The notes under the pieces were generated by a model. That model ran no database searches and had not been told where the DNA came from. It was given only the letters and a program-made list of their open reading frames with translations. This document shows, piece after piece, positions 1 to 42,306 of a DNA stretch of 42,306 nt. The DNA comes from a virus. The stretch covers positions 1 through 42,306 of IMG/VR virus record IMGVR_UViG_3300048573_000091. The stretch is one strand, 5' to 3'. Every line of letters starts with the position of its first letter. Positions within the stretch are counted from its first letter, which is position 1. The translations under genes and the position numbers were made by a program.

Positions 1-339
1 ACAAACAGATGTTTCACCGATCTTGATTTCTTTATAATCATACCATGCTGTAATCAACTTATCTTTTACAAGTCTATCAAGATTTTCTCTACGGTCATGA
101 TTACCTTTAATGAGAATTTTATTGCCGTTTAAACGCTCTGTAAACTTTGCAATATCCTCGTACTTTTTAGCAAATGAATAATCGCCAAGATTATAGCAAA
201 CATCTGCAGGTGTTACGTTTTTATTCCATACGTCAACTAACCATTCTGTGTGGTTTTCTTGTGTTGTTTCTTCACCTCGATTTGTAAGTTCCACAATACG
301 TGAGTGTTGATGGTGTAAATCTGAACAAAATACTTTCAT
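1..339 (-). CDS. Calcineurin-like metallophosphoesterase, partial (C-terminus off the left edge)
   Basis: An open frame runs from an ATG at 339 to the window edge with no stop, giving 113 N-terminal codons. It shows the ordered metal-binding motifs of the calcineurin-like phosphoesterase superfamily: D-x-H in SDLHH (D7, H9), GD at 52-53 (LGDYSFAKK), and GNHD at 79-82. The later histidine motifs lie outside the window. Phage enzymes of this family include lambda-type protein phosphatases and phosphodiesterases; the substrate cannot be read from this part. The ATG overlaps the stop of the upstream gene (ATGA), so it is the last visible gene of an RNA-ligase operon and could act on RNA 2',3' ends or nucleotides, which is inference. 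Confidence 0.85.
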   Translation of the reverse strand, partial: MKVFCSDLHHQHSRIVELTNRGEETTQENHTEWLVDVWNKNVTPADVCYNLGDYSFAKKYEDIAKFTERLNGNKILIKGNHDRRENLDRLVKDKLITAWYDYKEIKIGETSVC

Positions 340-524
340 CGTTTACCTTTCATTTGTCCTTTGAGTTTCAAATACTCTTCGTCTTCTAGCTCTCGCAATC
401 CAACACAAGGTTTGTTAATCTGCTTTTCAGTTGCTCGATTATTCAAACGAATAAGACCGCAGTTATTACAATACACAAACATACCTTTAGCGTGTAGTGT
501 GCGATTAAAATTATGACCTTGCAT
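336..524 (-). CDS. Small protein with one CxxC knuckle, unknown function
   Basis: This 62-residue protein has a single CNNC knuckle near residue 19 and a lone Cys near 40, which could form part of a small zinc site. It is otherwise basic and polar, with no signal or membrane segment. It sits between a 50-residue gene and the metallophosphoesterase and is coupled to the latter by an ATGA overlap. I do not recognise the family. The frame is supported by tight packing in the operon rather than by homology. Confidence 0.6.
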   Translation of the reverse strand: MQGHNFNRTLHAKGMFVYCNNCGLIRLNNRATEKQINKPCVGLRELEDEEYLKLKGQMKGKR

Positions 525-526
525 AA

Positions 527-679
527 TTAAACTCCTATAAAATCTTCAAGAACTACCCTGCGTTGTTGATCGTTCATAGCTAACCATGTTTCTTTATGAA
601 CATTACTTACGATCCTACGAGGTGCATCATACCACATATCTGGCAGCGTATTTGCAATTTCAAAGCCATTTTTGTACAT
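527..679 (-). CDS. Short ORF, unknown function
   Basis: A 50-codon frame fills the gap between the RNA ligase gene and the next gene, starting 4 bases after the ligase stop and ending 2 bases before the downstream ATG. The product begins MYKNGFEIANTLPDMWYDAP and is soluble and mixed-charge. No strong SD precedes the ATG, so it probably relies on translational coupling to the ligase gene. Its fit in the gap is the main evidence. Confidence 0.5.
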   Translation of the reverse strand: MYKNGFEIANTLPDMWYDAPRRIVSNVHKETWLAMNDQQRRVVLEDFIGV

Positions 680-683
680 GATT

Positions 684-1406
684 TCAACATTTTTTTGCTG
701 TCATACGCATCAACTTTTTCTTACCAATATAGTATGGAGTCTTTAGTTTACAGCAGTTGTTGTAATCGTATGAACCATCAGGTAGCATAGGATACATCAT
801 AAAGCCTTCGCCACGATCATGCTTTGCAATCACTAGAGATTGCTCTAGTGTGCATTTAGTTGGTACACTCAAGGGATAAAAATCACCTGTATCTTTCTCA
901 CGCACACCGAGTAGATGCAAACCTTGGCGCTCATGTACAATATGTGGGTCTTGTGGTACTACAACTTCAAATAGAACTGTAGTTTTATCATCAATCATTT
1001 CATCAAACAATTTGTAGTCACGGAACAGTAACTCTTTAACCCACTGAACGTATTGACTTGTAGTTGTACCTGTAGTAGATACAATCAGAGCATCATTGTG
1101 CAGTGTAGCACATCCAAGATACCCGTTAATTTTCTTATACATTTCAACTGGAGTATTCAAAGGTACTTCACTCCAATAATTTCGCTCAAGATAGCTAAAG
1201 CTTTTACGTGGTGCAGCTTGCACGAGTTCTTTTGTAGTGTTATAGTAACAGTGACCTCTGCATTCGAGTAGCTCAGGTACATCATACCATAGATAATCGT
1301 ACATAGCTCTACGATGGTATTTGAACGTAGTGTACTTGCCATCATTTTTCATCGTAGCCAGACCACGATTAACTAAGTTCATTTGTTGGCCGTATGTTAA
1401 TAGCAT
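684..1406 (-). CDS. RNA ligase, T4 Rnl1-like (nucleotidyltransferase core)
   Basis: This is a 240-residue ATP-dependent RNA ligase. Visible features match the T4 RNA ligase 1 family: LLECRG near 47-51, a PRKSFSYLE segment at 66-74, and motif I K92-I-N-G, where the lysine would be adenylated. A motif IIIa-like FEVVVPQDPHIV lies at 147-158, motif IV EGFMM at 200-204, and motif V KLKTPYY at 220-226. T4 Rnl1 is about 374 residues; this protein stops just after motif V and so lacks the C-terminal tRNA-recognition domain. The family seals broken RNA, classically anticodon-nicked tRNA, together with a 5' kinase; a kinase-like gene lies upstream at 2231-2656. A promoter lies about 30 bases upstream and an SD (AGGAG) precedes the ATG. 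Confidence 0.82.
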   Translation of the reverse strand: MLLTYGQQMNLVNRGLATMKNDGKYTTFKYHRRAMYDYLWYDVPELLECRGHCYYNTTKELVQAAPRKSFSYLERNYWSEVPLNTPVEMYKKINGYLGCATLHNDALIVSTTGTTTSQYVQWVKELLFRDYKLFDEMIDDKTTVLFEVVVPQDPHIVHERQGLHLLGVREKDTGDFYPLSVPTKCTLEQSLVIAKHDRGEGFMMYPMLPDGSYDYNNCCKLKTPYYIGKKKLMRMTAKKC

Positions 1407-1437
1407 TTTATTCTCCTGTGGTTTGTATCAAGAACAG

Positions 1438-1465
1438 ATTGTAGCATAACTTTTAGAGATTACAA
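1438..1465 (-). promoter_or_regulatory. Promoter for the RNA ligase operon
   Basis: Read on the minus strand: TTGTAA (1465-1460), 16-base spacer, TACAAT (1443-1438), with TGC directly before the -10 (extended -10). It lies between the terminator of the HNH cassette and the RNA ligase start. It resembles the promoters at 6454-6481 and 10859-10885. Confidence 0.6.
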
Positions 1466-1477
1466 CAAGTAAAGATG

Positions 1478-1508
1478 AAAAAATACCCTAGGAATTAACC
1501 TAGGGTTT
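1478..1508 (-). terminator. Rho-independent terminator of HNH cassette copy 1
   Basis: On the minus strand an 8-bp perfect stem (ACCCTAGG / CCTAGGGT, 6-base loop TTAATT) is followed by an A and a run of T. The stem, loop and T run are identical to the terminator after the second HNH gene at 10820-10849. Confidence 0.85.
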
Positions 1509-1512
1509 GTGC

Positions 1513-2097
1513 TTAGTCTAATAATTTGTTATGTTTACTTAAATTTTCTTTTGCAGTTATGACTTGCAGGTTCCAAGGAACATGTAAACCACACACGTTT
1601 TCACCTTGCAGTGGTACAATATGATCCACATGGTATTGTTCACCAGTTAGTAATGTTAACTCTTGTGCTTCTTTATAAAAGTTTCCAATGACCTTTAAAT
1701 CTTCTTTAGTTAACCAAGAAGGTCTAGCTTTTAATTTTCTTGCTTTACGTTCAGCACTTTTAGCATTAATTTTATCTTTGTTATTTTTACGATATTTTTT
1801 CTTATACTCTTTCATATAAACTGAAATTTTCTCTTTATTAGCTTCTCTATAAAGTTTTGCTTTCAATTTTAAAGTTTGTTCGTTGACTTCTTTGTAATGT
1901 TGTCTAACTTCTTTACGTCTTTCTCTAGTTCGTTCAGAATATAATCTCTGATTAATTGAAATTCTATCTTTATTCAGTTGTTGATACTCTTTGACACAAG
2001 TCTTACAGTAACTACAATATCCATCCCTAGAGTTTTTATCTTTGCTGAACCCACTAAATAATTTTTCTTGTTTACACTTACCGCATTTTTTATACAT
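1513..2097 (-). CDS. HNH homing endonuclease with zinc knuckle and 15-residue repeats
   Basis: This 194-residue protein has an N-terminal zinc-knuckle pair (CGKCKQEK at 5-12 and CSYCKTC around 28-34). About five approximate 15-residue units follow (Y-x-x-x-N-K-[DE]-[KR]-I pattern, about 39-115). The C-terminal HNH domain reads YHVDHIVPL, then [11 protein letters not shown] and N-L-S-K-HNK. The first H of VDH is the likely general base and the later Asn/His complete the metal site. It cuts double-stranded DNA in known relatives. It is a diverged copy of the protein at 10103-10813, with fewer repeats, and has its own promoter and terminator. Confidence 0.88.
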   Translation of the reverse strand: MYKKCGKCKQEKLFSGFSKDKNSRDGYCSYCKTCVKEYQQLNKDRISINQRLYSERTRERRKEVRQHYKEVNEQTLKLKAKLYREANKEKISVYMKEYKKKYRKNNKDKINAKSAERKARKLKARPSWLTKEDLKVIGNFYKEAQELTLLTGEQYHVDHIVPLQGENVCGLHVPWNLQVITAKENLSKHNKLLD

Positions 2098-2133
2098 ACT
2101 TGATTCCCGTCAAACACCCGTAAAATACAAAGC

Positions 2134-2158
2134 AAAAAGCAGCCACGGGAAGCTGCTC
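2134..2158 (-). terminator. Leader terminator hairpin upstream of HNH copy 1
   Basis: On the minus strand, AGCAGC / GCTGCT arms with loop TTCCCGTG are followed by TTTTTGC. The hairpin sits between the promoter and the start codon, so it would attenuate the HNH gene. The loop contains TTCCCGT, complementary to ACGGGAA just upstream of the ATG. The same arrangement is found at 10039-10065. Confidence 0.75.
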
Positions 2159-2198
2159 TTATCGTTAAGGATTATAACTTCTCAACTATTGCCTTATA

Positions 2199-2227
2199 AT
2201 TATAACAGAGGTTATTTAGAAAATCAA
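2199..2227 (-). promoter_or_regulatory. Sigma70 promoter of HNH cassette copy 1
   Basis: On the minus strand TTGATT (2227-2222), 17-base spacer, TATAAT (2204-2199): a perfect -10 at ideal spacing. It is the counterpart of 9972-10000. Confidence 0.8.
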
Positions 2228-2230
2228 GTG

Positions 2231-2656
2231 CTACAATTGAATGCTAAACTTTTTTTTCATTTCCTCGACTTTACTATCAGGACAACCATGAATATTTCTG
2301 TTACCATGATAATTCTCTACTACCAAGCTAACAAAATTAGCACCAGCAAGCATGGCAGTGTCCATATACCTTTGAACTTCCCACTCGGTTACACTAGTGT
2401 TTGATACAGAAACGTTCATACCTTGCTCTAAGAAATGCATAGCAGTGGATTGACACCACTCATGTGCATCTTTTAATTTTGCAGGATCAAAGTTGTAATC
2501 AAAAGAATTTGTATCTTTATTATAACTCGTAAAGAAATCATCAGCTTCCAAGTTAATCAAAGTCAATGCATATTGATTAAGTAAGTTTGCAAACGTTGAT
2601 TTGCCGCTGCCCGGAAGGCCCCTTATCAGGAATAGCGTAGGTTTTTCTTTATTCAT
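2231..2656 (-). CDS. P-loop polynucleotide kinase-like protein (N4BP2-type kinase domain)
   Basis: This 141-residue protein starts almost directly with a Walker A motif, GLPGSGKST (about 13-21). It then has LEADDFF (about 36-42), an AHEWCQ helix, VSNTSVTEWEVQRY (about 83-96) and a C-terminal HGCPDSKVEEMKKKF lid. This order is typical of the 5'-polynucleotide-kinase-like family that includes the N4BP2 kinase domain and resembles the kinase half of T4 Pnk. There is no phosphatase domain, unlike T4 Pnk. Its neighbour two genes on is an RNA ligase, so a role phosphorylating broken RNA 5' ends before sealing is a reasonable inference. The ATG directly follows the upstream gene's stop. Confidence 0.78.
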   Translation of the reverse strand: MNKEKPTLFLIRGLPGSGKSTFANLLNQYALTLINLEADDFFTSYNKDTNSFDYNFDPAKLKDAHEWCQSTAMHFLEQGMNVSVSNTSVTEWEVQRYMDTAMLAGANFVSLVVENYHGNRNIHGCPDSKVEEMKKKFSIQL

Positions 2657-2827
2657 TTAACATCTCTCCAATAGTTCTTTATGTCGAGTAAAAATATCTT
2701 TCATATGCTGATCTAACTTTCGTTGAGCCGCAGGGCGATCTTTTGTTTCTTTCTGCCAAGCTTCCCATAGCTCAAGAGCAGTAGAACCCCTCATGAGGTA
2801 CAATCCTTTATAGAAAACTGGTTCCAT
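2657..2827 (-). CDS. Small charged protein, unknown function
   Basis: This is 56 residues from the ATG at 2827, which has a good SD (GGAG, 6 bases upstream). The frame stays open further upstream but without a supported start. The product is helical-looking and rich in K, E and R with no motif I recognise. It ends directly before the kinase start codon. Confidence 0.65.
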   Translation of the reverse strand: MEPVFYKGLYLMRGSTALELWEAWQKETKDRPAAQRKLDQHMKDIFTRHKELLERC

Positions 2828-2828
2828 T

Positions 2829-3044
2829 TTAATCTCCACAGAGGATAACAATAATCTTACCGAATACATGTGGGCAGTCTTTGTACTTTTCATCCGTGAA
2901 GTCATGCACATCACAGTACTCAATACTCACAGGACGATATGTCATATATGTCTGATAATTTTTACTTTCTTCAACACCGCACTCAACTTCAGCATCTTGC
3001 GGCAGAGTCTTCATCCATTCAATCATTTGTGCTACAGTTGTCAT
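2829..3044 (-). CDS. Small phage protein, unknown function
   Basis: This is 71 residues starting MTTVAQMIEWMKTLPQDAEV. The ATG at 3044 overlaps the preceding stop (ATGA) and has GGTGG upstream; a TTG 12 bases earlier is less likely. The N-terminal helix followed by P-x-D-A-x-V resembles a small family common in phages (M.TV..LI..L...P.DA.V), for which I know no function. Confidence 0.7.
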   Translation of the reverse strand: MTTVAQMIEWMKTLPQDAEVECGVEESKNYQTYMTYRPVSIEYCDVHDFTDEKYKDCPHVFGKIIVILCGD

Positions 3045-3250
3045 TTTATCCACCAATGTAATAGTCCAAACAAATAGATAGCTGCAGAAGCAGCCTCCAC
3101 TAGAATCAAAGCTTTGTCTTTGTAGTTAAAACCTACGATACACCAGAGTATACCACCGATTGCCCCAAATATTAGATTCAAAGGAAAAATATTTAGTGCA
3201 GTCAGCATCATACCGATCATGTAGAAGATTGTACCAGACCAACGTAGCAT
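3041..3250 (-). CDS. Small integral membrane protein
   Basis: This is 69 residues with two to three hydrophobic segments (about 5-22, 26-41 and 48-64) separated by a short FNYKDKA loop. The N-terminus LRWSGTIFYMIGMMLTALNIFPLN is typical of a family of small phage inner-membrane proteins of unknown role. The start overlaps the upstream stop by one base (TAATG). Confidence 0.7.
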   Translation of the reverse strand: MLRWSGTIFYMIGMMLTALNIFPLNLIFGAIGGILWCIVGFNYKDKALILVEAASAAIYLFGLLHWWIK

Positions 3251-3549
3251 TAGTCTACAATCTCTGTTGATACTTCAGTACTAATTGTATAGTACATAAT
3301 AACACCATCTTTCCACTCCTGACCGTAGTCGTACTCTACAGCACCAACACCTTCAATAAAATTACGTTCACTTCGCGTAATACAAGCAGATGCAAACTCT
3401 ACAATTTCTTCAATGCTATCTACACCAAAGATGCATTCGCTGAATTCTTTGATTAATTGTGTAATATCTACATTCGGATTAATACGAATTGTTACTTCTG
3501 ATTCTATAACTACTGCTGTTTTATATGTTTTTTCAATCTTCTCGTTCAT
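3250..3549 (-). CDS. Hypothetical protein
   Basis: A 99-residue acidic soluble protein with alternating beta-type (AVVIESEVTIRI) and helical segments. No motif is recognised. It overlaps the upstream gene by 17 bases, as expected in this compact operon. Confidence 0.65.
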   Translation of the reverse strand: MNEKIEKTYKTAVVIESEVTIRINPNVDITQLIKEFSECIFGVDSIEEIVEFASACITRSERNFIEGVGAVEYDYGQEWKDGVIMYYTISTEVSTEIVD

Positions 3550-3763
3550 ACTTGACCCTTTCTTTTAACATAGCTTCTGCCATTGTATAAGACCATTCGG
3601 CAATACCGGGACGATTAGTATCATCACTTCGTGCGAGACAAGCTTGCATTGCTAGACCTGCGAAATGATCAAGTAAAGTCATACCTTCATGTTGCCAATG
3701 AAGGACATTACCTTGACCATCATACTCGAAATTTTGTGTTGGATATGCACGTTGATTTTTCAT
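3533..3763 (-). CDS. Hypothetical phage protein
   Basis: A 76-residue protein with GMTLLDHFAGLAMQACL in the middle and EWSYTMAEAMLKER near the end. This pairing recurs in short phage and prophage proteins of unknown function. There are no catalytic motifs. The start lies directly after the upstream stop. Confidence 0.7.
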   Translation of the reverse strand: MKNQRAYPTQNFEYDGQGNVLHWQHEGMTLLDHFAGLAMQACLARSDDTNRPGIAEWSYTMAEAMLKERVKYERED

Positions 3764-4063
3764 TTAGATAACCTCAGCTTTTACCAGCGTATTACCGTCT
3801 TCTGACCATGTGAGGCGAAGGTTTTTAGTCTTCACACCTGAGCTATAGGTAATATGAGAACCTGCATTAAGCGGATCGCGTTGAATACACGTAGTAGTTA
3901 CAATATCTTTTGGTTTAATGCGGTATTTATAAACACCCCCTACACCAATCGTATCATAACTAATAAATTCAGCACAGTCTTTCCATCCAGTTCCCATGTT
4001 AATTTGAATAGTCTCACCATTAATCCAAGCAATCAATACGTCTTTTTGATCTTTCAATGCCAT
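3764..4063 (-). CDS. Hypothetical phage protein
   Basis: A 99-residue protein with a WINGETIQ...GW.D segment and a YRIKP block near residue 49, a layout I associate with small beta-rich phage proteins of unknown function. There is no signal or membrane segment. An SD (AAGGAG) lies in the 11-base gap upstream. Confidence 0.65.
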   Translation of the reverse strand: MALKDQKDVLIAWINGETIQINMGTGWKDCAEFISYDTIGVGGVYKYRIKPKDIVTTTCIQRDPLNAGSHITYSSGVKTKNLRLTWSEDGNTLVKAEVI

Positions 4064-4074
4064 TTCAGTTCTCC

Positions 4075-4566
4075 TTAAAGTTCATCATACAATTGTACCA
4101 CTACATTTGATTCCTGCAGTAGTTTAACACCAGAATCATCTCTGTACTGTTGTAGATATACCACACGCTTAACTCCAGCTTGTAGCATCATAGCCGCGCA
4201 TTGTACACAAGGTGAAAGTGTAACATAAACAGTAGCGTCTACACAACTTACACCTTCACGAGCAGCTTTCATAATGCAGTTAAGTTCTGCGTGAATGACT
4301 TCTGGTTTTGTGACTAACTTGCAGCGATAACCACGAGAATCCGTAAATGGAAATACTGCATCAAAATCACCAGCATACTCGTTCGGATAAATACGATCTT
4401 CGCATTCATTAGGGCGACCCACAGCGGTGCCGTTTACGCCCCCAAGGATAACCCCGTTGTTCGTAACAAGACAAGCCCCAACTTGCGCTCTTTTAGCTTT
4501 TGATAACTTAGCATAAAGTACAGCAGTACCCATGTAAAGATCATCTGTTTGTTTTGGTGTTGCCAT
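4075..4566 (-). CDS. Deoxycytidylate deaminase-like protein
   Basis: A 163-residue zinc-dependent deaminase fold. The catalytic H-A-E lies in VIHAELNCI (about 89-97) and the metal-binding P-C-x-x-C in TLSPCVQCAAMM (about 115-126). Expected reaction for the family: dCMP to dUMP, feeding dTMP synthesis. The gene is separated from a second, shorter deaminase (5360-5704) by an HNH endonuclease gene and a hypothetical gene. The ATG overlaps the HNH stop (TAATG), so it depends on the same transcript. Riboflavin-type or tRNA deaminase activity cannot be excluded. Confidence 0.85.
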   Translation of the reverse strand: MATPKQTDDLYMGTAVLYAKLSKAKRAQVGACLVTNNGVILGGVNGTAVGRPNECEDRIYPNEYAGDFDAVFPFTDSRGYRCKLVTKPEVIHAELNCIMKAAREGVSCVDATVYVTLSPCVQCAAMMLQAGVKRVVYLQQYRDDSGVKLLQESNVVVQLYDEL

Positions 4567-5087
4567 TACTTACCATGCCTTTCTGTATATATGCAATTAA
4601 TTTTTATCATTTCATCACGATATTCTGCAGCTTCTTCAAATGTTTTAAAGCTTTTTGTTTTCTGTTTACCGTTTACATTCCACTGTGCTCTCCAACTATT
4701 GTTACGAAAATATACACCAGTTTTTCCACTGGTATTATTAAGTTGCATAGCATGATTTGAATTATTTACAAGTTGTGTGGTCAATCTCATGTTTGACAAA
4801 ATATTGTTAAGAGCATTACTATCAATGTGATCAATAATTAAATCACTAGGAATACTTCCAAAATGTAAATACCAGATAATTCGATGAACAAGATAAGCTT
4901 TTGATTTAACCTTTACGATCCAAACTTTATTGTTTCTGATAGTACCGGCAATATCATTTGCAAATCTTTTGTTCGGACCATTACAAGTATTACCCTGTTT
5001 GTATCTTAAACCCGAAAGACTGGTTTCATCGTAGTAGAACAATTCTTTAAATATGTCTTGATTATAATCTAGTGTTACTATACACAT
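4566..5087 (-). CDS. HNH homing endonuclease (with AP2-like C-terminal DNA-binding region)
   Basis: A 173-residue protein. Residues about 1-60 hold a YYDETSLSGLRYK segment typical of the N-terminus of these nucleases. The HNH core follows as VHRIIWYLHFG, then IDHIDSNALNN (about 97-107) and LSNMRLTTQLVNNSN. The C-terminus (NNTSGKTGVYFRNNSWRAQW, then K-S-F-K-T-F-E-E-A) matches AP2-like or NUMOD DNA-binding segments. It lies between two deaminase genes, a typical insertion site beside a nucleotide-metabolism gene. Confidence 0.88.
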   Translation of the reverse strand: MCIVTLDYNQDIFKELFYYDETSLSGLRYKQGNTCNGPNKRFANDIAGTIRNNKVWIVKVKSKAYLVHRIIWYLHFGSIPSDLIIDHIDSNALNNILSNMRLTTQLVNNSNHAMQLNNTSGKTGVYFRNNSWRAQWNVNGKQKTKSFKTFEEAAEYRDEMIKINCIYTERHGK

Positions 5088-5097
5088 TTAATTTTCT

Positions 5098-5373
5098 TTA
5101 GCCATGAATCACTTTCATTTTAACTTTAGGTTTCTTCTTTGGATCAATCCATACTTTATCGCGTAATGCAACAGCCTGTGCCAATGAGTTGCACATACAA
5201 TATTGATTTACGTACTCCCATAGAAGCCACCAATACGGTTCTTCATTGCAAAAAGTTTGCGTTTCTTTATATTCCCAAAATAAAATAGTTCTACGTCTGA
5301 CCAGATATTTATCTCCAAATTGAACAACATGTGCTTTAAACGGATTATAAAAATTAAATTTAAACAACTTCAT
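5098..5373 (-). CDS. Hypothetical protein, aromatic-rich
   Basis: A 91-residue basic protein unusually rich in Trp, Tyr and Phe (FWEYKETQTF, YWWLLWEYVNQY), with a lysine-rich tail DPKKKPKVKMK. There is no clear transmembrane helix. It overlaps the end of the shorter deaminase by 14 bases. Function unknown. Confidence 0.6.
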   Translation of the reverse strand: MKLFKFNFYNPFKAHVVQFGDKYLVRRRTILFWEYKETQTFCNEEPYWWLLWEYVNQYCMCNSLAQAVALRDKVWIDPKKKPKVKMKVIHG

Positions 5374-5704
5374 ATTCTTTTACTCCTTCTTCAGATGTAT
5401 AACGAACAATTTTTACACCAAAACCCTTGAGCATAGCTTGGCAAGTTGGGCATGGTTTAGCCGTAGCCATTGTACCATCATTGTGAAACCGCTGAACAAA
5501 AACGCTATGAATATTTTTGCGACCTGATGCAAGAACAGCAGAAAGTTCAGCATGCACTTTATCTTTTTGTTCTGATTCACCTGCAATGATAGCAAAGTGC
5601 TTGGCAAGAGGATGAGACTTTGAGTAGTCATTTACACCTGTACCTAGCACTTTACCTTTTTTATCAAAGCAAGTTGCAATAACTTCATAGCGTTTGCGTG
5701 TCAA
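5360..5704 (-). CDS. Cytidine/dCMP deaminase-fold protein, TTG start
   Basis: A short (114-residue) deaminase-fold protein with HAELSAVLASG (catalytic H-A-E) and KPCPTCQAMLKGFG (P-C-x-x-C). Every plausible start is TTG: the one at 5704 follows the upstream stop by one base and has GGGG about 9 bases before it, while another at 5725 is in frame but overlaps the upstream gene. Two deaminase genes in one operon suggest either different substrates or an acquired paralogue. This one lacks the insert between zinc motifs expected of a full dCMP deaminase. Confidence 0.75.
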   Translation of the reverse strand: MTRKRYEVIATCFDKKGKVLGTGVNDYSKSHPLAKHFAIIAGESEQKDKVHAELSAVLASGRKNIHSVFVQRFHNDGTMATAKPCPTCQAMLKGFGVKIVRYTSEEGVKEYEVV

Positions 5705-5705
5705 C

Positions 5706-5960
5706 TTAATTACCCCAAGTTTCAATATATTCCAACCACTTTTGCATCTCCTTAGCAGTACGCAAAGAACCTTCTGCTTCGATCATACCAACACAGAGGC
5801 CGTCTGCTTTCATTTGATCATATAACTCTTGCGACCTGCGCAACATAAGACCAATTTCATTCTTTAATGATTCGTATTTTTCAAGTAACTCTTCACTTAC
5901 TGCACTTGATGGTTTTTGAATGTAGTATGTGACACCGTTTACAACAATTGAATCGTTCAT
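5706..5960 (-). CDS. Coiled-coil protein, unknown function
   Basis: An 84-residue protein with a long charged helix (about 21-52, SEELLEKYESLKNEIGLML) that would form a coiled coil. It resembles small phage proteins without assigned roles. An SD-like AAAGG lies in the 14-base gap to the gene upstream. Confidence 0.65.
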   Translation of the reverse strand: MNDSIVVNGVTYYIQKPSSAVSEELLEKYESLKNEIGLMLRRSQELYDQMKADGLCVGMIEAEGSLRTAKEMQKWLEYIETWGN

Positions 5961-5974
5961 TTAATTACCTTTCA

Positions 5975-6418
5975 TTACAGTTTACGAGCCTGTTTAAGTT
6001 TGTGTTGAATACCTGCAAGTACTTTGTGTTGACGCTTGAGCTTACGTTGCTGGTTACGGTAGCAATTCATCATATTAAAGTAAGTTTCACTATCTTTATC
6101 ATCAGGGTTACTCTTGTGCCAGAGTTGATCGATGCGACCCTTCAGAAATTCTAGTGCATCTTCATCTGCAGACAGTACCGCAGAAAGACCTTGCGTAAGT
6201 GTCTGCAGTTCTTCTGTGGTAAACGACACAGCACGATGTGTGTGAGCATATGATGTCAAAAACTGCTGCAACTTATTGCTCATTAGCACAGACTCTTGCA
6301 AAGGTTTACCTTGCATTGCTTTCTCACAGCGTTCCCATACAATTTCTGCAATTGCAAGTTCACCATCCTCTAACCCCAAGCGTTCCACCATAGAAGCAAA
6401 TTCAGGTTTCAAGATCAT
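5975..6418 (-). CDS. Hypothetical protein, first gene of the leftward operon
   Basis: A 147-residue, mainly helical protein with a strongly basic C-terminus (YRNQQRKLKRQHKVL). It is promoter-proximal, with SD GAAAGGA and a promoter 36 bases upstream. The basic tail might bind nucleic acid, but no motif supports a specific role. Confidence 0.7.
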   Translation of the reverse strand: MILKPEFASMVERLGLEDGELAIAEIVWERCEKAMQGKPLQESVLMSNKLQQFLTSYAHTHRAVSFTTEELQTLTQGLSAVLSADEDALEFLKGRIDQLWHKSNPDDKDSETYFNMMNCYRNQQRKLKRQHKVLAGIQHKLKQARKL

Positions 6419-6453
6419 GTTAAGTTCCTTTCGGTTTCGTTGTTGAAGCCTCT

Positions 6454-6481
6454 ACTGTAGCACAAGAATTTAGCTTTGCAA
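6454..6481 (-). promoter_or_regulatory. Leftward promoter of the 6418-to-2231 operon
   Basis: On the minus strand TTGCAA (6481-6476), 16-base spacer, TACAGT (6459-6454), with TGTGC immediately before the -10. It shares the form of the promoters at 1438-1465 and 10859-10885. Confidence 0.6.
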
Positions 6482-6518
6482 CAACTTATGCAAATAAATT
6501 TTATTTTGCACAAAGTAC

Positions 6519-6546
6519 TTGACAAGATTTGAACTTGAGCTACAAT
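6519..6546 (+). promoter_or_regulatory. Rightward promoter of the early operon
   Basis: TTGACA (6519-6524), 16-base spacer, TACAAT (6541-6546). The -35 is a perfect consensus. Transcription would start near 6553 and give a leader of about 175 bases that carries the repeat cluster. Confidence 0.7.
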
Positions 6547-6597
6547 CCCAAACGGGGCAAGGGGCGAAGGATACGACAGGAACTCGACGAGGAACTC

Positions 6598-6671
6598 AAC
6601 TTCAGAATCTAACTTCAGTTACAATACTGAAGTTAATAACTGAAGTTATAACATGAGTTTAACTTCAGTTA
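6598..6671 (+). repeat. Cluster of five TAACTTCAGTTA-type near-palindromes
   Basis: Full 12-base units lie at 6610-6621 and 6660-6671 (TAACTTCAGTTA) and, inverted, at 6637-6648 (TAACTGAAGTTA). Shorter versions are at 6598-6605 (AACTTCAG) and 6626-6635 (ACTGAAGTTA). Each full unit is itself palindromic (TAACT and AGTTA arms around a 2-base centre), as for a dimeric DNA-binding protein. They lie downstream of the rightward promoter. Confidence 0.85.
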
Positions 6672-6727
6672 TAGAGTACAATGCATGTTCATACAATAAA
6701 GTAATTTAATCAACCTAAAGGAGATAT

Positions 6728-6991
6728 ATGCAGTTACAAACAAAGATTGGTAACACAGGTACAAAAGTTGTGGTACAATTCACGTTGACTGATGAACGTG
6801 ACATCGATTGGGAAACACTCAAGGTACACTTGTATGATCATCCTGAAGTTGATATCACAGATTTGATCGGTGATGAATGGTCGTTAGAAATCTCAGAAGA
6901 TATCTACACTAATGCAGATAGACTTGTGCAAGAAGCTAACGATGATGTTGAAGTTGAAGCGTATATTACAAACCAAATGTTTAAGGAGTAA
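6728..6991 (+). CDS. Acidic early protein, unknown function
   Basis: An 87-residue strongly acidic protein, first in the rightward operon, with a near-consensus SD (AAAGGAG) 6 bases upstream of the ATG. Small acidic early phage proteins often bind host proteins, but nothing in the sequence identifies a target. Confidence 0.7.
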   Translation: MQLQTKIGNTGTKVVVQFTLTDERDIDWETLKVHLYDHPEVDITDLIGDEWSLEISEDIYTNADRLVQEANDDVEVEAYITNQMFKE

Positions 6992-6994
6992 ATT

Positions 6995-7300
6995 ATGAAT
7001 CGAGTAATTTGTAACGACTGCGAGACAGTTAAGCACTGTATGCAACATGGATGCATACCAAAGGTTAAAACCTTCAAAGAAAAACCTGTAGTGTACTATG
7101 ACGGTGTACCGCAGTTTTACAACTGGAATGACGATGTGCGATATCCTGTAGCAAGTTTGGAATATGTTATTGGTCATCCTAATCTTGGTAACTGCAAAAA
7201 TGTACGTACATCAACAATCTTGAACATATATTTCGATGGTACAATTGAGACTAAGAACACAATTTATAAACCACTTGCATACGAGGATATGGGATCATGA
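6995..7300 (+). CDS. Hypothetical protein with N-terminal cysteines
   Basis: A 101-residue protein with CNDC near residues 6-9 and CMQHGC near 15-20, a possible zinc site, followed by a beta-rich domain (KPVVYYDGVPQFYNW). It has an SD, AAGGAG, just after the previous gene and an ATGA overlap with the next. Not recognised. Confidence 0.7.
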   Translation: MNRVICNDCETVKHCMQHGCIPKVKTFKEKPVVYYDGVPQFYNWNDDVRYPVASLEYVIGHPNLGNCKNVRTSTILNIYFDGTIETKNTIYKPLAYEDMGS

Positions 7301-7470
7301 AGTTAAAGAAAACAGACATTAAAAACATTCGTCTAACATGGCAAGAAGTTAAAAACGATGGTACAATCAGTGCTCGTTCTTACGCTTGTGATGATAAAAG
7401 TGCAAGCTGGCATTTGATGCAGATGCGTAAGAGTCCTTCCCTTCGTAATATTAAAATGGAGAAGCTATGA
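7297..7470 (+). CDS. Short basic protein, unknown function
   Basis: A 57-codon frame bridging two genes, with ATGA overlaps at both its start and its end. The product (MKLKKTDIKNIRLTWQEVKN onward) is strongly basic. The double coupling supports it being translated. Confidence 0.65.
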   Translation: MKLKKTDIKNIRLTWQEVKNDGTISARSYACDDKSASWHLMQMRKSPSLRNIKMEKL

Positions 7471-7706
7471 TTAGTTGGAATGACTTTATCTCTTCTATAA
7501 CTGAAGAAGAATTTAGAACTATAATTAGGGACCATGAAACCTTCTGTAATGACGGTTTTATTGGTGAATGTACTTTGAGAACTATTACCAGAATTTGGAC
7601 GGAAAATATACAAAGTACTTCAAATATTACTATTTGGATGGATAGGGTAGCATTTGAGGCTTATAAATATTTTACCAATAAGTATCTGAGTAAGGAGAAA
7701 CTATGA
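7467..7706 (+). CDS. Hypothetical protein
   Basis: A 79-residue soluble protein (MISWNDFISSITEEEFRTII start) with no recognised motif. It overlaps both neighbours by ATGA and has GGAGAAGCT as SD. Confidence 0.65.
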   Translation: MISWNDFISSITEEEFRTIIRDHETFCNDGFIGECTLRTITRIWTENIQSTSNITIWMDRVAFEAYKYFTNKYLSKEKL

Positions 7707-8209
7707 GTACAGCAGAAGAACGTATGCAAAATTACATTGAAGAACTAGAGCAAGAGAATCGTTTGTTGAGGGCACGTAATGAAAGATTAGAACGAGAGGG
7801 CGAAATGCGAAGACTTGATCTACTAGATACTTTGAAAGAATCAACTGTGCAGAAGCCTGATGCTATGGGTTGCCATTTGCCGCCGCATGGATGGCGATGC
7901 ACACGAACTGCTAATCACGATGGCCCATGTGCCGCCGTTGAGTCACCGGAAGACATCGAGCTTGTCGCCAGTGCTGTGAAGCGACTGTGTGAAGCCGCCC
8001 CACCCGCACAGCCAGCACCTGTGCAGGAGCCTGTGGCGTGGAACCAGACAACCGCAGAACTTGCGTCAATCTATGGCGAAATGTGCACCATCAATGTTAA
8101 AGAGTCGGATGCATCTTCAAAGTGGAAAGCAGTGAAAACTGTGTTATACTTGCTGTTCTTCGGGTTCATTGCTATGTCAATTCTGGCTGGCATTGTTATT
8201 TTGTTTTAA
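7703..8209 (+). CDS. Mosaic phage protein: coiled coil, Cys/His module, C-terminal membrane anchor
   Basis: A 168-residue protein in three parts. Residues about 1-45 are a charged coiled coil (EELEQENRLLRARNERLERE). Residues about 55-115 carry a Cys/His-rich block (MGCHLPPHGWRCTRTANHDG, then PC) and a PAQPAPVQEPVAW linker, both recurring in phage and prophage proteins of unknown function. Residues about 145-168 are a hydrophobic anchor. The DNA for the middle part (about 7860-8045) is clearly GC-richer than both flanks, suggesting acquisition of that module. It starts in an ATGA overlap. No function is known. Confidence 0.75.
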   Translation: MSTAEERMQNYIEELEQENRLLRARNERLEREGEMRRLDLLDTLKESTVQKPDAMGCHLPPHGWRCTRTANHDGPCAAVESPEDIELVASAVKRLCEAAPPAQPAPVQEPVAWNQTTAELASIYGEMCTINVKESDASSKWKAVKTVLYLLFFGFIAMSILAGIVILF

Positions 8210-8224
8210 TTGAAAGGAAATTCT

Positions 8225-9022
8225 ATGAAATTTATTAAAAGCGTAATTCTTGCCGTTGCAGTTGCTATTGCTTCTGTAGGTTGCACTCGTATTGAAACTG
8301 GTGAAGTTGGTGTACGGGTCAATGCATCAAAACAGATTGAAGGCTCTGAGTTACCTCCCGGTTCGTGGAATCAGACAATGGTTGGTTCTGTGCTTACATT
8401 TCCTACAAAAGATATCTCTGTTACACTTGAAAATAAAACACCAATGACTGCAGACAACAGTGCTCTAGCAGACTTTGATATTACAGTTGTCTACGGTTTA
8501 AATCCTACTTCAGTTGCTGAACTGTACTCAACAAAGAGTCGTAGCTTTCACTCTGAGCACAAAGGTGATATTTATCTGATGCATTCATACATGAGCACTC
8601 TTGTTAACAACGCAGCTTATAAGGTTGTTCGTGGTTACAAATCACTTGAAGTTGCAGACAATCGTGCAAAGATCGAAGAGCAAATTCGTGATACTGTACA
8701 TGAACAACTCAAAGCTGAAAAGCTCGATAACTCTGTTACACTGACTGTTGTGCAAGTGCGTAATATTCTACCTAATGCTGAAATCTTGCAGTCTGCTACG
8801 AACTATGTTCGTGCTCAAAATGAACTGAAGATCAAACAAACTGAAGTTGACATCGCAAAGAAAGAATCTGAACGAATGGCAGCACTGAGTTCTAACTCTG
8901 GTCAATCTATCGCTTATATGCAAGCTCAAGCACAAATGAAAATCGCAGAAGGTATTGCATCTGGTAAAGTAAATACGATTGTTGTACCGATGGATTTCAA
9001 AGGTATGATTAACGTTAAGTAA
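8225..9022 (+). CDS. SPFH/band-7 (prohibitin-like) lipoprotein
   Basis: A 265-residue protein with an N-terminal signal and lipobox (VAIASVGC; the Cys would be lipidated after cleavage). An SPFH/prohibitin-type domain follows: TGEVGVRV, LPPGSW, a FPTKDISV strand, ADFDITVVYGL, then an Ala/Glu/Lys-rich helix (AQNELKIKQTEVDIAKKESERMAAL would span about 198-222). The start at ATG 8225 has SD AAAGGAA; a TTG further up would put charged residues before the signal. SPFH proteins form membrane-associated ring scaffolds. Its role in this phage is unknown; membrane protection or superinfection control are guesses. Confidence 0.82.
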   Translation: MKFIKSVILAVAVAIASVGCTRIETGEVGVRVNASKQIEGSELPPGSWNQTMVGSVLTFPTKDISVTLENKTPMTADNSALADFDITVVYGLNPTSVAELYSTKSRSFHSEHKGDIYLMHSYMSTLVNNAAYKVVRGYKSLEVADNRAKIEEQIRDTVHEQLKAEKLDNSVTLTVVQVRNILPNAEILQSATNYVRAQNELKIKQTEVDIAKKESERMAALSSNSGQSIAYMQAQAQMKIAEGIASGKVNTIVVPMDFKGMINVK

Positions 9023-9023
9023 C

Positions 9024-9048
9024 AAAGGGAGGGCTTCGGCTCTCCTTT
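9024..9048 (+). terminator. Rho-independent terminator after the SPFH gene
   Basis: A stem of about 10 bp (AAGGGAGGGC / GCTCTCCTTT, two G-U pairs) closed by a TTCG tetraloop, lying 2 bases after the stop. The T run is only three bases and overlaps the stem, so termination may be partial. Confidence 0.65.
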
Positions 9049-9064
9049 ACTATTTGGAGAAAAG

Positions 9065-9220
9065 ATGAAATATTTTGTAACTATTAAAGTTGAAGAAACA
9101 CTAGTGATTGATGATGTGTGCAATGAAGCTGAAGCTATAAAACGTGCGCTAGAGTGCTTTGATCCAACAGCACACGATCCTGAAGTTGCAGAAACATGGA
9201 GTGACGAAGATGACTACTGA
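9065..9220 (+). CDS. Small acidic protein, unknown function
   Basis: A 51-codon frame with SD TTGGAGAAAAG before ATG 9065. The product, KYFVTIKVEETLVIDDVCN followed by an E-A-E-A-I-K-R-A helix, looks like a small beta-alpha phage protein. It overlaps the next gene by 11 bases. Confidence 0.65.
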   Translation: MKYFVTIKVEETLVIDDVCNEAEAIKRALECFDPTAHDPEVAETWSDEDDY

Positions 9221-9623
9221 AACTATTATTTGCAACGCAATTATGACACCCGATGGTACATACCTGCGTAGCTACAATCGACATGACTACAAAGAGCACT
9301 TAGATAAAGTATCTGGTGAAATCTACATTGTAGACGGTGGCAACGAATACTTGCGCCGTAGCTTTAATACAACACCTGCTACATTTATGGATGTATACCT
9401 GAGTGATCCTTTTGAAACTATCCGTAGAAACTTTGTATGGAAATCCTATGGTAAGAACGGTGAGCATATCCCACATGGTATTTATATTTACTTGTGCGCT
9501 ATGGAAGATGATCACATTCATGCTATACTTGAGACTCAAACGCACATCAAGGGAACTTACGTAGAAGACTTGATGAAAGAAGAGTTAGCTTATCGAAAGG
9601 AAACCAATGAAGATTCTATTTAG
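9210..9623 (+). CDS. Conserved-looking phage protein, unknown function
   Basis: A 137-residue protein. ATG 9210 (MTTETIICNAIMTPDGTYLR) is preferred over an upstream in-frame start because GTGACGAAG precedes it and the reading overlaps the previous gene only briefly. The pattern DGTYLRSYNRHDYKEHLD...YIVDGGNEYLRR resembles a phage protein family without known function. No membrane segment. Confidence 0.72.
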   Translation: MTTETIICNAIMTPDGTYLRSYNRHDYKEHLDKVSGEIYIVDGGNEYLRRSFNTTPATFMDVYLSDPFETIRRNFVWKSYGKNGEHIPHGIYIYLCAMEDDHIHAILETQTHIKGTYVEDLMKEELAYRKETNEDSI

Positions 9624-9831
9624 TTTACTTATTGCCCTTACACTGAGTGGTTGTTATCAGACAACAAATCTTCGTGACATCAAAGACGCTTCTGCTATTT
9701 GTGGTGGATTAGATGCAGTAGTTGAAATTTCAGCTAATTGGGTTGGCAACGAAACAGTTACTTGCAGTAATCGAGCAACATACTGGATCAGTCATGAAAG
9801 TCTTAATACTATAAAGGAGAAAACTAAATGA
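9607..9831 (+). CDS. Small lipoprotein
   Basis: A 74-residue protein with a lysine, a hydrophobic stretch and a lipobox LTLSGC at about 11-16, so a mature lipoprotein of about 59 residues. It has SD GAAAGGA. Two further cysteines (about 32 and 53) could form a disulfide in the periplasm. Second lipoprotein of this operon; function unknown. Confidence 0.75.
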   Translation: MKILFSLLIALTLSGCYQTTNLRDIKDASAICGGLDAVVEISANWVGNETVTCSNRATYWISHESLNTIKEKTK

Positions 9832-9968
9832 GTGACACAGAATTATTTTGGGCTAAAGTCGCTGAAAAGTTCGGTGACAAACGCACATGGCATCAGTTGA
9901 ACCCTATGGAACAAATTCAAATAGTGCAAGGTATAAATATAATTCTAAGCGTATTGAAACTAAGTTAA
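9828..9968 (+). CDS. Short protein, unknown function
   Basis: A 46-codon frame with SD AAAGGAG and an ATGA overlap with the lipoprotein stop. The product contains WHQLNPMEQIQIVQGINIIL, a pattern seen in small phage proteins. It ends just before the promoter of the second HNH cassette. Confidence 0.65.
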   Translation: MSDTELFWAKVAEKFGDKRTWHQLNPMEQIQIVQGINIILSVLKLS

Positions 9969-9971
9969 CAC

Positions 9972-10000
9972 TTGATTTCCTAAATAATAGCTGTTATAAT
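9972..10000 (+). promoter_or_regulatory. Sigma70 promoter of HNH cassette copy 2
   Basis: TTGATT (9972-9977), 17-base spacer, TATAAT (9995-10000). Most of the spacer also matches copy 1. Confidence 0.8.
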
Positions 10001-10038
10001 TACAAAGCAATAGTTAAAGATTAATTACCTTTAACGAC

Positions 10039-10065
10039 AAAAGCAGCTTCCCGTAGCTGCTTTTT
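10039..10065 (+). terminator. Leader terminator hairpin upstream of HNH copy 2
   Basis: A 10-bp stem (AAAAGCAGCT / AGCTGCTTTT) with loop TCCCGT and a T run, located between promoter and ORF. TTCCCGT (10048-10054) is complementary to ACGGGAA at 10090-10096, immediately before the start codon, so loop pairing could compete with ribosome access or with the hairpin. Confidence 0.8.
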
Positions 10066-10102
10066 GCTTTTATAGTTTACGGATGTTTGACGGGAATCAA
10101 TT

Positions 10103-10813
10103 ATGTATAAAATTTGTAGTAAGTGTAAAGAAGAAAAATTATTAAGTGAGTTTAGTAAGAATAAATGTCAAAAAGACGGTTATAATAATAAGTGTAAGTC
10201 TTGTGTAAAGGTCTATAAAGAAGCTAACAAAAAGCAAATTTCAGAATATAATGCAAAGTATTATGAATGTAATAAAGATCGAATTATAGCACAACATGTT
10301 GAGTATTATGTATCAAACAATGAGAGAATTTTAATAAATGCTGCCTTATATCGTGAAAATAACAAAGAGAAAATTTCTGTAAAAAATGCTGAGTACAGAA
10401 GAGTTAATAAGGAGCGAATTTCACTCCAGTATGTAGATTATTATCAAGCGAATAAAGATAAAATTTCAGCAGCTTTTGTAGAGTATCGTAAAATCAATGG
10501 AGAGAAGATAGCGTGTCGAATGAAAGAGTATCGTCAAACTAATAAAGATAAAATAAATGCTCAAAATGCTGAACGTAGAGCTGCAGAATTACAAGCTACA
10601 CCACCTTGGTTGACCAAATTTGACAAAGAACAGATTGTAGAACTTTACACAATAGCTCAAATGTTCAAACTTTATACTGGTGAAGAGTATCATGTAGATC
10701 ACATAGTACCGTTGAAGGGTAAGACTGTTTGCGGTTTACATGTCCCGTGGAATTTACAAGTTATTCCTGCAAAAGAAAATTTAAGTAAATCCAACAAGCT
10801 ACTACCGGACTAA
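10103..10813 (+). CDS. HNH homing endonuclease with eight 15-residue repeats
   Basis: A 236-residue protein. The N-terminal zinc knuckles are CSKCKEEK (5-12) and CKSC (about 31-34). Residues about 39-158 consist of eight near-perfect 15-residue units of the form Y-[KRY]-x-x-N-[KN]-[DEK]-[KR]-I followed by six variable residues. The C-terminal HNH domain is [20 protein letters not shown] then [17 protein letters not shown]. It is a paralogue of 1513-2097. The repeats predict a long helical, basic linker between the zinc knuckle and the nuclease. Upstream SD is weak (CGGGAA), consistent with control at the leader. Confidence 0.9.
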
Positions 10814-10819
10814 GTACAA

Positions 10820-10849
10820 ACCCTAGGTTAATTCCTAGGGTATTTTTTT
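10820..10849 (+). terminator. Rho-independent terminator of HNH cassette copy 2
   Basis: ACCCTAGG / CCTAGGGT stem, TTAATT loop, then ATTTTTTT. Identical stem and loop to 1478-1508. Confidence 0.88.
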
Positions 10850-10858
10850 GCCTACTTG

Positions 10859-10885
10859 TTGCAACAGACAAACTTGTGCTACAAT
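10859..10885 (+). promoter_or_regulatory. Promoter for the DNA ligase gene set
   Basis: TACAAT at 10880-10885 with a TGTGC extension. The -35 is either TTGCAA (10859-10864, spacer 15) or TTGTTG (10856-10861, spacer 18). As at 1438-1465, it follows directly after the HNH terminator and so restarts transcription behind the cassette. Confidence 0.55.
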
Positions 10886-10916
10886 TTAGACTTTCATAAC
10901 TTAAAGGACTTCATAA

Positions 10917-11027
10917 ATGAACTTCCCAAAAATTATTTGGCAATCACCTAAATTTTTCTGTTATGCTGGTGTATACTTGAAGATCGGCAACAAACGGTAT
11001 CGCATTTTTAAAGTAGGAGAACGATGA
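10917..11027 (+). CDS. Short basic ORF ahead of DNA ligase
   Basis: A 36-codon frame with SD AAAGGA, ending in an ATGA overlap with the ligase start. Its product is basic and aromatic. It could be a leader peptide coupling translation to the ligase gene; no family recognised. Confidence 0.5.
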   Translation: MNFPKIIWQSPKFFCYAGVYLKIGNKRYRIFKVGER

Positions 11028-11917
11028 TGACAATTCCAGAAGGCTTTAAGCCAATGTTAGCTGTAGAACACAGCAAAGTGAAAACACAAAATTTTCCATA
11101 CTATCTATCTGAAAAGCTTGATGGTATTCGCTGTATTGTTTTTGGTGGTGCAGCGTATAGTCGCAGTTTAAAGCTTATTCCTAACTTGAGCATTCAAGCT
11201 TATGTTAATTATTGGGCACACATCTTGGAAGGTTTTGATGGTGAATTGATTGTCGGTGATAAAAATGCACCTGATGTTTTCAATCAAAGTACTTCTGGAG
11301 TAATGCGTATTGAGGGTGAACCAGACTTTACCTTTTGGGTGTTTGACAAGTATATTTCTGGTACTGAGTACACAAAACGAATTGGTAAGATTCCAGTTGA
11401 ACTACCAGATCGTATTAAATTTCTACCACAGTTTTATGTAACAAAACAACATGAAGTTGATGAATGGGAAGCATACTTTCTGAAACAAGGCGCTGAAGGT
11501 GTCATGTTAAAAACTCCACACAGTGTGTATAAGTGCGGTCGCTCTGGTACTAAAACACCAGAACTACAAAAGGTTAAACGATTTGTAGATAATGAGTTTC
11601 AAATCATTGGTTGGGAGCCTAAGTACACCAACACCAATGAAGCAAAGACCAATGAATTAGGACGCACTATGCGCTCTACAGCTAAAGATGGTATGGTAGC
11701 CCTAGATACAATGGGATCGTTGATTCTATGCACCTCTAAAGGCGATACATTCAGTTGTGGTAGTGGTATGACTGATGCCATTCGTGCTGACCTGTGGGAA
11801 CGCAGGGAAAAATTGTCAGGTCAACTTGCAAAAGTTAAGTACTTTGATGTTGGAACAGGATACAACGTACCTCGCTTTCCAGTTTTAGTTGGCATTCGAC
11901 ATAAGGATGACCTATGA
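11024..11917 (+). CDS. ATP-dependent DNA ligase
   Basis: A 297-residue ligase of the T7-type minimal architecture: adenylation domain plus OB-fold, no extra N-terminal domain. Motif I is SEKLDGIR (about 29-36; the Lys becomes adenylated), motif III FDGELIVG, motif IV AEGVMLK and motif V ELQKVKRF, in order. It seals nicks during replication and recombination. Two in-frame ATGs open the gene (11024 and 11027), with AGGAG 4 or 7 bases upstream respectively; the second may be the real start. T7 ligase is about 359 residues, so this is a short member. Confidence 0.9.
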   Translation: MMTIPEGFKPMLAVEHSKVKTQNFPYYLSEKLDGIRCIVFGGAAYSRSLKLIPNLSIQAYVNYWAHILEGFDGELIVGDKNAPDVFNQSTSGVMRIEGEPDFTFWVFDKYISGTEYTKRIGKIPVELPDRIKFLPQFYVTKQHEVDEWEAYFLKQGAEGVMLKTPHSVYKCGRSGTKTPELQKVKRFVDNEFQIIGWEPKYTNTNEAKTNELGRTMRSTAKDGMVALDTMGSLILCTSKGDTFSCGSGMTDAIRADLWERREKLSGQLAKVKYFDVGTGYNVPRFPVLVGIRHKDDL

Positions 11918-12093
11918 TCGATAAAACACGCAGTCCTATCCCAAAGTGGCAACTCATGCTTTTTGGATTGTCAGAAATATTTGATGGTCTAGTGATTGTT
12001 TTATCTCTAGGTATGTTATCATCTCGTTTGTCTATGAAGGCTATCTCTTATTTCACAATCAAGCATTTTAAATCGAAAGGAAAGAACAAATGA
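11914..12093 (+). CDS. Small membrane protein
   Basis: A 59-codon frame with ATGA overlaps to both the ligase gene and the next gene. Residues about 14-36 (LMLFGLSEIFDGLVIVLSLG) are hydrophobic and the C-terminus is basic (KHFKSKGKNK), suggesting one membrane span. Function unknown. Confidence 0.65.
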   Translation: MIDKTRSPIPKWQLMLFGLSEIFDGLVIVLSLGMLSSRLSMKAISYFTIKHFKSKGKNK

Positions 12094-13113
12094 CAGAAAG
12101 AAAACTCGCAACTATTCGTAAGATCGCAGCAATTGAACCCATTGAAGGTGCAGACGCTATTGAAGTAGCTGTTGTCGATGGTTGGAAAGTCGTAGTAAAG
12201 AAGGGTGAATTTGTAGTTGATTCACTCGCTGTATACTTGGAAATTGATTCTTGGGTTCCAACAGAGCTTGCACCATTCCTATCTAAAGGTAAAGAGCCTC
12301 GTGAGTACGAAGGTGTAAAGGGTGAACGTCTACGTACAGTAAAACTACGTGGTCAAATCTCACAAGGTTTATTATTACCAGTGAACTCTGATATCTGTGT
12401 AAAGGTTGGGGCTGTAGACTCTGAACTTGAAGGTGTAGATGTAACAGAAGCACTTGGTATCATCAAGTGGGAACGTACAATTAATGCTCAACTTGCTGGT
12501 ATGGCACGAGGTAATTTTCCTGCGCTAGTACCGAAGACTGATCAGCCTAGATTGCAAAATTTGACACGAGAATTTGCAGAGTACCAGAAAGACACTTGGT
12601 CAATCACAGAAATTAGATGGTTCGTCTTGCACGTTTTATCTAGATGATGCAGATGTATTTCATGTATGTTCACGTAACTTAGACCTGAAAGAAGATGAAG
12701 CAAATTCATTCTGGAAAGTAGCTCGTAAGTTTGATATTGAAGGTATTATGCGCCGTAACTTTATGCTAGGTATGGCAATTCAAGGTGAGATGATTGGGGA
12801 AGGTATTCAAGGTAATCAATACAAAATACAGCTTGACTTTCGGGTATATGACATGTACAATATTCACACAGGTCAATACCTGTTGCCTGTACAGCTTAAA
12901 GCAGCGTGTGAAAAGATTGGGTTAAAACATGTACCTATTTTGGATGAAAATGCAAGTATTAAAGATCATACGATTCAAAGTCTGTTACAATATGCAGAAG
13001 GTAAATCAGTGCTTAATGGTAGCGTCAGAGAGGGTGTTGTTCTAAAGAGTAATACTGTGCATGATCGCTCGTTCAAGTGCATAAACAACTCGTGGTTGCT
13101 CAAAAATGAATAA
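12090..13113 (+). pseudogene. RNA ligase, DraRnl (Rnl5)-like, split by a frameshift
   Basis: Two overlapping frames together encode one ligase. The first (12090-12647) gives an OB-like N-terminal domain (RKLATIRKIAAIEPIEGADA onward) typical of Deinococcus RNA ligase-type enzymes. The second supplies QKLDGSS (motif I with the nucleophilic Lys), GEMIGEGIQ (motif III), FRVYDMYN (IIIa), EGVVLK (IV) and FKCINNSWLLK (V). The break lies at the A run 12610-12612: two more A residues would restore a continuous reading T-E-K-L-D-G-S-S and a protein of about 340 residues, the family's usual size. The downstream frame has no SD-supported start. It could be a true mutation, a homopolymer sequencing error, or recoding. 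Confidence 0.85.
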
Positions 13114-13128
13114 ACTATAAGGAGTAAA

Positions 13129-14880
13129 ATGGCAGCTTTTGTTAGACACGAAGCTTGCCCTAACTGCGGAAGCAAAGATAACTTAGCCGTTTACAGTGAC
13201 GGTAGTTATTTTTGCTTTTCGCACTGTGGGTACAAATCAGTAAGTGAAGAGTTCAAAGAGCAAAACCCTAGACAAAACTCTAAGGTTCAATCTAAAGTCC
13301 GATCAAACGTTAAAAAGGAAGAAGATATGGAAGTTAAACCAAGTACAAAACCTGCACTGACACCAGAGCAAAATGCAGAGATTAAGGCAGAGACTTCTGT
13401 TAAGGCTAAGGGCTTTCGCGGGATTGATAATGATATCAGCAAATACTTCGGAGTTCGTTATTCTTTCGCAGAAGATACTGGAGAGGTCATTGAACAATAT
13501 TACCCTTGCACTCAAGATGGGCAACTATCTGGATATAAAATTCGAGAAGTACCGAAGAATTTTCGTTCAGTTGGTCGTACAGGTGCTGATTGTGAATTAT
13601 TCGGGCAATTTAGGTTTAATCGTGGTGGTAAATATGTGATCATCACTGAAGGTGAACTTTGTGCTTTATCTGCATATCAAATGCTATCTGAGTATAACCA
13701 ATCAAAAAGTGACGGTGTTTTTGAGACAGCAGTAGTTAGTCCTACGACAGGAGCTAATTCTAAAAAGCAAATCGCAGCACAGTATAAATTCTTTGATAGT
13801 TTTGACAATATTATTGTTTGTTATGACAATGACAAAGCAGGTAAAGAAGCAGCAGAAGAGATTATAAAGTTTCTACCGAAAGGTAAAGTCCGTATTATGC
13901 AGATGCGTAAGAAAGATGTTAATGAGTACCTTGAAGCTGGGATGCAAAAAGAGTTTATTCACGATTTTTATAGCGCACAACCATATGTACCCGTTGGTGT
14001 TATGGCATCTACAAGTATTTACGAAAGGATGCTAGAACAAGTAGCCGAAGAGAAAATTCCGTTACCTCCTGTGTTTGATAAACTAAATACAATGTTAGGT
14101 GGTGGTTTATCTTTAGGCCACTGTTATACTTGTTCTGGAGTTACCGGAGGAGGTAAAACATCATTAACCAACGAGATGATCTATCACTGGATTTTTAACT
14201 CTCCACATACAATTGGTGTTGTCAGTTTAGAGCTTTCTGCTAGTCAATATGGAGAGGCACTCCTGAGTAGGCACTTACAGAACAAGATTGCAAAAATGCA
14301 AGCAGAAGAGAAGATGAATTACTTGCGTTCGGATAAGGTACGAGAAGCAGCTAAAGAGTTATTTGAGTTTCCCGATGGCCGCCCAAGGTTTATGTTAGTA
14401 GATGATCGTGACTCTACTCTTGAACAGTTACAAGAGGTTGTTGAAGAAATGGTAATTTGCTCAGGTGTGAAGCTAGTTGTAGCCGATCCTTGGACGGATA
14501 TCGGTGTAGACGGACTATCTATAGATGAACAAGCTGTAGCTATGAAGTGGATTAAATCTATGATTAAAAGCCACAATTGCTCTTTCTTTTTAATTAACCA
14601 TGTGCGTAAATCACAATCCGGGCAGAAAGATCAATCATCTGGTGCTATGATTTCAGAGGCTGATATTATGGGGTCAAGTTCTATTATGAAAAGCTCCAGT
14701 GCTAATATTCTACTTGTACGCAATAAGATGGCAGAAGAGGATTTAGAGCGAAACACTACCCATATCTATCTGAGTAAGAATCGTCTTTTATCGGAAACCG
14801 GCCCTGCTGGAGATGTTTATTATGATTCTCAGACCCATACACTGCACAGTTTAGAAGCTTGGCTTAACTCTTCAGTGTAA
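13129..14880 (+). CDS. DNA primase-helicase (T7 gp4-like)
   Basis: A 583-residue bifunctional enzyme that primes lagging-strand synthesis and unwinds DNA at the fork. Domains in order: a zinc-binding domain (C10, C13, C29, C33 in ACPNC and FCFSHC); a TOPRIM primase core with TEGE near 168 and YDNDKAGKEAAE near 230; a RecA-like DnaB-type helicase with Walker A GVTGGGKTS (about 337-345), Walker B LVVADPW (about 448-454) and the NHVRKS motif. The length is close to T7 gp4 (566). SD AAGGAG precedes the ATG. A homing endonuclease with its own promoter follows. Confidence 0.93.
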   Translation: MAAFVRHEACPNCGSKDNLAVYSDGSYFCFSHCGYKSVSEEFKEQNPRQNSKVQSKVRSNVKKEEDMEVKPSTKPALTPEQNAEIKAETSVKAKGFRGIDNDISKYFGVRYSFAEDTGEVIEQYYPCTQDGQLSGYKIREVPKNFRSVGRTGADCELFGQFRFNRGGKYVIITEGELCALSAYQMLSEYNQSKSDGVFETAVVSPTTGANSKKQIAAQYKFFDSFDNIIVCYDNDKAGKEAAEEIIKFLPKGKVRIMQMRKKDVNEYLEAGMQKEFIHDFYSAQPYVPVGVMASTSIYERMLEQVAEEKIPLPPVFDKLNTMLGGGLSLGHCYTCSGVTGGGKTSLTNEMIYHWIFNSPHTIGVVSLELSASQYGEALLSRHLQNKIAKMQAEEKMNYLRSDKVREAAKELFEFPDGRPRFMLVDDRDSTLEQLQEVVEEMVICSGVKLVVADPWTDIGVDGLSIDEQAVAMKWIKSMIKSHNCSFFLINHVRKSQSGQKDQSSGAMISEADIMGSSSIMKSSSANILLVRNKMAEEDLERNTTHIYLSKNRLLSETGPAGDVYYDSQTHTLHSLEAWLNSSV

Positions 14881-14886
14881 TTGATC

Positions 14887-14915
14887 TTGCAATTACCTTA
14901 GTGTTGTGGTATAAT
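14887..14915 (+). promoter_or_regulatory. Promoter inside the HNH leader hairpin
   Basis: TTGCAA (14887-14892), 17-base spacer, TATAAT (14910-14915) with an extended TGG. Transcripts would begin near 14922, downstream of the 5' arm of the hairpin at 14893-14945. Confidence 0.78.
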
Positions 14916-14945
14916 ATAATATGTTTAACTGCAACACTGAGGTAA
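14893..14945 (+). promoter_or_regulatory. SD-sequestering hairpin of the homing endonuclease gene
   Basis: The arms at 14893-14906 (TTACCTTAGTGTTG) and 14932-14945 (CAACACTGAGGTAA) pair over 14 bp with one G-U. The 3' arm contains the SD (GAGGTAA) of the ORF at 14948. The promoter -10 lies in the loop. Read-through mRNA from the primase gene forms the hairpin; mRNA from the internal promoter lacks the 5' arm and is free to be translated. Confidence 0.8.
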
Positions 14946-14947
14946 CT

Positions 14948-15859
14948 ATGAATGAAAATTTGATAAACGTTAACAATAAAGTATTAGAACTAGTAAAACT
15001 TGATTTATTTGAGTATGACGAGTCAATTCAAACCTGTTTAAAATGGAAACATCTTAGAATTGGTAACGGTGAAAAATTAGTCCCAAGGCTTAATGGAGGT
15101 AAAGCAGGTAGTATAAATTCTAAAGGATTTCTTATCTTATCGCACAAAGCTAAAGTTTACAGTATTCCAAAAATAGTTTGGATTATGCACAATGGGCCTA
15201 TCCCTGAAGGTTATAGTGTAAGACACATAGATTCCGACAGATTAAATACAAAGATTAGCAATCTTACTTTGAAAAAAGATTCGATTGTCTTTTTAGAAAA
15301 ATACTCTGAAGATATTAAAAATTTTATTATATACGATGAATCTAGTGAAAGTTGTATTAGATGGTTATCTAAAAGTTCAAAAGGTTCTAATATAACTGAA
15401 GGGACATTAGCCGGATCACTAGATACTTTAGATGGTTATTGGAAGCTACACGCTTTTGGGAACAACTATAAAGTTCACAGAATTGTGTGGTTTCTTCACA
15501 ATGGAAAAATACCTGAAGGTTTTCATATAGATCATATTAACGGTAAAAGACATGACAATAGAATCGAAAATTTGAGGTTAGTTGTTCCAGAAATTAATTG
15601 GCGAAATAGGACTAAAAATAAAAATAATACTACAGGTTATAACATGATTTCCTATTATGAAGGTTACAATAACAAGGGGACTTTGATACGGCGTTATGAT
15701 GTAAGCATTAGTTTCAATGGAAAATTTAAGTCTAGATCTTTTTCGTGCCTAAAATATGGAGACGAAGTAGCATTAAAACTTGCAATAGAGTGTAGAGATG
15801 AATTGTTATGTAAGATCAATGCACAAGGTGCTGGATATTCTGACAGACACGGCACGTAA
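14948..15859 (+). CDS. Homing endonuclease with tandem HNH modules
   Basis: A 303-residue protein made of two homologous halves. The first (about 20-115) has the flanking pattern YDES...C.KW, PKIVWIMHNGPIPEG and RHIDSDRLNTKISNL. The second (about 128-225) has YDESSESCIRW, VHRIVWFLHNGKIPEG and IDHINGKRHDNRIENLRLV. Only the second keeps the canonical D-H-I; the first has R-H-I, so the nuclease centre there may be dead and serve for DNA binding. The ATG at 14948 is used because an upstream ATG (14921) is at the transcription start. Arginine codons are mostly AGA/AGG, unlike the polymerase gene next door. Confidence 0.88.
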   Translation: MNENLINVNNKVLELVKLDLFEYDESIQTCLKWKHLRIGNGEKLVPRLNGGKAGSINSKGFLILSHKAKVYSIPKIVWIMHNGPIPEGYSVRHIDSDRLNTKISNLTLKKDSIVFLEKYSEDIKNFIIYDESSESCIRWLSKSSKGSNITEGTLAGSLDTLDGYWKLHAFGNNYKVHRIVWFLHNGKIPEGFHIDHINGKRHDNRIENLRLVVPEINWRNRTKNKNNTTGYNMISYYEGYNNKGTLIRRYDVSISFNGKFKSRSFSCLKYGDEVALKLAIECRDELLCKINAQGAGYSDRHGT

Positions 15860-15865
15860 ATTTAA

Positions 15866-15894
15866 TTGACATGGGCCTCAAGTTGTGATAGACT
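15866..15894 (+). promoter_or_regulatory. Possible promoter of the DNA polymerase gene
   Basis: TTGACA (15866-15871), 17-base spacer, TAGACT (15889-15894) with TGTGA before it. The -35 is perfect, the -10 weak. It overlaps the terminator hairpin at 15875-15910. Confidence 0.45.
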
Positions 15895-15910
15895 TGGGGC
15901 TTATTTATTT
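15875..15910 (+). terminator. Terminator hairpin between HNH gene and DNA polymerase
   Basis: A 9-bp stem (GCCTCAAGT / ACTTGGGGC, one G-U) followed by TTATTTATTT. It lies 15 bases after the HNH stop and just before the polymerase SD (GGAAGGAAG). Confidence 0.65.
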
Positions 15911-15921
15911 GGAAGGAAGAC

Positions 15922-18219
15922 ATGCGTTATATCATTGACATTGAATCTACAAACCTGCTACAAAACGGTTTGGACTATACCTCTATACCTTTTAAGTTAA
16001 AGCCTGACTACAAAGTCTGGTGTGTAGTCGTGCGTAACCTAGACACCAAAGCTGTAGTATCACTGGTCAAAGAACAAATCACAAAAGATAACCTCAAGCG
16101 CCTACTACGAAATTGCACTGAGCTAATTGGTCACAATATCGTTGCTTTTGACTTACCTGTATTAATGCTATACGGTGTACTTGACTACACTGTAGGTTAT
16201 CCCGGTCAACCTAGTACATTGTTTGGTAATCCTGTTCAGATTACAGATACACTTTTGTGGTCTAAACTTCTTAATGCTGATCTCCTTGGTGGTCACAGCC
16301 TCGATGCTTGGGGTAAGCGTTTAGGTAACAACAAGATGCACTTTGAAGAGTGGGATCGTTTCTCTCAGGAGATGCTGGACTACTGTATTCAAGATACAAA
16401 TGTAAACGCTTCGATCTTGCAAGAACTTATCAAAGAACAAGGTAAGCACAACTGGAGCAAACCGTATAGTATGGAAGTTAAGCTCACCGATCTTACGTTG
16501 CGTCAAGAACTCTTTGGTTTTGATTTCAACGTAGAGCTTGCACATAAGAATATTGCAGAACTAACTACATTCATGCAAGACATTGCTAAAACTGTAGACC
16601 CACTGCTACCTAAAAAGCGCATGACACAGGCCAATGCAAGTTTCTATCAGTTACCAAAGATTCGTTTTAAAAAGAACGGTGAAGTCTCAGCTAACCTTCT
16701 AAAGTTCTGTGAGAAAACTGGTGCTTTACTATCTGACGATCAAAAGACAATTACTTTTGAAGGTAAGATATTTCCGATTACTACGGATGAACCTCTAAAG
16801 AATGAAGAGACTGCCGACATTGAAGATATCGATGTTGTCAAAGGCTATTTGATTTCCTTGGGTTGGGTTCCATCTGAAGTCAAAGAACGTGATATCGTCA
16901 AGAAGACTGATAAAAGTGTAAGAGACTATGATGGTATTATTGAAGCTATTGACCGCTATGTCAAGCAAACTGAAACTTCAGTGTTTCGTGACTTGCGTTT
17001 AGAATTGCTGGATATTCGTATGGAAAACTTACGTGCATTCTTGATTAAGAAAATCAACGGTACAAAACCTATTTACCTACCAACTACTCCTAAGCTTACT
17101 GTAGGTGTAGAAAAAGAAATCTGTCCTAATCTTATTTCACTAGGTCAAAAGGCAGAGTTTGTTAAAGATGTAGTGCATTACTATACATATCGTCACCGCA
17201 AGAACTCTATTGCTGGTGGTGCTTTGGATGAAGATGGCGAACCAATGACAGGCTTTCTAAGTGCTGTACGTGAAGATGGTCGTGTGCCTACTCCTGCAGA
17301 TACTCTAGGAGCTAATACTGGACGCTATCGCCATAAGATTGTGTGTAACGTGCCTCGCGTAACTTCACTGTACGGTGAACAAATGCGTACACTGTTTGGT
17401 AGTGGTAAAGGGTTGTGGCAACTAGGTTATGATTTTGCTTCACTAGAGGCACGAGTAATGGGACACTATGTGCTGCCTTATACTGATGGTGAAAACTTAG
17501 CTGCAGCTTTGGTTGCAGAAAAGCCCAACGACATTCACAGTATTAACGCACGTAAGCTTGGGATTGATCGTAGTTCTGCAAAATCGTTCTCTTACGCTGC
17601 GATCTATGGAGCACAACCTAAAAAGCTATCTAAGATGCTTGGCATTAGTGAAGCCGAAGGTCAACGCTTGTTTAACGAATATTGGGATGCTGTACCTGCA
17701 CTCAAAGAATTAAAAGAGCGTGTACAACAAAGGTGGGAAGCAAGTGGCAAGAAGAGCATTCCGGGCCTTGATGGTAGGTTGCTATCAACCCGCAGTAAAC
17801 ACAGCCTTATTAACGTTTTATTCCAGTCTGGTGGTGCTATTGCTGCTAAGTGGTCTGCTGTTCGTTTAGCTCAGGCTATGGAAGAACGTGGTATTCTTGG
17901 CGATCCTTTTAAAGACACCAAGAAAGATGTCAAAGTCTGGTGGTTGATTCACATGCATGATGAACAGCAAATGGCTTGTCATCCTAGTTTACTTAAAGTT
18001 AAAAACTTCGCAACAGAAGATGAAGCAAAGGAATTCGTTCAATCTAATCCCGGTTGTAGTGCTATTGGTCACGGTTCTAAAGGTTCTTATGTTGGACTTA
18101 AGACTGTACCTGTAGAATGTATTGAAGAAGGAATCAAAAAAGCTTGCGAAGAGCTGAAACTTCGTGTAGACTTAGGGTTTGAATACATCCCCGGTATGAA
18201 TTGGGGTCAATGTCATTGA
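15922..18219 (+). CDS. Family A DNA polymerase with 3'-5' exonuclease (T7 gp5-like)
   Basis: A 765-residue replicative polymerase. Exonuclease motifs: ExoI D6-I-E8 in YIIDIEST, ExoII GHNIVAFDLP (about 70-79), ExoIII DYCIQDTNV (about 153-161). Polymerase motifs: A QLGYDFASLEARV (about 500-512), B RSSAKSFSYAAIYGA (about 550-564), C LIHMHDEQQ (about 674-682). All catalytic acids are present, so it should proofread and polymerise. T7 gp5 is 704 residues; the extra length is partly in the 285-400 linker. T7 gp5 uses host thioredoxin as clamp; whether this one does is unknown, though a thioredoxin-like protein is encoded at 33023. SD GGAAGGAAG. Confidence 0.94.
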   Translation: MRYIIDIESTNLLQNGLDYTSIPFKLKPDYKVWCVVVRNLDTKAVVSLVKEQITKDNLKRLLRNCTELIGHNIVAFDLPVLMLYGVLDYTVGYPGQPSTLFGNPVQITDTLLWSKLLNADLLGGHSLDAWGKRLGNNKMHFEEWDRFSQEMLDYCIQDTNVNASILQELIKEQGKHNWSKPYSMEVKLTDLTLRQELFGFDFNVELAHKNIAELTTFMQDIAKTVDPLLPKKRMTQANASFYQLPKIRFKKNGEVSANLLKFCEKTGALLSDDQKTITFEGKIFPITTDEPLKNEETADIEDIDVVKGYLISLGWVPSEVKERDIVKKTDKSVRDYDGIIEAIDRYVKQTETSVFRDLRLELLDIRMENLRAFLIKKINGTKPIYLPTTPKLTVGVEKEICPNLISLGQKAEFVKDVVHYYTYRHRKNSIAGGALDEDGEPMTGFLSAVREDGRVPTPADTLGANTGRYRHKIVCNVPRVTSLYGEQMRTLFGSGKGLWQLGYDFASLEARVMGHYVLPYTDGENLAAALVAEKPNDIHSINARKLGIDRSSAKSFSYAAIYGAQPKKLSKMLGISEAEGQRLFNEYWDAVPALKELKERVQQRWEASGKKSIPGLDGRLLSTRSKHSLINVLFQSGGAIAAKWSAVRLAQAMEERGILGDPFKDTKKDVKVWWLIHMHDEQQMACHPSLLKVKNFATEDEAKEFVQSNPGCSAIGHGSKGSYVGLKTVPVECIEEGIKKACEELKLRVDLGFEYIPGMNWGQCH

Positions 18220-18231
18220 TGAAAGGCTAAC

Positions 18232-18618
18232 ATGCGTAAAAACGATCTTATTAAACTGCTGCAAGAACTAAAAGGTAATCCAGAAGTAGTTCTATGGAAT
18301 GGTTATGCAGGAGATTATATGCATATTGATAAAAAGTTTATTGAAAGTGACCTTTGTAAACCTACTTTAGAAACAGCAATAATGCGATATAGACACGAGC
18401 GTTGTATTGATGAAAAAGATTGGAATTATCAATTAACACAGGATGAAATAAAAGATATGACTAAGTGTTATCGTAAAAATTACGAATGGGAGATTAACCG
18501 TTTTGTAACTACAGACGATATCAAAAGAAAGTTATACAAATCTAAAAAGATCGTTGTTATCAATGCTAAACGTTCTGGCAAAACAACATTTGATCGTCTA
18601 GGACAGGTTGAATATTGA
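18232..18618 (+). CDS. Hypothetical phage protein
   Basis: A 128-residue charged protein starting MRKNDLIKLLQELKGNPEVV, the N-terminal helix pattern of a small phage family (LI..L...P.D..V) in which function is unknown. SD GAAAGG precedes the ATG. The C-terminus contains KKIVVINAKRSGKTTFDRLG, which resembles a P-loop phrase but lacks the supporting fold. Confidence 0.7.
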   Translation: MRKNDLIKLLQELKGNPEVVLWNGYAGDYMHIDKKFIESDLCKPTLETAIMRYRHERCIDEKDWNYQLTQDEIKDMTKCYRKNYEWEINRFVTTDDIKRKLYKSKKIVVINAKRSGKTTFDRLGQVEY

Positions 18619-18627
18619 AAGATTAAC

Positions 18628-18762
18628 ATGGCTAATGTAAAACAGGGTACACGCACTAGACCACCTCAGTGGTGGAAGCATCTGAAATTCTTCAAGAAAG
18701 TATTTTGGAAAGCAGAACGTCAAGCACACAAAAAGGAGATTAAACATGAACGAACAGATTAA
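18628..18762 (+). CDS. Short basic protein with PPQWWKHL motif
   Basis: A 44-residue basic protein containing RPPQWWKHLKFFKKVFWKAE, a pattern I recognise from short conserved phage ORFs of unknown function. SD GAAAG. The 3' end overlaps the next gene by 17 bases. Confidence 0.65.
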   Translation: MANVKQGTRTRPPQWWKHLKFFKKVFWKAERQAHKKEIKHERTD

Positions 18763-19033
18763 AGAACTTGCTAGAAAAGCTGGAATAGGTGTTCTGTATG
18801 ATTACTCAGAGCAAGATGATCTTGATGGGTTTAGTCCTCACGCTGGTGTCTGTGATTTAAAAGACATAAATAAATTCGCTGAACTATTAATACAAGAAAT
18901 TTGTAAATTGATTGAACCTGATGAAGAGTGGCGTAAAGATGCATCTTGGGGTTATCTTGGTGGTGAAGAAGGTGTTCATCTGCTAGATGGTGCGATTAGT
19001 ACAATCAAAGGGCATTTTGGAGTACAATCATGA
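18746..19033 (+). CDS. Conserved phage protein, unknown function
   Basis: A 95-residue acidic protein beginning MNEQIKELARKAG with a central KFAELLIQEICKLI helix, a layout shared by many small phage proteins without known activity. A strong SD AAAGGAG lies inside the previous gene. Confidence 0.72.
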   Translation: MNEQIKELARKAGIGVLYDYSEQDDLDGFSPHAGVCDLKDINKFAELLIQEICKLIEPDEEWRKDASWGYLGGEEGVHLLDGAISTIKGHFGVQS

Positions 19034-19224
19034 GCTATGGCGGTTTACCATTTTGGGTATACGAAGTAATTTACGAACAAGACCTTGCTAAGATGCAATG
19101 CTGCTTTGAAGGTGAGTGGTTTGCTGGTACTCACAAGAAGTTACCTGAACATGTGATCAGCATCTCAAGAGCTACTTTCAAAACGCACGATGTTGGAGGT
19201 TGGAATCATGAGTTACACGTATAA
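19030..19224 (+). CDS. Small hypothetical protein
   Basis: A 64-residue protein rich in aromatic residues and histidine, in an ATGA overlap with the previous stop. No motif recognised. Confidence 0.6.
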   Translation: MSYGGLPFWVYEVIYEQDLAKMQCCFEGEWFAGTHKKLPEHVISISRATFKTHDVGGWNHELHV

Positions 19225-19381
19225 GTACAATAAAGAGTATCAAACGTTGGAGCAGTATGATAAAAATGATATACTACGAGCTTGTATGTCAATGCCGCAG
19301 TCTGATCTTGGTGAACTTGCAAAACTTTATTGGAATAAAATTCTAAAAGATATTGACACAAAGATCAAAACTGATGTATAA
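19208..19381 (+). CDS. Small hypothetical protein
   Basis: A 57-residue protein from ATG 19208, chosen because GGAGG lies 8 bases upstream; an upstream in-frame start at 19190 would lack this. Overlaps the previous gene by 17 bases. Last gene before the tRNA / endonuclease interval. Confidence 0.65.
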   Translation: MSYTYKYNKEYQTLEQYDKNDILRACMSMPQSDLGELAKLYWNKILKDIDTKIKTDV

Positions 19382-19386
19382 TTGAC

Positions 19387-19415
19387 TTGATATTGTTACA
19401 ACCTTATGGTATAAT
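19387..19415 (+). promoter_or_regulatory. Promoter of the tRNA-Arg / endonuclease unit
   Basis: TTGATA (19387-19392), 17-base spacer, TATAAT (19410-19415) with extended TGG. The transcript would start near 19422, just before the long inverted repeat. Confidence 0.78.
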
Positions 19416-19426
19416 AAATATAGGTT

Positions 19427-19529
19427 CGAAAACCCTTAGTCCATCCGTGGACTAACTGGATAAGTCACAAATCTTCTAAATTTGGCATCATGTGTGTTCA
19501 AATCACACCGGATGGACTAAGGGTTTTCG
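19427..19529 (+). repeat. 21-bp perfect inverted repeat enclosing tRNA-Arg
   Basis: The arms 19427-19447 and 19509-19529 are exact reverse complements. The inner 7 bp are the tRNA acceptor stem; the outer 14 bp (CGAAAACCCTTAGT on the 5' side) extend it coaxially. Such a long helix would block the normal 5' and 3' ends of the tRNA unless cut. Confidence 0.92.
19441..19516 (+). tRNA. tRNA-Arg(UCU)
   Basis: A cloverleaf can be built by hand: acceptor CCATCCG / CGGATGG (7 bp), D arm GAC / GTC with an 11-base loop containing GG, anticodon arm CAAAT-CTTCTAA-ATTTG with anticodon TCT at 19475-19477, a 7-base variable loop, and T arm GTGTG-TTCAAAT-CACAC. Position 33 is U and 37 is A. Discriminator A, with no encoded CCA. 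The T loop and D loop are canonical. It reads AGA/AGG, the arginine codons that dominate the downstream endonuclease gene. The variable loop is two bases longer than usual. Confidence 0.85.
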
Positions 19530-19555
19530 TCTATACTAAATTATATAAGGTAACT

Positions 19556-20572
19556 ATGACTAGAGAAGAATTTTTTAAAATTGCAGCACAATATGGTTCA
19601 AGGGATAAAGTAACATTTAATTGTGTAAGTTGTGGTATTGATCATCAAAGAATTAAAAAGAATATACTCAAATCTTTTAAATCTGATACTGTAGATTTTG
19701 TATTTTGTTCTTTAGATTGTTATTGTAAATTCAACAGTACTATAGTTAATTGTAATTGTTCACACTGCGGTAAAATAATACAAAGAGTTAAAAATCAAGT
19801 TAAAGTTAAAAACTTTTGTAGTTCTTCTTGTGCAGCATCGTTAAACAACACTCTTAGACAAACCAGAAGTGAAGAAAGTCGTGATAAAACAAGTGAATCT
19901 CTAAAAAATTATTGGGAGAATATAACCGGAGATGCAACTTTACAACCTTCTGCCGTGTTAACAGAATGCGGTAACTGTCAAGGACTATTTACTAAATTGA
20001 TAGCCAATAGAAAATATTGTTCTTTGAAATGTGGAAAGGAAAATAGAAGTGATAAGAAAAAGCAAAAGCTTGCAAATGAATCAAGGAGGCATCCCAGATG
20101 TGCTGTATCTTTTGTCCCGTGTAAGAATTGTAGCATAACGATTCTTCGTTCACCTAGTCAAGGTAAACACTCAAAATTTTGTTCAAAAACTTGTCGCAGT
20201 GCATGGCAAAGCGCATTTCAATCTGAAAGGTTAAAGCACTCTGAAAATCGTAAAAATATCGGCAGACACAGAAAGTCATATTTAGAGAGTAGCTTTGAAT
20301 CTTGGTTAACTGAGAATAATATTATTTTTAAGACAGAGGTTCACTACCGTAACACTGAATTAAATAAAAGCTATTACGTTGATTTCTTGTTTGAAGATTT
20401 AAATTTAGTTATTGAACTTGATGGTAAACAACACGAAAAGACAAAAGAAAAAGACGCAATCAGAGATGAGTTCTTAAAAAGGGTGTATAATCTGAATATT
20501 GTGAGGATAACTCATAAAGAATACAAAACAAAAAGTAGAATTGATGAAATTAAGTGTTTACTTATGTTATAA
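19556..20572 (+). CDS. Zinc-finger homing endonuclease with Vsr/PD-(D/E)XK-like nuclease
   Basis: A 338-residue protein. Residues about 20-230 hold several Cys pairs (CVSCG, CSLDC, CSHCG, CSSSC, CGNCQ, CSLKC, CKNCS, CSKTC), enough for about four zinc fingers. The C-terminal domain (about 245-338) reads ESSFESWLTENNI, then YYVDFLFEDLNLVIELDGKQHE and I-V-R-I-T. This matches Vsr-like or EDxHD/PD-(D/E)XK nucleases used by some phage homing enzymes. ATG 19556 has SD AAGGTAA. An upstream in-frame ATG (19490) lies inside the tRNA and is rejected. Its arginine codons are mostly AGA/AGG. Confidence 0.85.
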   Translation: MTREEFFKIAAQYGSRDKVTFNCVSCGIDHQRIKKNILKSFKSDTVDFVFCSLDCYCKFNSTIVNCNCSHCGKIIQRVKNQVKVKNFCSSSCAASLNNTLRQTRSEESRDKTSESLKNYWENITGDATLQPSAVLTECGNCQGLFTKLIANRKYCSLKCGKENRSDKKKQKLANESRRHPRCAVSFVPCKNCSITILRSPSQGKHSKFCSKTCRSAWQSAFQSERLKHSENRKNIGRHRKSYLESSFESWLTENNIIFKTEVHYRNTELNKSYYVDFLFEDLNLVIELDGKQHEKTKEKDAIRDEFLKRVYNLNIVRITHKEYKTKSRIDEIKCLLML

Positions 20573-20657
20573 ATAGTCCCGCTGATGCCTGTTGCTCAAA
20601 TCCCTAGAGTTAGCGGCACACTTCCAGCGAGGCGGGTGTAAGTCCCGTCATTAAAAA

Positions 20658-20683
20658 TACAGTACAAGTTGCGCTGTACTGTA
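20658..20683 (+). repeat. 9-bp perfect hairpin
   Basis: TACAGTACA (20658-20666) and TGTACTGTA (20675-20683) around an 8-base loop. No T run follows, so it is more likely an RNA processing or stability element than a terminator. Confidence 0.8.
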
Positions 20684-20772
20684 GGATTTCCAGCATGAGG
20701 ATTGTCGTCCAAAATGTTGACATTTCAGTTCCCGTTATATACTTGTTGTATAATGCACTGATGTAACAAAAG

Positions 20773-20840
20773 ACACTATAATACTGGTTTAGGGACCAGA
20801 GGTTATAGTAAAGTGTATTTATGTATATTTTACTATAACC
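20773..20840 (+). repeat. Two mutually exclusive hairpins abutting tRNA-Met
   Basis: Hairpin 1: CTATAA (20776-20781) with TTATAG (20803-20808), nested CTGG (20084-type arm at 20784-20787) with CCAG (20796-20799). Hairpin 2: GGTTATAGTAAA (20801-20812) with TTTACTATAACC (20829-20840), 12 bp perfect, ending at the base before the tRNA. The segment 20801-20812 cannot pair both ways at once. Confidence 0.8.
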
Positions 20841-20915
20841 GTGAGTGAAGCCGAGAAGTCAGGCAGCGACCTCATAAGTCGTTGGAAGCAGGAGCGTTAC
20901 CTGTCGCTCACACCA
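20841..20915 (+). tRNA. tRNA-like gene with CAU anticodon and encoded CCA
   Basis: All arms have standard lengths: acceptor GTGAGTG / CGCTCAC (7 bp, one G-U), D stem GCC / GGC with a 9-base loop, anticodon arm GCGAC-CTCATAA-GTCGT (anticodon CAT at 20873-20875), 5-base variable loop, T stem GCAGG / CCTGT, then ACCA. The T loop AGCGTTA lacks the TTC signature and the D loop GAGAAGTCA lacks GG, so the usual D/T loop contact is absent. It may be a tRNA-Met or tRNA-Ile2 with unusual elbow, or a tRNA mimic. Confidence 0.7.
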
Positions 20916-20930
20916 AACAAAGGAGTAATA

Positions 20931-21110
20931 ATGGATAACCTAATAAAAACAGCAATAATATTTACATTTGTTGCTTTTCTTTTCTATATTGCAGGTTCTT
21001 TTGCAGCATGGGACTTATACCCCGGTAATTGGTCAGATATCCTTCGATGGTTAACAAGTATGTGGACATTAATTATTGGTGCTATAATTAGTTCTGCTAA
21101 TTATCGCTAA
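20931..21110 (+). CDS. Small membrane protein
   Basis: A 59-residue protein from ATG 20931 with SD AAAGGAG; an upstream in-frame start falls inside the tRNA. Two hydrophobic segments (about 5-27 and 42-55) flank a WDLYPGNWSD loop, giving a hairpin membrane topology. Function unknown. Confidence 0.7.
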   Translation: MDNLIKTAIIFTFVAFLFYIAGSFAAWDLYPGNWSDILRWLTSMWTLIIGAIISSANYR

Positions 21111-21125
21111 TAATTAAGGAGTAAC

Positions 21126-21938
21126 ATGAAAAATCTTTTGATCGGTTCGCAAGCATTGCAATACTGGAGTGCTACTTTTAAAGTAAGACCTGATTCAGAT
21201 TGGGATATTATTAGCGAACATAAAATTCAAGATCGTGCCTTGCGTATTGAAAATCATACGTTCGATACAATTGGTAACTACGCTCTATCGAATTATGCCA
21301 GTACACACTACATTACAATCGGAGGTCAAAGAGTTTACGTAGTTAACCCTGTTGGACTTGCTATTGTAAAGCGCAGTCACCTGTGGCGTGATCGTAAGTT
21401 TGAAAAGCACATGACACAATACAATATGCATTTAAAGACATATCGTGCATTCTTTACTGACAAAGATGAAGAAGTGTTAAACAAGCGTATTAAGCTCACA
21501 ATGTCAGCATATCCACAAGGTAATCCAAACTTGATGCAAACAGTAGAAGAGTTCTTTGACGATGCTGTAACCAAGAAGTACAACCATGATTACTTGCATG
21601 AGTTATTTGCTTACCACGAAGAACCTTTGTATAAAAAACTACAAAAAGATTCAAGTTTAGCGTGGTGTGATAAAAATCTGTGGTACAATCTAAGCCATGC
21701 AGACAAACTTAAATGCATTGCAGAAGAAGCTTATGTTATTTCAACTGAAAGGTTCTTAGTACCTTCAGATTGGAGTACACCAGCTAAACTAGCGTTTTAC
21801 AAGTCAGTCAACAAGATTTGTACTACACTATGTTCAGGTTGGTTTCGTTCTTACGCAATTGACAACTATACAGAAGTCTTGGATATGTTTGATGCTGCTA
21901 AATTTGAGAATGTTAAACAAATTTTACTAAAGGAGTAA
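21126..21938 (+). CDS. Putative nucleotidyltransferase-fold protein
   Basis: A 270-residue protein whose N-terminus, LLIGSQALQYW followed by PDSDWDII (about 22-29), fits the GS...DxD signature of Pol-beta-type nucleotidyltransferases. I have seen this in a phage family of unknown substrate (DUF7275-like). The rest is helical with SHLWRDRKFEKHMTQYN and YHEEPLYKKL segments. It follows a tRNA gene, so RNA end modification is conceivable but only inferred. SD AAGGAG. A later acidic residue completing the triad is not obvious. Confidence 0.55.
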   Translation: MKNLLIGSQALQYWSATFKVRPDSDWDIISEHKIQDRALRIENHTFDTIGNYALSNYASTHYITIGGQRVYVVNPVGLAIVKRSHLWRDRKFEKHMTQYNMHLKTYRAFFTDKDEEVLNKRIKLTMSAYPQGNPNLMQTVEEFFDDAVTKKYNHDYLHELFAYHEEPLYKKLQKDSSLAWCDKNLWYNLSHADKLKCIAEEAYVISTERFLVPSDWSTPAKLAFYKSVNKICTTLCSGWFRSYAIDNYTEVLDMFDAAKFENVKQILLKE

Positions 21939-21939
21939 T

Positions 21940-22296
21940 ATGTCAGATAAACTAATTGATACAGTCAGTGCATTACTTGCAGAAGCTGATGAATATATTA
22001 AAGATGCTTTTCATGGTGGTGATATTACGGATAAACCATATAAATGGGATAAAGATCGTGTAGTAGAATTCAAACATCAACTCACTGAAGCTAAGATCAA
22101 CTTTAAACTAGAAGATCGTTACGGTGGTGAAGACCAAGGTTCTGATTACTGGAGTGTATATTCATTTACTGATGGTATGCAAGTTGTATTTATCAAGTTT
22201 GATGGTTACTATGCTTCATACGATGGTTCTACCTACGAAGAATTCTACGAAGTAACAGCTGTAGAATACACAAGTACCATGTTTGTAAAGAAATAA
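21940..22296 (+). CDS. Phage protein with GGEDQGSDYWSVYSF motif (tandem paralogue 1)
   Basis: A 118-residue acidic protein. Its C-terminal half (EDRYGGEDQGSDYWSVYSF through KFDGYYASYDGS) is shared with the next gene and, from memory, with many phage proteins of unknown function. The N-terminal half is helical. SD AAGGAG. Confidence 0.75.
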   Translation: MSDKLIDTVSALLAEADEYIKDAFHGGDITDKPYKWDKDRVVEFKHQLTEAKINFKLEDRYGGEDQGSDYWSVYSFTDGMQVVFIKFDGYYASYDGSTYEEFYEVTAVEYTSTMFVKK

Positions 22297-22306
22297 GGAG
22301 TGATAT

Positions 22307-22615
22307 ATGAGTCTTAAAAGTACTTTAGAGATTATATTTGAAGAGTTAGGCGATGGTTTGGAATCCATGATGGACCAATATGGCAGTGATGATCTTGAGG
22401 CTGCACTTAATACGCAACAAATTGTTTACACAGTTGAAGACTGCTTTGGTGGTGAAAACCAAGGTTCTGACTATTGGTGTGTATGGAAGTTTAGCAAAGA
22501 CGGTGAAGAATGTTTTGTTAAATTCTATGGTTACTATGCATCGCACTATGGTACAGATTACCAAGGTTGGACGTTTGTAACACCTCAACAAAAGACAATT
22601 ACTGTCTATCAATAA
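22307..22615 (+). CDS. Phage protein with GGENQGSDYWCVWKF motif (tandem paralogue 2)
   Basis: A 102-residue protein clearly homologous to the preceding one over the motif region (GGENQGSDYWCVWKF, KFYGYYASHYGTDY). The pair is a tandem duplication with diverged N-termini. SD AAGGAG. No function known. Confidence 0.75.
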   Translation: MSLKSTLEIIFEELGDGLESMMDQYGSDDLEAALNTQQIVYTVEDCFGGENQGSDYWCVWKFSKDGEECFVKFYGYYASHYGTDYQGWTFVTPQQKTITVYQ

Positions 22616-22628
22616 TTCAAAATAAAGC

Positions 22629-22657
22629 TTGACTTGACTAACAAGCTTTGTTATAAT
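22629..22657 (+). promoter_or_regulatory. Promoter of the SSB gene
   Basis: TTGACT (22629-22634), 17-base spacer, TATAAT (22652-22657). It would give a leader of about 75 bases. Confidence 0.78.
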
Positions 22658-22664
22658 CTAGTTT

Positions 22665-22699
22665 GTAGCGAAAGCTGCATTAGTCGTGCCGTTGAGCAC
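22665..22699 (+). promoter_or_regulatory. Structured leader of the SSB mRNA
   Basis: Two short hairpins: GTAGC-GAAA-GCTGC (22665-22678, GNRA loop) and GTGC-CGTTGA-GCAC (22686-22699) followed by ATTTTAG. The second could act as a weak attenuator or stabilise the 5' end. The SD (AAAGGAA) is outside both. Confidence 0.5.
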
Positions 22700-22739
22700 A
22701 TTTTAGTCTGTAACATAACTAGTCCTCGAAAGGAAATAT

Positions 22740-23399
22740 ATGAATAAATTAACTGGAACTCTTCTCTATGTCCAACTCAATAAGCCTGTAAAAGCTTATG
22801 TTAAAGCTGGTGAAGATAAGAAGCCTGATGAATGGAAAGCATCTGTAGCAATTGTAGATGAAGACATTGTTGATCAATTTGAAGATTATGCCAAAAGCAT
22901 TGACGCAAAAGTATCGGTCAAGAAAGTCAAAACTGCAGAGTTCGAATCTGTATATAAAACTGCACCACCCGAAGGAGCAGCTAAGAATATTTGGGTTGTC
23001 ACTTTCCGTAAATCTACAGAACTAGGTAAAACTGGTAAGCCTGTGCCTGATCTATATCGACCAAAAGTATTTGAGAAAGTCAAGAATACACTAGTTGATG
23101 TAACAAACACAAAGCTACCTGCAAATGGTTCTATTGGTTCAATCAGTATTGATGCGTTTACTCGTAACAATGGTACAAGTTCTCTTTATCTAAAGAATGT
23201 TCTTGTTACTGAAATGATCGAATATGTACCAGAAGAAGGTTCAGCAAGCGATTACAATCCCGGTGACGAATTTAGTGATGAAGCTCCTGCACCAAAAGCA
23301 GCAGAGAAAGCTGGAGCAAAACCTGCAACTAAACCTGCAGCTAAAGCAAAAGCTAAACCAGCGGCTGATGACATGGATGACGATATTCCTTTTAAGTGA
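22740..23399 (+). CDS. Single-stranded DNA-binding protein (T7 gp2.5-like)
   Basis: A 219-residue protein. The N-terminal part (about 1-170) has the length and beta-rich character of a phage OB-fold SSB. An Ala/Lys/Pro linker (about 180-208) leads to an acidic tail DDMDDDIPFK, the typical C-terminal partner-binding tip that ends in an aromatic residue. It coats ssDNA and recruits polymerase and primase-helicase. Genes for both lie upstream and the 5'-3' exonuclease lies downstream. It has its own promoter and structured leader, consistent with high expression. The tail's last Lys after Phe is slightly unusual. Confidence 0.85.
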   Translation: MNKLTGTLLYVQLNKPVKAYVKAGEDKKPDEWKASVAIVDEDIVDQFEDYAKSIDAKVSVKKVKTAEFESVYKTAPPEGAAKNIWVVTFRKSTELGKTGKPVPDLYRPKVFEKVKNTLVDVTNTKLPANGSIGSISIDAFTRNNGTSSLYLKNVLVTEMIEYVPEEGSASDYNPGDEFSDEAPAPKAAEKAGAKPATKPAAKAKAKPAADDMDDDIPFK

Positions 23400-23439
23400 G
23401 AGGCTCGGGCAAACCTCGTCAAGAAAAACCCGTTAAATT

Positions 23440-23472
23440 ATTCTCAGTGTTGTGTTAAATAGCACTGAGAAT
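23440..23472 (+). terminator. Hairpin after the SSB gene (possible terminator)
   Basis: A 10-bp perfect stem, ATTCTCAGTG / CACTGAGAAT, loop of 13 bases. It is followed only by TTATG, so termination would be weak; it may protect the ssb mRNA 3' end. Confidence 0.55.
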
Positions 23473-23487
23473 TTATGAAAGATTCAT

Positions 23488-23922
23488 ATGAAAAAATGTT
23501 TTAAATGTAGTCACGTACTACCACTATCAGAATTTTACAGACATAGTAAAATGAGTGATGGTCATTTGAACAAGTGCAAATCTTGTACAAAGAAGGATGT
23601 ACACGAGCATAGACATGGTAAAGGTCGAGAAAATATTCTTGCTTATGATAGAGAAAGAGCAAAAGAGTTACACCGAATAGATGCTGCTAAATTACTCAGA
23701 GTAAAATGGTTGGAACAATACCCTGAACGTAGAAAAGCACAAGTTACAGTTGGAAATGCTATAAGGGATGGTCTTTTAACTCCTTGGCCTGTTTGTGCTA
23801 TACCTGAATGTAACTGTAAACCAGAAGCGCATCATCCTGACTACTCTAAACCATTGGACGTTGTGTGGCTTTGTTCTGCACATCATAAACAAGCACACTC
23901 ACTAACTGAAAGGACAATATGA
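23488..23922 (+). CDS. HNH-type endonuclease with zinc knuckles
   Basis: A 144-residue protein. The N-terminal CFKCSHVLPLSEFYRHSK and CKSC resemble the zinc knuckle of the larger HNH proteins in this window. The C-terminus, CAIPECNCKPEAHHPDYSKP then L-D-V-V-W-L-C-S-A-H-H-K-Q-A-H, is a compact HNH/zinc domain found in many phages (C-x-x-x...HHPDYSKPLDVVWLC..HH). It lies between ssb and a membrane protein gene. SD is weak. It may be a homing enzyme or a free HNH nuclease. Confidence 0.75.
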   Translation: MKKCFKCSHVLPLSEFYRHSKMSDGHLNKCKSCTKKDVHEHRHGKGRENILAYDRERAKELHRIDAAKLLRVKWLEQYPERRKAQVTVGNAIRDGLLTPWPVCAIPECNCKPEAHHPDYSKPLDVVWLCSAHHKQAHSLTERTI

Positions 23923-24119
23923 CAAAACAAACTAAAGATATCATTACAATTGTATCTATTCTTATCTTTGCTATTCTAGCTATCATCTTTGTACCATTGG
24001 CTACAATCTGGTCGTTAAATACATTGTTTCCAATCCTAAGTATTCCTTATACATTTTATAGCTGGTTAGCTGTAATGAATCTCACATGGATGTACAAACC
24101 AACTTTCAAAAAGGATTAA
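23919..24119 (+). CDS. Small membrane protein
   Basis: A 66-residue protein with two hydrophobic spans (about 9-31 and 36-58) and a lysine-rich C-terminus. ATGA overlap with the previous gene; SD GAAAGGA. Function unknown. Confidence 0.7.
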   Translation: MTKQTKDIITIVSILIFAILAIIFVPLATIWSLNTLFPILSIPYTFYSWLAVMNLTWMYKPTFKKD

Positions 24120-24120
24120 T

Positions 24121-24339
24121 ATGCAAAGTAAAGAAGCAATCGCAAAACTAGTACGACTATACACACAAGAACAATCACTAGGTGAAGAAATCAAAGAGAT
24201 TAAAGATGAATGCAAAGCGGCTGGACTTGATGCCAGTGTGTTGTGTGCAGTAGCTAAAGCTATCGTAAAAGATGGTGTAGAAAAGCTAGTAGAAAAATCA
24301 GAGCTAACTCTAGAAGCTATCCAAGCGGCTCGTAGCTAA
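24121..24339 (+). CDS. Small helical protein, GapR/DUF2312-like
   Basis: A 72-residue protein with a long amphipathic helix (LYTQEQSLGEEIKEIKDECK) followed by AAGLDASVLCAVAKAIV. The order of a helix with E-I-x-x-I and then G-[LF]-D-x-x-[VI]-L resembles the DNA-binding GapR/DUF2312 family. The match is by pattern only and the DNA-contacting residues are not certain. Confidence 0.5.
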   Translation: MQSKEAIAKLVRLYTQEQSLGEEIKEIKDECKAAGLDASVLCAVAKAIVKDGVEKLVEKSELTLEAIQAARS

Positions 24340-24347
24340 TGAATAAT

Positions 24348-24380
24348 ACCCGTAGGTGAAAACTTACGGGTTTTTCTTTT
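24348..24380 (+). terminator. Rho-independent terminator
   Basis: A 9-bp stem (CCCGTAGGT / ACTTACGGG, one G-U) closed by GAAA, followed by TTTTTCTTTT. It lies directly before the SD of the exonuclease gene. Confidence 0.82.
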
Positions 24381-24389
24381 AAGGATAAT

Positions 24390-25394
24390 ATGACAGAACC
24401 AGCAAAAAGAATACTCATCGTGGATGCAGATTTGATAGCATATCGTTATGCTGCTGCTAATGAAAAACGCACCATCATAGCCAAGCATTTAAAATCCAGT
24501 AGAGAAAAAATATTTAAAACCCGAACAGAACTCAAGGCTTTACTAAAAGAGAAAAACATTGAATTTAAAGCTGAAGATTATAAAATTCAAGATGTGCAAA
24601 CAGCTGCTTCTATTCGAATTGCCTTGCGATCTGTAAAAGGCGTTATACAGCGATTAACAGAGGCCACGTGGGCAGATGAAGTTGAGCTATACATCGGTAC
24701 AGGAAAGACGTTTAGACACGCTCTAGCCCTTCCTACGCCGTATAAAGACAATAGAGAGGACTCACTAAAGCCTTTGCAACTCGTGGACGTTAGGCGATAT
24801 ATGCAAGTAAAGCATGGGGCACAACTTGTAAAAGGTATTGAAACTGATGATATGATCACGATACGTGCTTACGAAGAATTAGCAAAAGGTAATTATCCAA
24901 TCATTGTATCTGCAGATAAAGACGCACAACAATCTCAAGGTATTGAGGTGCTGGATTTTACGCAAGAGGTTTGGAAAGGTAAGGTTATTCCACAGGTTGG
25001 TTCACTGTGGAAGGTTGTCATTGGTAAGGGACCAGCCACTGAAATCAAAGGAGATGGACTTAAATTTTTAGCCTTTCAAACATTAGCCGGTGATAAAGCA
25101 GATACTTATTTTGGATATAAACTGTCTAAATTAAGTTATGGTCCCGCTAAAGCATTTAAGGCATTAGAGAACACTAAGACCGAACAAGAGATTCTACAAG
25201 TGCTAATCAGTGAATTTAAACGCTTATATCCTGAGCCTTTTGATTACACAGATTGTCATGGTATATTACACAGCGATGTAGATTGGTTTGACATGTTGCA
25301 GCTTTTTTGGAGTTGCGCTTATATGAAACGCAGCATAGACGATGAAAGTAGCTTCATTCAATTTGCTGCTGAACGAGATGTGTATGTCAACTAA
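24390..25394 (+). CDS. 5'-3' exonuclease (T7 gp6 / FEN-like)
   Basis: A 334-residue nuclease. Metal-binding motifs in order: LIVDADLIAYR (about 8-18), PTPYKDNRED (about 117-126), GIETDDMI (about 149-156), VSADKDAQQ (about 171-179) and LAGDKADTY (about 233-241). This pattern matches phage flap endonuclease/RNase H-type 5'-3' exonucleases, which remove primers and process recombination ends. SD is AAGGA. The 3' end overlaps the endonuclease VII start, so recombination and repair functions are coupled. T7 gp6 is about 300 residues; the insert at 40-70 accounts for the difference. Confidence 0.88.
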   Translation: MTEPAKRILIVDADLIAYRYAAANEKRTIIAKHLKSSREKIFKTRTELKALLKEKNIEFKAEDYKIQDVQTAASIRIALRSVKGVIQRLTEATWADEVELYIGTGKTFRHALALPTPYKDNREDSLKPLQLVDVRRYMQVKHGAQLVKGIETDDMITIRAYEELAKGNYPIIVSADKDAQQSQGIEVLDFTQEVWKGKVIPQVGSLWKVVIGKGPATEIKGDGLKFLAFQTLAGDKADTYFGYKLSKLSYGPAKAFKALENTKTEQEILQVLISEFKRLYPEPFDYTDCHGILHSDVDWFDMLQLFWSCAYMKRSIDDESSFIQFAAERDVYVN

Positions 25395-25899
25395 AGATAA
25401 AACAATTGATCTTTATAATACAGCAGACGTTAAAAAGGTAAGAGAGTTACTTACAAAAGAGCAAGATAACAAGTGCGCTGTAACTGGTTTAGATATTCCA
25501 GTTAAACAACATGTTCTTGATCATAACCATGATGAAACACAGCTTGTAAGAGGTGTATTACATCGTCAAACAAATGCTTTCTTGGGTAAAGTTGAAGGCG
25601 CTTACACCAGAATGATTAATTGGTGGTATCCGAATGATTTATCTACACTGCTTAGAGAATGTGCAGACTATCTTGAGAAGGAACCTGACACTCGTTATAG
25701 ACATAACGGTTGGGTCAAAAAAATTAACACTGAGTTTAATAAGCTAAAAGAAGCACAAAAAGATTCAGTGTTGATTGCTTTAGGTAAACCTGCAGGTAAG
25801 AACGCAGCAGAGAGGAAAAAGTTATTTCAAACCAGTATCTTGACAAAGCAGTTTAGCTATGATACACTGCGAGACATTATTAACAATGTAAAGGAGTAA
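25384..25899 (+). CDS. Recombination endonuclease VII-like (Holliday junction resolvase)
   Basis: A 171-residue protein. The core reads CAVTGLDIPVKQHVLDHNHD, then T-Q-L-V-R-G-V-L-H-R-Q-T-N-A-F-L-G-K-V-E, matching the LDHxH...RGVL...N...GK pattern of T4 endonuclease VII-type His-Me nucleases. It should resolve branched DNA before packaging. The zinc-binding Cys pairs of T4 gp49 are largely missing (only one Cys in the core), as in some other phage relatives. Two starts are possible, 25378 and 25384; the second has GAACGAG at better spacing. Overlaps the exonuclease gene by 11 bases. Confidence 0.82.
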   Translation: MSTKDKTIDLYNTADVKKVRELLTKEQDNKCAVTGLDIPVKQHVLDHNHDETQLVRGVLHRQTNAFLGKVEGAYTRMINWWYPNDLSTLLRECADYLEKEPDTRYRHNGWVKKINTEFNKLKEAQKDSVLIALGKPAGKNAAERKKLFQTSILTKQFSYDTLRDIINNVKE

Positions 25900-25900
25900 G

Positions 25901-26083
25901 ATGAAAATTAAAGTAATCGACTGCAACGATGGTTTGCTTTGGTACGCTAAAAGAATTGGTGAAGAATTCAACGTAGAGTTCATTGATGATAAAGCTTATT
26001 GGTCACGAGAAGGTGGAACATATAACGCTCTAAATTGGATTAAAAAAGAAGATGCAACAATTACGGAAGGTAATGTACAGTGA
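25901..26083 (+). CDS. Small hypothetical protein
   Basis: A 60-residue acidic protein (MKIKVIDCNDGLLWYAKRIG) with the look of a compact beta-alpha fold. Similar openings occur in short phage proteins of unknown function. SD AAGGAG; the stop overlaps the GTG start of the next gene. Confidence 0.65.
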   Translation: MKIKVIDCNDGLLWYAKRIGEEFNVEFIDDKAYWSREGGTYNALNWIKKEDATITEGNVQ

Positions 26084-27033
26084 AATATACAACAGATATT
26101 ATTGAAAACATTTGGAATATGAAAACGGCAGGCTACTCTTCAAGAGTAATTGCACAATCTTTAGGTATTAGCAAGTCAGGAGTAAACGATATGTTTAGGC
26201 GCAATAGCGTATACCCTGAGTTACAGTATGATCCCTCTGAAGTAGCATTTCGCAGCGATGGACCAAGGATTCTAATCTTTGATACAGAAACTAGTTGTCC
26301 GCTTGTATTTGCATTTGGACGCAGGAAACAGTACATTAATGACAAAGCCATTTACAAAGAAGGTGGGCGTATTCTGTGCTTTAGCTACAAGTGGTTGGGT
26401 CAAGATCATGTGCATAGTCACTGGATGACACCTGAAGAAATTAACGACAATGATGATAGTCGATTGGCTTGTATTTTGTTTGGTTTGTACGAAGAAGCAG
26501 ATGCTGTTGTAGGGTATAATTTGCAAGGGTTTGACGATAAGGTTGTTCAAACAAGAGCGTTAGCTTGTGGTCTTGGTAAATTACCTACTGTAAAAAAGAT
26601 TGATCCTTACTTGCAAGCCAAGAAAAAACTTCGATTACCTAGTAATAGTTTAGACAATGTTTGTGCTTATTTTGGATTACCTCAGAAGACAGCAACAAGT
26701 ATGGAATTGTGGGTAAAAGTTCAATCTGGTGACACAGAGGCTATGAAACAAATGGTAAGTTATTGTGAAAACGATGTAGACGTTTTGCAAAATGTTTATG
26801 CACTTCTTCAAGGCTTAGGAAATGTAAACACAGACTTTAACGCAGCTCTTTACTTTAAAGATAACATTACAAGATGCAGATCGTGTGGTAGTTCAGATGT
26901 TGAAGTAACAGGTAGGACTGTAGCTACTGCAGTAAGTTTATTTGAAGAAGCTCGTTGTAACGTCTGCGGAACTGTACATCGTGTGCGACAATCAACCACT
27001 ACAAAAGAAAAAAGAAAAAGCTTGATTGTGTAA
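26080..27033 (+). CDS. HTH, RNase H-like 3'-5' exonuclease and zinc-ribbon protein, GTG start
   Basis: A 317-residue three-part protein. Residues about 5-42 form a helix-turn-helix (MKTAGYSSRVIAQSLGISKS). Residues about 62-245 are a DEDD-type exonuclease: ILIFDTETS (DxE), VVGYNLQGFDDKVV, and YCENDVDVLQ (Y-x3-D, DEDDy type). Residues about 265-300 carry CRSCG and CNVCG, a zinc ribbon. The GTG at 26080 overlaps the preceding stop (GTGA) and lies 7 bases after GGAAGG. DEDDy domains process DNA or RNA 3' ends; the HTH and ribbon suggest targeted nucleic-acid binding. It is not part of a polymerase. Confidence 0.75.
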   Translation: MKYTTDIIENIWNMKTAGYSSRVIAQSLGISKSGVNDMFRRNSVYPELQYDPSEVAFRSDGPRILIFDTETSCPLVFAFGRRKQYINDKAIYKEGGRILCFSYKWLGQDHVHSHWMTPEEINDNDDSRLACILFGLYEEADAVVGYNLQGFDDKVVQTRALACGLGKLPTVKKIDPYLQAKKKLRLPSNSLDNVCAYFGLPQKTATSMELWVKVQSGDTEAMKQMVSYCENDVDVLQNVYALLQGLGNVNTDFNAALYFKDNITRCRSCGSSDVEVTGRTVATAVSLFEEARCNVCGTVHRVRQSTTTKEKRKSLIV

Positions 27034-27051
27034 TGCAATCTATGCTATAAT
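27022..27051 (+). promoter_or_regulatory. Promoter ahead of a leader terminator
   Basis: TTGATT (27022-27027), 18-base spacer, TATAAT (27046-27051) with an extended TGC. The -35 lies inside the end of the exonuclease gene. Confidence 0.68.
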
Positions 27052-27067
27052 CACTGCTAGTTCCAAA

Positions 27068-27093
27068 CCCCGGTTAATCGCCGGGGATTTTTT
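27068..27093 (+). terminator. Leader terminator between promoter and gene
   Basis: CCCCGG / CCGGGG, loop TTAATCG, followed by ATTTTTT. It begins only about 10 bases after the predicted transcription start and precedes the SD (GAAAGGA) of the next gene. Confidence 0.85.
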
Positions 27094-27112
27094 CATCTTG
27101 AAAGGATATCAA

Positions 27113-27283
27113 ATGCAAAATGCGCAACCTTGGGTAAAGTGGTTGATTAACCATAACATGAAATTTGTAGTATACCTTGTGTGGTTTCTCGTTCTTCCAT
27201 TGTTCTTATTTGCTTACATTGAAAATGCAGTAGAAGATGCAACAAAAGAGTTCAAAGATATTCAACAACTAAAGAAAGGTTAA
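27113..27283 (+). CDS. Small membrane protein
   Basis: A 56-residue protein from ATG 27113 (SD GAAAGGA), with one hydrophobic span (about 15-37) and a charged C-terminal helix (VEDATKEFKDIQQLKKG). In-frame codons further upstream cross the terminator and are excluded. Function unknown. Confidence 0.7.
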   Translation: MQNAQPWVKWLINHNMKFVVYLVWFLVLPLFLFAYIENAVEDATKEFKDIQQLKKG

Positions 27284-27284
27284 T

Positions 27285-27785
27285 ATGACAGATTACAATA
27301 TTTCAGACTTCCAAGTGGACTGCTATGCGTTCAATGAAATTGCAGGTAAGCACAATAAAACAACTTTAAAAGATATTGAGTTCCAATACAAACTTATCTT
27401 AGAGGAAACCAAAGAGATTAAAGACAAAGGTATTGATAAGAATAATGTCAAAGAAGTACTAGATGGTGTTGTCGATGTAATGGTCACTGCTCTAGGTTTA
27501 CTACAAAAGCTAGAATATCTTGGTGTAGATGTTAATAAAGCAATGCGAGATACAGCATACAATAATCTGACAAAGTATCCTTCAAAAGAATATACTGCAA
27601 TTAAAACTGCACAAATGTATGAAGAAGATGGTGTAATGGTAGATGTACAATATAATTCAGAGTACGAGTTATTTGTTATTAAAAACTGGAATGATAAAGT
27701 TATGAAGCCAATTGATTTTGAATCTAACGATCTATCTAACTGTATCCCTAAAGAACTATTGGAGAATGGCTTTGACACAGAATGA
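27285..27785 (+). CDS. MazG / PRA-PH-like nucleotide pyrophosphohydrolase
   Basis: A 166-residue protein. The helical core has LEETKEIKD (E-E-x-x-E type, about 37-45), EVLDGVVDVMVTALGLLQKL (about 62-81, the D-G-x-x-D metal motif) and YNNLTKYPS, which fit the all-alpha NTP pyrophosphatase superfamily. These enzymes hydrolyse (d)NTPs to monophosphates. The gene precedes another nucleotide hydrolase candidate and the ribonucleotide reductase genes, consistent with a nucleotide-pool role. The C-terminal 50 residues are not part of the core. Confidence 0.75.
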   Translation: MTDYNISDFQVDCYAFNEIAGKHNKTTLKDIEFQYKLILEETKEIKDKGIDKNNVKEVLDGVVDVMVTALGLLQKLEYLGVDVNKAMRDTAYNNLTKYPSKEYTAIKTAQMYEEDGVMVDVQYNSEYELFVIKNWNDKVMKPIDFESNDLSNCIPKELLENGFDTE

Positions 27786-28308
27786 TATTATTGTAGACGG
27801 TGTAGACTATATTGCAAAAGCTGATCCAGAGTATAGTTGTGGAAAGCAGCAGTGTTACTTTCATCAACATAATTGTGAGACTATGCAAGAACTAGGCAAG
27901 TGCTATGAAAAAGGCATCTTTTGGGTAAGAAAGGAAGATATGAAATCAATTACACAAGAAATCAAAGACTGGAAAGACAAAGAAATCAGTACTCAAACTC
28001 CCGGTACTAAATACGATCAAGGTAAATTGCAATATACATTAGTACCTCCGTATGCATTACAAGAAGTTGCACGTAATCTAACGGAAGGCTTAAAGAAGTA
28101 CAAAGAGCGTAATAACTGGCAGAAGGTAGAAGGTGCAGAGCAACGTTACATGGATGCTCTTATGAGGCATTTTGAGGCCATTAGAAGGGGTGAAATCTAT
28201 GATGTAGATAGTACTGACCCAACTATCAGTCATATGTCTGCTGTAGCCGTTAACGCAATGTTCTTACTTGAATTTATGTACAACCCTGAATTGAAAGGTA
28301 AAGTATGA
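27766..28308 (+). CDS. DUF5664-like dATP/dGTP diphosphohydrolase family protein
   Basis: This protein has a Cys/His-rich N-terminus (SCGKQQCYFHQHNC then GKC, a possible zinc site). Residues about 78-175 match the DUF5664 type: TKYDQGKLQYTLVPPYALQE, GLKKYKERNNW, YMDALMRHFEAIRRGE and ISHMSAVAVNAMFLLE. Family members include dATP/dGTP diphosphohydrolases. The start is either ATG 27766 (SD too close) or TTG 27772 (GGAG 7 bases upstream); the second may be real and shortens it by two residues. The end overlaps the next gene (ATGA). Confidence 0.75.
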   Translation: MALTQNDIIVDGVDYIAKADPEYSCGKQQCYFHQHNCETMQELGKCYEKGIFWVRKEDMKSITQEIKDWKDKEISTQTPGTKYDQGKLQYTLVPPYALQEVARNLTEGLKKYKERNNWQKVEGAEQRYMDALMRHFEAIRRGEIYDVDSTDPTISHMSAVAVNAMFLLEFMYNPELKGKV

Positions 28309-28457
28309 ACTTTTTATTAGTTATTTGTGCAATTGTTATTATTTGTGTTCTAGTATTAATTTATGCCGCAGCACATAAGATGATTCAAGAAAATAAAACT
28401 CTGCATTCTATAGATGAAGATGCAGATGACAACCTTGATTTACCCAAAACCCTGTGA
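28305..28457 (+). CDS. Short single-span membrane protein
   Basis: A 50-codon frame: about 23 hydrophobic residues (NFLLVICAIVIICVLVLIYA), then a polar acidic tail (DEDADDNLDLP). ATGA overlap with the preceding gene, SD GAAAGG. Its tail coding sequence contains the next promoter. Function unknown. Confidence 0.68.
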   Translation: MNFLLVICAIVIICVLVLIYAAAHKMIQENKTLHSIDEDADDNLDLPKTL

Positions 28458-28463
28458 TATAAT
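28435..28463 (+). promoter_or_regulatory. Promoter of the nrd region
   Basis: TTGATT (28435-28440), 17-base spacer, TATAAT (28458-28463) with an extended TGA. Confidence 0.78.
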
Positions 28464-28493
28464 CACTATTCTCTTAATTTTTAAAGGTAGTAC

Positions 28494-28919
28494 ATGAGTA
28501 AAAAATTAAAGTTCCCTCCACGTCCAAACGCTATTGTAGCACTGTGCATTATTTCAGAATCTGAGATAGTAAAAGCAATGCCCAATTATTCAGCACAATT
28601 TGAAAATGAAGAGATTAAGTTTAAAAGCTTTCTATATTCTTTAGGTATGGACATAAGTAAACCGTTCGAACGCCAAGATGGATTGCAGCACCGTAATCGA
28701 TTTAATGAAATTGTCGTGTGCAGTAGGTGGGTAGGTTCAGAACGTACAGATGAAGCTTGGATTTATGGTGGTTATGCTAGTAAAGCAGCTATTGATAAAG
28801 CAAGTGGGAGTAAGTTAACAGAAGATGTCTACCGTTCAAGATATGAGACAGAAGATGCACAAAACCTATTAGAAGCTAGAGATAAATACAGACAAATAGA
28901 TGATAGTTTTGATGAATAA
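28494..28919 (+). CDS. Hypothetical protein
   Basis: A 141-residue soluble protein, first gene after the promoter, with SD AAAGG. The segment GLQHRNRFNEIVVCSRWVGSER is distinctive but not recognised. Its stop overlaps the start of the GIY-YIG/HNH gene. Confidence 0.68.
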   Translation: MSKKLKFPPRPNAIVALCIISESEIVKAMPNYSAQFENEEIKFKSFLYSLGMDISKPFERQDGLQHRNRFNEIVVCSRWVGSERTDEAWIYGGYASKAAIDKASGSKLTEDVYRSRYETEDAQNLLEARDKYRQIDDSFDE

Positions 28920-29745
28920 TTGTTGTGTATATACTCACAGTGACCCTTCTGGTGTAATTAAATATATTGGGAGTGGTTCACTCAGTAGGGCTTTTAGAAA
29001 TAATGCAACTTCTAACAGAGGTATAAAGTATAAAGATTATGTGGAAAAGTTCGGCAGATTGGTAGTTAAAATTGTCGAGAAAGATTTATCAAAGTTTGAT
29101 GCAATTGAACTTGAGATTAAATTGTACAATGAAAACATAAACAACGATCTTCTGAACGTTTCGAAGCCTGTTCATGTAAATGTTCTACCAACAAAAGAAA
29201 AACTTGATAAAATTCTTTATTACGATGAAAACGTAGAATCTTGTTTACGTTGGATAACTGGTAATAAAAGAAATACTAAAGATGGCTCAATGGCTGGTAA
29301 CCTTTCTAAAAGCTCAGGATATTGGAGCGTTAACATAAACAATAAACTTTACAGGTGTCACAGGATAGTTGCAATTTTACACGGTTTAGATGTAACACAA
29401 GATAAAGTTGTTGACCATATAGATACTAACAAAAGTAACAATAAGATTGACAACTTGAGAGTAGTCACTCAATCTGAAAACAATCGCAACAGGAATGTGA
29501 TTACAAAAGATAAAGAACTACCTGTTGGCGTAAGTTTTGATAGTGTAATGAATAGGTTTGTTGCTTCTGTTACAGATCATACTATTCAAACTAAATCAGG
29601 TCAAAATAAACGATTGTATAAGTACTTCACTGTTGAAAAACATGGTTATAATGAGGCGCTTAGACTTGCAATTGCAACTAGAAAAGAAATGTTATGTAGT
29701 CTTGAGAACAAATACAATGTTCAGTATTCAAAACTACATAAATAA
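28912..29745 (+). CDS. GIY-YIG and HNH chimeric homing endonuclease
   Basis: A 277-residue protein. The N-terminus, CVYTHSDPSGVIKYIGSGSL then S-R-A-F, carries the VY...YIG-SG and following Arg of a GIY-YIG nuclease; FDAIELEIKLYNE (about 66-78) supplies the expected later Glu. From about 95 a complete HNH module follows: YYDENVESCLRW, CHRIVAILHG, VDHIDTNKSNNKIDNLRVV and ENNRNRN. The C-terminus resembles AP2-like tails. Two nuclease domains in one chain are unusual. Start 28912 overlaps the previous stop; no SD. It lies directly upstream of nrdB. Confidence 0.8.
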   Translation: MNNCCVYTHSDPSGVIKYIGSGSLSRAFRNNATSNRGIKYKDYVEKFGRLVVKIVEKDLSKFDAIELEIKLYNENINNDLLNVSKPVHVNVLPTKEKLDKILYYDENVESCLRWITGNKRNTKDGSMAGNLSKSSGYWSVNINNKLYRCHRIVAILHGLDVTQDKVVDHIDTNKSNNKIDNLRVVTQSENNRNRNVITKDKELPVGVSFDSVMNRFVASVTDHTIQTKSGQNKRLYKYFTVEKHGYNEALRLAIATRKEMLCSLENKYNVQYSKLHK

Positions 29746-29768
29746 AATTAACAATTTAAGGAAGAATA

Positions 29769-30764
29769 ATGCTAGAAAAGCACCTGTTGCCGATTAATGA
29801 AAGACAAGAACCGATTGAGTTCGCAGATCAACAACTAAAAGTATTTTGGCTACCAGATGAAATTAAAGTAGAGAAAGATATTCAAGACGTATTAGTAAAT
29901 TTTACACCTGCAGAAAAACATGCAGTGATTACTACGTTGAAACTATTCAGTATCTACGAAACTCACGCAGGTTCTGAATATTGGGGTGGACGATTTAAGA
30001 ACATGTTTGATAGTGCAGAATTCCATCGCATGGCTTCCGTCTTCTCCATGTTTGAACTTGCAGTACATGCACCGTTTTATAACAAGATCAACCAACTATT
30101 ACACATTGATACACCTGAGTTTTATACATCGTATTTAAATGATCCTGTGTTAAAACAACGTGTGGAGCACATTGGTCAGATTATCGATCATCCCGATGAT
30201 TTGATTTCACTGGCAGCTTTTTCGATGGTTGAAGGCGTTATCTTGTATAGTCAGTTTGCTTTCTTGAAGCACTATCAATCTCAAGGTAAAAACAAACTAA
30301 TGAATGTAGTACGTGGGATTAACTTCAGTGTAAGAGATGAGAATTTGCATTCCGCTGGTGGAGCTTGGGCTTTCAAGTACAAGTTAGAGCAGTTAAAGCA
30401 AACCCTTTCACCTCAAGCTTTTGAGTTGCATAAATCAGCAATTGAAGCACAAGTTCGACTAGTTGCACAAAAGCTATATGAGCACGAATGCCAGATTATC
30501 GCTAAGTTATTTGAGCAAGGTGAAATTAAAGGTATCACTGCACATCAACTTGAGAACTTTGTACAATCAAGAATTAATGAATGCTTAAAGCAATTAGGGT
30601 TTGCAAAAGAGTACGATGTAAAGTATAATCCAATCGCTGAATACTTCTACAAGGGTATTAACGACTACACCTTCAATGACTTCTTCAGCGGTATGGGTAA
30701 TCAGTATCACCGTAATTGGGATAGTGCAGGATTTGTTTGGAAAAAGGAGAATAGCGTTGAGTAA
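29769..30764 (+). CDS. nrdB: Ribonucleotide reductase class I, beta subunit
   Basis: A 331-residue small subunit, generating the radical for ribonucleotide reduction. Visible ligand segments: ETHAGSEYW (about 59-67), MFELAVHAPFY (about 93-103), MVEGVIL and VRDENLHSAGG (the E-x-x-H pair). The Tyr four residues after the histidine in HAPFY matches the radical tyrosine position of E. coli R2. The Glu-to-His spacing in that segment is E-x3-H, one longer than E. coli. SD AAGGAAG. It overlaps nrdA by eight bases. Confidence 0.92.
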   Translation: MLEKHLLPINERQEPIEFADQQLKVFWLPDEIKVEKDIQDVLVNFTPAEKHAVITTLKLFSIYETHAGSEYWGGRFKNMFDSAEFHRMASVFSMFELAVHAPFYNKINQLLHIDTPEFYTSYLNDPVLKQRVEHIGQIIDHPDDLISLAAFSMVEGVILYSQFAFLKHYQSQGKNKLMNVVRGINFSVRDENLHSAGGAWAFKYKLEQLKQTLSPQAFELHKSAIEAQVRLVAQKLYEHECQIIAKLFEQGEIKGITAHQLENFVQSRINECLKQLGFAKEYDVKYNPIAEYFYKGINDYTFNDFFSGMGNQYHRNWDSAGFVWKKENSVE

Positions 30765-32451
30765 TATTTATAAAGAGTTAAGCGAAGAGCGTAAGCAACT
30801 ACAAGAAAAAGGTTTGGTTCCTCAATGGTATACAACTGCAGGTTATCAGATGTTCAAAGATAAATATGAATATCAAACTGAAGGGCGTTCTGTACGTGGT
30901 CAATTTGAGAGGATAGCCTCTACTGCAGCAAAACACGTACCAATGCTTCCTAATGCTGAAGCAGAGTTCTTTAAACTGCTTTGGAACGGTTGGTTATCTC
31001 CTAGCACCCCTGTACTAGCCAACATGGGTACAAGCCGTGGAATGCCTGTATCATGCTCAGGAACCATTGCTGATGACTCTGTAGATGGTTTCTACAGTAA
31101 CTTGCATGAAGTTGCAATGCTGACTAAGTACGGTTTTGGTACAGCAACTGATCTAAGTGCAGTTCGTCCCCGTGGTTCTAAGATTAGCGTAGGCGGTAAA
31201 GCTTCTGGTGTTTTACCTGTGATTAAAGAGCACGTTAATGCTATGCGTAATATCGCGCAAGGGACTGCACGTAGAGGTGCATGGGCTTTTTACTTAGATA
31301 TTGAACATGGTGATTTTAACGAAGTATCTGATCACATCTTAGCAGAACCAGATGATGCAAATGCAGGGTGGACAATCAGACAAAGCTTTATTGATCGTTT
31401 AGAATCAGGTGATCAAGAAGCACTTGAACGATTCCAAAAAGCAATGAAGGTTAAAATGGTAACTGGTAAAGGTTATTTCTTCTTCATTGACAAAGCAAAT
31501 GCAAAGCGTCCGATTACTTACACAGATCGTGGATTGATGATTAATAACTCGCAGCTATGTTCTGAGATTATGTTATTCAACGATCTGGAGCACACATATA
31601 CTTGTGTACTGTCTTCAATGAATGCAGCTAAGTATCGTGAATGGATGCACACTAATGCAGCTTATTGGGCTACTATCTTCTTAGATTGTGTAGCCTCAGA
31701 GTTTATTGAACGTGCTAAAGGTATTAACGGTCTAGAGAAAGCTGTTCGGTTTACTGAAAAGAGTAGAGCACTTGGTTTAGGTCTATGCGGTATTCATACG
31801 TTGTTTATGCAAGAGATGCTGCCGTTTGAGGGCTTTGATGCACACAGGTTAAGTCAAGAGATTCAATCCGTTATTTGGGAGCAAGCACAAGGTGCTACTA
31901 AAGCTATGGCAAGCCTATTAGGTGAACCTGAGTGGTGTAAAGGTTACGGTATTCGTAATACGCACTTAATTGCTATTGCACCTACCAAATCTACTGCATT
32001 ACTAATGGGCGGTGTATCTGAAGGTATTAATCCTGATCCAGCTATGAGTTATAATCAAACTACTTCTGCTGGTGAGATTGATCGTTTGAATCCTGTATTA
32101 CTTGAACTGATGAAGAAAAAAGGTATTCACACTAAGAAGCACATTCAAGAAATTACAGATAAGCAGGGGTCTGTCCAGCATGTAGATTGGTTAACTGCTG
32201 CTGAGAAGGAAATATTTAAAACAGCGTTTGAGATCAACCAGAAAGCTGTGTTAAGATTAGCATCTGCACGGAGTCGATACATTGATCAATGGCAGTCATT
32301 AAATCTGTTCTTTGCTGCAGATGAAGACCCTGCTTGGATTGCTGAAGTTCACGCTGAAGCTTTCCGTGATCCTAATATCTTAGCGTTGTATTACATTTAT
32401 ACTCAAGCTGGTGTACAAGCCAGTAAGGGTGAATGTGAAGCTTGTATGTAA
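30757..32451 (+). CDS. nrdA: Ribonucleotide reductase class I, alpha subunit, TTG start
   Basis: A 564-residue catalytic subunit reducing ribonucleotides to deoxyribonucleotides. Key residues: VSCSG (about 98-102, first redox Cys), NNSQLCSEIML (about 262-272; N, catalytic C, E), CVLSSMN (about 281-287, second redox Cys) and a C-terminal GECEACM (CxxC shuttle). The N-terminal ATP-cone is absent, so dATP feedback inhibition is likely lost. The start is TTG 30757: GGAG lies 7 bases upstream, whereas upstream in-frame ATGs lie deep inside nrdB. Confidence 0.92.
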   Translation: MSNIYKELSEERKQLQEKGLVPQWYTTAGYQMFKDKYEYQTEGRSVRGQFERIASTAAKHVPMLPNAEAEFFKLLWNGWLSPSTPVLANMGTSRGMPVSCSGTIADDSVDGFYSNLHEVAMLTKYGFGTATDLSAVRPRGSKISVGGKASGVLPVIKEHVNAMRNIAQGTARRGAWAFYLDIEHGDFNEVSDHILAEPDDANAGWTIRQSFIDRLESGDQEALERFQKAMKVKMVTGKGYFFFIDKANAKRPITYTDRGLMINNSQLCSEIMLFNDLEHTYTCVLSSMNAAKYREWMHTNAAYWATIFLDCVASEFIERAKGINGLEKAVRFTEKSRALGLGLCGIHTLFMQEMLPFEGFDAHRLSQEIQSVIWEQAQGATKAMASLLGEPEWCKGYGIRNTHLIAIAPTKSTALLMGGVSEGINPDPAMSYNQTTSAGEIDRLNPVLLELMKKKGIHTKKHIQEITDKQGSVQHVDWLTAAEKEIFKTAFEINQKAVLRLASARSRYIDQWQSLNLFFAADEDPAWIAEVHAEAFRDPNILALYYIYTQAGVQASKGECEACM

Positions 32452-32465
32452 ACTGAAAGGAACGT

Positions 32466-33026
32466 ATGAATTGGGAAGATATTTTTTATTATGATGAAAC
32501 TTCACCAACGTGTCTGAAGTGGAAACATACAAGATACAACTATAAATTTGGAAACGTAATTGTATACAAGGATACAGATGCTGGTTGTCTAAGGTTTTAT
32601 AAAAACGGATTACCAAGAAATTCTGCAATTAGTGTAAATAGTAAGTCTTACTATTCTCACAGGATAATTTATGAAATGCTAAACAATACCAATATACCTC
32701 AAGGATATATGGTTGATCATATCGATGGTAATCCTCACAACAATAACATTTCAAATTTGAAAATTGTTCTTGCTTTAGACAATTCTCACAATATTAAGAA
32801 AATGTCACATAATACATCTGGAATAACTGGTGTAACATACTCTAAAGTAGCTAACAATTGGAGAGCGGTTTGGCATAATGGTGAAGGTGTACAACAAAGT
32901 AAGTCTTTTAGTATCAGTAAGTATGGTGAAGATTTAGCAAAACAATTAGCAATAGAAGCAAGAAAACTTGCAATCGATTCTTTGAAAAACATTGGATATT
33001 TATATACAGAAAGGCACGGACAATGA
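32466..33026 (+). CDS. HNH homing endonuclease between nrdA and the redoxin gene
   Basis: A 186-residue protein: YYDETSPTCLKW (about 8-19), SHRIIYEML, MVDHIDGNPHNNNISNLKIV (about 79-98) with the D-H-I and N-N signature, then HNTSGITGVTYSKVANNWRA, an AP2-like DNA-binding segment. The arginine codons I read are all AGA/AGG, unlike nrdA. SD GAAAGGA. It splits the nrdB-nrdA-redoxin cluster and its stop overlaps the redoxin start (ATGA). Confidence 0.88.
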   Translation: MNWEDIFYYDETSPTCLKWKHTRYNYKFGNVIVYKDTDAGCLRFYKNGLPRNSAISVNSKSYYSHRIIYEMLNNTNIPQGYMVDHIDGNPHNNNISNLKIVLALDNSHNIKKMSHNTSGITGVTYSKVANNWRAVWHNGEGVQQSKSFSISKYGEDLAKQLAIEARKLAIDSLKNIGYLYTERHGQ

Positions 33027-33265
33027 AAAATCTCGTAATCTTTAAAGCGCACTGGTGCAAGAATTGTCAACCTCTTGCTAAAACCATCGCAGCTACTGAC
33101 CTTGGTATTCCAGTAACTACCGTAGATATTGATGCTGATCCAACAGCTACTACTGAGTATAATATTCGTTCAGTACCTACGCTGTTACTAATAGATGATA
33201 TGCAAGTTGTAAAACGCAAAACTGGTAATCTGACAGTAGAACAATTGAAAGAGTTCTGTGCATAA
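33023..33265 (+). CDS. Thioredoxin-like protein, probable ribonucleotide reductase reductant
   Basis: An 80-residue thioredoxin-fold protein with active site WCKNC (about 11-15) and cis-Pro SVPT (about 51-54). Located last in the nrd operon, it probably reduces the C-terminal CxxC of NrdA, as NrdH or phage glutaredoxins do. The short size is like NrdH, but the W-C-K-N-C site resembles thioredoxin. Confidence 0.85.
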   Translation: MKNLVIFKAHWCKNCQPLAKTIAATDLGIPVTTVDIDADPTATTEYNIRSVPTLLLIDDMQVVKRKTGNLTVEQLKEFCA

Positions 33266-33276
33266 AGCATAGACGT

Positions 33277-33328
33277 AAAAAAGCCCCTCAGAAGATTCCG
33301 TAAGGTTTCCTTTGAGGGGTTTTCTTTT
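33277..33328 (+). terminator. Terminator between convergent operons (probably bidirectional)
   Basis: A stem including CCCCTCA (33284-33290) and TGAGGGG (33313-33319), extended by A/T pairs, with T-rich tails on both strands. It separates the rightward nrd genes from the leftward lysis genes. Confidence 0.85.
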
Positions 33329-33806
33329 ATTTGCGATAACTATCTAACTGATCTTTTACACTGTCATACTGCTGATAGCAAGCAAGTAAGTGCGTTTTTA
33401 ATTCTTCGGTATCTCTAGCGAACCGGATAAGAACTGCTGCATCATCTCTATATAATTGCGCTCCAGTAGCTCCTTTGGGGCTTTCTGCATTACAGGTACT
33501 TGAGGTAGAATTGCTTGTGGTACTTCTTTCGGGACGGTTGAGCAAGCTTGCAATAGTAGTATTATACTTACGATCAATAGCTTTGATTTGAGCATCTTTT
33601 TCTCCTTTGATAGCTTGCACTTTATCTTTCAATTCAGATTCAGCTTTGAGGCTTTTAATCTCAAGTTGTTGTATTTTTTTATTATATATTAAAACCTGTT
33701 CAGCAACTGCTTTATCTACGGCTTTATTAACTTGCCAAGTATGAGTTAAGAATACTGCTGTAATTAAACTTATAATAATAATCATCTTAACCCATATTAA
33801 TTGCAT
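33327..33806 (-). CDS. Rz: Inner-membrane spanin (Rz-like)
   Basis: A 159-residue protein from ATG 33806 (SD GGAG 7 bases upstream), with one N-terminal transmembrane segment (about 7-23) and a long periplasmic coiled coil (about 30-80). This is the i-spanin layout; with an outer-membrane partner it fuses the two membranes at the end of lysis. The partner gene is nested in another frame at 33398-33595. A TTG at 33833 is in frame but would overlap the lysozyme gene and precede the SD. Confidence 0.87.
   Translation of the reverse strand: MQLIWVKMIIIISLITAVFLTHTWQVNKAVDKAVAEQVLIYNKKIQQLEIKSLKAESELKDKVQAIKGEKDAQIKAIDRKYNTTIASLLNRPERSTTSNSTSSTCNAESPKGATGAQLYRDDAAVLIRFARDTEELKTHLLACYQQYDSVKDQLDSYRK
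33398..33595 (-). CDS. Rz1: Outer-membrane spanin lipoprotein (Rz1-like), nested
   Basis: A 65-residue protein wholly inside the Rz gene in a different frame. It has a signal peptide with lipobox (LLLQAC, Cys at about 18), followed by a proline-containing segment (VPKEVPQAILPQVPVMQKAP). This nested lipoprotein is the classic Rz1 arrangement. Confidence 0.85.
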   Translation of the reverse strand: MLKSKLLIVSIILLLQACSTVPKEVPQAILPQVPVMQKAPKELLERNYIEMMQQFLSGSLEIPKN

Positions 33807-33822
33807 ATTAATCTCCGATTTA

Positions 33823-34314
33823 TTATTTACCAATACAAGTATTATATTCTTCAGTTCTACGTTTAGTTAATCCCGGTAAAGAGTTACCTTGAAACTTATC
33901 CCATTTTAGAATCTCTTTACAAGCACCTTCATAATCATAGGCTATTAACTTCTTAGATAAAGTACTTTTACAAAACGCATTGCCACCGATGTTGTACGTC
34001 AGGGAAACGTAAGCATCAAACTCATATTGATACATTGGCACAGGAGCACATCTTCTGACAGCATCTTCAAAGACCTCGACATGCTCACCAAGGCGTTTTA
34101 AAGAGGCTACAGGCGTTGTTCTTTGCCCTAGCGCTACCCTACTACCATCAGAGTTAGTTGTGCTGCCAAAACCGATTGTCGGCACGTCAGAACCTGCTGC
34201 AGTAACAACTGGTATATATGCTTCACTTCTGTAACCTTCATGTGATGCAATACCAATTAAACCACCTGCAGATAATACAAGACCTGCAATTACTGCTCTA
34301 GTTTTACTTTTCAT
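33823..34314 (-). CDS. Endolysin, GH24 lysozyme with SAR-type signal anchor
   Basis: A 163-residue muramidase. The N-terminal AVIAGLVLSAGGLIGIAS is a Gly/Ala-rich weak membrane segment typical of signal-anchor-release endolysins. The catalytic Glu is E26 in HEGYRSEAY; VPTIGFGST supplies the conserved Thr (about T46). T4 lysozyme places Asp nine residues after Glu; here that position is Pro35, and D43 lies in an inserted loop, a variant I know from other phage lysozymes. Cysteines (about 89, 115, 132, 160) could be involved in activation. ATGA overlap with the membrane protein upstream. Confidence 0.88.
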   Translation of the reverse strand: MKSKTRAVIAGLVLSAGGLIGIASHEGYRSEAYIPVVTAAGSDVPTIGFGSTTNSDGSRVALGQRTTPVASLKRLGEHVEVFEDAVRRCAPVPMYQYEFDAYVSLTYNIGGNAFCKSTLSKKLIAYDYEGACKEILKWDKFQGNSLPGLTKRRTEEYNTCIGK

Positions 34315-34517
34315 TCTACATCCTTTTGTGCAATTAATCTAGATATAAAAGCACCAAATACTGCAATAAAACTTAAAATAGCAAATGTACCTCTATCAAA
34401 GTAATCAAAGAATAAAGGTAAGATAACTTCGCTTGCAGATAATACACCAGCTAGAATAATAAACTTAATACTCCAAGCTTTACTTATAATCTCTTTCCAG
34501 TTGGTATACAGTTTCAT
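34311..34517 (-). CDS. Small membrane protein, probable holin component
   Basis: A 68-residue protein from ATG 34517, with WSIKFIILAGVLSASEVILP and a second span (FAILSFIAVFGAFISRLIAQ). The W...AWSIKF...AQK pattern matches a small family (DUF7940-like) found in phage lysis cassettes. It precedes the endolysin. Pinholin or holin function is inferred from position. Confidence 0.7.
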   Translation of the reverse strand: MKLYTNWKEIISKAWSIKFIILAGVLSASEVILPLFFDYFDRGTFAILSFIAVFGAFISRLIAQKDVE

Positions 34518-34518
34518 A

Positions 34519-34746
34519 TCATAATCCAATTATCATTTTAAGAACATTTGTAATACCCATTGACTGAGTAAGTACAACCAATACTGCACCCATCGCTAAA
34601 TATTTAATCTGATTTAATGTCTTCTCAATACCTGTTAAAGAATTTCTTAGATCAGTAGAAATATCTTGAAGTTTTTTCAGTTCTTCAGCATGGTCTTCTA
34701 CTTTTAATTCTAGTTTAATCACACGATGTTCAATTTGTTCCGCCAT
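34519..34746 (-). CDS. Holin-like / XhlA-type protein
   Basis: A 75-residue protein with a charged coiled coil (about 1-45) and a C-terminal membrane span (about 49-68, LAMGAVLVVLTQSMG). This layout matches haemolysin XhlA-type lysis accessory proteins. First gene of the lysis block, downstream of a promoter and leader terminator. Confidence 0.7.
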   Translation of the reverse strand: MAEQIEHRVIKLELKVEDHAEELKKLQDISTDLRNSLTGIEKTLNQIKYLAMGAVLVVLTQSMGITNVLKMIIGL

Positions 34747-34767
34747 ACTAATACTTTCAAATTCTGT

Positions 34768-34797
34768 AAATAAAATAGGCCACCCGAAGGTAGCCTA
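34768..34797 (-). terminator. Leader terminator of the lysis cassette
   Basis: On the minus strand: TAGGCTACC, TTCG loop, GGTGGCCTA (9 bp with one mismatch-tolerant G-U), then TTTTATTT. It lies between the promoter at 34809-34837 and the first lysis gene and also ends read-through from the tail genes. Confidence 0.82.
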
Positions 34798-34808
34798 ATG
34801 ATTTGTAT

Positions 34809-34837
34809 ATTATAACATAACTATCTGTTAAAATCAA
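34809..34837 (-). promoter_or_regulatory. Promoter of the lysis cassette
   Basis: On the minus strand TTGATT (34837-34832), 17-base spacer, TATAAT (34814-34809). It is separated from the lysis genes by the terminator hairpin at 34768-34797. Confidence 0.75.
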
Positions 34838-34844
34838 TGTTTAA

Positions 34845-35687
34845 TTAGATTTCTTCTAAAGTTAACGATGAAGAATACAAAGAATAAAACTGATGTGTCA
34901 ATACTGATAAGTTATTAAACTTAGCATATATCTGATAGCTTTGTTCTTTTACAACATCATCGTCCAAAGGAAATACCGATACAAATAAAGCTTTACGTAA
35001 ACCGTTACCTCTTATTAGACTTAGCATCTTAGGTCTATCGTTTTCTGTAATAGAGTCTAAATTAAATGTCAGTGTTTTATGAATAGTACCATTTGATGTA
35101 ATCAAATTTCCAGCTTCAGTTCTGCGTTGTTCACTGGTGTCTAAATACCCTAACTCAACACCGAAACTTGCATTGATAGAAGGCGACCAATACGCACCAC
35201 AGACAATACGACTAAGTTCAATATAACCTGCAGGATTTGTTGTATCTGAAATTATAACTTCCATCTTTCTTGCTGAAGTTGCATTAAACCAACTTCGTGC
35301 ATAAGTACCTCCACCGTAGTTATAGGCATTTACACCTGAAGTAGAAATGTTACTCCAGCCACCGAATAAATCAGTTGGTGTATAAGCTCCTGCGTTTACA
35401 GCACCTGTATCTAACACAGGTGTAGTATCTGTAGTAAGCGTATACAGTTTAACTCTAATAGTAGCAGATGAAGTTAGATTACAAAATGGTAAAATAACAC
35501 AAGATAAAGATTGTGATGTAGTCCATGTTGCTGTTACAGTTGCTGTTGTTGAAGTAGACCTCCATACTAAACCTTTAAGTTCTTTTTGTAGATTACTAAC
35601 AGGAAAACCTGATGTTGTACTAGATGCTGTTAATGTTGAAGAATCTATTACATTGTCATATAGTATTCTTAAATTGTTTTGTGCCAT
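34845..35687 (-). CDS. Tail-associated virion protein, probable fibre/tip component
   Basis: A 280-residue beta-rich protein, Thr/Ser-rich in the first half (STTSGFPVSNLQKELKGLVW). The opening NLRILYDNVIDSSTLTASST resembles phage tail-associated proteins I recall from siphovirus tip regions. It is the last structural gene before the lysis block. SD AGGAGG. The exact role (fibre, carbohydrate binding) is not readable. Confidence 0.6.
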   Translation of the reverse strand: MAQNNLRILYDNVIDSSTLTASSTTSGFPVSNLQKELKGLVWRSTSTTATVTATWTTSQSLSCVILPFCNLTSSATIRVKLYTLTTDTTPVLDTGAVNAGAYTPTDLFGGWSNISTSGVNAYNYGGGTYARSWFNATSARKMEVIISDTTNPAGYIELSRIVCGAYWSPSINASFGVELGYLDTSEQRRTEAGNLITSNGTIHKTLTFNLDSITENDRPKMLSLIRGNGLRKALFVSVFPLDDDVVKEQSYQIYAKFNNLSVLTHQFYSLYSSSLTLEEI

Positions 35688-35690
35688 AAA

Positions 35691-37589
35691 TTAGCCTCCT
35701 AAATAAATACAAGCCACTATCTTAACTTCGGTGGGATTACTAAATGTAATTGCTTCGCGTGATTTGGCTACAGTTTTACTACGAATAATATCATCAGATT
35801 GTGCCATTGCAACACCAGTGGTATTACTTGTAACAAGTAAAGTATCGACATCAATATCACCGTTTTCACCACAAACCTGAATTTGACCTTCACCAATTGA
35901 ATTCATCGAACCAAACCAATAATCGTTCTTGATTGCTTCGTATTGATCCGTCATTACAGGTGTGTTTACATTATCGATTTCGATCCAGTGGTCTATAAAC
36001 GCTGGTGGTGTAACACTAGACAACGGCCTTAACTGTCCAACAAACACACCTCTTGCACCTGCCTGATTAGCTGTTGTTGAAGCAGTGACCTGAAAAATCG
36101 CATTTGACCAATCGTTACGTGATATGCAAGACACATCAACGACAATTGTTCCTTCGGTAAGGGTTTCAGTAATAGGAAGTAAAATATCATGATTACCTGT
36201 AAAGGGACCATAGTTTGTTCCAGTGCCGTCTGCATAAAAATCATATCCGTTTGCAACACCTACCAAACCAGAAGTACCGTTATAGTTGTTTCTACCTCTA
36301 AGCCCATGTGCAGCACTACCTGAGTTTGTAGCACCTACAGAGCCTACAACACCTGTGGCATTAATGTTTGTATAACCTGTAATAGCATCAGTAGATGTAA
36401 AAGCTGCATTATCAAAAGCACCCACACCTCCAAATATATTACCTACTTGAACAACACCTGCCGCATTAACTGAGAAAACATACCCGTTTACAGTATTGCC
36501 ACTACCAATACCGATTGTTCCACCTCTAATATTTCCACTAATATTTAATTGTGAACCATCCCAATATAAAGCTTGAGGTGTAAATTCAACGGTTGATGTT
36601 GAACCTGTAAGATTAACTACAGAGCCTCCATAAACTGATGTAATTTGAAAAGTATCTGCTGTTACGTTTACAACAGTATAGACTTTTGTTGTTGTAATAT
36701 TACTAATAGAACCTACATTAGTAAAAGTTATTTGTGTAAAGTTTGCAAGACCATGACTTGTAGATGTGATTGTATCTGTAGATATATTAGCTGTACCATA
36801 TTTAAAAGAACCTAGAGAGAACTTATAAGTAGCACCACTATATCCTAGAAAAAAACCATTACCTGTAATATAATTAGTCTGACCACCTTTAATATGTCCA
36901 TCAGAGTTTACAGTTAGTTGGCCTGTACTTGATACAATGGACTCTAATTTTCCTACTTTTAAATTACTCAAATACGGTACATTCCAAATTGTATTACCTG
37001 TCGTTGGTGAATAAATACCGTCAGATTGATAAACAGACTCACCTGCTATAATAGTAGGTGCTGTGGCTTGCCATACTGTACCACTACCCCAAGAACTGTT
37101 TGGTGGATAACTTGCGCTACCAGTTGTTGTAATAGTCGTTGGTGTTGTGGCTAAAGAGCTTAATGTAGTTTTTGTGTAACAAATTCGTGCAGAATTTCCA
37201 GTAATACCTGCATCGCCCGGAATACCAGCTTCACCATTAAATACTTTGGTTACAGTAAGATCAGAAGTATAAATACCACCAAGATAATTTAAAGTAGCTC
37301 TAATTACAAGTACATCTGAGGTCATGTTTGCATAAGCTAGAGTCCATGTATTCCCTGATTGACCACTTGTGCTAGATACCGTACCAGATACAACAGACCA
37401 AGTAACTGTACCAGATATCTGACCTTGAAACTTAGCTTCTATCGCATAGCTTGAAGGTGTAGCTACTGTATCTACAACTTTAAAAACAGGAGCAGGCGTA
37501 GAAAAATAAATAAAATTAGACGAACTAGTACCAAGCCTAATAGCAGACGCTTGTAGTATCTTATCTTTATCGTTAATAATAGTTGCCAT
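35691..37589 (-). CDS. Tail fibre / tail-tip protein
   Basis: A 632-residue Ser/Thr/Gly-rich protein from ATG 37589, which overlaps the upstream stop (TAATG). It includes GEAGIPGDAGITGNS, a short collagen-like Gly-rich stretch (about 120-135), and a HGLANFTQITFTNVGSISN then YTVVNVTADTFQITS domain (about 285-335) common in phage tail proteins. The C-terminus (DDIIRSKTVAKSREAITF) has the look of a receptor-contacting tip. A host-recognition role is likely by position and composition. Confidence 0.68.
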   Translation of the reverse strand: MATIINDKDKILQASAIRLGTSSSNFIYFSTPAPVFKVVDTVATPSSYAIEAKFQGQISGTVTWSVVSGTVSSTSGQSGNTWTLAYANMTSDVLVIRATLNYLGGIYTSDLTVTKVFNGEAGIPGDAGITGNSARICYTKTTLSSLATTPTTITTTGSASYPPNSSWGSGTVWQATAPTIIAGESVYQSDGIYSPTTGNTIWNVPYLSNLKVGKLESIVSSTGQLTVNSDGHIKGGQTNYITGNGFFLGYSGATYKFSLGSFKYGTANISTDTITSTSHGLANFTQITFTNVGSISNITTTKVYTVVNVTADTFQITSVYGGSVVNLTGSTSTVEFTPQALYWDGSQLNISGNIRGGTIGIGSGNTVNGYVFSVNAAGVVQVGNIFGGVGAFDNAAFTSTDAITGYTNINATGVVGSVGATNSGSAAHGLRGRNNYNGTSGLVGVANGYDFYADGTGTNYGPFTGNHDILLPITETLTEGTIVVDVSCISRNDWSNAIFQVTASTTANQAGARGVFVGQLRPLSSVTPPAFIDHWIEIDNVNTPVMTDQYEAIKNDYWFGSMNSIGEGQIQVCGENGDIDVDTLLVTSNTTGVAMAQSDDIIRSKTVAKSREAITFSNPTEVKIVACIYLGG

Positions 37590-39121
37590 TAAATCAGCAC
37601 CTCCAATGTTATAAAGCCAATATCCCAATCAATCTCTATTGAGATAATCTGAGCATATACACCTGATGTTAATCCAAATCTTTTATGTTTTACAGTAACC
37701 ATATCACCTAACTGTAATTGTAAAAACTTACTTGTTGCAATAAAACGATAAACATATCTAGGTGTACTCCACAGATTTACTAAACGAGTAGCTTCTGCAG
37801 TAACTTGTCCTGATGCATCAGTAAGCATTAAAGTATTCTTTTGTTCAGGCAAAGCATCAAGCTTGTACAATGCTTGTGCTGTAGTATTTGTATATGTTTT
37901 ACTTAACCATTCACCTGACATCAAATCCTTATGTGCAGATGGAATACCTGTTAAAAGGTTATCCTGCACTGTCCAGTTCTTGCAAAAACCTAGTTTACTT
38001 GTTGCCATAATTTCTGGTTTTTGACTTACGGCCAGACTGTTTTGAATAATATAATCATCCGTAATGGTTTCAGTTCCAGCTACAGGTATCGTTACTTTTA
38101 ATAACCTTAGTAAACCAGAACGTGAAGCAACTAACTGAGCACCTACACTAGCTGCTAATTCTTGACATACGCTGATTAAGTTATCTTTTGCACTAATATA
38201 AATACCAACTGCTTGTGGATGATTAGTTTGAAACGTGTTGAAATTGGTCAAATCAATGTCTGCATCTGTAATGGTTCCAGCAATACTAGGATTACCGAAA
38301 CTTTTTATAATGCGTTTGATGATGTTAGAAACGGTATTGTTATAAGTCGGATTTTTATCGCCCTGTACTGAACAAGTGATAGCACCGGCAGGATTCTTTA
38401 AAAGCTTAAAAGTTCCTTTAACTAAGTCAACTGTATAACCTGAAGAAATAATCAAAGGAACACCATTGTCTCGTACTTCGATGATACTTTCAATTGGCCC
38501 ATCGTTTACCATGAACTCAAGAGTTGTTGGATCAATAAGCAACGGTGTAATATTAAATACCTCACCAAATACCAAAGGTTTTACCTGTTCTTTATTTGGA
38601 TTATCATATACTGCAGTAGAAACAATACTACCTTGATAGTAGTTACCAAGTACTTTATCAGTAATCGGAGTATTGAGCTTTTGCATTATATCTCGCAGTT
38701 GTAAATTAATAGTATCTTTATCACTAGAATTCACATCTGCTACTATACCTGAAAAAATCTTAGTAAAATCTGCACGAACAAACTTAGGATCACCAATATA
38801 GATAGAAATTGCTCTACCTTGCCATGCTGCTTTTAACCAATTGTCGTACTCACCATTTGTATTGTCAATGGAGATATCACCGTAGCTTAAAGAACCTGCA
38901 CCATTCAATGAAAGATTCTCTGTAAAATTTACAGCAGTTTTTAAAAGCGGTAAATAAGTTGTATTACTTGGAGAATCACTTGCACCAGTTACGTATTGAA
39001 TATTACTCAAATACAGATTAGTTTCTGTACCCGAAATATTTGCTGAGACTTCTACAAGCATACAACGAATTGCGGTAGGGTCTTCTAGCCACGCTTGAAA
39101 TTGAGCGTTAGTTAATGCCAT
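37589..39121 (-). CDS. Tail protein, possible tail hub / tip protein
   Basis: A 510-residue protein from ATG 39121 with SD AAGGAAG. It is beta-rich throughout, with YGDISIDNTNGEYDNWLKAA and a DFTKIFSGIVADV segment near the N-terminus, typical of tail proteins that sit after the tape measure in siphoviruses. A later FLQLQLGDMVTVKHKRFGL block resembles the C-terminal part of hub/tip proteins. No enzymatic motif. Confidence 0.65.
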   Translation of the reverse strand: MALTNAQFQAWLEDPTAIRCMLVEVSANISGTETNLYLSNIQYVTGASDSPSNTTYLPLLKTAVNFTENLSLNGAGSLSYGDISIDNTNGEYDNWLKAAWQGRAISIYIGDPKFVRADFTKIFSGIVADVNSSDKDTINLQLRDIMQKLNTPITDKVLGNYYQGSIVSTAVYDNPNKEQVKPLVFGEVFNITPLLIDPTTLEFMVNDGPIESIIEVRDNGVPLIISSGYTVDLVKGTFKLLKNPAGAITCSVQGDKNPTYNNTVSNIIKRIIKSFGNPSIAGTITDADIDLTNFNTFQTNHPQAVGIYISAKDNLISVCQELAASVGAQLVASRSGLLRLLKVTIPVAGTETITDDYIIQNSLAVSQKPEIMATSKLGFCKNWTVQDNLLTGIPSAHKDLMSGEWLSKTYTNTTAQALYKLDALPEQKNTLMLTDASGQVTAEATRLVNLWSTPRYVYRFIATSKFLQLQLGDMVTVKHKRFGLTSGVYAQIISIEIDWDIGFITLEVLI

Positions 39122-39142
39122 ATCTTCCTTTATAATATGTGA

Positions 39143-39172
39143 ATAACCCACTGCCGTTAAACAGTGGGTTAT
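39143..39172 (-). repeat. 11-bp perfect hairpin between tape measure and next tail gene
   Basis: ATAACCCACTG (39143-39153) and CAGTGGGTTAT (39162-39172) with an 8-base loop. No T run follows on the minus strand, so partial termination or mRNA processing is more likely than full termination. Confidence 0.75.
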
Positions 39173-39174
39173 CT

Positions 39175-42100
39175 TTATTTAAGTTTTACACTTTCGCGTA
39201 CTTTTGAGTTCCAGTTAGTTTCTTTACTTGTTTCGTTAATAGCAGTATTAATACTATCAGCGTTACGTTGTTGAGCATCTATATTGGAAACTACAATTGT
39301 AGCAGTTTCTTTAGACTGTTGTTCACGAAGTTCAACTATCTCTTGTCTTAGATTTCTGATTTCAGTTACTAATACAACATTAGTTTCATTTCTATCATTT
39401 AAGCTTTGGAACAATCTTGTGTTATCTGCTGCTGGTACGATTCGTTCACCTTTGTGAATCTGAGCGTACATATCAGAAGGAACATAGTTTGTGCCTTGAG
39501 CAAAACCGGGTATTGTCGCTGGTGCTGTTCCTGCTACAATTTGCTTTGCCAATTCAGTACCACCTTCAAGAGATACTGCACTTCTGGCAAAAGCCATTAC
39601 AATTTCTTCTTTAGGTACGCCTTGAATTAGTGCTGACATCCAGTGTTGTACACCTTCTGCTTCACCCACCCGATTAGCTAATGATGAATATAGTTTTTGA
39701 ATTTTTGCTTCTGGACTAGTGCTGATGCTTTCGGAAATTTGACTAAAGGTGCTACCTGAATTAACAGAGTTAGTCCAAAACGCTTCACCACCAGCTTCAG
39801 GATCACGTCCTAGAAACTTCTGGTATAATGCAGTAATTTCATCTTTGATTAACTTACCTACGTTTGCTTGAGCTACTGCTAAATTATCAACTGCTTGGGC
39901 TACAGATAATGTAGCTTTGTTAATCAGATTTAAAGCACTAAGTTGTTTTTCAGCGTCAGAACTTTGTTTGTCTAATTCGTCTGCAGTACTTGTCAATGCA
40001 CGTTGAACTAAGTTAAAGTCCTCGGTGTACTGAGAAGAACTTGCGTTATACATACGAGATGCATTCAAGAACGCCGTTGCAGAACCTTGTAGTTGAGCAA
40101 GTGCAGCATCTTTCTTAGCAATCTCTTCAGTAGTAACAGCAGAACCTGTTGCTGTAGCAAGTATAGCGTCAAATTGACCTTTTGATTCAGTGTACTGTTG
40201 TCCCGGTGTAAGTGTAGTACTAGAACCTAACAAGAGAGACTGACTAAACTGTCGTAAAGACTCTGCGTTCTTTTTCAGACTAGACACAGTATTTTTAATT
40301 GTTTCACCTTCTCTATTACGAGCTTCAGTTAAATCGTCCTGAGCAGACTTAACATCTTCTAAAGCAAAGATATAATTCTGTGTTGATTTAAACACTGGAT
40401 CAGTAGCATCTAAAACAGATGCTCTTTGAGCTGCGAGAATTTGTTCAGGTGTTCCAGTTAATTTTAGAATTTGCATCTGCATATCTTTTAACGTAGAACT
40501 TAGATCAGTAGTAGCATTATCTGCAGCTTCTGCTACAGGTACTAACTCGGCAAAAGCGTATTGTAATCCTAACAAGTTTTTAACAAGATTTGTATCGCCT
40601 GCTTTTTGTGCAGTTAATACCATTTGTTTAAACTCTTCACGGGTAGTTGGTAAAGCCAAGTTTAGTTTACTAAATTCAGTTGTTAAATCTTTACTTAAAT
40701 TAGCAAGTTTTTCTTCTTGTGTAAAAAAGTTCTCATAGAAGAAGTTAAATGTATTTTTAAGTTCTTCAAGAGTAGTACCAGCTCCAAGAAGAATCTCTGC
40801 AAGCGCATCTCCTGATTTGCTTAAAACTTCATTTATTTTAGCAACTCTTTGTTCATCACTTAAACTATCCAACACTAAACCTAGCTGTTCAATATCAGGG
40901 TGAACTTTTACATCACCAACTGCCATTGTAAAACTTTTAATATTATCCACAGAAAATCCTAAAGATTCTGTTAATCGAACAGTAGCTGATCTGATAGATA
41001 AGAAAGCAGTTTCTAAAGCATTTGTTGCTTCTGTAGCACCCTGAGAAACAGCACTGTAAGATGGTCCATTGAACAGAGTTCCACTTGTACGATTTAGAGC
41101 ATAAGACTGAAGATCACCAGTACCAAGCGTACCAGTAATTCCACCACCTACTGTTTTAGTTGATTTAAACATTCCAAGGGCATTTAGAGCAGCCACAGCG
41201 GCTAATACATATGGTCCTGCGGTAGCTGCCATCTGACTTGCTGATGCGGTTGTACCGGCTGCCTGTGCTGTAGCGTAAGCACCTTGTGCTCCAAATGCAC
41301 CTGTTTGTGATGCTAACATGGCAGCTTGAGAACCTGCTGCAATATTGGTAGTACCTATAGCAGCACCATACACAGCACTGTTACCAAATAAGCTTGCACC
41401 ATATGCGGCTGCACTATTACCAAGAGTACTACCTAATATAGAACTACCTGCGGAGCTTGACCCACCTCCAATAACACCTTGCATGAAACTACCAAGAGTA
41501 GCATCAACAACAGCTTTAACTACGATTGTAATTGGCTTTTTAAGTTCAGCTACAATTAAATCACGTAACTTAGTACGACCAGCTTTACCACCTTCAATTA
41601 GTCCTGTTAATACAGCGTCAGTTAAACCATCAGAGATTCTATTGTATTCTGCTAATTGCTTTTCAACAAAGTCGTTTGCAATTTCAGTGTTGATATTCTT
41701 AGTCCTATCTGCGAATCTTTGGTAAGCTTGAGATTGAAGATCACCAATATCCTGACCGTTATTTAAACTCTTTAACTTATCAATTGCAGCTAATTCTTTA
41801 GCTAGTAAAAGTTCAGCTTGTCTTGTTTTAACGGCTTTCTTGCGTTCTTGATCTGTTTTACCAATCAACGTACTTTGAAACATTAACTCATCTGATTCTT
41901 CTTTAACTGCTTTATTTAATTCGATAGAATTATCAATTGCATTAAACAAAGCATCATCTCTTTTAGCTTGAAGCTTTACATAATCATCATAGATTTGCTT
42001 TTGAATAGCTCTTTGTTTTGTTAACTCATTGGCAACTAACTCTTCAGCATGCGCCTGTTCAATAGCATTCGCAATTTTTATTCTTTGTTGTACAGGATAA

Positions 42101-42306
42101 TTTTTAAAATCAGGGTCAGAGAAAATATCTAATGCTAATTTTTGTGCTTTAGTATACTCTTCTTGTTCCTTAATTGCTGAATTATTTAAAACTGAAATTC
42201 TAGATAAATACTTTTCAGATTCAGCAAGTAATCTCAATCGTTCTTTTTCTTCGTCAGTCTTAGGAGCTTTTTCTTTTTTAATTCTATCTTCAATTTCTTT
42301 CGCTGC
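39175..42306 (-). CDS. Tape measure protein, partial (N-terminus off the right edge)
   Basis: An open frame of 1043 residues continues through the right edge with no start. The upstream part is coiled coil (KEIEDRIKKEKAPKTDEEKE). A hydrophobic Gly/Ala-rich region (about 250-380) could be the segment that enters the membrane. Near the C-terminus LYQKFLGRDPEAGGEAFW through SISTSPEAKIQ matches a DUF4214 domain, followed by GTNYVPSDMYAQIHKGERIV, a common C-terminal signature of tape measure proteins. It sets tail length and helps DNA entry. Codon positions are consistent with one intact frame. Confidence 0.88.
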   Translation of the reverse strand, partial: AAKEIEDRIKKEKAPKTDEEKERLRLLAESEKYLSRISVLNNSAIKEQEEYTKAQKLALDIFSDPDFKNYPVQQRIKIANAIEQAHAEELVANELTKQRAIQKQIYDDYVKLQAKRDDALFNAIDNSIELNKAVKEESDELMFQSTLIGKTDQERKKAVKTRQAELLLAKELAAIDKLKSLNNGQDIGDLQSQAYQRFADRTKNINTEIANDFVEKQLAEYNRISDGLTDAVLTGLIEGGKAGRTKLRDLIVAELKKPITIVVKAVVDATLGSFMQGVIGGGSSSAGSSILGSTLGNSAAAYGASLFGNSAVYGAAIGTTNIAAGSQAAMLASQTGAFGAQGAYATAQAAGTTASASQMAATAGPYVLAAVAALNALGMFKSTKTVGGGITGTLGTGDLQSYALNRTSGTLFNGPSYSAVSQGATEATNALETAFLSIRSATVRLTESLGFSVDNIKSFTMAVGDVKVHPDIEQLGLVLDSLSDEQRVAKINEVLSKSGDALAEILLGAGTTLEELKNTFNFFYENFFTQEEKLANLSKDLTTEFSKLNLALPTTREEFKQMVLTAQKAGDTNLVKNLLGLQYAFAELVPVAEAADNATTDLSSTLKDMQMQILKLTGTPEQILAAQRASVLDATDPVFKSTQNYIFALEDVKSAQDDLTEARNREGETIKNTVSSLKKNAESLRQFSQSLLLGSSTTLTPGQQYTESKGQFDAILATATGSAVTTEEIAKKDAALAQLQGSATAFLNASRMYNASSSQYTEDFNLVQRALTSTADELDKQSSDAEKQLSALNLINKATLSVAQAVDNLAVAQANVGKLIKDEITALYQKFLGRDPEAGGEAFWTNSVNSGSTFSQISESISTSPEAKIQKLYSSLANRVGEAEGVQHWMSALIQGVPKEEIVMAFARSAVSLEGGTELAKQIVAGTAPATIPGFAQGTNYVPSDMYAQIHKGERIVPAADNTRLFQSLNDRNETNVVLVTEIRNLRQEIVELREQQSKETATIVVSNIDAQQRNADSINTAINETSKETNWNSKVRESVKLK

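Follow-up and report, generated by a model that had tools for sequence, protein, structure and literature searches.

How can an endonuclease gene located inside a phage replication operon be expressed independently of the transcription that surrounds it? The question is raised by a freshwater phage whose 42,306-base virus record was analysed here at its full length (the window). On its plus strand, a primase-helicase gene (Toprim + DnaB-like, 13129-14880; Pfam, PHROGs and the list of open reading frames) is separated from the gene of a family A DNA polymerase, polA (15922-18219; Pfam, PHROGs), by a free-standing gene for a 303-aa HNH endonuclease (14948-15859; Pfam, PHROGs and a match to 1u3e). 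Judged by its helicase and PolA (Pfam, PHROGs), the phage is not T4-like. We consider it highly probable that the leader of the HNH gene works as a promoter-in-hairpin switch, insulating a free-standing and probably homing endonuclease from the surrounding operon. This reading is based on the anatomy of the leader, computed accessibility, compensatory changes and recurrence on unrelated endonucleases; the start site, repression in the cell, homing, timing and purpose are the parts that we infer.

The HNH protein contains an HNH_3 domain with an intact DH...N motif (Pfam, E = 1.4e-30), matches phrog_99 (PHROGs, E = 8.6e-58) and aligns to I-HmuI (1u3e, E = 0.0014). The gene is probably of the homing type. 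Used as a direct query against viral contigs, the protein returned no matches. It is a tandem duplication of HNH_3, with a degenerate motif in the N-terminal copy and an intact C-terminal copy; another HNH gene (L057) comprises the C-terminal half only. Two further endonuclease-like genes are present in the window, one of the endonuclease VII type (10103-10813) and one that is DUF559 / homing-endonuclease-like (19490-20572); a Shine-Dalgarno hairpin switch was looked for upstream of both, and none was seen.

A promoter inside a Shine-Dalgarno hairpin

A sequence-only reading of this locus had described a 14-bp stem (14893-14906 / 14932-14945) covering the Shine-Dalgarno, with the -10 of a sigma70-like promoter in its loop. 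The stem is exact, being made up of 13 Watson-Crick pairs and one U-G, and it grows inward through 14907-14910 / 14928-14931 to 18 bp, three of which are G-U pairs. The full 5' arm (14893-14910) and 3' arm (14928-14945) enclose a loop of 17 nt (14911-14927). The Shine-Dalgarno GAGG (14939-14942) indeed lies within the 3' arm, 5 nt ahead of the ATG at 14948, and the -10 (14910-14915) lies in the loop except for its first base, which pairs with A14928. Our promoter scan also recovered the promoter, namely a -35 hexamer TTGCAA (14887-14892), a 17-bp spacer, TG at 14907-14908 and TATAAT at 14910-14915, the extended -10 reading TGGTATAAT (14907-14915). The putative anti-Shine-Dalgarno 5' arm doubles as promoter spacer and extended -10. 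The -35 of the promoter is imperfect, and TTGCAA-17-TGGTATAAT is among the nine top-scoring plus-strand promoter matches of the window; it is an extended -10 sigma70 type, not a T4 middle or late type. From the position of the -10, transcription is predicted to start at about 14921-14923, within the loop. The promoter-in-hairpin observation is thereby confirmed as real. A leaderless start at the in-frame ATG at 14921 was ruled out, this ATG being absent from the ortholog of Curvibacter phage P26059A described below.

The 14893-14945 stem is the strongest of all stems in the 42-kb window, and the hairpin region has a fold z-score of -4.5 (0 of 200 shuffles equally stable). When the full 42 kb was shuffled by dinucleotides, 2 of 200 shuffles contained an equally strong stem at any position, a count that does not yet require the stem to coincide with a start site and to enclose a promoter. 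The second strongest stem of the window (20801-20840; 18 bp, 4-nt loop) is intergenic.

Computed folds agree with the earlier expectation that the Shine-Dalgarno is buried in the long, read-through RNA and exposed in the short, internal one. The Shine-Dalgarno core, taken as AGGT at 14940-14943, has a probability of 0.0025 of being unpaired in a 500-nt read-through RNA versus 0.30 in the RNA from 14922, and the corresponding values for the entire ribosome-site stretch are 0.001 and 0.50. With the -10 in the loop and a start at about 14922, the internal RNA is predicted to lack the 5' arm. Another promoter-hairpin, before 21126, was rejected as a switch because its ribosome site is open even in the long RNA.

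The mechanism that we propose is as follows. Polymerases reading through from the primase-helicase gene would produce an RNA with both arms, in which the 18-bp stem would form once the 3' arm emerges, burying the Shine-Dalgarno and leaving the endonuclease untranslated. The primase-helicase transcript would read into the hairpin, and the helicase stop lies 12 nt 5' of the 5' arm, so that a terminating ribosome should leave the stem unmelted. A polymerase starting at the extended -10 sigma70-type promoter would yield an RNA from about 14922 without the 5' arm, whose free Shine-Dalgarno would allow the endonuclease to be made. Endonuclease output would then be set by its own promoter alone, independently of replication-operon traffic, and the purpose may be to limit a potentially harmful nuclease. 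Since a sigma70-like promoter could fire early, insulation from read-through is a likelier purpose than delay, and the HNH switch probably serves the former.

Compensatory changes in the leader of phage P26059A

An ortholog of the HNH protein, with 58% identity, is found at the same position in Curvibacter phage P26059A, where its gene follows the same helicase and precedes a different polymerase type. The leader of this gene retains the stem and the promoter at the same place, spacing and TG motif included, the counterparts of the -35 and of the extended -10 being TTGAAA and TGGTAAAAT, respectively. All 18 stem pairs hold in both phages and three of them have changed on both sides in a compensatory manner; slid-arm controls gave no double compensatory changes. 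The shuffle control for this covariation is weak (61/500), with two independent sequences of the HNH leader only. L015 and L094, from a single contig with the P26059A HNH gene and leader, were not counted as independent. A search with the hairpin sequence pattern matched only a contig related to P26059A. The genome paper on P26059A includes the HNH gene in its listing and is silent on promoters and terminators.

The dyad spans the spacer, the -10 and the start, and its arms are well conserved between the window and P26059A. Such a dyad could serve as an operator in the DNA, covering the promoter and recognized by the HNH protein or a repressor, in which case the RNA hairpin would be incidental; I-TevI is documented to repress itself through an operator that overlaps its late promoter (PMC2988022). 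We regard this explanation as unlikely. In each phage the stem of the sense RNA includes three G-U pairs and is free of mismatches, whereas the antisense strand has three mismatches; because the G-U pairs are legal in sense RNA only, an RNA switch is favoured over a DNA operator or palindrome. Moreover, the changes in the arms are compensatory, the Shine-Dalgarno lies under the 3' arm, and the arm sequences are unrelated among unrelated endonucleases. An operator and an RNA switch can nevertheless coexist.

The helicase-polymerase slot and recurrence of the module

The slot between helicase and polymerase is empty in most relatives, in keeping with the sporadic occurrence, at sites that close relatives leave empty, by which homing endonuclease genes are recognized. 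In these genomes the two genes lie 59-61 bp apart, and the gap consists of a promoter inside a terminator-like hairpin. Elsewhere the slot holds HNH_3 genes (L006, L057, L059), phrog_953 HNH genes (L005, L067), endonuclease-VII types (L020, L038, L044), a GIY-YIG type (L035) and the CapR-domain endonuclease phrog_681 (L045, L049, L051, L052); it is an endonuclease hotspot. The slot endonucleases of L005, L006, L057 and L059 are without the promoter-in-hairpin module; a terminator stands in front instead in L035 and L057, and the start overlaps the helicase end instead in L006 and L040. Just past the HNH stop of the window there is a mosaic boundary (15859-15866), the DNA being 90% identical to L012 from 15863 and about 74% identical upstream.

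The four CapR-type genes (L045, L049, L051, L052) present TTGACT-17-TATAAT with an extended -10, TGATATAAT, and this -10 lies within an 18-20-bp stem that covers the Shine-Dalgarno and whose arm sequence is unrelated to that of the window HNH leader. No double changes were found in the covariation analysis of the CapR leaders, and CapR-type relatives were sought in 31 related phage records and not found. The endonuclease-VII type of L038, in the same slot, has a version of the hairpin that buries the AUG start codon. The promoter-in-hairpin arrangement also occurs in an unrelated, GC-rich phage, where TTGACA-17-TATGTT is embedded in the stem ahead of an HNH gene (L174) that follows a structural gene.

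An automatic screen of about 5,100 ORFs (promoter score of at least 10; Shine-Dalgarno unpaired below 0.05 in the read-through and above 0.2 in the internal RNA; difference of at least 18 kcal/mol) detected the module in 7 of 191 endonuclease-like ORFs versus 2 of 4,946 others. The seven matches represent three independent lineages (window/P26059A HNH, CapR and L174), which makes the nominal Fisher value of 3e-9 too favourable; endonucleases are enriched all the same. The majority of the HNH or endonuclease genes sampled do not have the module.

Downstream of the HNH gene, a second promoter-in-hairpin (15866-15904) precedes polA. Recovered by the promoter and terminator scans, it is the same promoter-in-terminator-like hairpin as in the empty-slot relatives, and its promoter reads TTGACA-17-TGTGATAGACT, with TG before the -10 TAGACT. 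This hairpin covaries strongly among 22 sequences, with double changes in 7 of 14 pairs and a covariation score reached by 0 of 500 shuffles. Before other polymerases (L001, L030, L037) the element gives way to a hairpin that is built in the same way but unrelated, and in L067 the polymerase gene that follows the phrog_953 HNH gene is preceded by a promoter of its own, set in a hairpin that covers the Shine-Dalgarno (8360-8400). The other matches of the window-wide promoter-in-hairpin scan, beyond the HNH site and 15871-15904, look like chance. PeSL cassettes of T4-type phages are compact units of promoter plus stem-loop placed between genes, and the element before polA resembles them; in these cassettes the stem-loop acts as a terminator and does not cover a Shine-Dalgarno.

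Given that a promoter-in-terminator hairpin precedes the polymerase gene here and in many relatives, the HNH hairpin might itself be mainly a terminator or a PeSL-type cassette that stops the helicase transcript ahead of the endonuclease gene. This is very improbable, as no T-run follows the 14893-14945 stem (at 14945), the stem is absent from the terminator scan, and its base lies on the Shine-Dalgarno, so that a U tract would have to fall in the start codon region. Less probable still is a role of the stem in RNase III cleavage or stability of the operon mRNA, the promoter being fortuitous: long stems can be sites for RNase III, but P26059A keeps the promoter, its spacing and the TG motif, and promoter, stem and Shine-Dalgarno are found coupled in independent cases.

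Relation to known systems

The HNH leader had been compared by the sequence-only reading with the control of T4 I-TevI, and a matching logic is in fact documented for I-TevI, segB and Aeh1 mobE (PMC2988022). The review by Edgell describes hairpin logic in I-TevI, I-TevII, I-TevIII, segB and Aeh1 mobE, in which the ribosome site is inaccessible in early and middle read-through RNA, while RNA from a nearby promoter lacks the inhibitory structure (PMC2988022). Deletion of the 5' portion raised I-TevI throughout infection (PMC3014915). As is predicted for the window HNH gene, read-through RNA of T4 I-TevI, I-TevII, I-TevIII and segB has its ribosome site covered by a stable stem, the promoter's RNA lacks the 5' arm and frees that site, and the endonuclease gene is embedded in another transcription unit. 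In the T4 group, however, a middle or late promoter gives the timing (PMC2988022), whereas the phage of the window is not T4-like and the promoter of its HNH gene is of the extended -10 sigma70 type. I-TevI is, in addition, an intron-encoded GIY-YIG enzyme, unlike the free-standing HNH gene of the window. Aeh1 mobE shares with the latter a free-standing HNH gene, a ribosome-site hairpin, a promoter nearby and a location in a replication or nucleotide gene cluster; it differs in its T4-type late control and in lying within a ribonucleotide reductase gene and not between primase-helicase and PolA. The T4-like interpretation is supported, and it is strengthened by the compensatory changes in the ortholog and by the same architecture on unrelated endonucleases of the slot. 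The proposed mechanism is thus the T4-type one, operating outside the T4 phages and from a sigma70-type promoter.

The transposase genes of IS10 and IS50 provide another comparison, their read-through RNA folding over the ribosome site and the RNA of their own promoter not doing so. As is proposed for the window HNH gene, a mobile gene is protected from outside transcription. Unlike it, these genes encode insertion-sequence transposases and have the arm near the element end, and we claim no promoter-in-loop geometry for them.

The T4 cases have usually been read as a means of holding back the endonuclease until the late promoters become active. That several unrelated endonucleases of non-T4 phages show this geometry with ordinary sigma70-type promoters suggests selection for read-through insulation. 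We put forward tentatively, with slightly more doubt than belief, that a sigma70-type promoter overlapping an anti-Shine-Dalgarno arm may be a convergent, general insulation device, arising repeatedly on unrelated nucleases, even in one hotspot, and shielding operon and element mutually instead of serving late timing. P26059A is an isolated phage, which makes the model testable. The geometry also offers a sequence signature for locating the start sites of phage mobile genes. A possible further example of the module is the leader of an HNH gene in L117 (1520-1580), in which a clear -10 is absent and a 15-bp stem lies over the Shine-Dalgarno and the ATG, with TTGACT as the -35.

Follow-up and report, generated by a model that had tools for sequence, protein, structure and literature searches.

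A putative tRNA-locus homing cassette with a helix-borne tRNA-Arg(UCU) and a Vsr-like endonuclease gene in a freshwater phage

Organization of the locus

The window analysed here is the whole 42,306-nt stretch of DNA from a freshwater phage, the host of the cassette described below (Table 1). A first-pass annotation of this DNA had placed a tRNA gene within an inverted repeat ahead of an endonuclease ORF, and its coordinates for all three were correct on re-analysis. The ORF runs from an ATG at 19556 to a stop at 20572 and begins 27 nt past the repeat, as had been stated. The promoter noticed ahead of the repeat was also recovered, ending 11 nt before it.

Table 1. Features of the cassette and its borders, in window coordinates
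Feature	Position	Strand	Basis
Resident promoter P1, TTGACA-18-TATAAT; usual driver of the tRNA-Arg(UCU) locus	19353..19382	+	12/12 consensus
Inserted cassette, 1,183 bp, in place of ~82 bp with the resident tRNA-Arg(UCU)	19386..20568	+	homology breaks against L010
Cassette promoter P2, TTGATA-17-TATAAT	19387..19415	+	11/12 consensus
5' arm of the predicted stem that hides the ribosome-binding site	19401..19424	+	fold and pair probabilities
21-bp perfect helix around the tRNA; arms 19427-19447 / 19509-19529	19427..19529	+	repeat and fold
tRNA-Arg(UCU) without encoded CCA; C1:G72, A20, C35	19441..19516	+	ARAGORN, Rfam
Leader with Shine-Dalgarno AAGG (19547-19550); 3' arm of the predicted switch	19532..19555	+	fold
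Predicted zinc-finger and Vsr-like (DUF559) homing endonuclease, 338 aa	19556..20572	+	Pfam, solved-structure profile, AlphaFold and Foldseek
Structured RNA, conserved in the phage clade; right border, outside the cassette	20574..20711	+	20-sequence alignment

The window was compared with about 50 distinct related loci fetched through the downstream DUF7275 gene (21126-21938). They come from IMG/VR, with the addition of Limnohabitans phage DC31 (L004) and Curvibacter phage P26059A (L026). Nearly all have a tRNA-Arg(UCU) at the equivalent spot. The alleles are diverse, encode the CCA and have acceptor extensions of 0-3 bp, and the P1 sequence precedes the gene in L004, L006, L010, L011, L019 and L023. 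L010, whose identity to the window is 98% in the right flank, shows the junctions: homology stops at window position 19385 (L010:2465) and resumes at 20569 (L010:2548). The 82 bp between the L010 junctions are the resident tRNA-Arg, and at that place the window has 1,183 bp in which a second promoter is followed by a tRNA-Arg(UCU) of very different sequence and then by the endonuclease gene. The resident tRNA is gone from the window and the cassette supplies one with the same anticodon. The sequence itself shows an exact replacement of a tRNA gene, the helix, the lack of CCA, two promoter-like sites, the predicted stem and a protein family linked to tRNAs.

The suggestion that the unit is a mobile package bringing its own tRNA is well supported because the cassette precisely replaces the resident tRNA-Arg(UCU) gene. 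It agrees also with a protein family that dwells in tRNA genes and with replacement tRNAs in a tRNA-Leu clade and in DC31, described below. No close copy of the endonuclease was found in the viral contigs searched, so the case for mobility rests on one insertion and the family pattern. Whereas the Leu clade and DC31 keep part of the interrupted tRNA, nothing of the resident tRNA remains in the window, and the exact target therefore cannot be read from it.

A complete tRNA at the tip of a perfect helix

ARAGORN calls a tRNA-Arg(UCU) at 19441-19517, and the Rfam tRNA model matches 19441-19516 at 51.7 bits in a scan of the sub-region, the fast scan over the whole window having overlooked it. All 35 of 35 stem pairs are Watson-Crick (21 in the helix, 4 in the D arm, 5 in the anticodon arm and 5 in the T arm), which bears out the complete cloverleaf first reported. 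The arms of the repeat match as reverse complements with an E value of 1.2e-5 and form a helix made of a 14-bp extension and the 7-bp acceptor stem, so that the perfect inverted repeat and the lengthening by 14 bp also hold. In an RNA fold check the tRNA-helix region lies 6.9 sd below shuffled sequences. Among 498 distinct tRNAs of the fetched loci, 491 have an acceptor extension of at most 7 bp, and the perfect 14-bp extension in the window is beyond chance. The D and anticodon arms are absent from the unconstrained minimum-energy fold of the tRNA region; such folds are common for unmodified tRNAs.

The anticodon is UCU, and the Arg identity bases A20 and C35 are present. The gene does not encode CCA, in contrast to the relatives at the same locus. 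ACTA follows base 72, and base 73 pairs with base -1. A tRNA without encoded CCA depends on the host for trimming of its 3' end and for adding the CCA. The tRNA is identical at no more than 51 of 74 positions to any of the 483 tRNAs compared, and its DNA has no match in phage records. The best profile fit is Arg. The C1:G72 pair is Pro-like, occurring in 25 of 34 tRNA-Pro(UGG) and in 0 of 37 other tRNA-Arg(UCU); an origin by conversion of a tRNA-Pro was rejected (Arg profile 17.1 vs 3.5 bits). An exact search with 18 bases of the helix arm returned a single unrelated contig, L005, which has no tRNA.

Leader pairing with the RCC end of a tRNA slows cleavage by RNase P and does not abolish it (PMC10731613), so the helix could be cut by RNase P alone, by RNase III first, or by both. 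The proposal that the helix is an entry point for RNase III or RNase P is possible, and a part in a ribosome-binding-site switch, as modelled below, would fit the helix better.

The endonuclease and its family

Pfam finds DUF559 (E 4e-10), DUF2726 and a zinc finger in the 338-aa protein and no GIY-YIG domain. Zinc-finger-like Cys clusters lie at the N-terminus and the DUF559 domain at the C-terminus. The AlphaFold model, in which confidence is limited to residues 61-100 and 241-338, has as its top Foldseek match 3r3p, the catalytic domain of I-Bth0305I (probability 1.00, TM 0.59 on target, E 0.0085). Eight residues with putative catalytic roles, D276, E287, D289, Q292, H293, D300, R303 and D304, are invariant across 14 relatives. 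By its modelled catalytic fold the enzyme is Vsr-like (EDxHD), with cleavage and homing as predicted activities. The gene is free-standing in a phage tRNA region, as is that of SegB. A group I intron was rejected, there being no Rfam intron match in 19300-21000 and no interrupted protein gene; that homology ends at the boundaries of the tRNA locus also runs counter to an intron-borne endonuclease.

The closest relative is 37% identical to the window protein, and the GTDB genomes searched gave generic DUF559 matches only. A profile search recovered 51 relatives from viruses; these, with the phage-record loci L027 and L028 and minus two near-duplicates, make up 51 loci. Of these 51, 49 contain tRNAs, the endonuclease gene lying in a tRNA array. 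The endonuclease gene is within 80 nt of a tRNA in 34 of 50 loci, where placing it at random in those loci gives 26% (P ~7e-14). The tRNA isotype tracks the protein tree, with 5 changes vs 13.2 when shuffled. A Leu(UAG) clade has a support of 99; elsewhere the partners are mostly Pro(UGG), with two Gly(UCC). The window endonuclease adjoins the Leu(UAG) clade within a supported clade of 11 members that includes the Gly loci.

The seven loci of the Leu clade share one arrangement, a 5' tRNA-Leu fragment followed by the endonuclease gene and then a complete tRNA-Leu(UAG). In 6 of the 7 the fragment reaches as far as the first base of the anticodon (model position 35), and in the other (L093) it stops at position 29. 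The endonuclease stop sits 9 nt inside the complete tRNA, whose D-arm region is altered. In a separate locus (L096:2586-2739) a tRNA-Pro adjoining the endonuclease gene is apparently split by ~80 nt at the anticodon (model positions 1-36 and 37-74).

The arginine codons of the window ORF had been said to be mostly AGA or AGG, the codons that its tRNA reads. This is true as a count, 18 of 23, where 30 other ORFs together have 148 of 384 (Fisher p 3e-4). As an argument it is weak because the ORF is rich in AT (its GC content is 31%, vs 37%) and AGR makes up 64-81% of the Arg codons in several other genes of the window. Codon usage was accordingly set aside as proof that the endonuclease depends on the tRNA, AT content accounting for much of it.

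HNH genes have entered the same tRNA-Arg independently in L004, L063 and L073, and a full tRNA-Arg(UCU) is kept in each (the HNH Pfam matches lie just under the cut-off in L004 and L063 and above it in L073). The HNH gene of DC31 (L004) is preceded by what is left of the resident tRNA, a short 5' piece (GCGAGTGTAG), and followed by a re-coded tRNA-Arg(UCU) that is complete and scores 44.1 bits with Rfam. L018 has the same re-coded tRNA without the HNH gene. In L063 the HNH gene is flanked by a similar re-coded tRNA-Arg and by a 102-nt tRNA-like gene, and in L073 the end of the HNH gene overlaps the tRNA-Arg(UCU) by 18 nt.

Two unusual kinds of tRNA gene were seen at these loci. The tRNA-Arg(UCU) of L004:6517-6592, L018:5242-5317 and L063:3130-3205 has no normal D-arm, scores 39.5-44.1 bits with Rfam and is missed by ARAGORN; its anticodon stem covaries (ACGCT/AGCGT vs ACGGT/ACCGT). 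The second kind is a tRNA-like gene of ~100 nt whose anticodon/variable region is enlarged and which ARAGORN labels Arg(ACG); it occurs at L011:3200-3298, L018:5327-5425, L019:5344-5442 and L063:3572-3670.

The arrangement in T4 offers another reading of these loci. The segB gene lies between tRNA-Arg and tRNA-Ile, and its product cleaves intergenic DNA of the tRNA region and promotes the inheritance of that region (PMC2988022). SegB amplifies tRNA-Tyr against Septu, and SegB genes are often found near tRNAs (PMC13096335). The window endonuclease could likewise cut somewhere in the tRNA region, the adjacent tRNA being a co-converted passenger and no evolved replacement. Cutting at a distance is frequent among free-standing endonucleases, and the window lacks a split-tRNA remnant. 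Against this, the genes of the Leu clade and of DC31 lie inside a broken tRNA and are followed by a complete replacement of the same isoacceptor, and isotype follows the protein tree. We consider the passenger reading unlikely and prefer replacement of the tRNA gene by the cassette.

Two promoter-like sites and a predicted leader switch

Transcripts that enter from upstream hide the ribosome-binding site of I-TevI, I-TevII, I-TevIII and segB in T4 and of mobE in Aeh1, and segB has its own promoter as well as the ribosome-binding-site hairpin (PMC2988022). A similar layout was computed for the window. In P1 transcripts ACCUU (19401-19405) would pair with AAGGU (19547-19551) around the helix, and the computed probability that the Shine-Dalgarno is unpaired is 0.02 from P1 and ~0.70 from P2. 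Shuffled 5' arms give a probability as low as that from P1 in 7 of 300 cases (p ~0.02). The hiding arm is missing from P2 transcripts because it overlaps P2, and these transcripts may start near 19422, ~5 nt before the helix. By computed fold the site is hidden only in upstream transcripts and the promoter lies within the 5' arm, as in the T4 type of leader switch. On this model an RNA hairpin probably times production of the endonuclease. The switch stem is not shared by L087 or by the tRNA-Pro loci. The L087 HNH gene has its own leader hairpin in place of the switch and the tRNA-Pro clade shows no general ribosome-binding-site switch, so the switch is particular to the window.

Extended helices without CCA in other phages

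In the nearest full-length relatives, L087 and L089, a CCA-less extended tRNA-Gly lies on the opposite strand, 2 and 12 nt respectively from the endonuclease stop codon. Other long helices without CCA are those of tRNA-Asn in L089, of tRNA-His in L087 (~30-35 bp, with a zinc-finger HNH gene 75 nt downstream) and of tRNA-Met in Aeromonas phages. Most are 19-23 bp in total, or about two helical turns, and CCA is absent in every long-helix case. The Aeromonas tRNA-Met(CAU) genes (L027:222-323, L147 and L148; avDM12-TAAL, Aeh1, phiAS5) share a conserved 14-bp extension. Between avDM12/PX29 and Aeh1/phiAS5 one helix pair has changed from A-U to U-A and the tRNA body is different; this compensatory change, a single event, favours selection on pairing. 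The helix probably matters, because long CCA-less helices recur and the Aeromonas pairing survives a compensatory change.

Of the 7 tRNAs extended by at least 9 bp, 4 have an endonuclease gene within 80 nt; the figure for the others is 51 of 491 (p 0.004), in a test made post hoc on loci picked through endonucleases. The other three of the 7 lie away from endonucleases, and helices of this kind are therefore not peculiar to homing.

A functionless helix might instead result from fold-back DNA repair, a broken tRNA end having annealed to its own acceptor stem, copied the 5' leader and erased the CCA. This would agree with the perfect repeat in the window, the missing CCA in all long cases and the proximity of extended tRNAs to endonuclease genes. 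It is rather unlikely, given that the helix persists in PX29/avDM12, Aeh1 and phiAS5 despite the exchanged tRNA body, that the Aeromonas helix combines its compensatory change with a kept G-U pair, and that the predicted switch stem continues the window helix. The helix might also be a stable 5' hairpin protecting the endonuclease mRNA, or a folding aid, with no switch and no coupled processing. The mRNA from the predicted P2 start would indeed begin in duplex, and long helices also occur away from endonucleases. We regard this as quite improbable: it leaves unexplained both why the Shine-Dalgarno should be hidden on P1 transcripts, as predicted, and why the tip is a complete tRNA of the displaced isoacceptor. 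That the helix-locked tRNA is a decoy for host anticodon nucleases and no translator is very improbable, since all its stems are perfect, its Arg identity bases are kept and the gene it displaces is an ordinary tRNA-Arg(UCU) that the clade conserves, although it lacks CCA, has base 73 paired, and phage tRNAs do counter tRNA-cutting defences, as T6 tRNA-Tyr does against Septu (PMC13096335).

A model for the cassette

The best explanation of the whole, and one that we judge moderately probable, is a tRNA-locus homing cassette that replaces tRNA-Arg(UCU) and carries a tRNA at the tip of a helix and a leader switch. We infer the cleavage target, homing, charging, processing and timing as follows. 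The endonuclease would cut the tRNA-Arg(UCU) region of relatives that lack it. Repair templated by a cassette-bearing genome would copy the cassette in and delete the resident tRNA-Arg(UCU). The divergent cassette tRNA would keep the function and no longer match the resident sequence, so that a resident locus of the L010 type should be cuttable and the window cassette is predicted to be resistant. On transcripts from P1 the helix would run on into the stem that hides the site, giving the tRNA and little enzyme; transcripts from P2 would begin inside the 5' arm and leave the ribosome-binding site free. Cutting of the helix in tRNA maturation, by RNase P, RNase III or both, may free the tRNA and the mRNA, and the host would then trim the 3' end and add CCA.

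Put forward more tentatively is the possibility that the family forms a home-and-rescue drive. Its isoacceptor-specific clades (Leu UAG, Pro UGG, Gly UCC and, in the window, Arg UCU) would cut at or near the anticodon, each carrying a re-coded tRNA that cannot be cut, and the rescue tRNA of the window would double as the core of the switch. If so, the phage would survive the invasion and the cassette would be hard to lose. Engineered home-and-rescue drives would then have a counterpart in nature, an invader that is needed because it brings along the gene it destroys. The model would also imply that tRNAs are matured from CCA-less helices of at least two turns. Selfish endonucleases that swap tRNA genes while function is retained could explain the changeability of phage tRNA arrays.

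Comparison with known systems

The enzyme resembles I-Bth0305I and the EDxHD group in the fold of its catalytic domain (3r3p) and in the conserved residues of the DUF559 type. I-Bth0305I is intron-borne, whereas members of the window family are free-standing, bear zinc fingers at the N-terminus and are linked to tRNA genes. Like integrative elements of tRNA genes, the cassette is inserted into a tRNA gene and preserves a complete tRNA. It differs from them in having no integrase and in replacing a whole gene beside a homing endonuclease.

With SegB of T4/T6 the cassette shares a site in the tRNA region beside tRNA-Arg, its own promoter and a predicted ribosome-binding-site hairpin. SegB is, however, a GIY-YIG enzyme that cuts tRNA intergenic DNA and the window enzyme is Vsr-like, and neither replacement of a tRNA gene nor a helix-embedded tRNA is described for SegB in PMC2988022 or PMC13096335. 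As in T4 I-TevI and Aeh1 mobE, the site would be hidden in upstream transcripts and freed by a promoter inside the arm, in the window by computed fold. The window differs in having a tRNA at the tip of the stem and a sigma70-like promoter in place of a T4 late one. The open-access literature searched yielded no description of Vsr-like endonucleases that are inserted in tRNA genes and accompanied by replacement tRNAs.

Conserved RNA and other hairpin elements near the tRNA loci

A structured RNA of ~140-165 nt (TAGTCCCG ... ATCCCTAGAGTTAG ... GGATTTC ... GTCGTCC) follows tRNA-Arg throughout the phage clade (L004, L010, L011, L019, L023, L058, L063, L073 and others). Two-sided changes occur in 12 of its 18 predicted pairs in the 20-sequence alignment, and the window copy (20574-20711) has no Rfam match. 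At window positions 20766-20930 there is a near-identical block, GACACTATAATACTGGTTTAGGGACCAGAGGTTATAGT, in most relatives. In many of them it is followed by a long stem with interchangeable inserts that leads into the DUF7275 gene.

Further hairpin elements were seen in two of the other loci. A gene resembling tRNA-Pyl(CUA) in Curvibacter phage P26059A (L026:3370-3481) lies in a 15-bp inverted repeat, and after it come more hairpin RNAs whose ends are T-arm-like. In L089 a repeat of ~60 nt (TTTAGGATACATTCAGCAA ... CGTATCCTGTT) occurs on the minus strand at 2445-2510, 3525-3590, 4245-4310 and 5625-5700; it precedes several genes and is possibly a cis-regulatory RNA.
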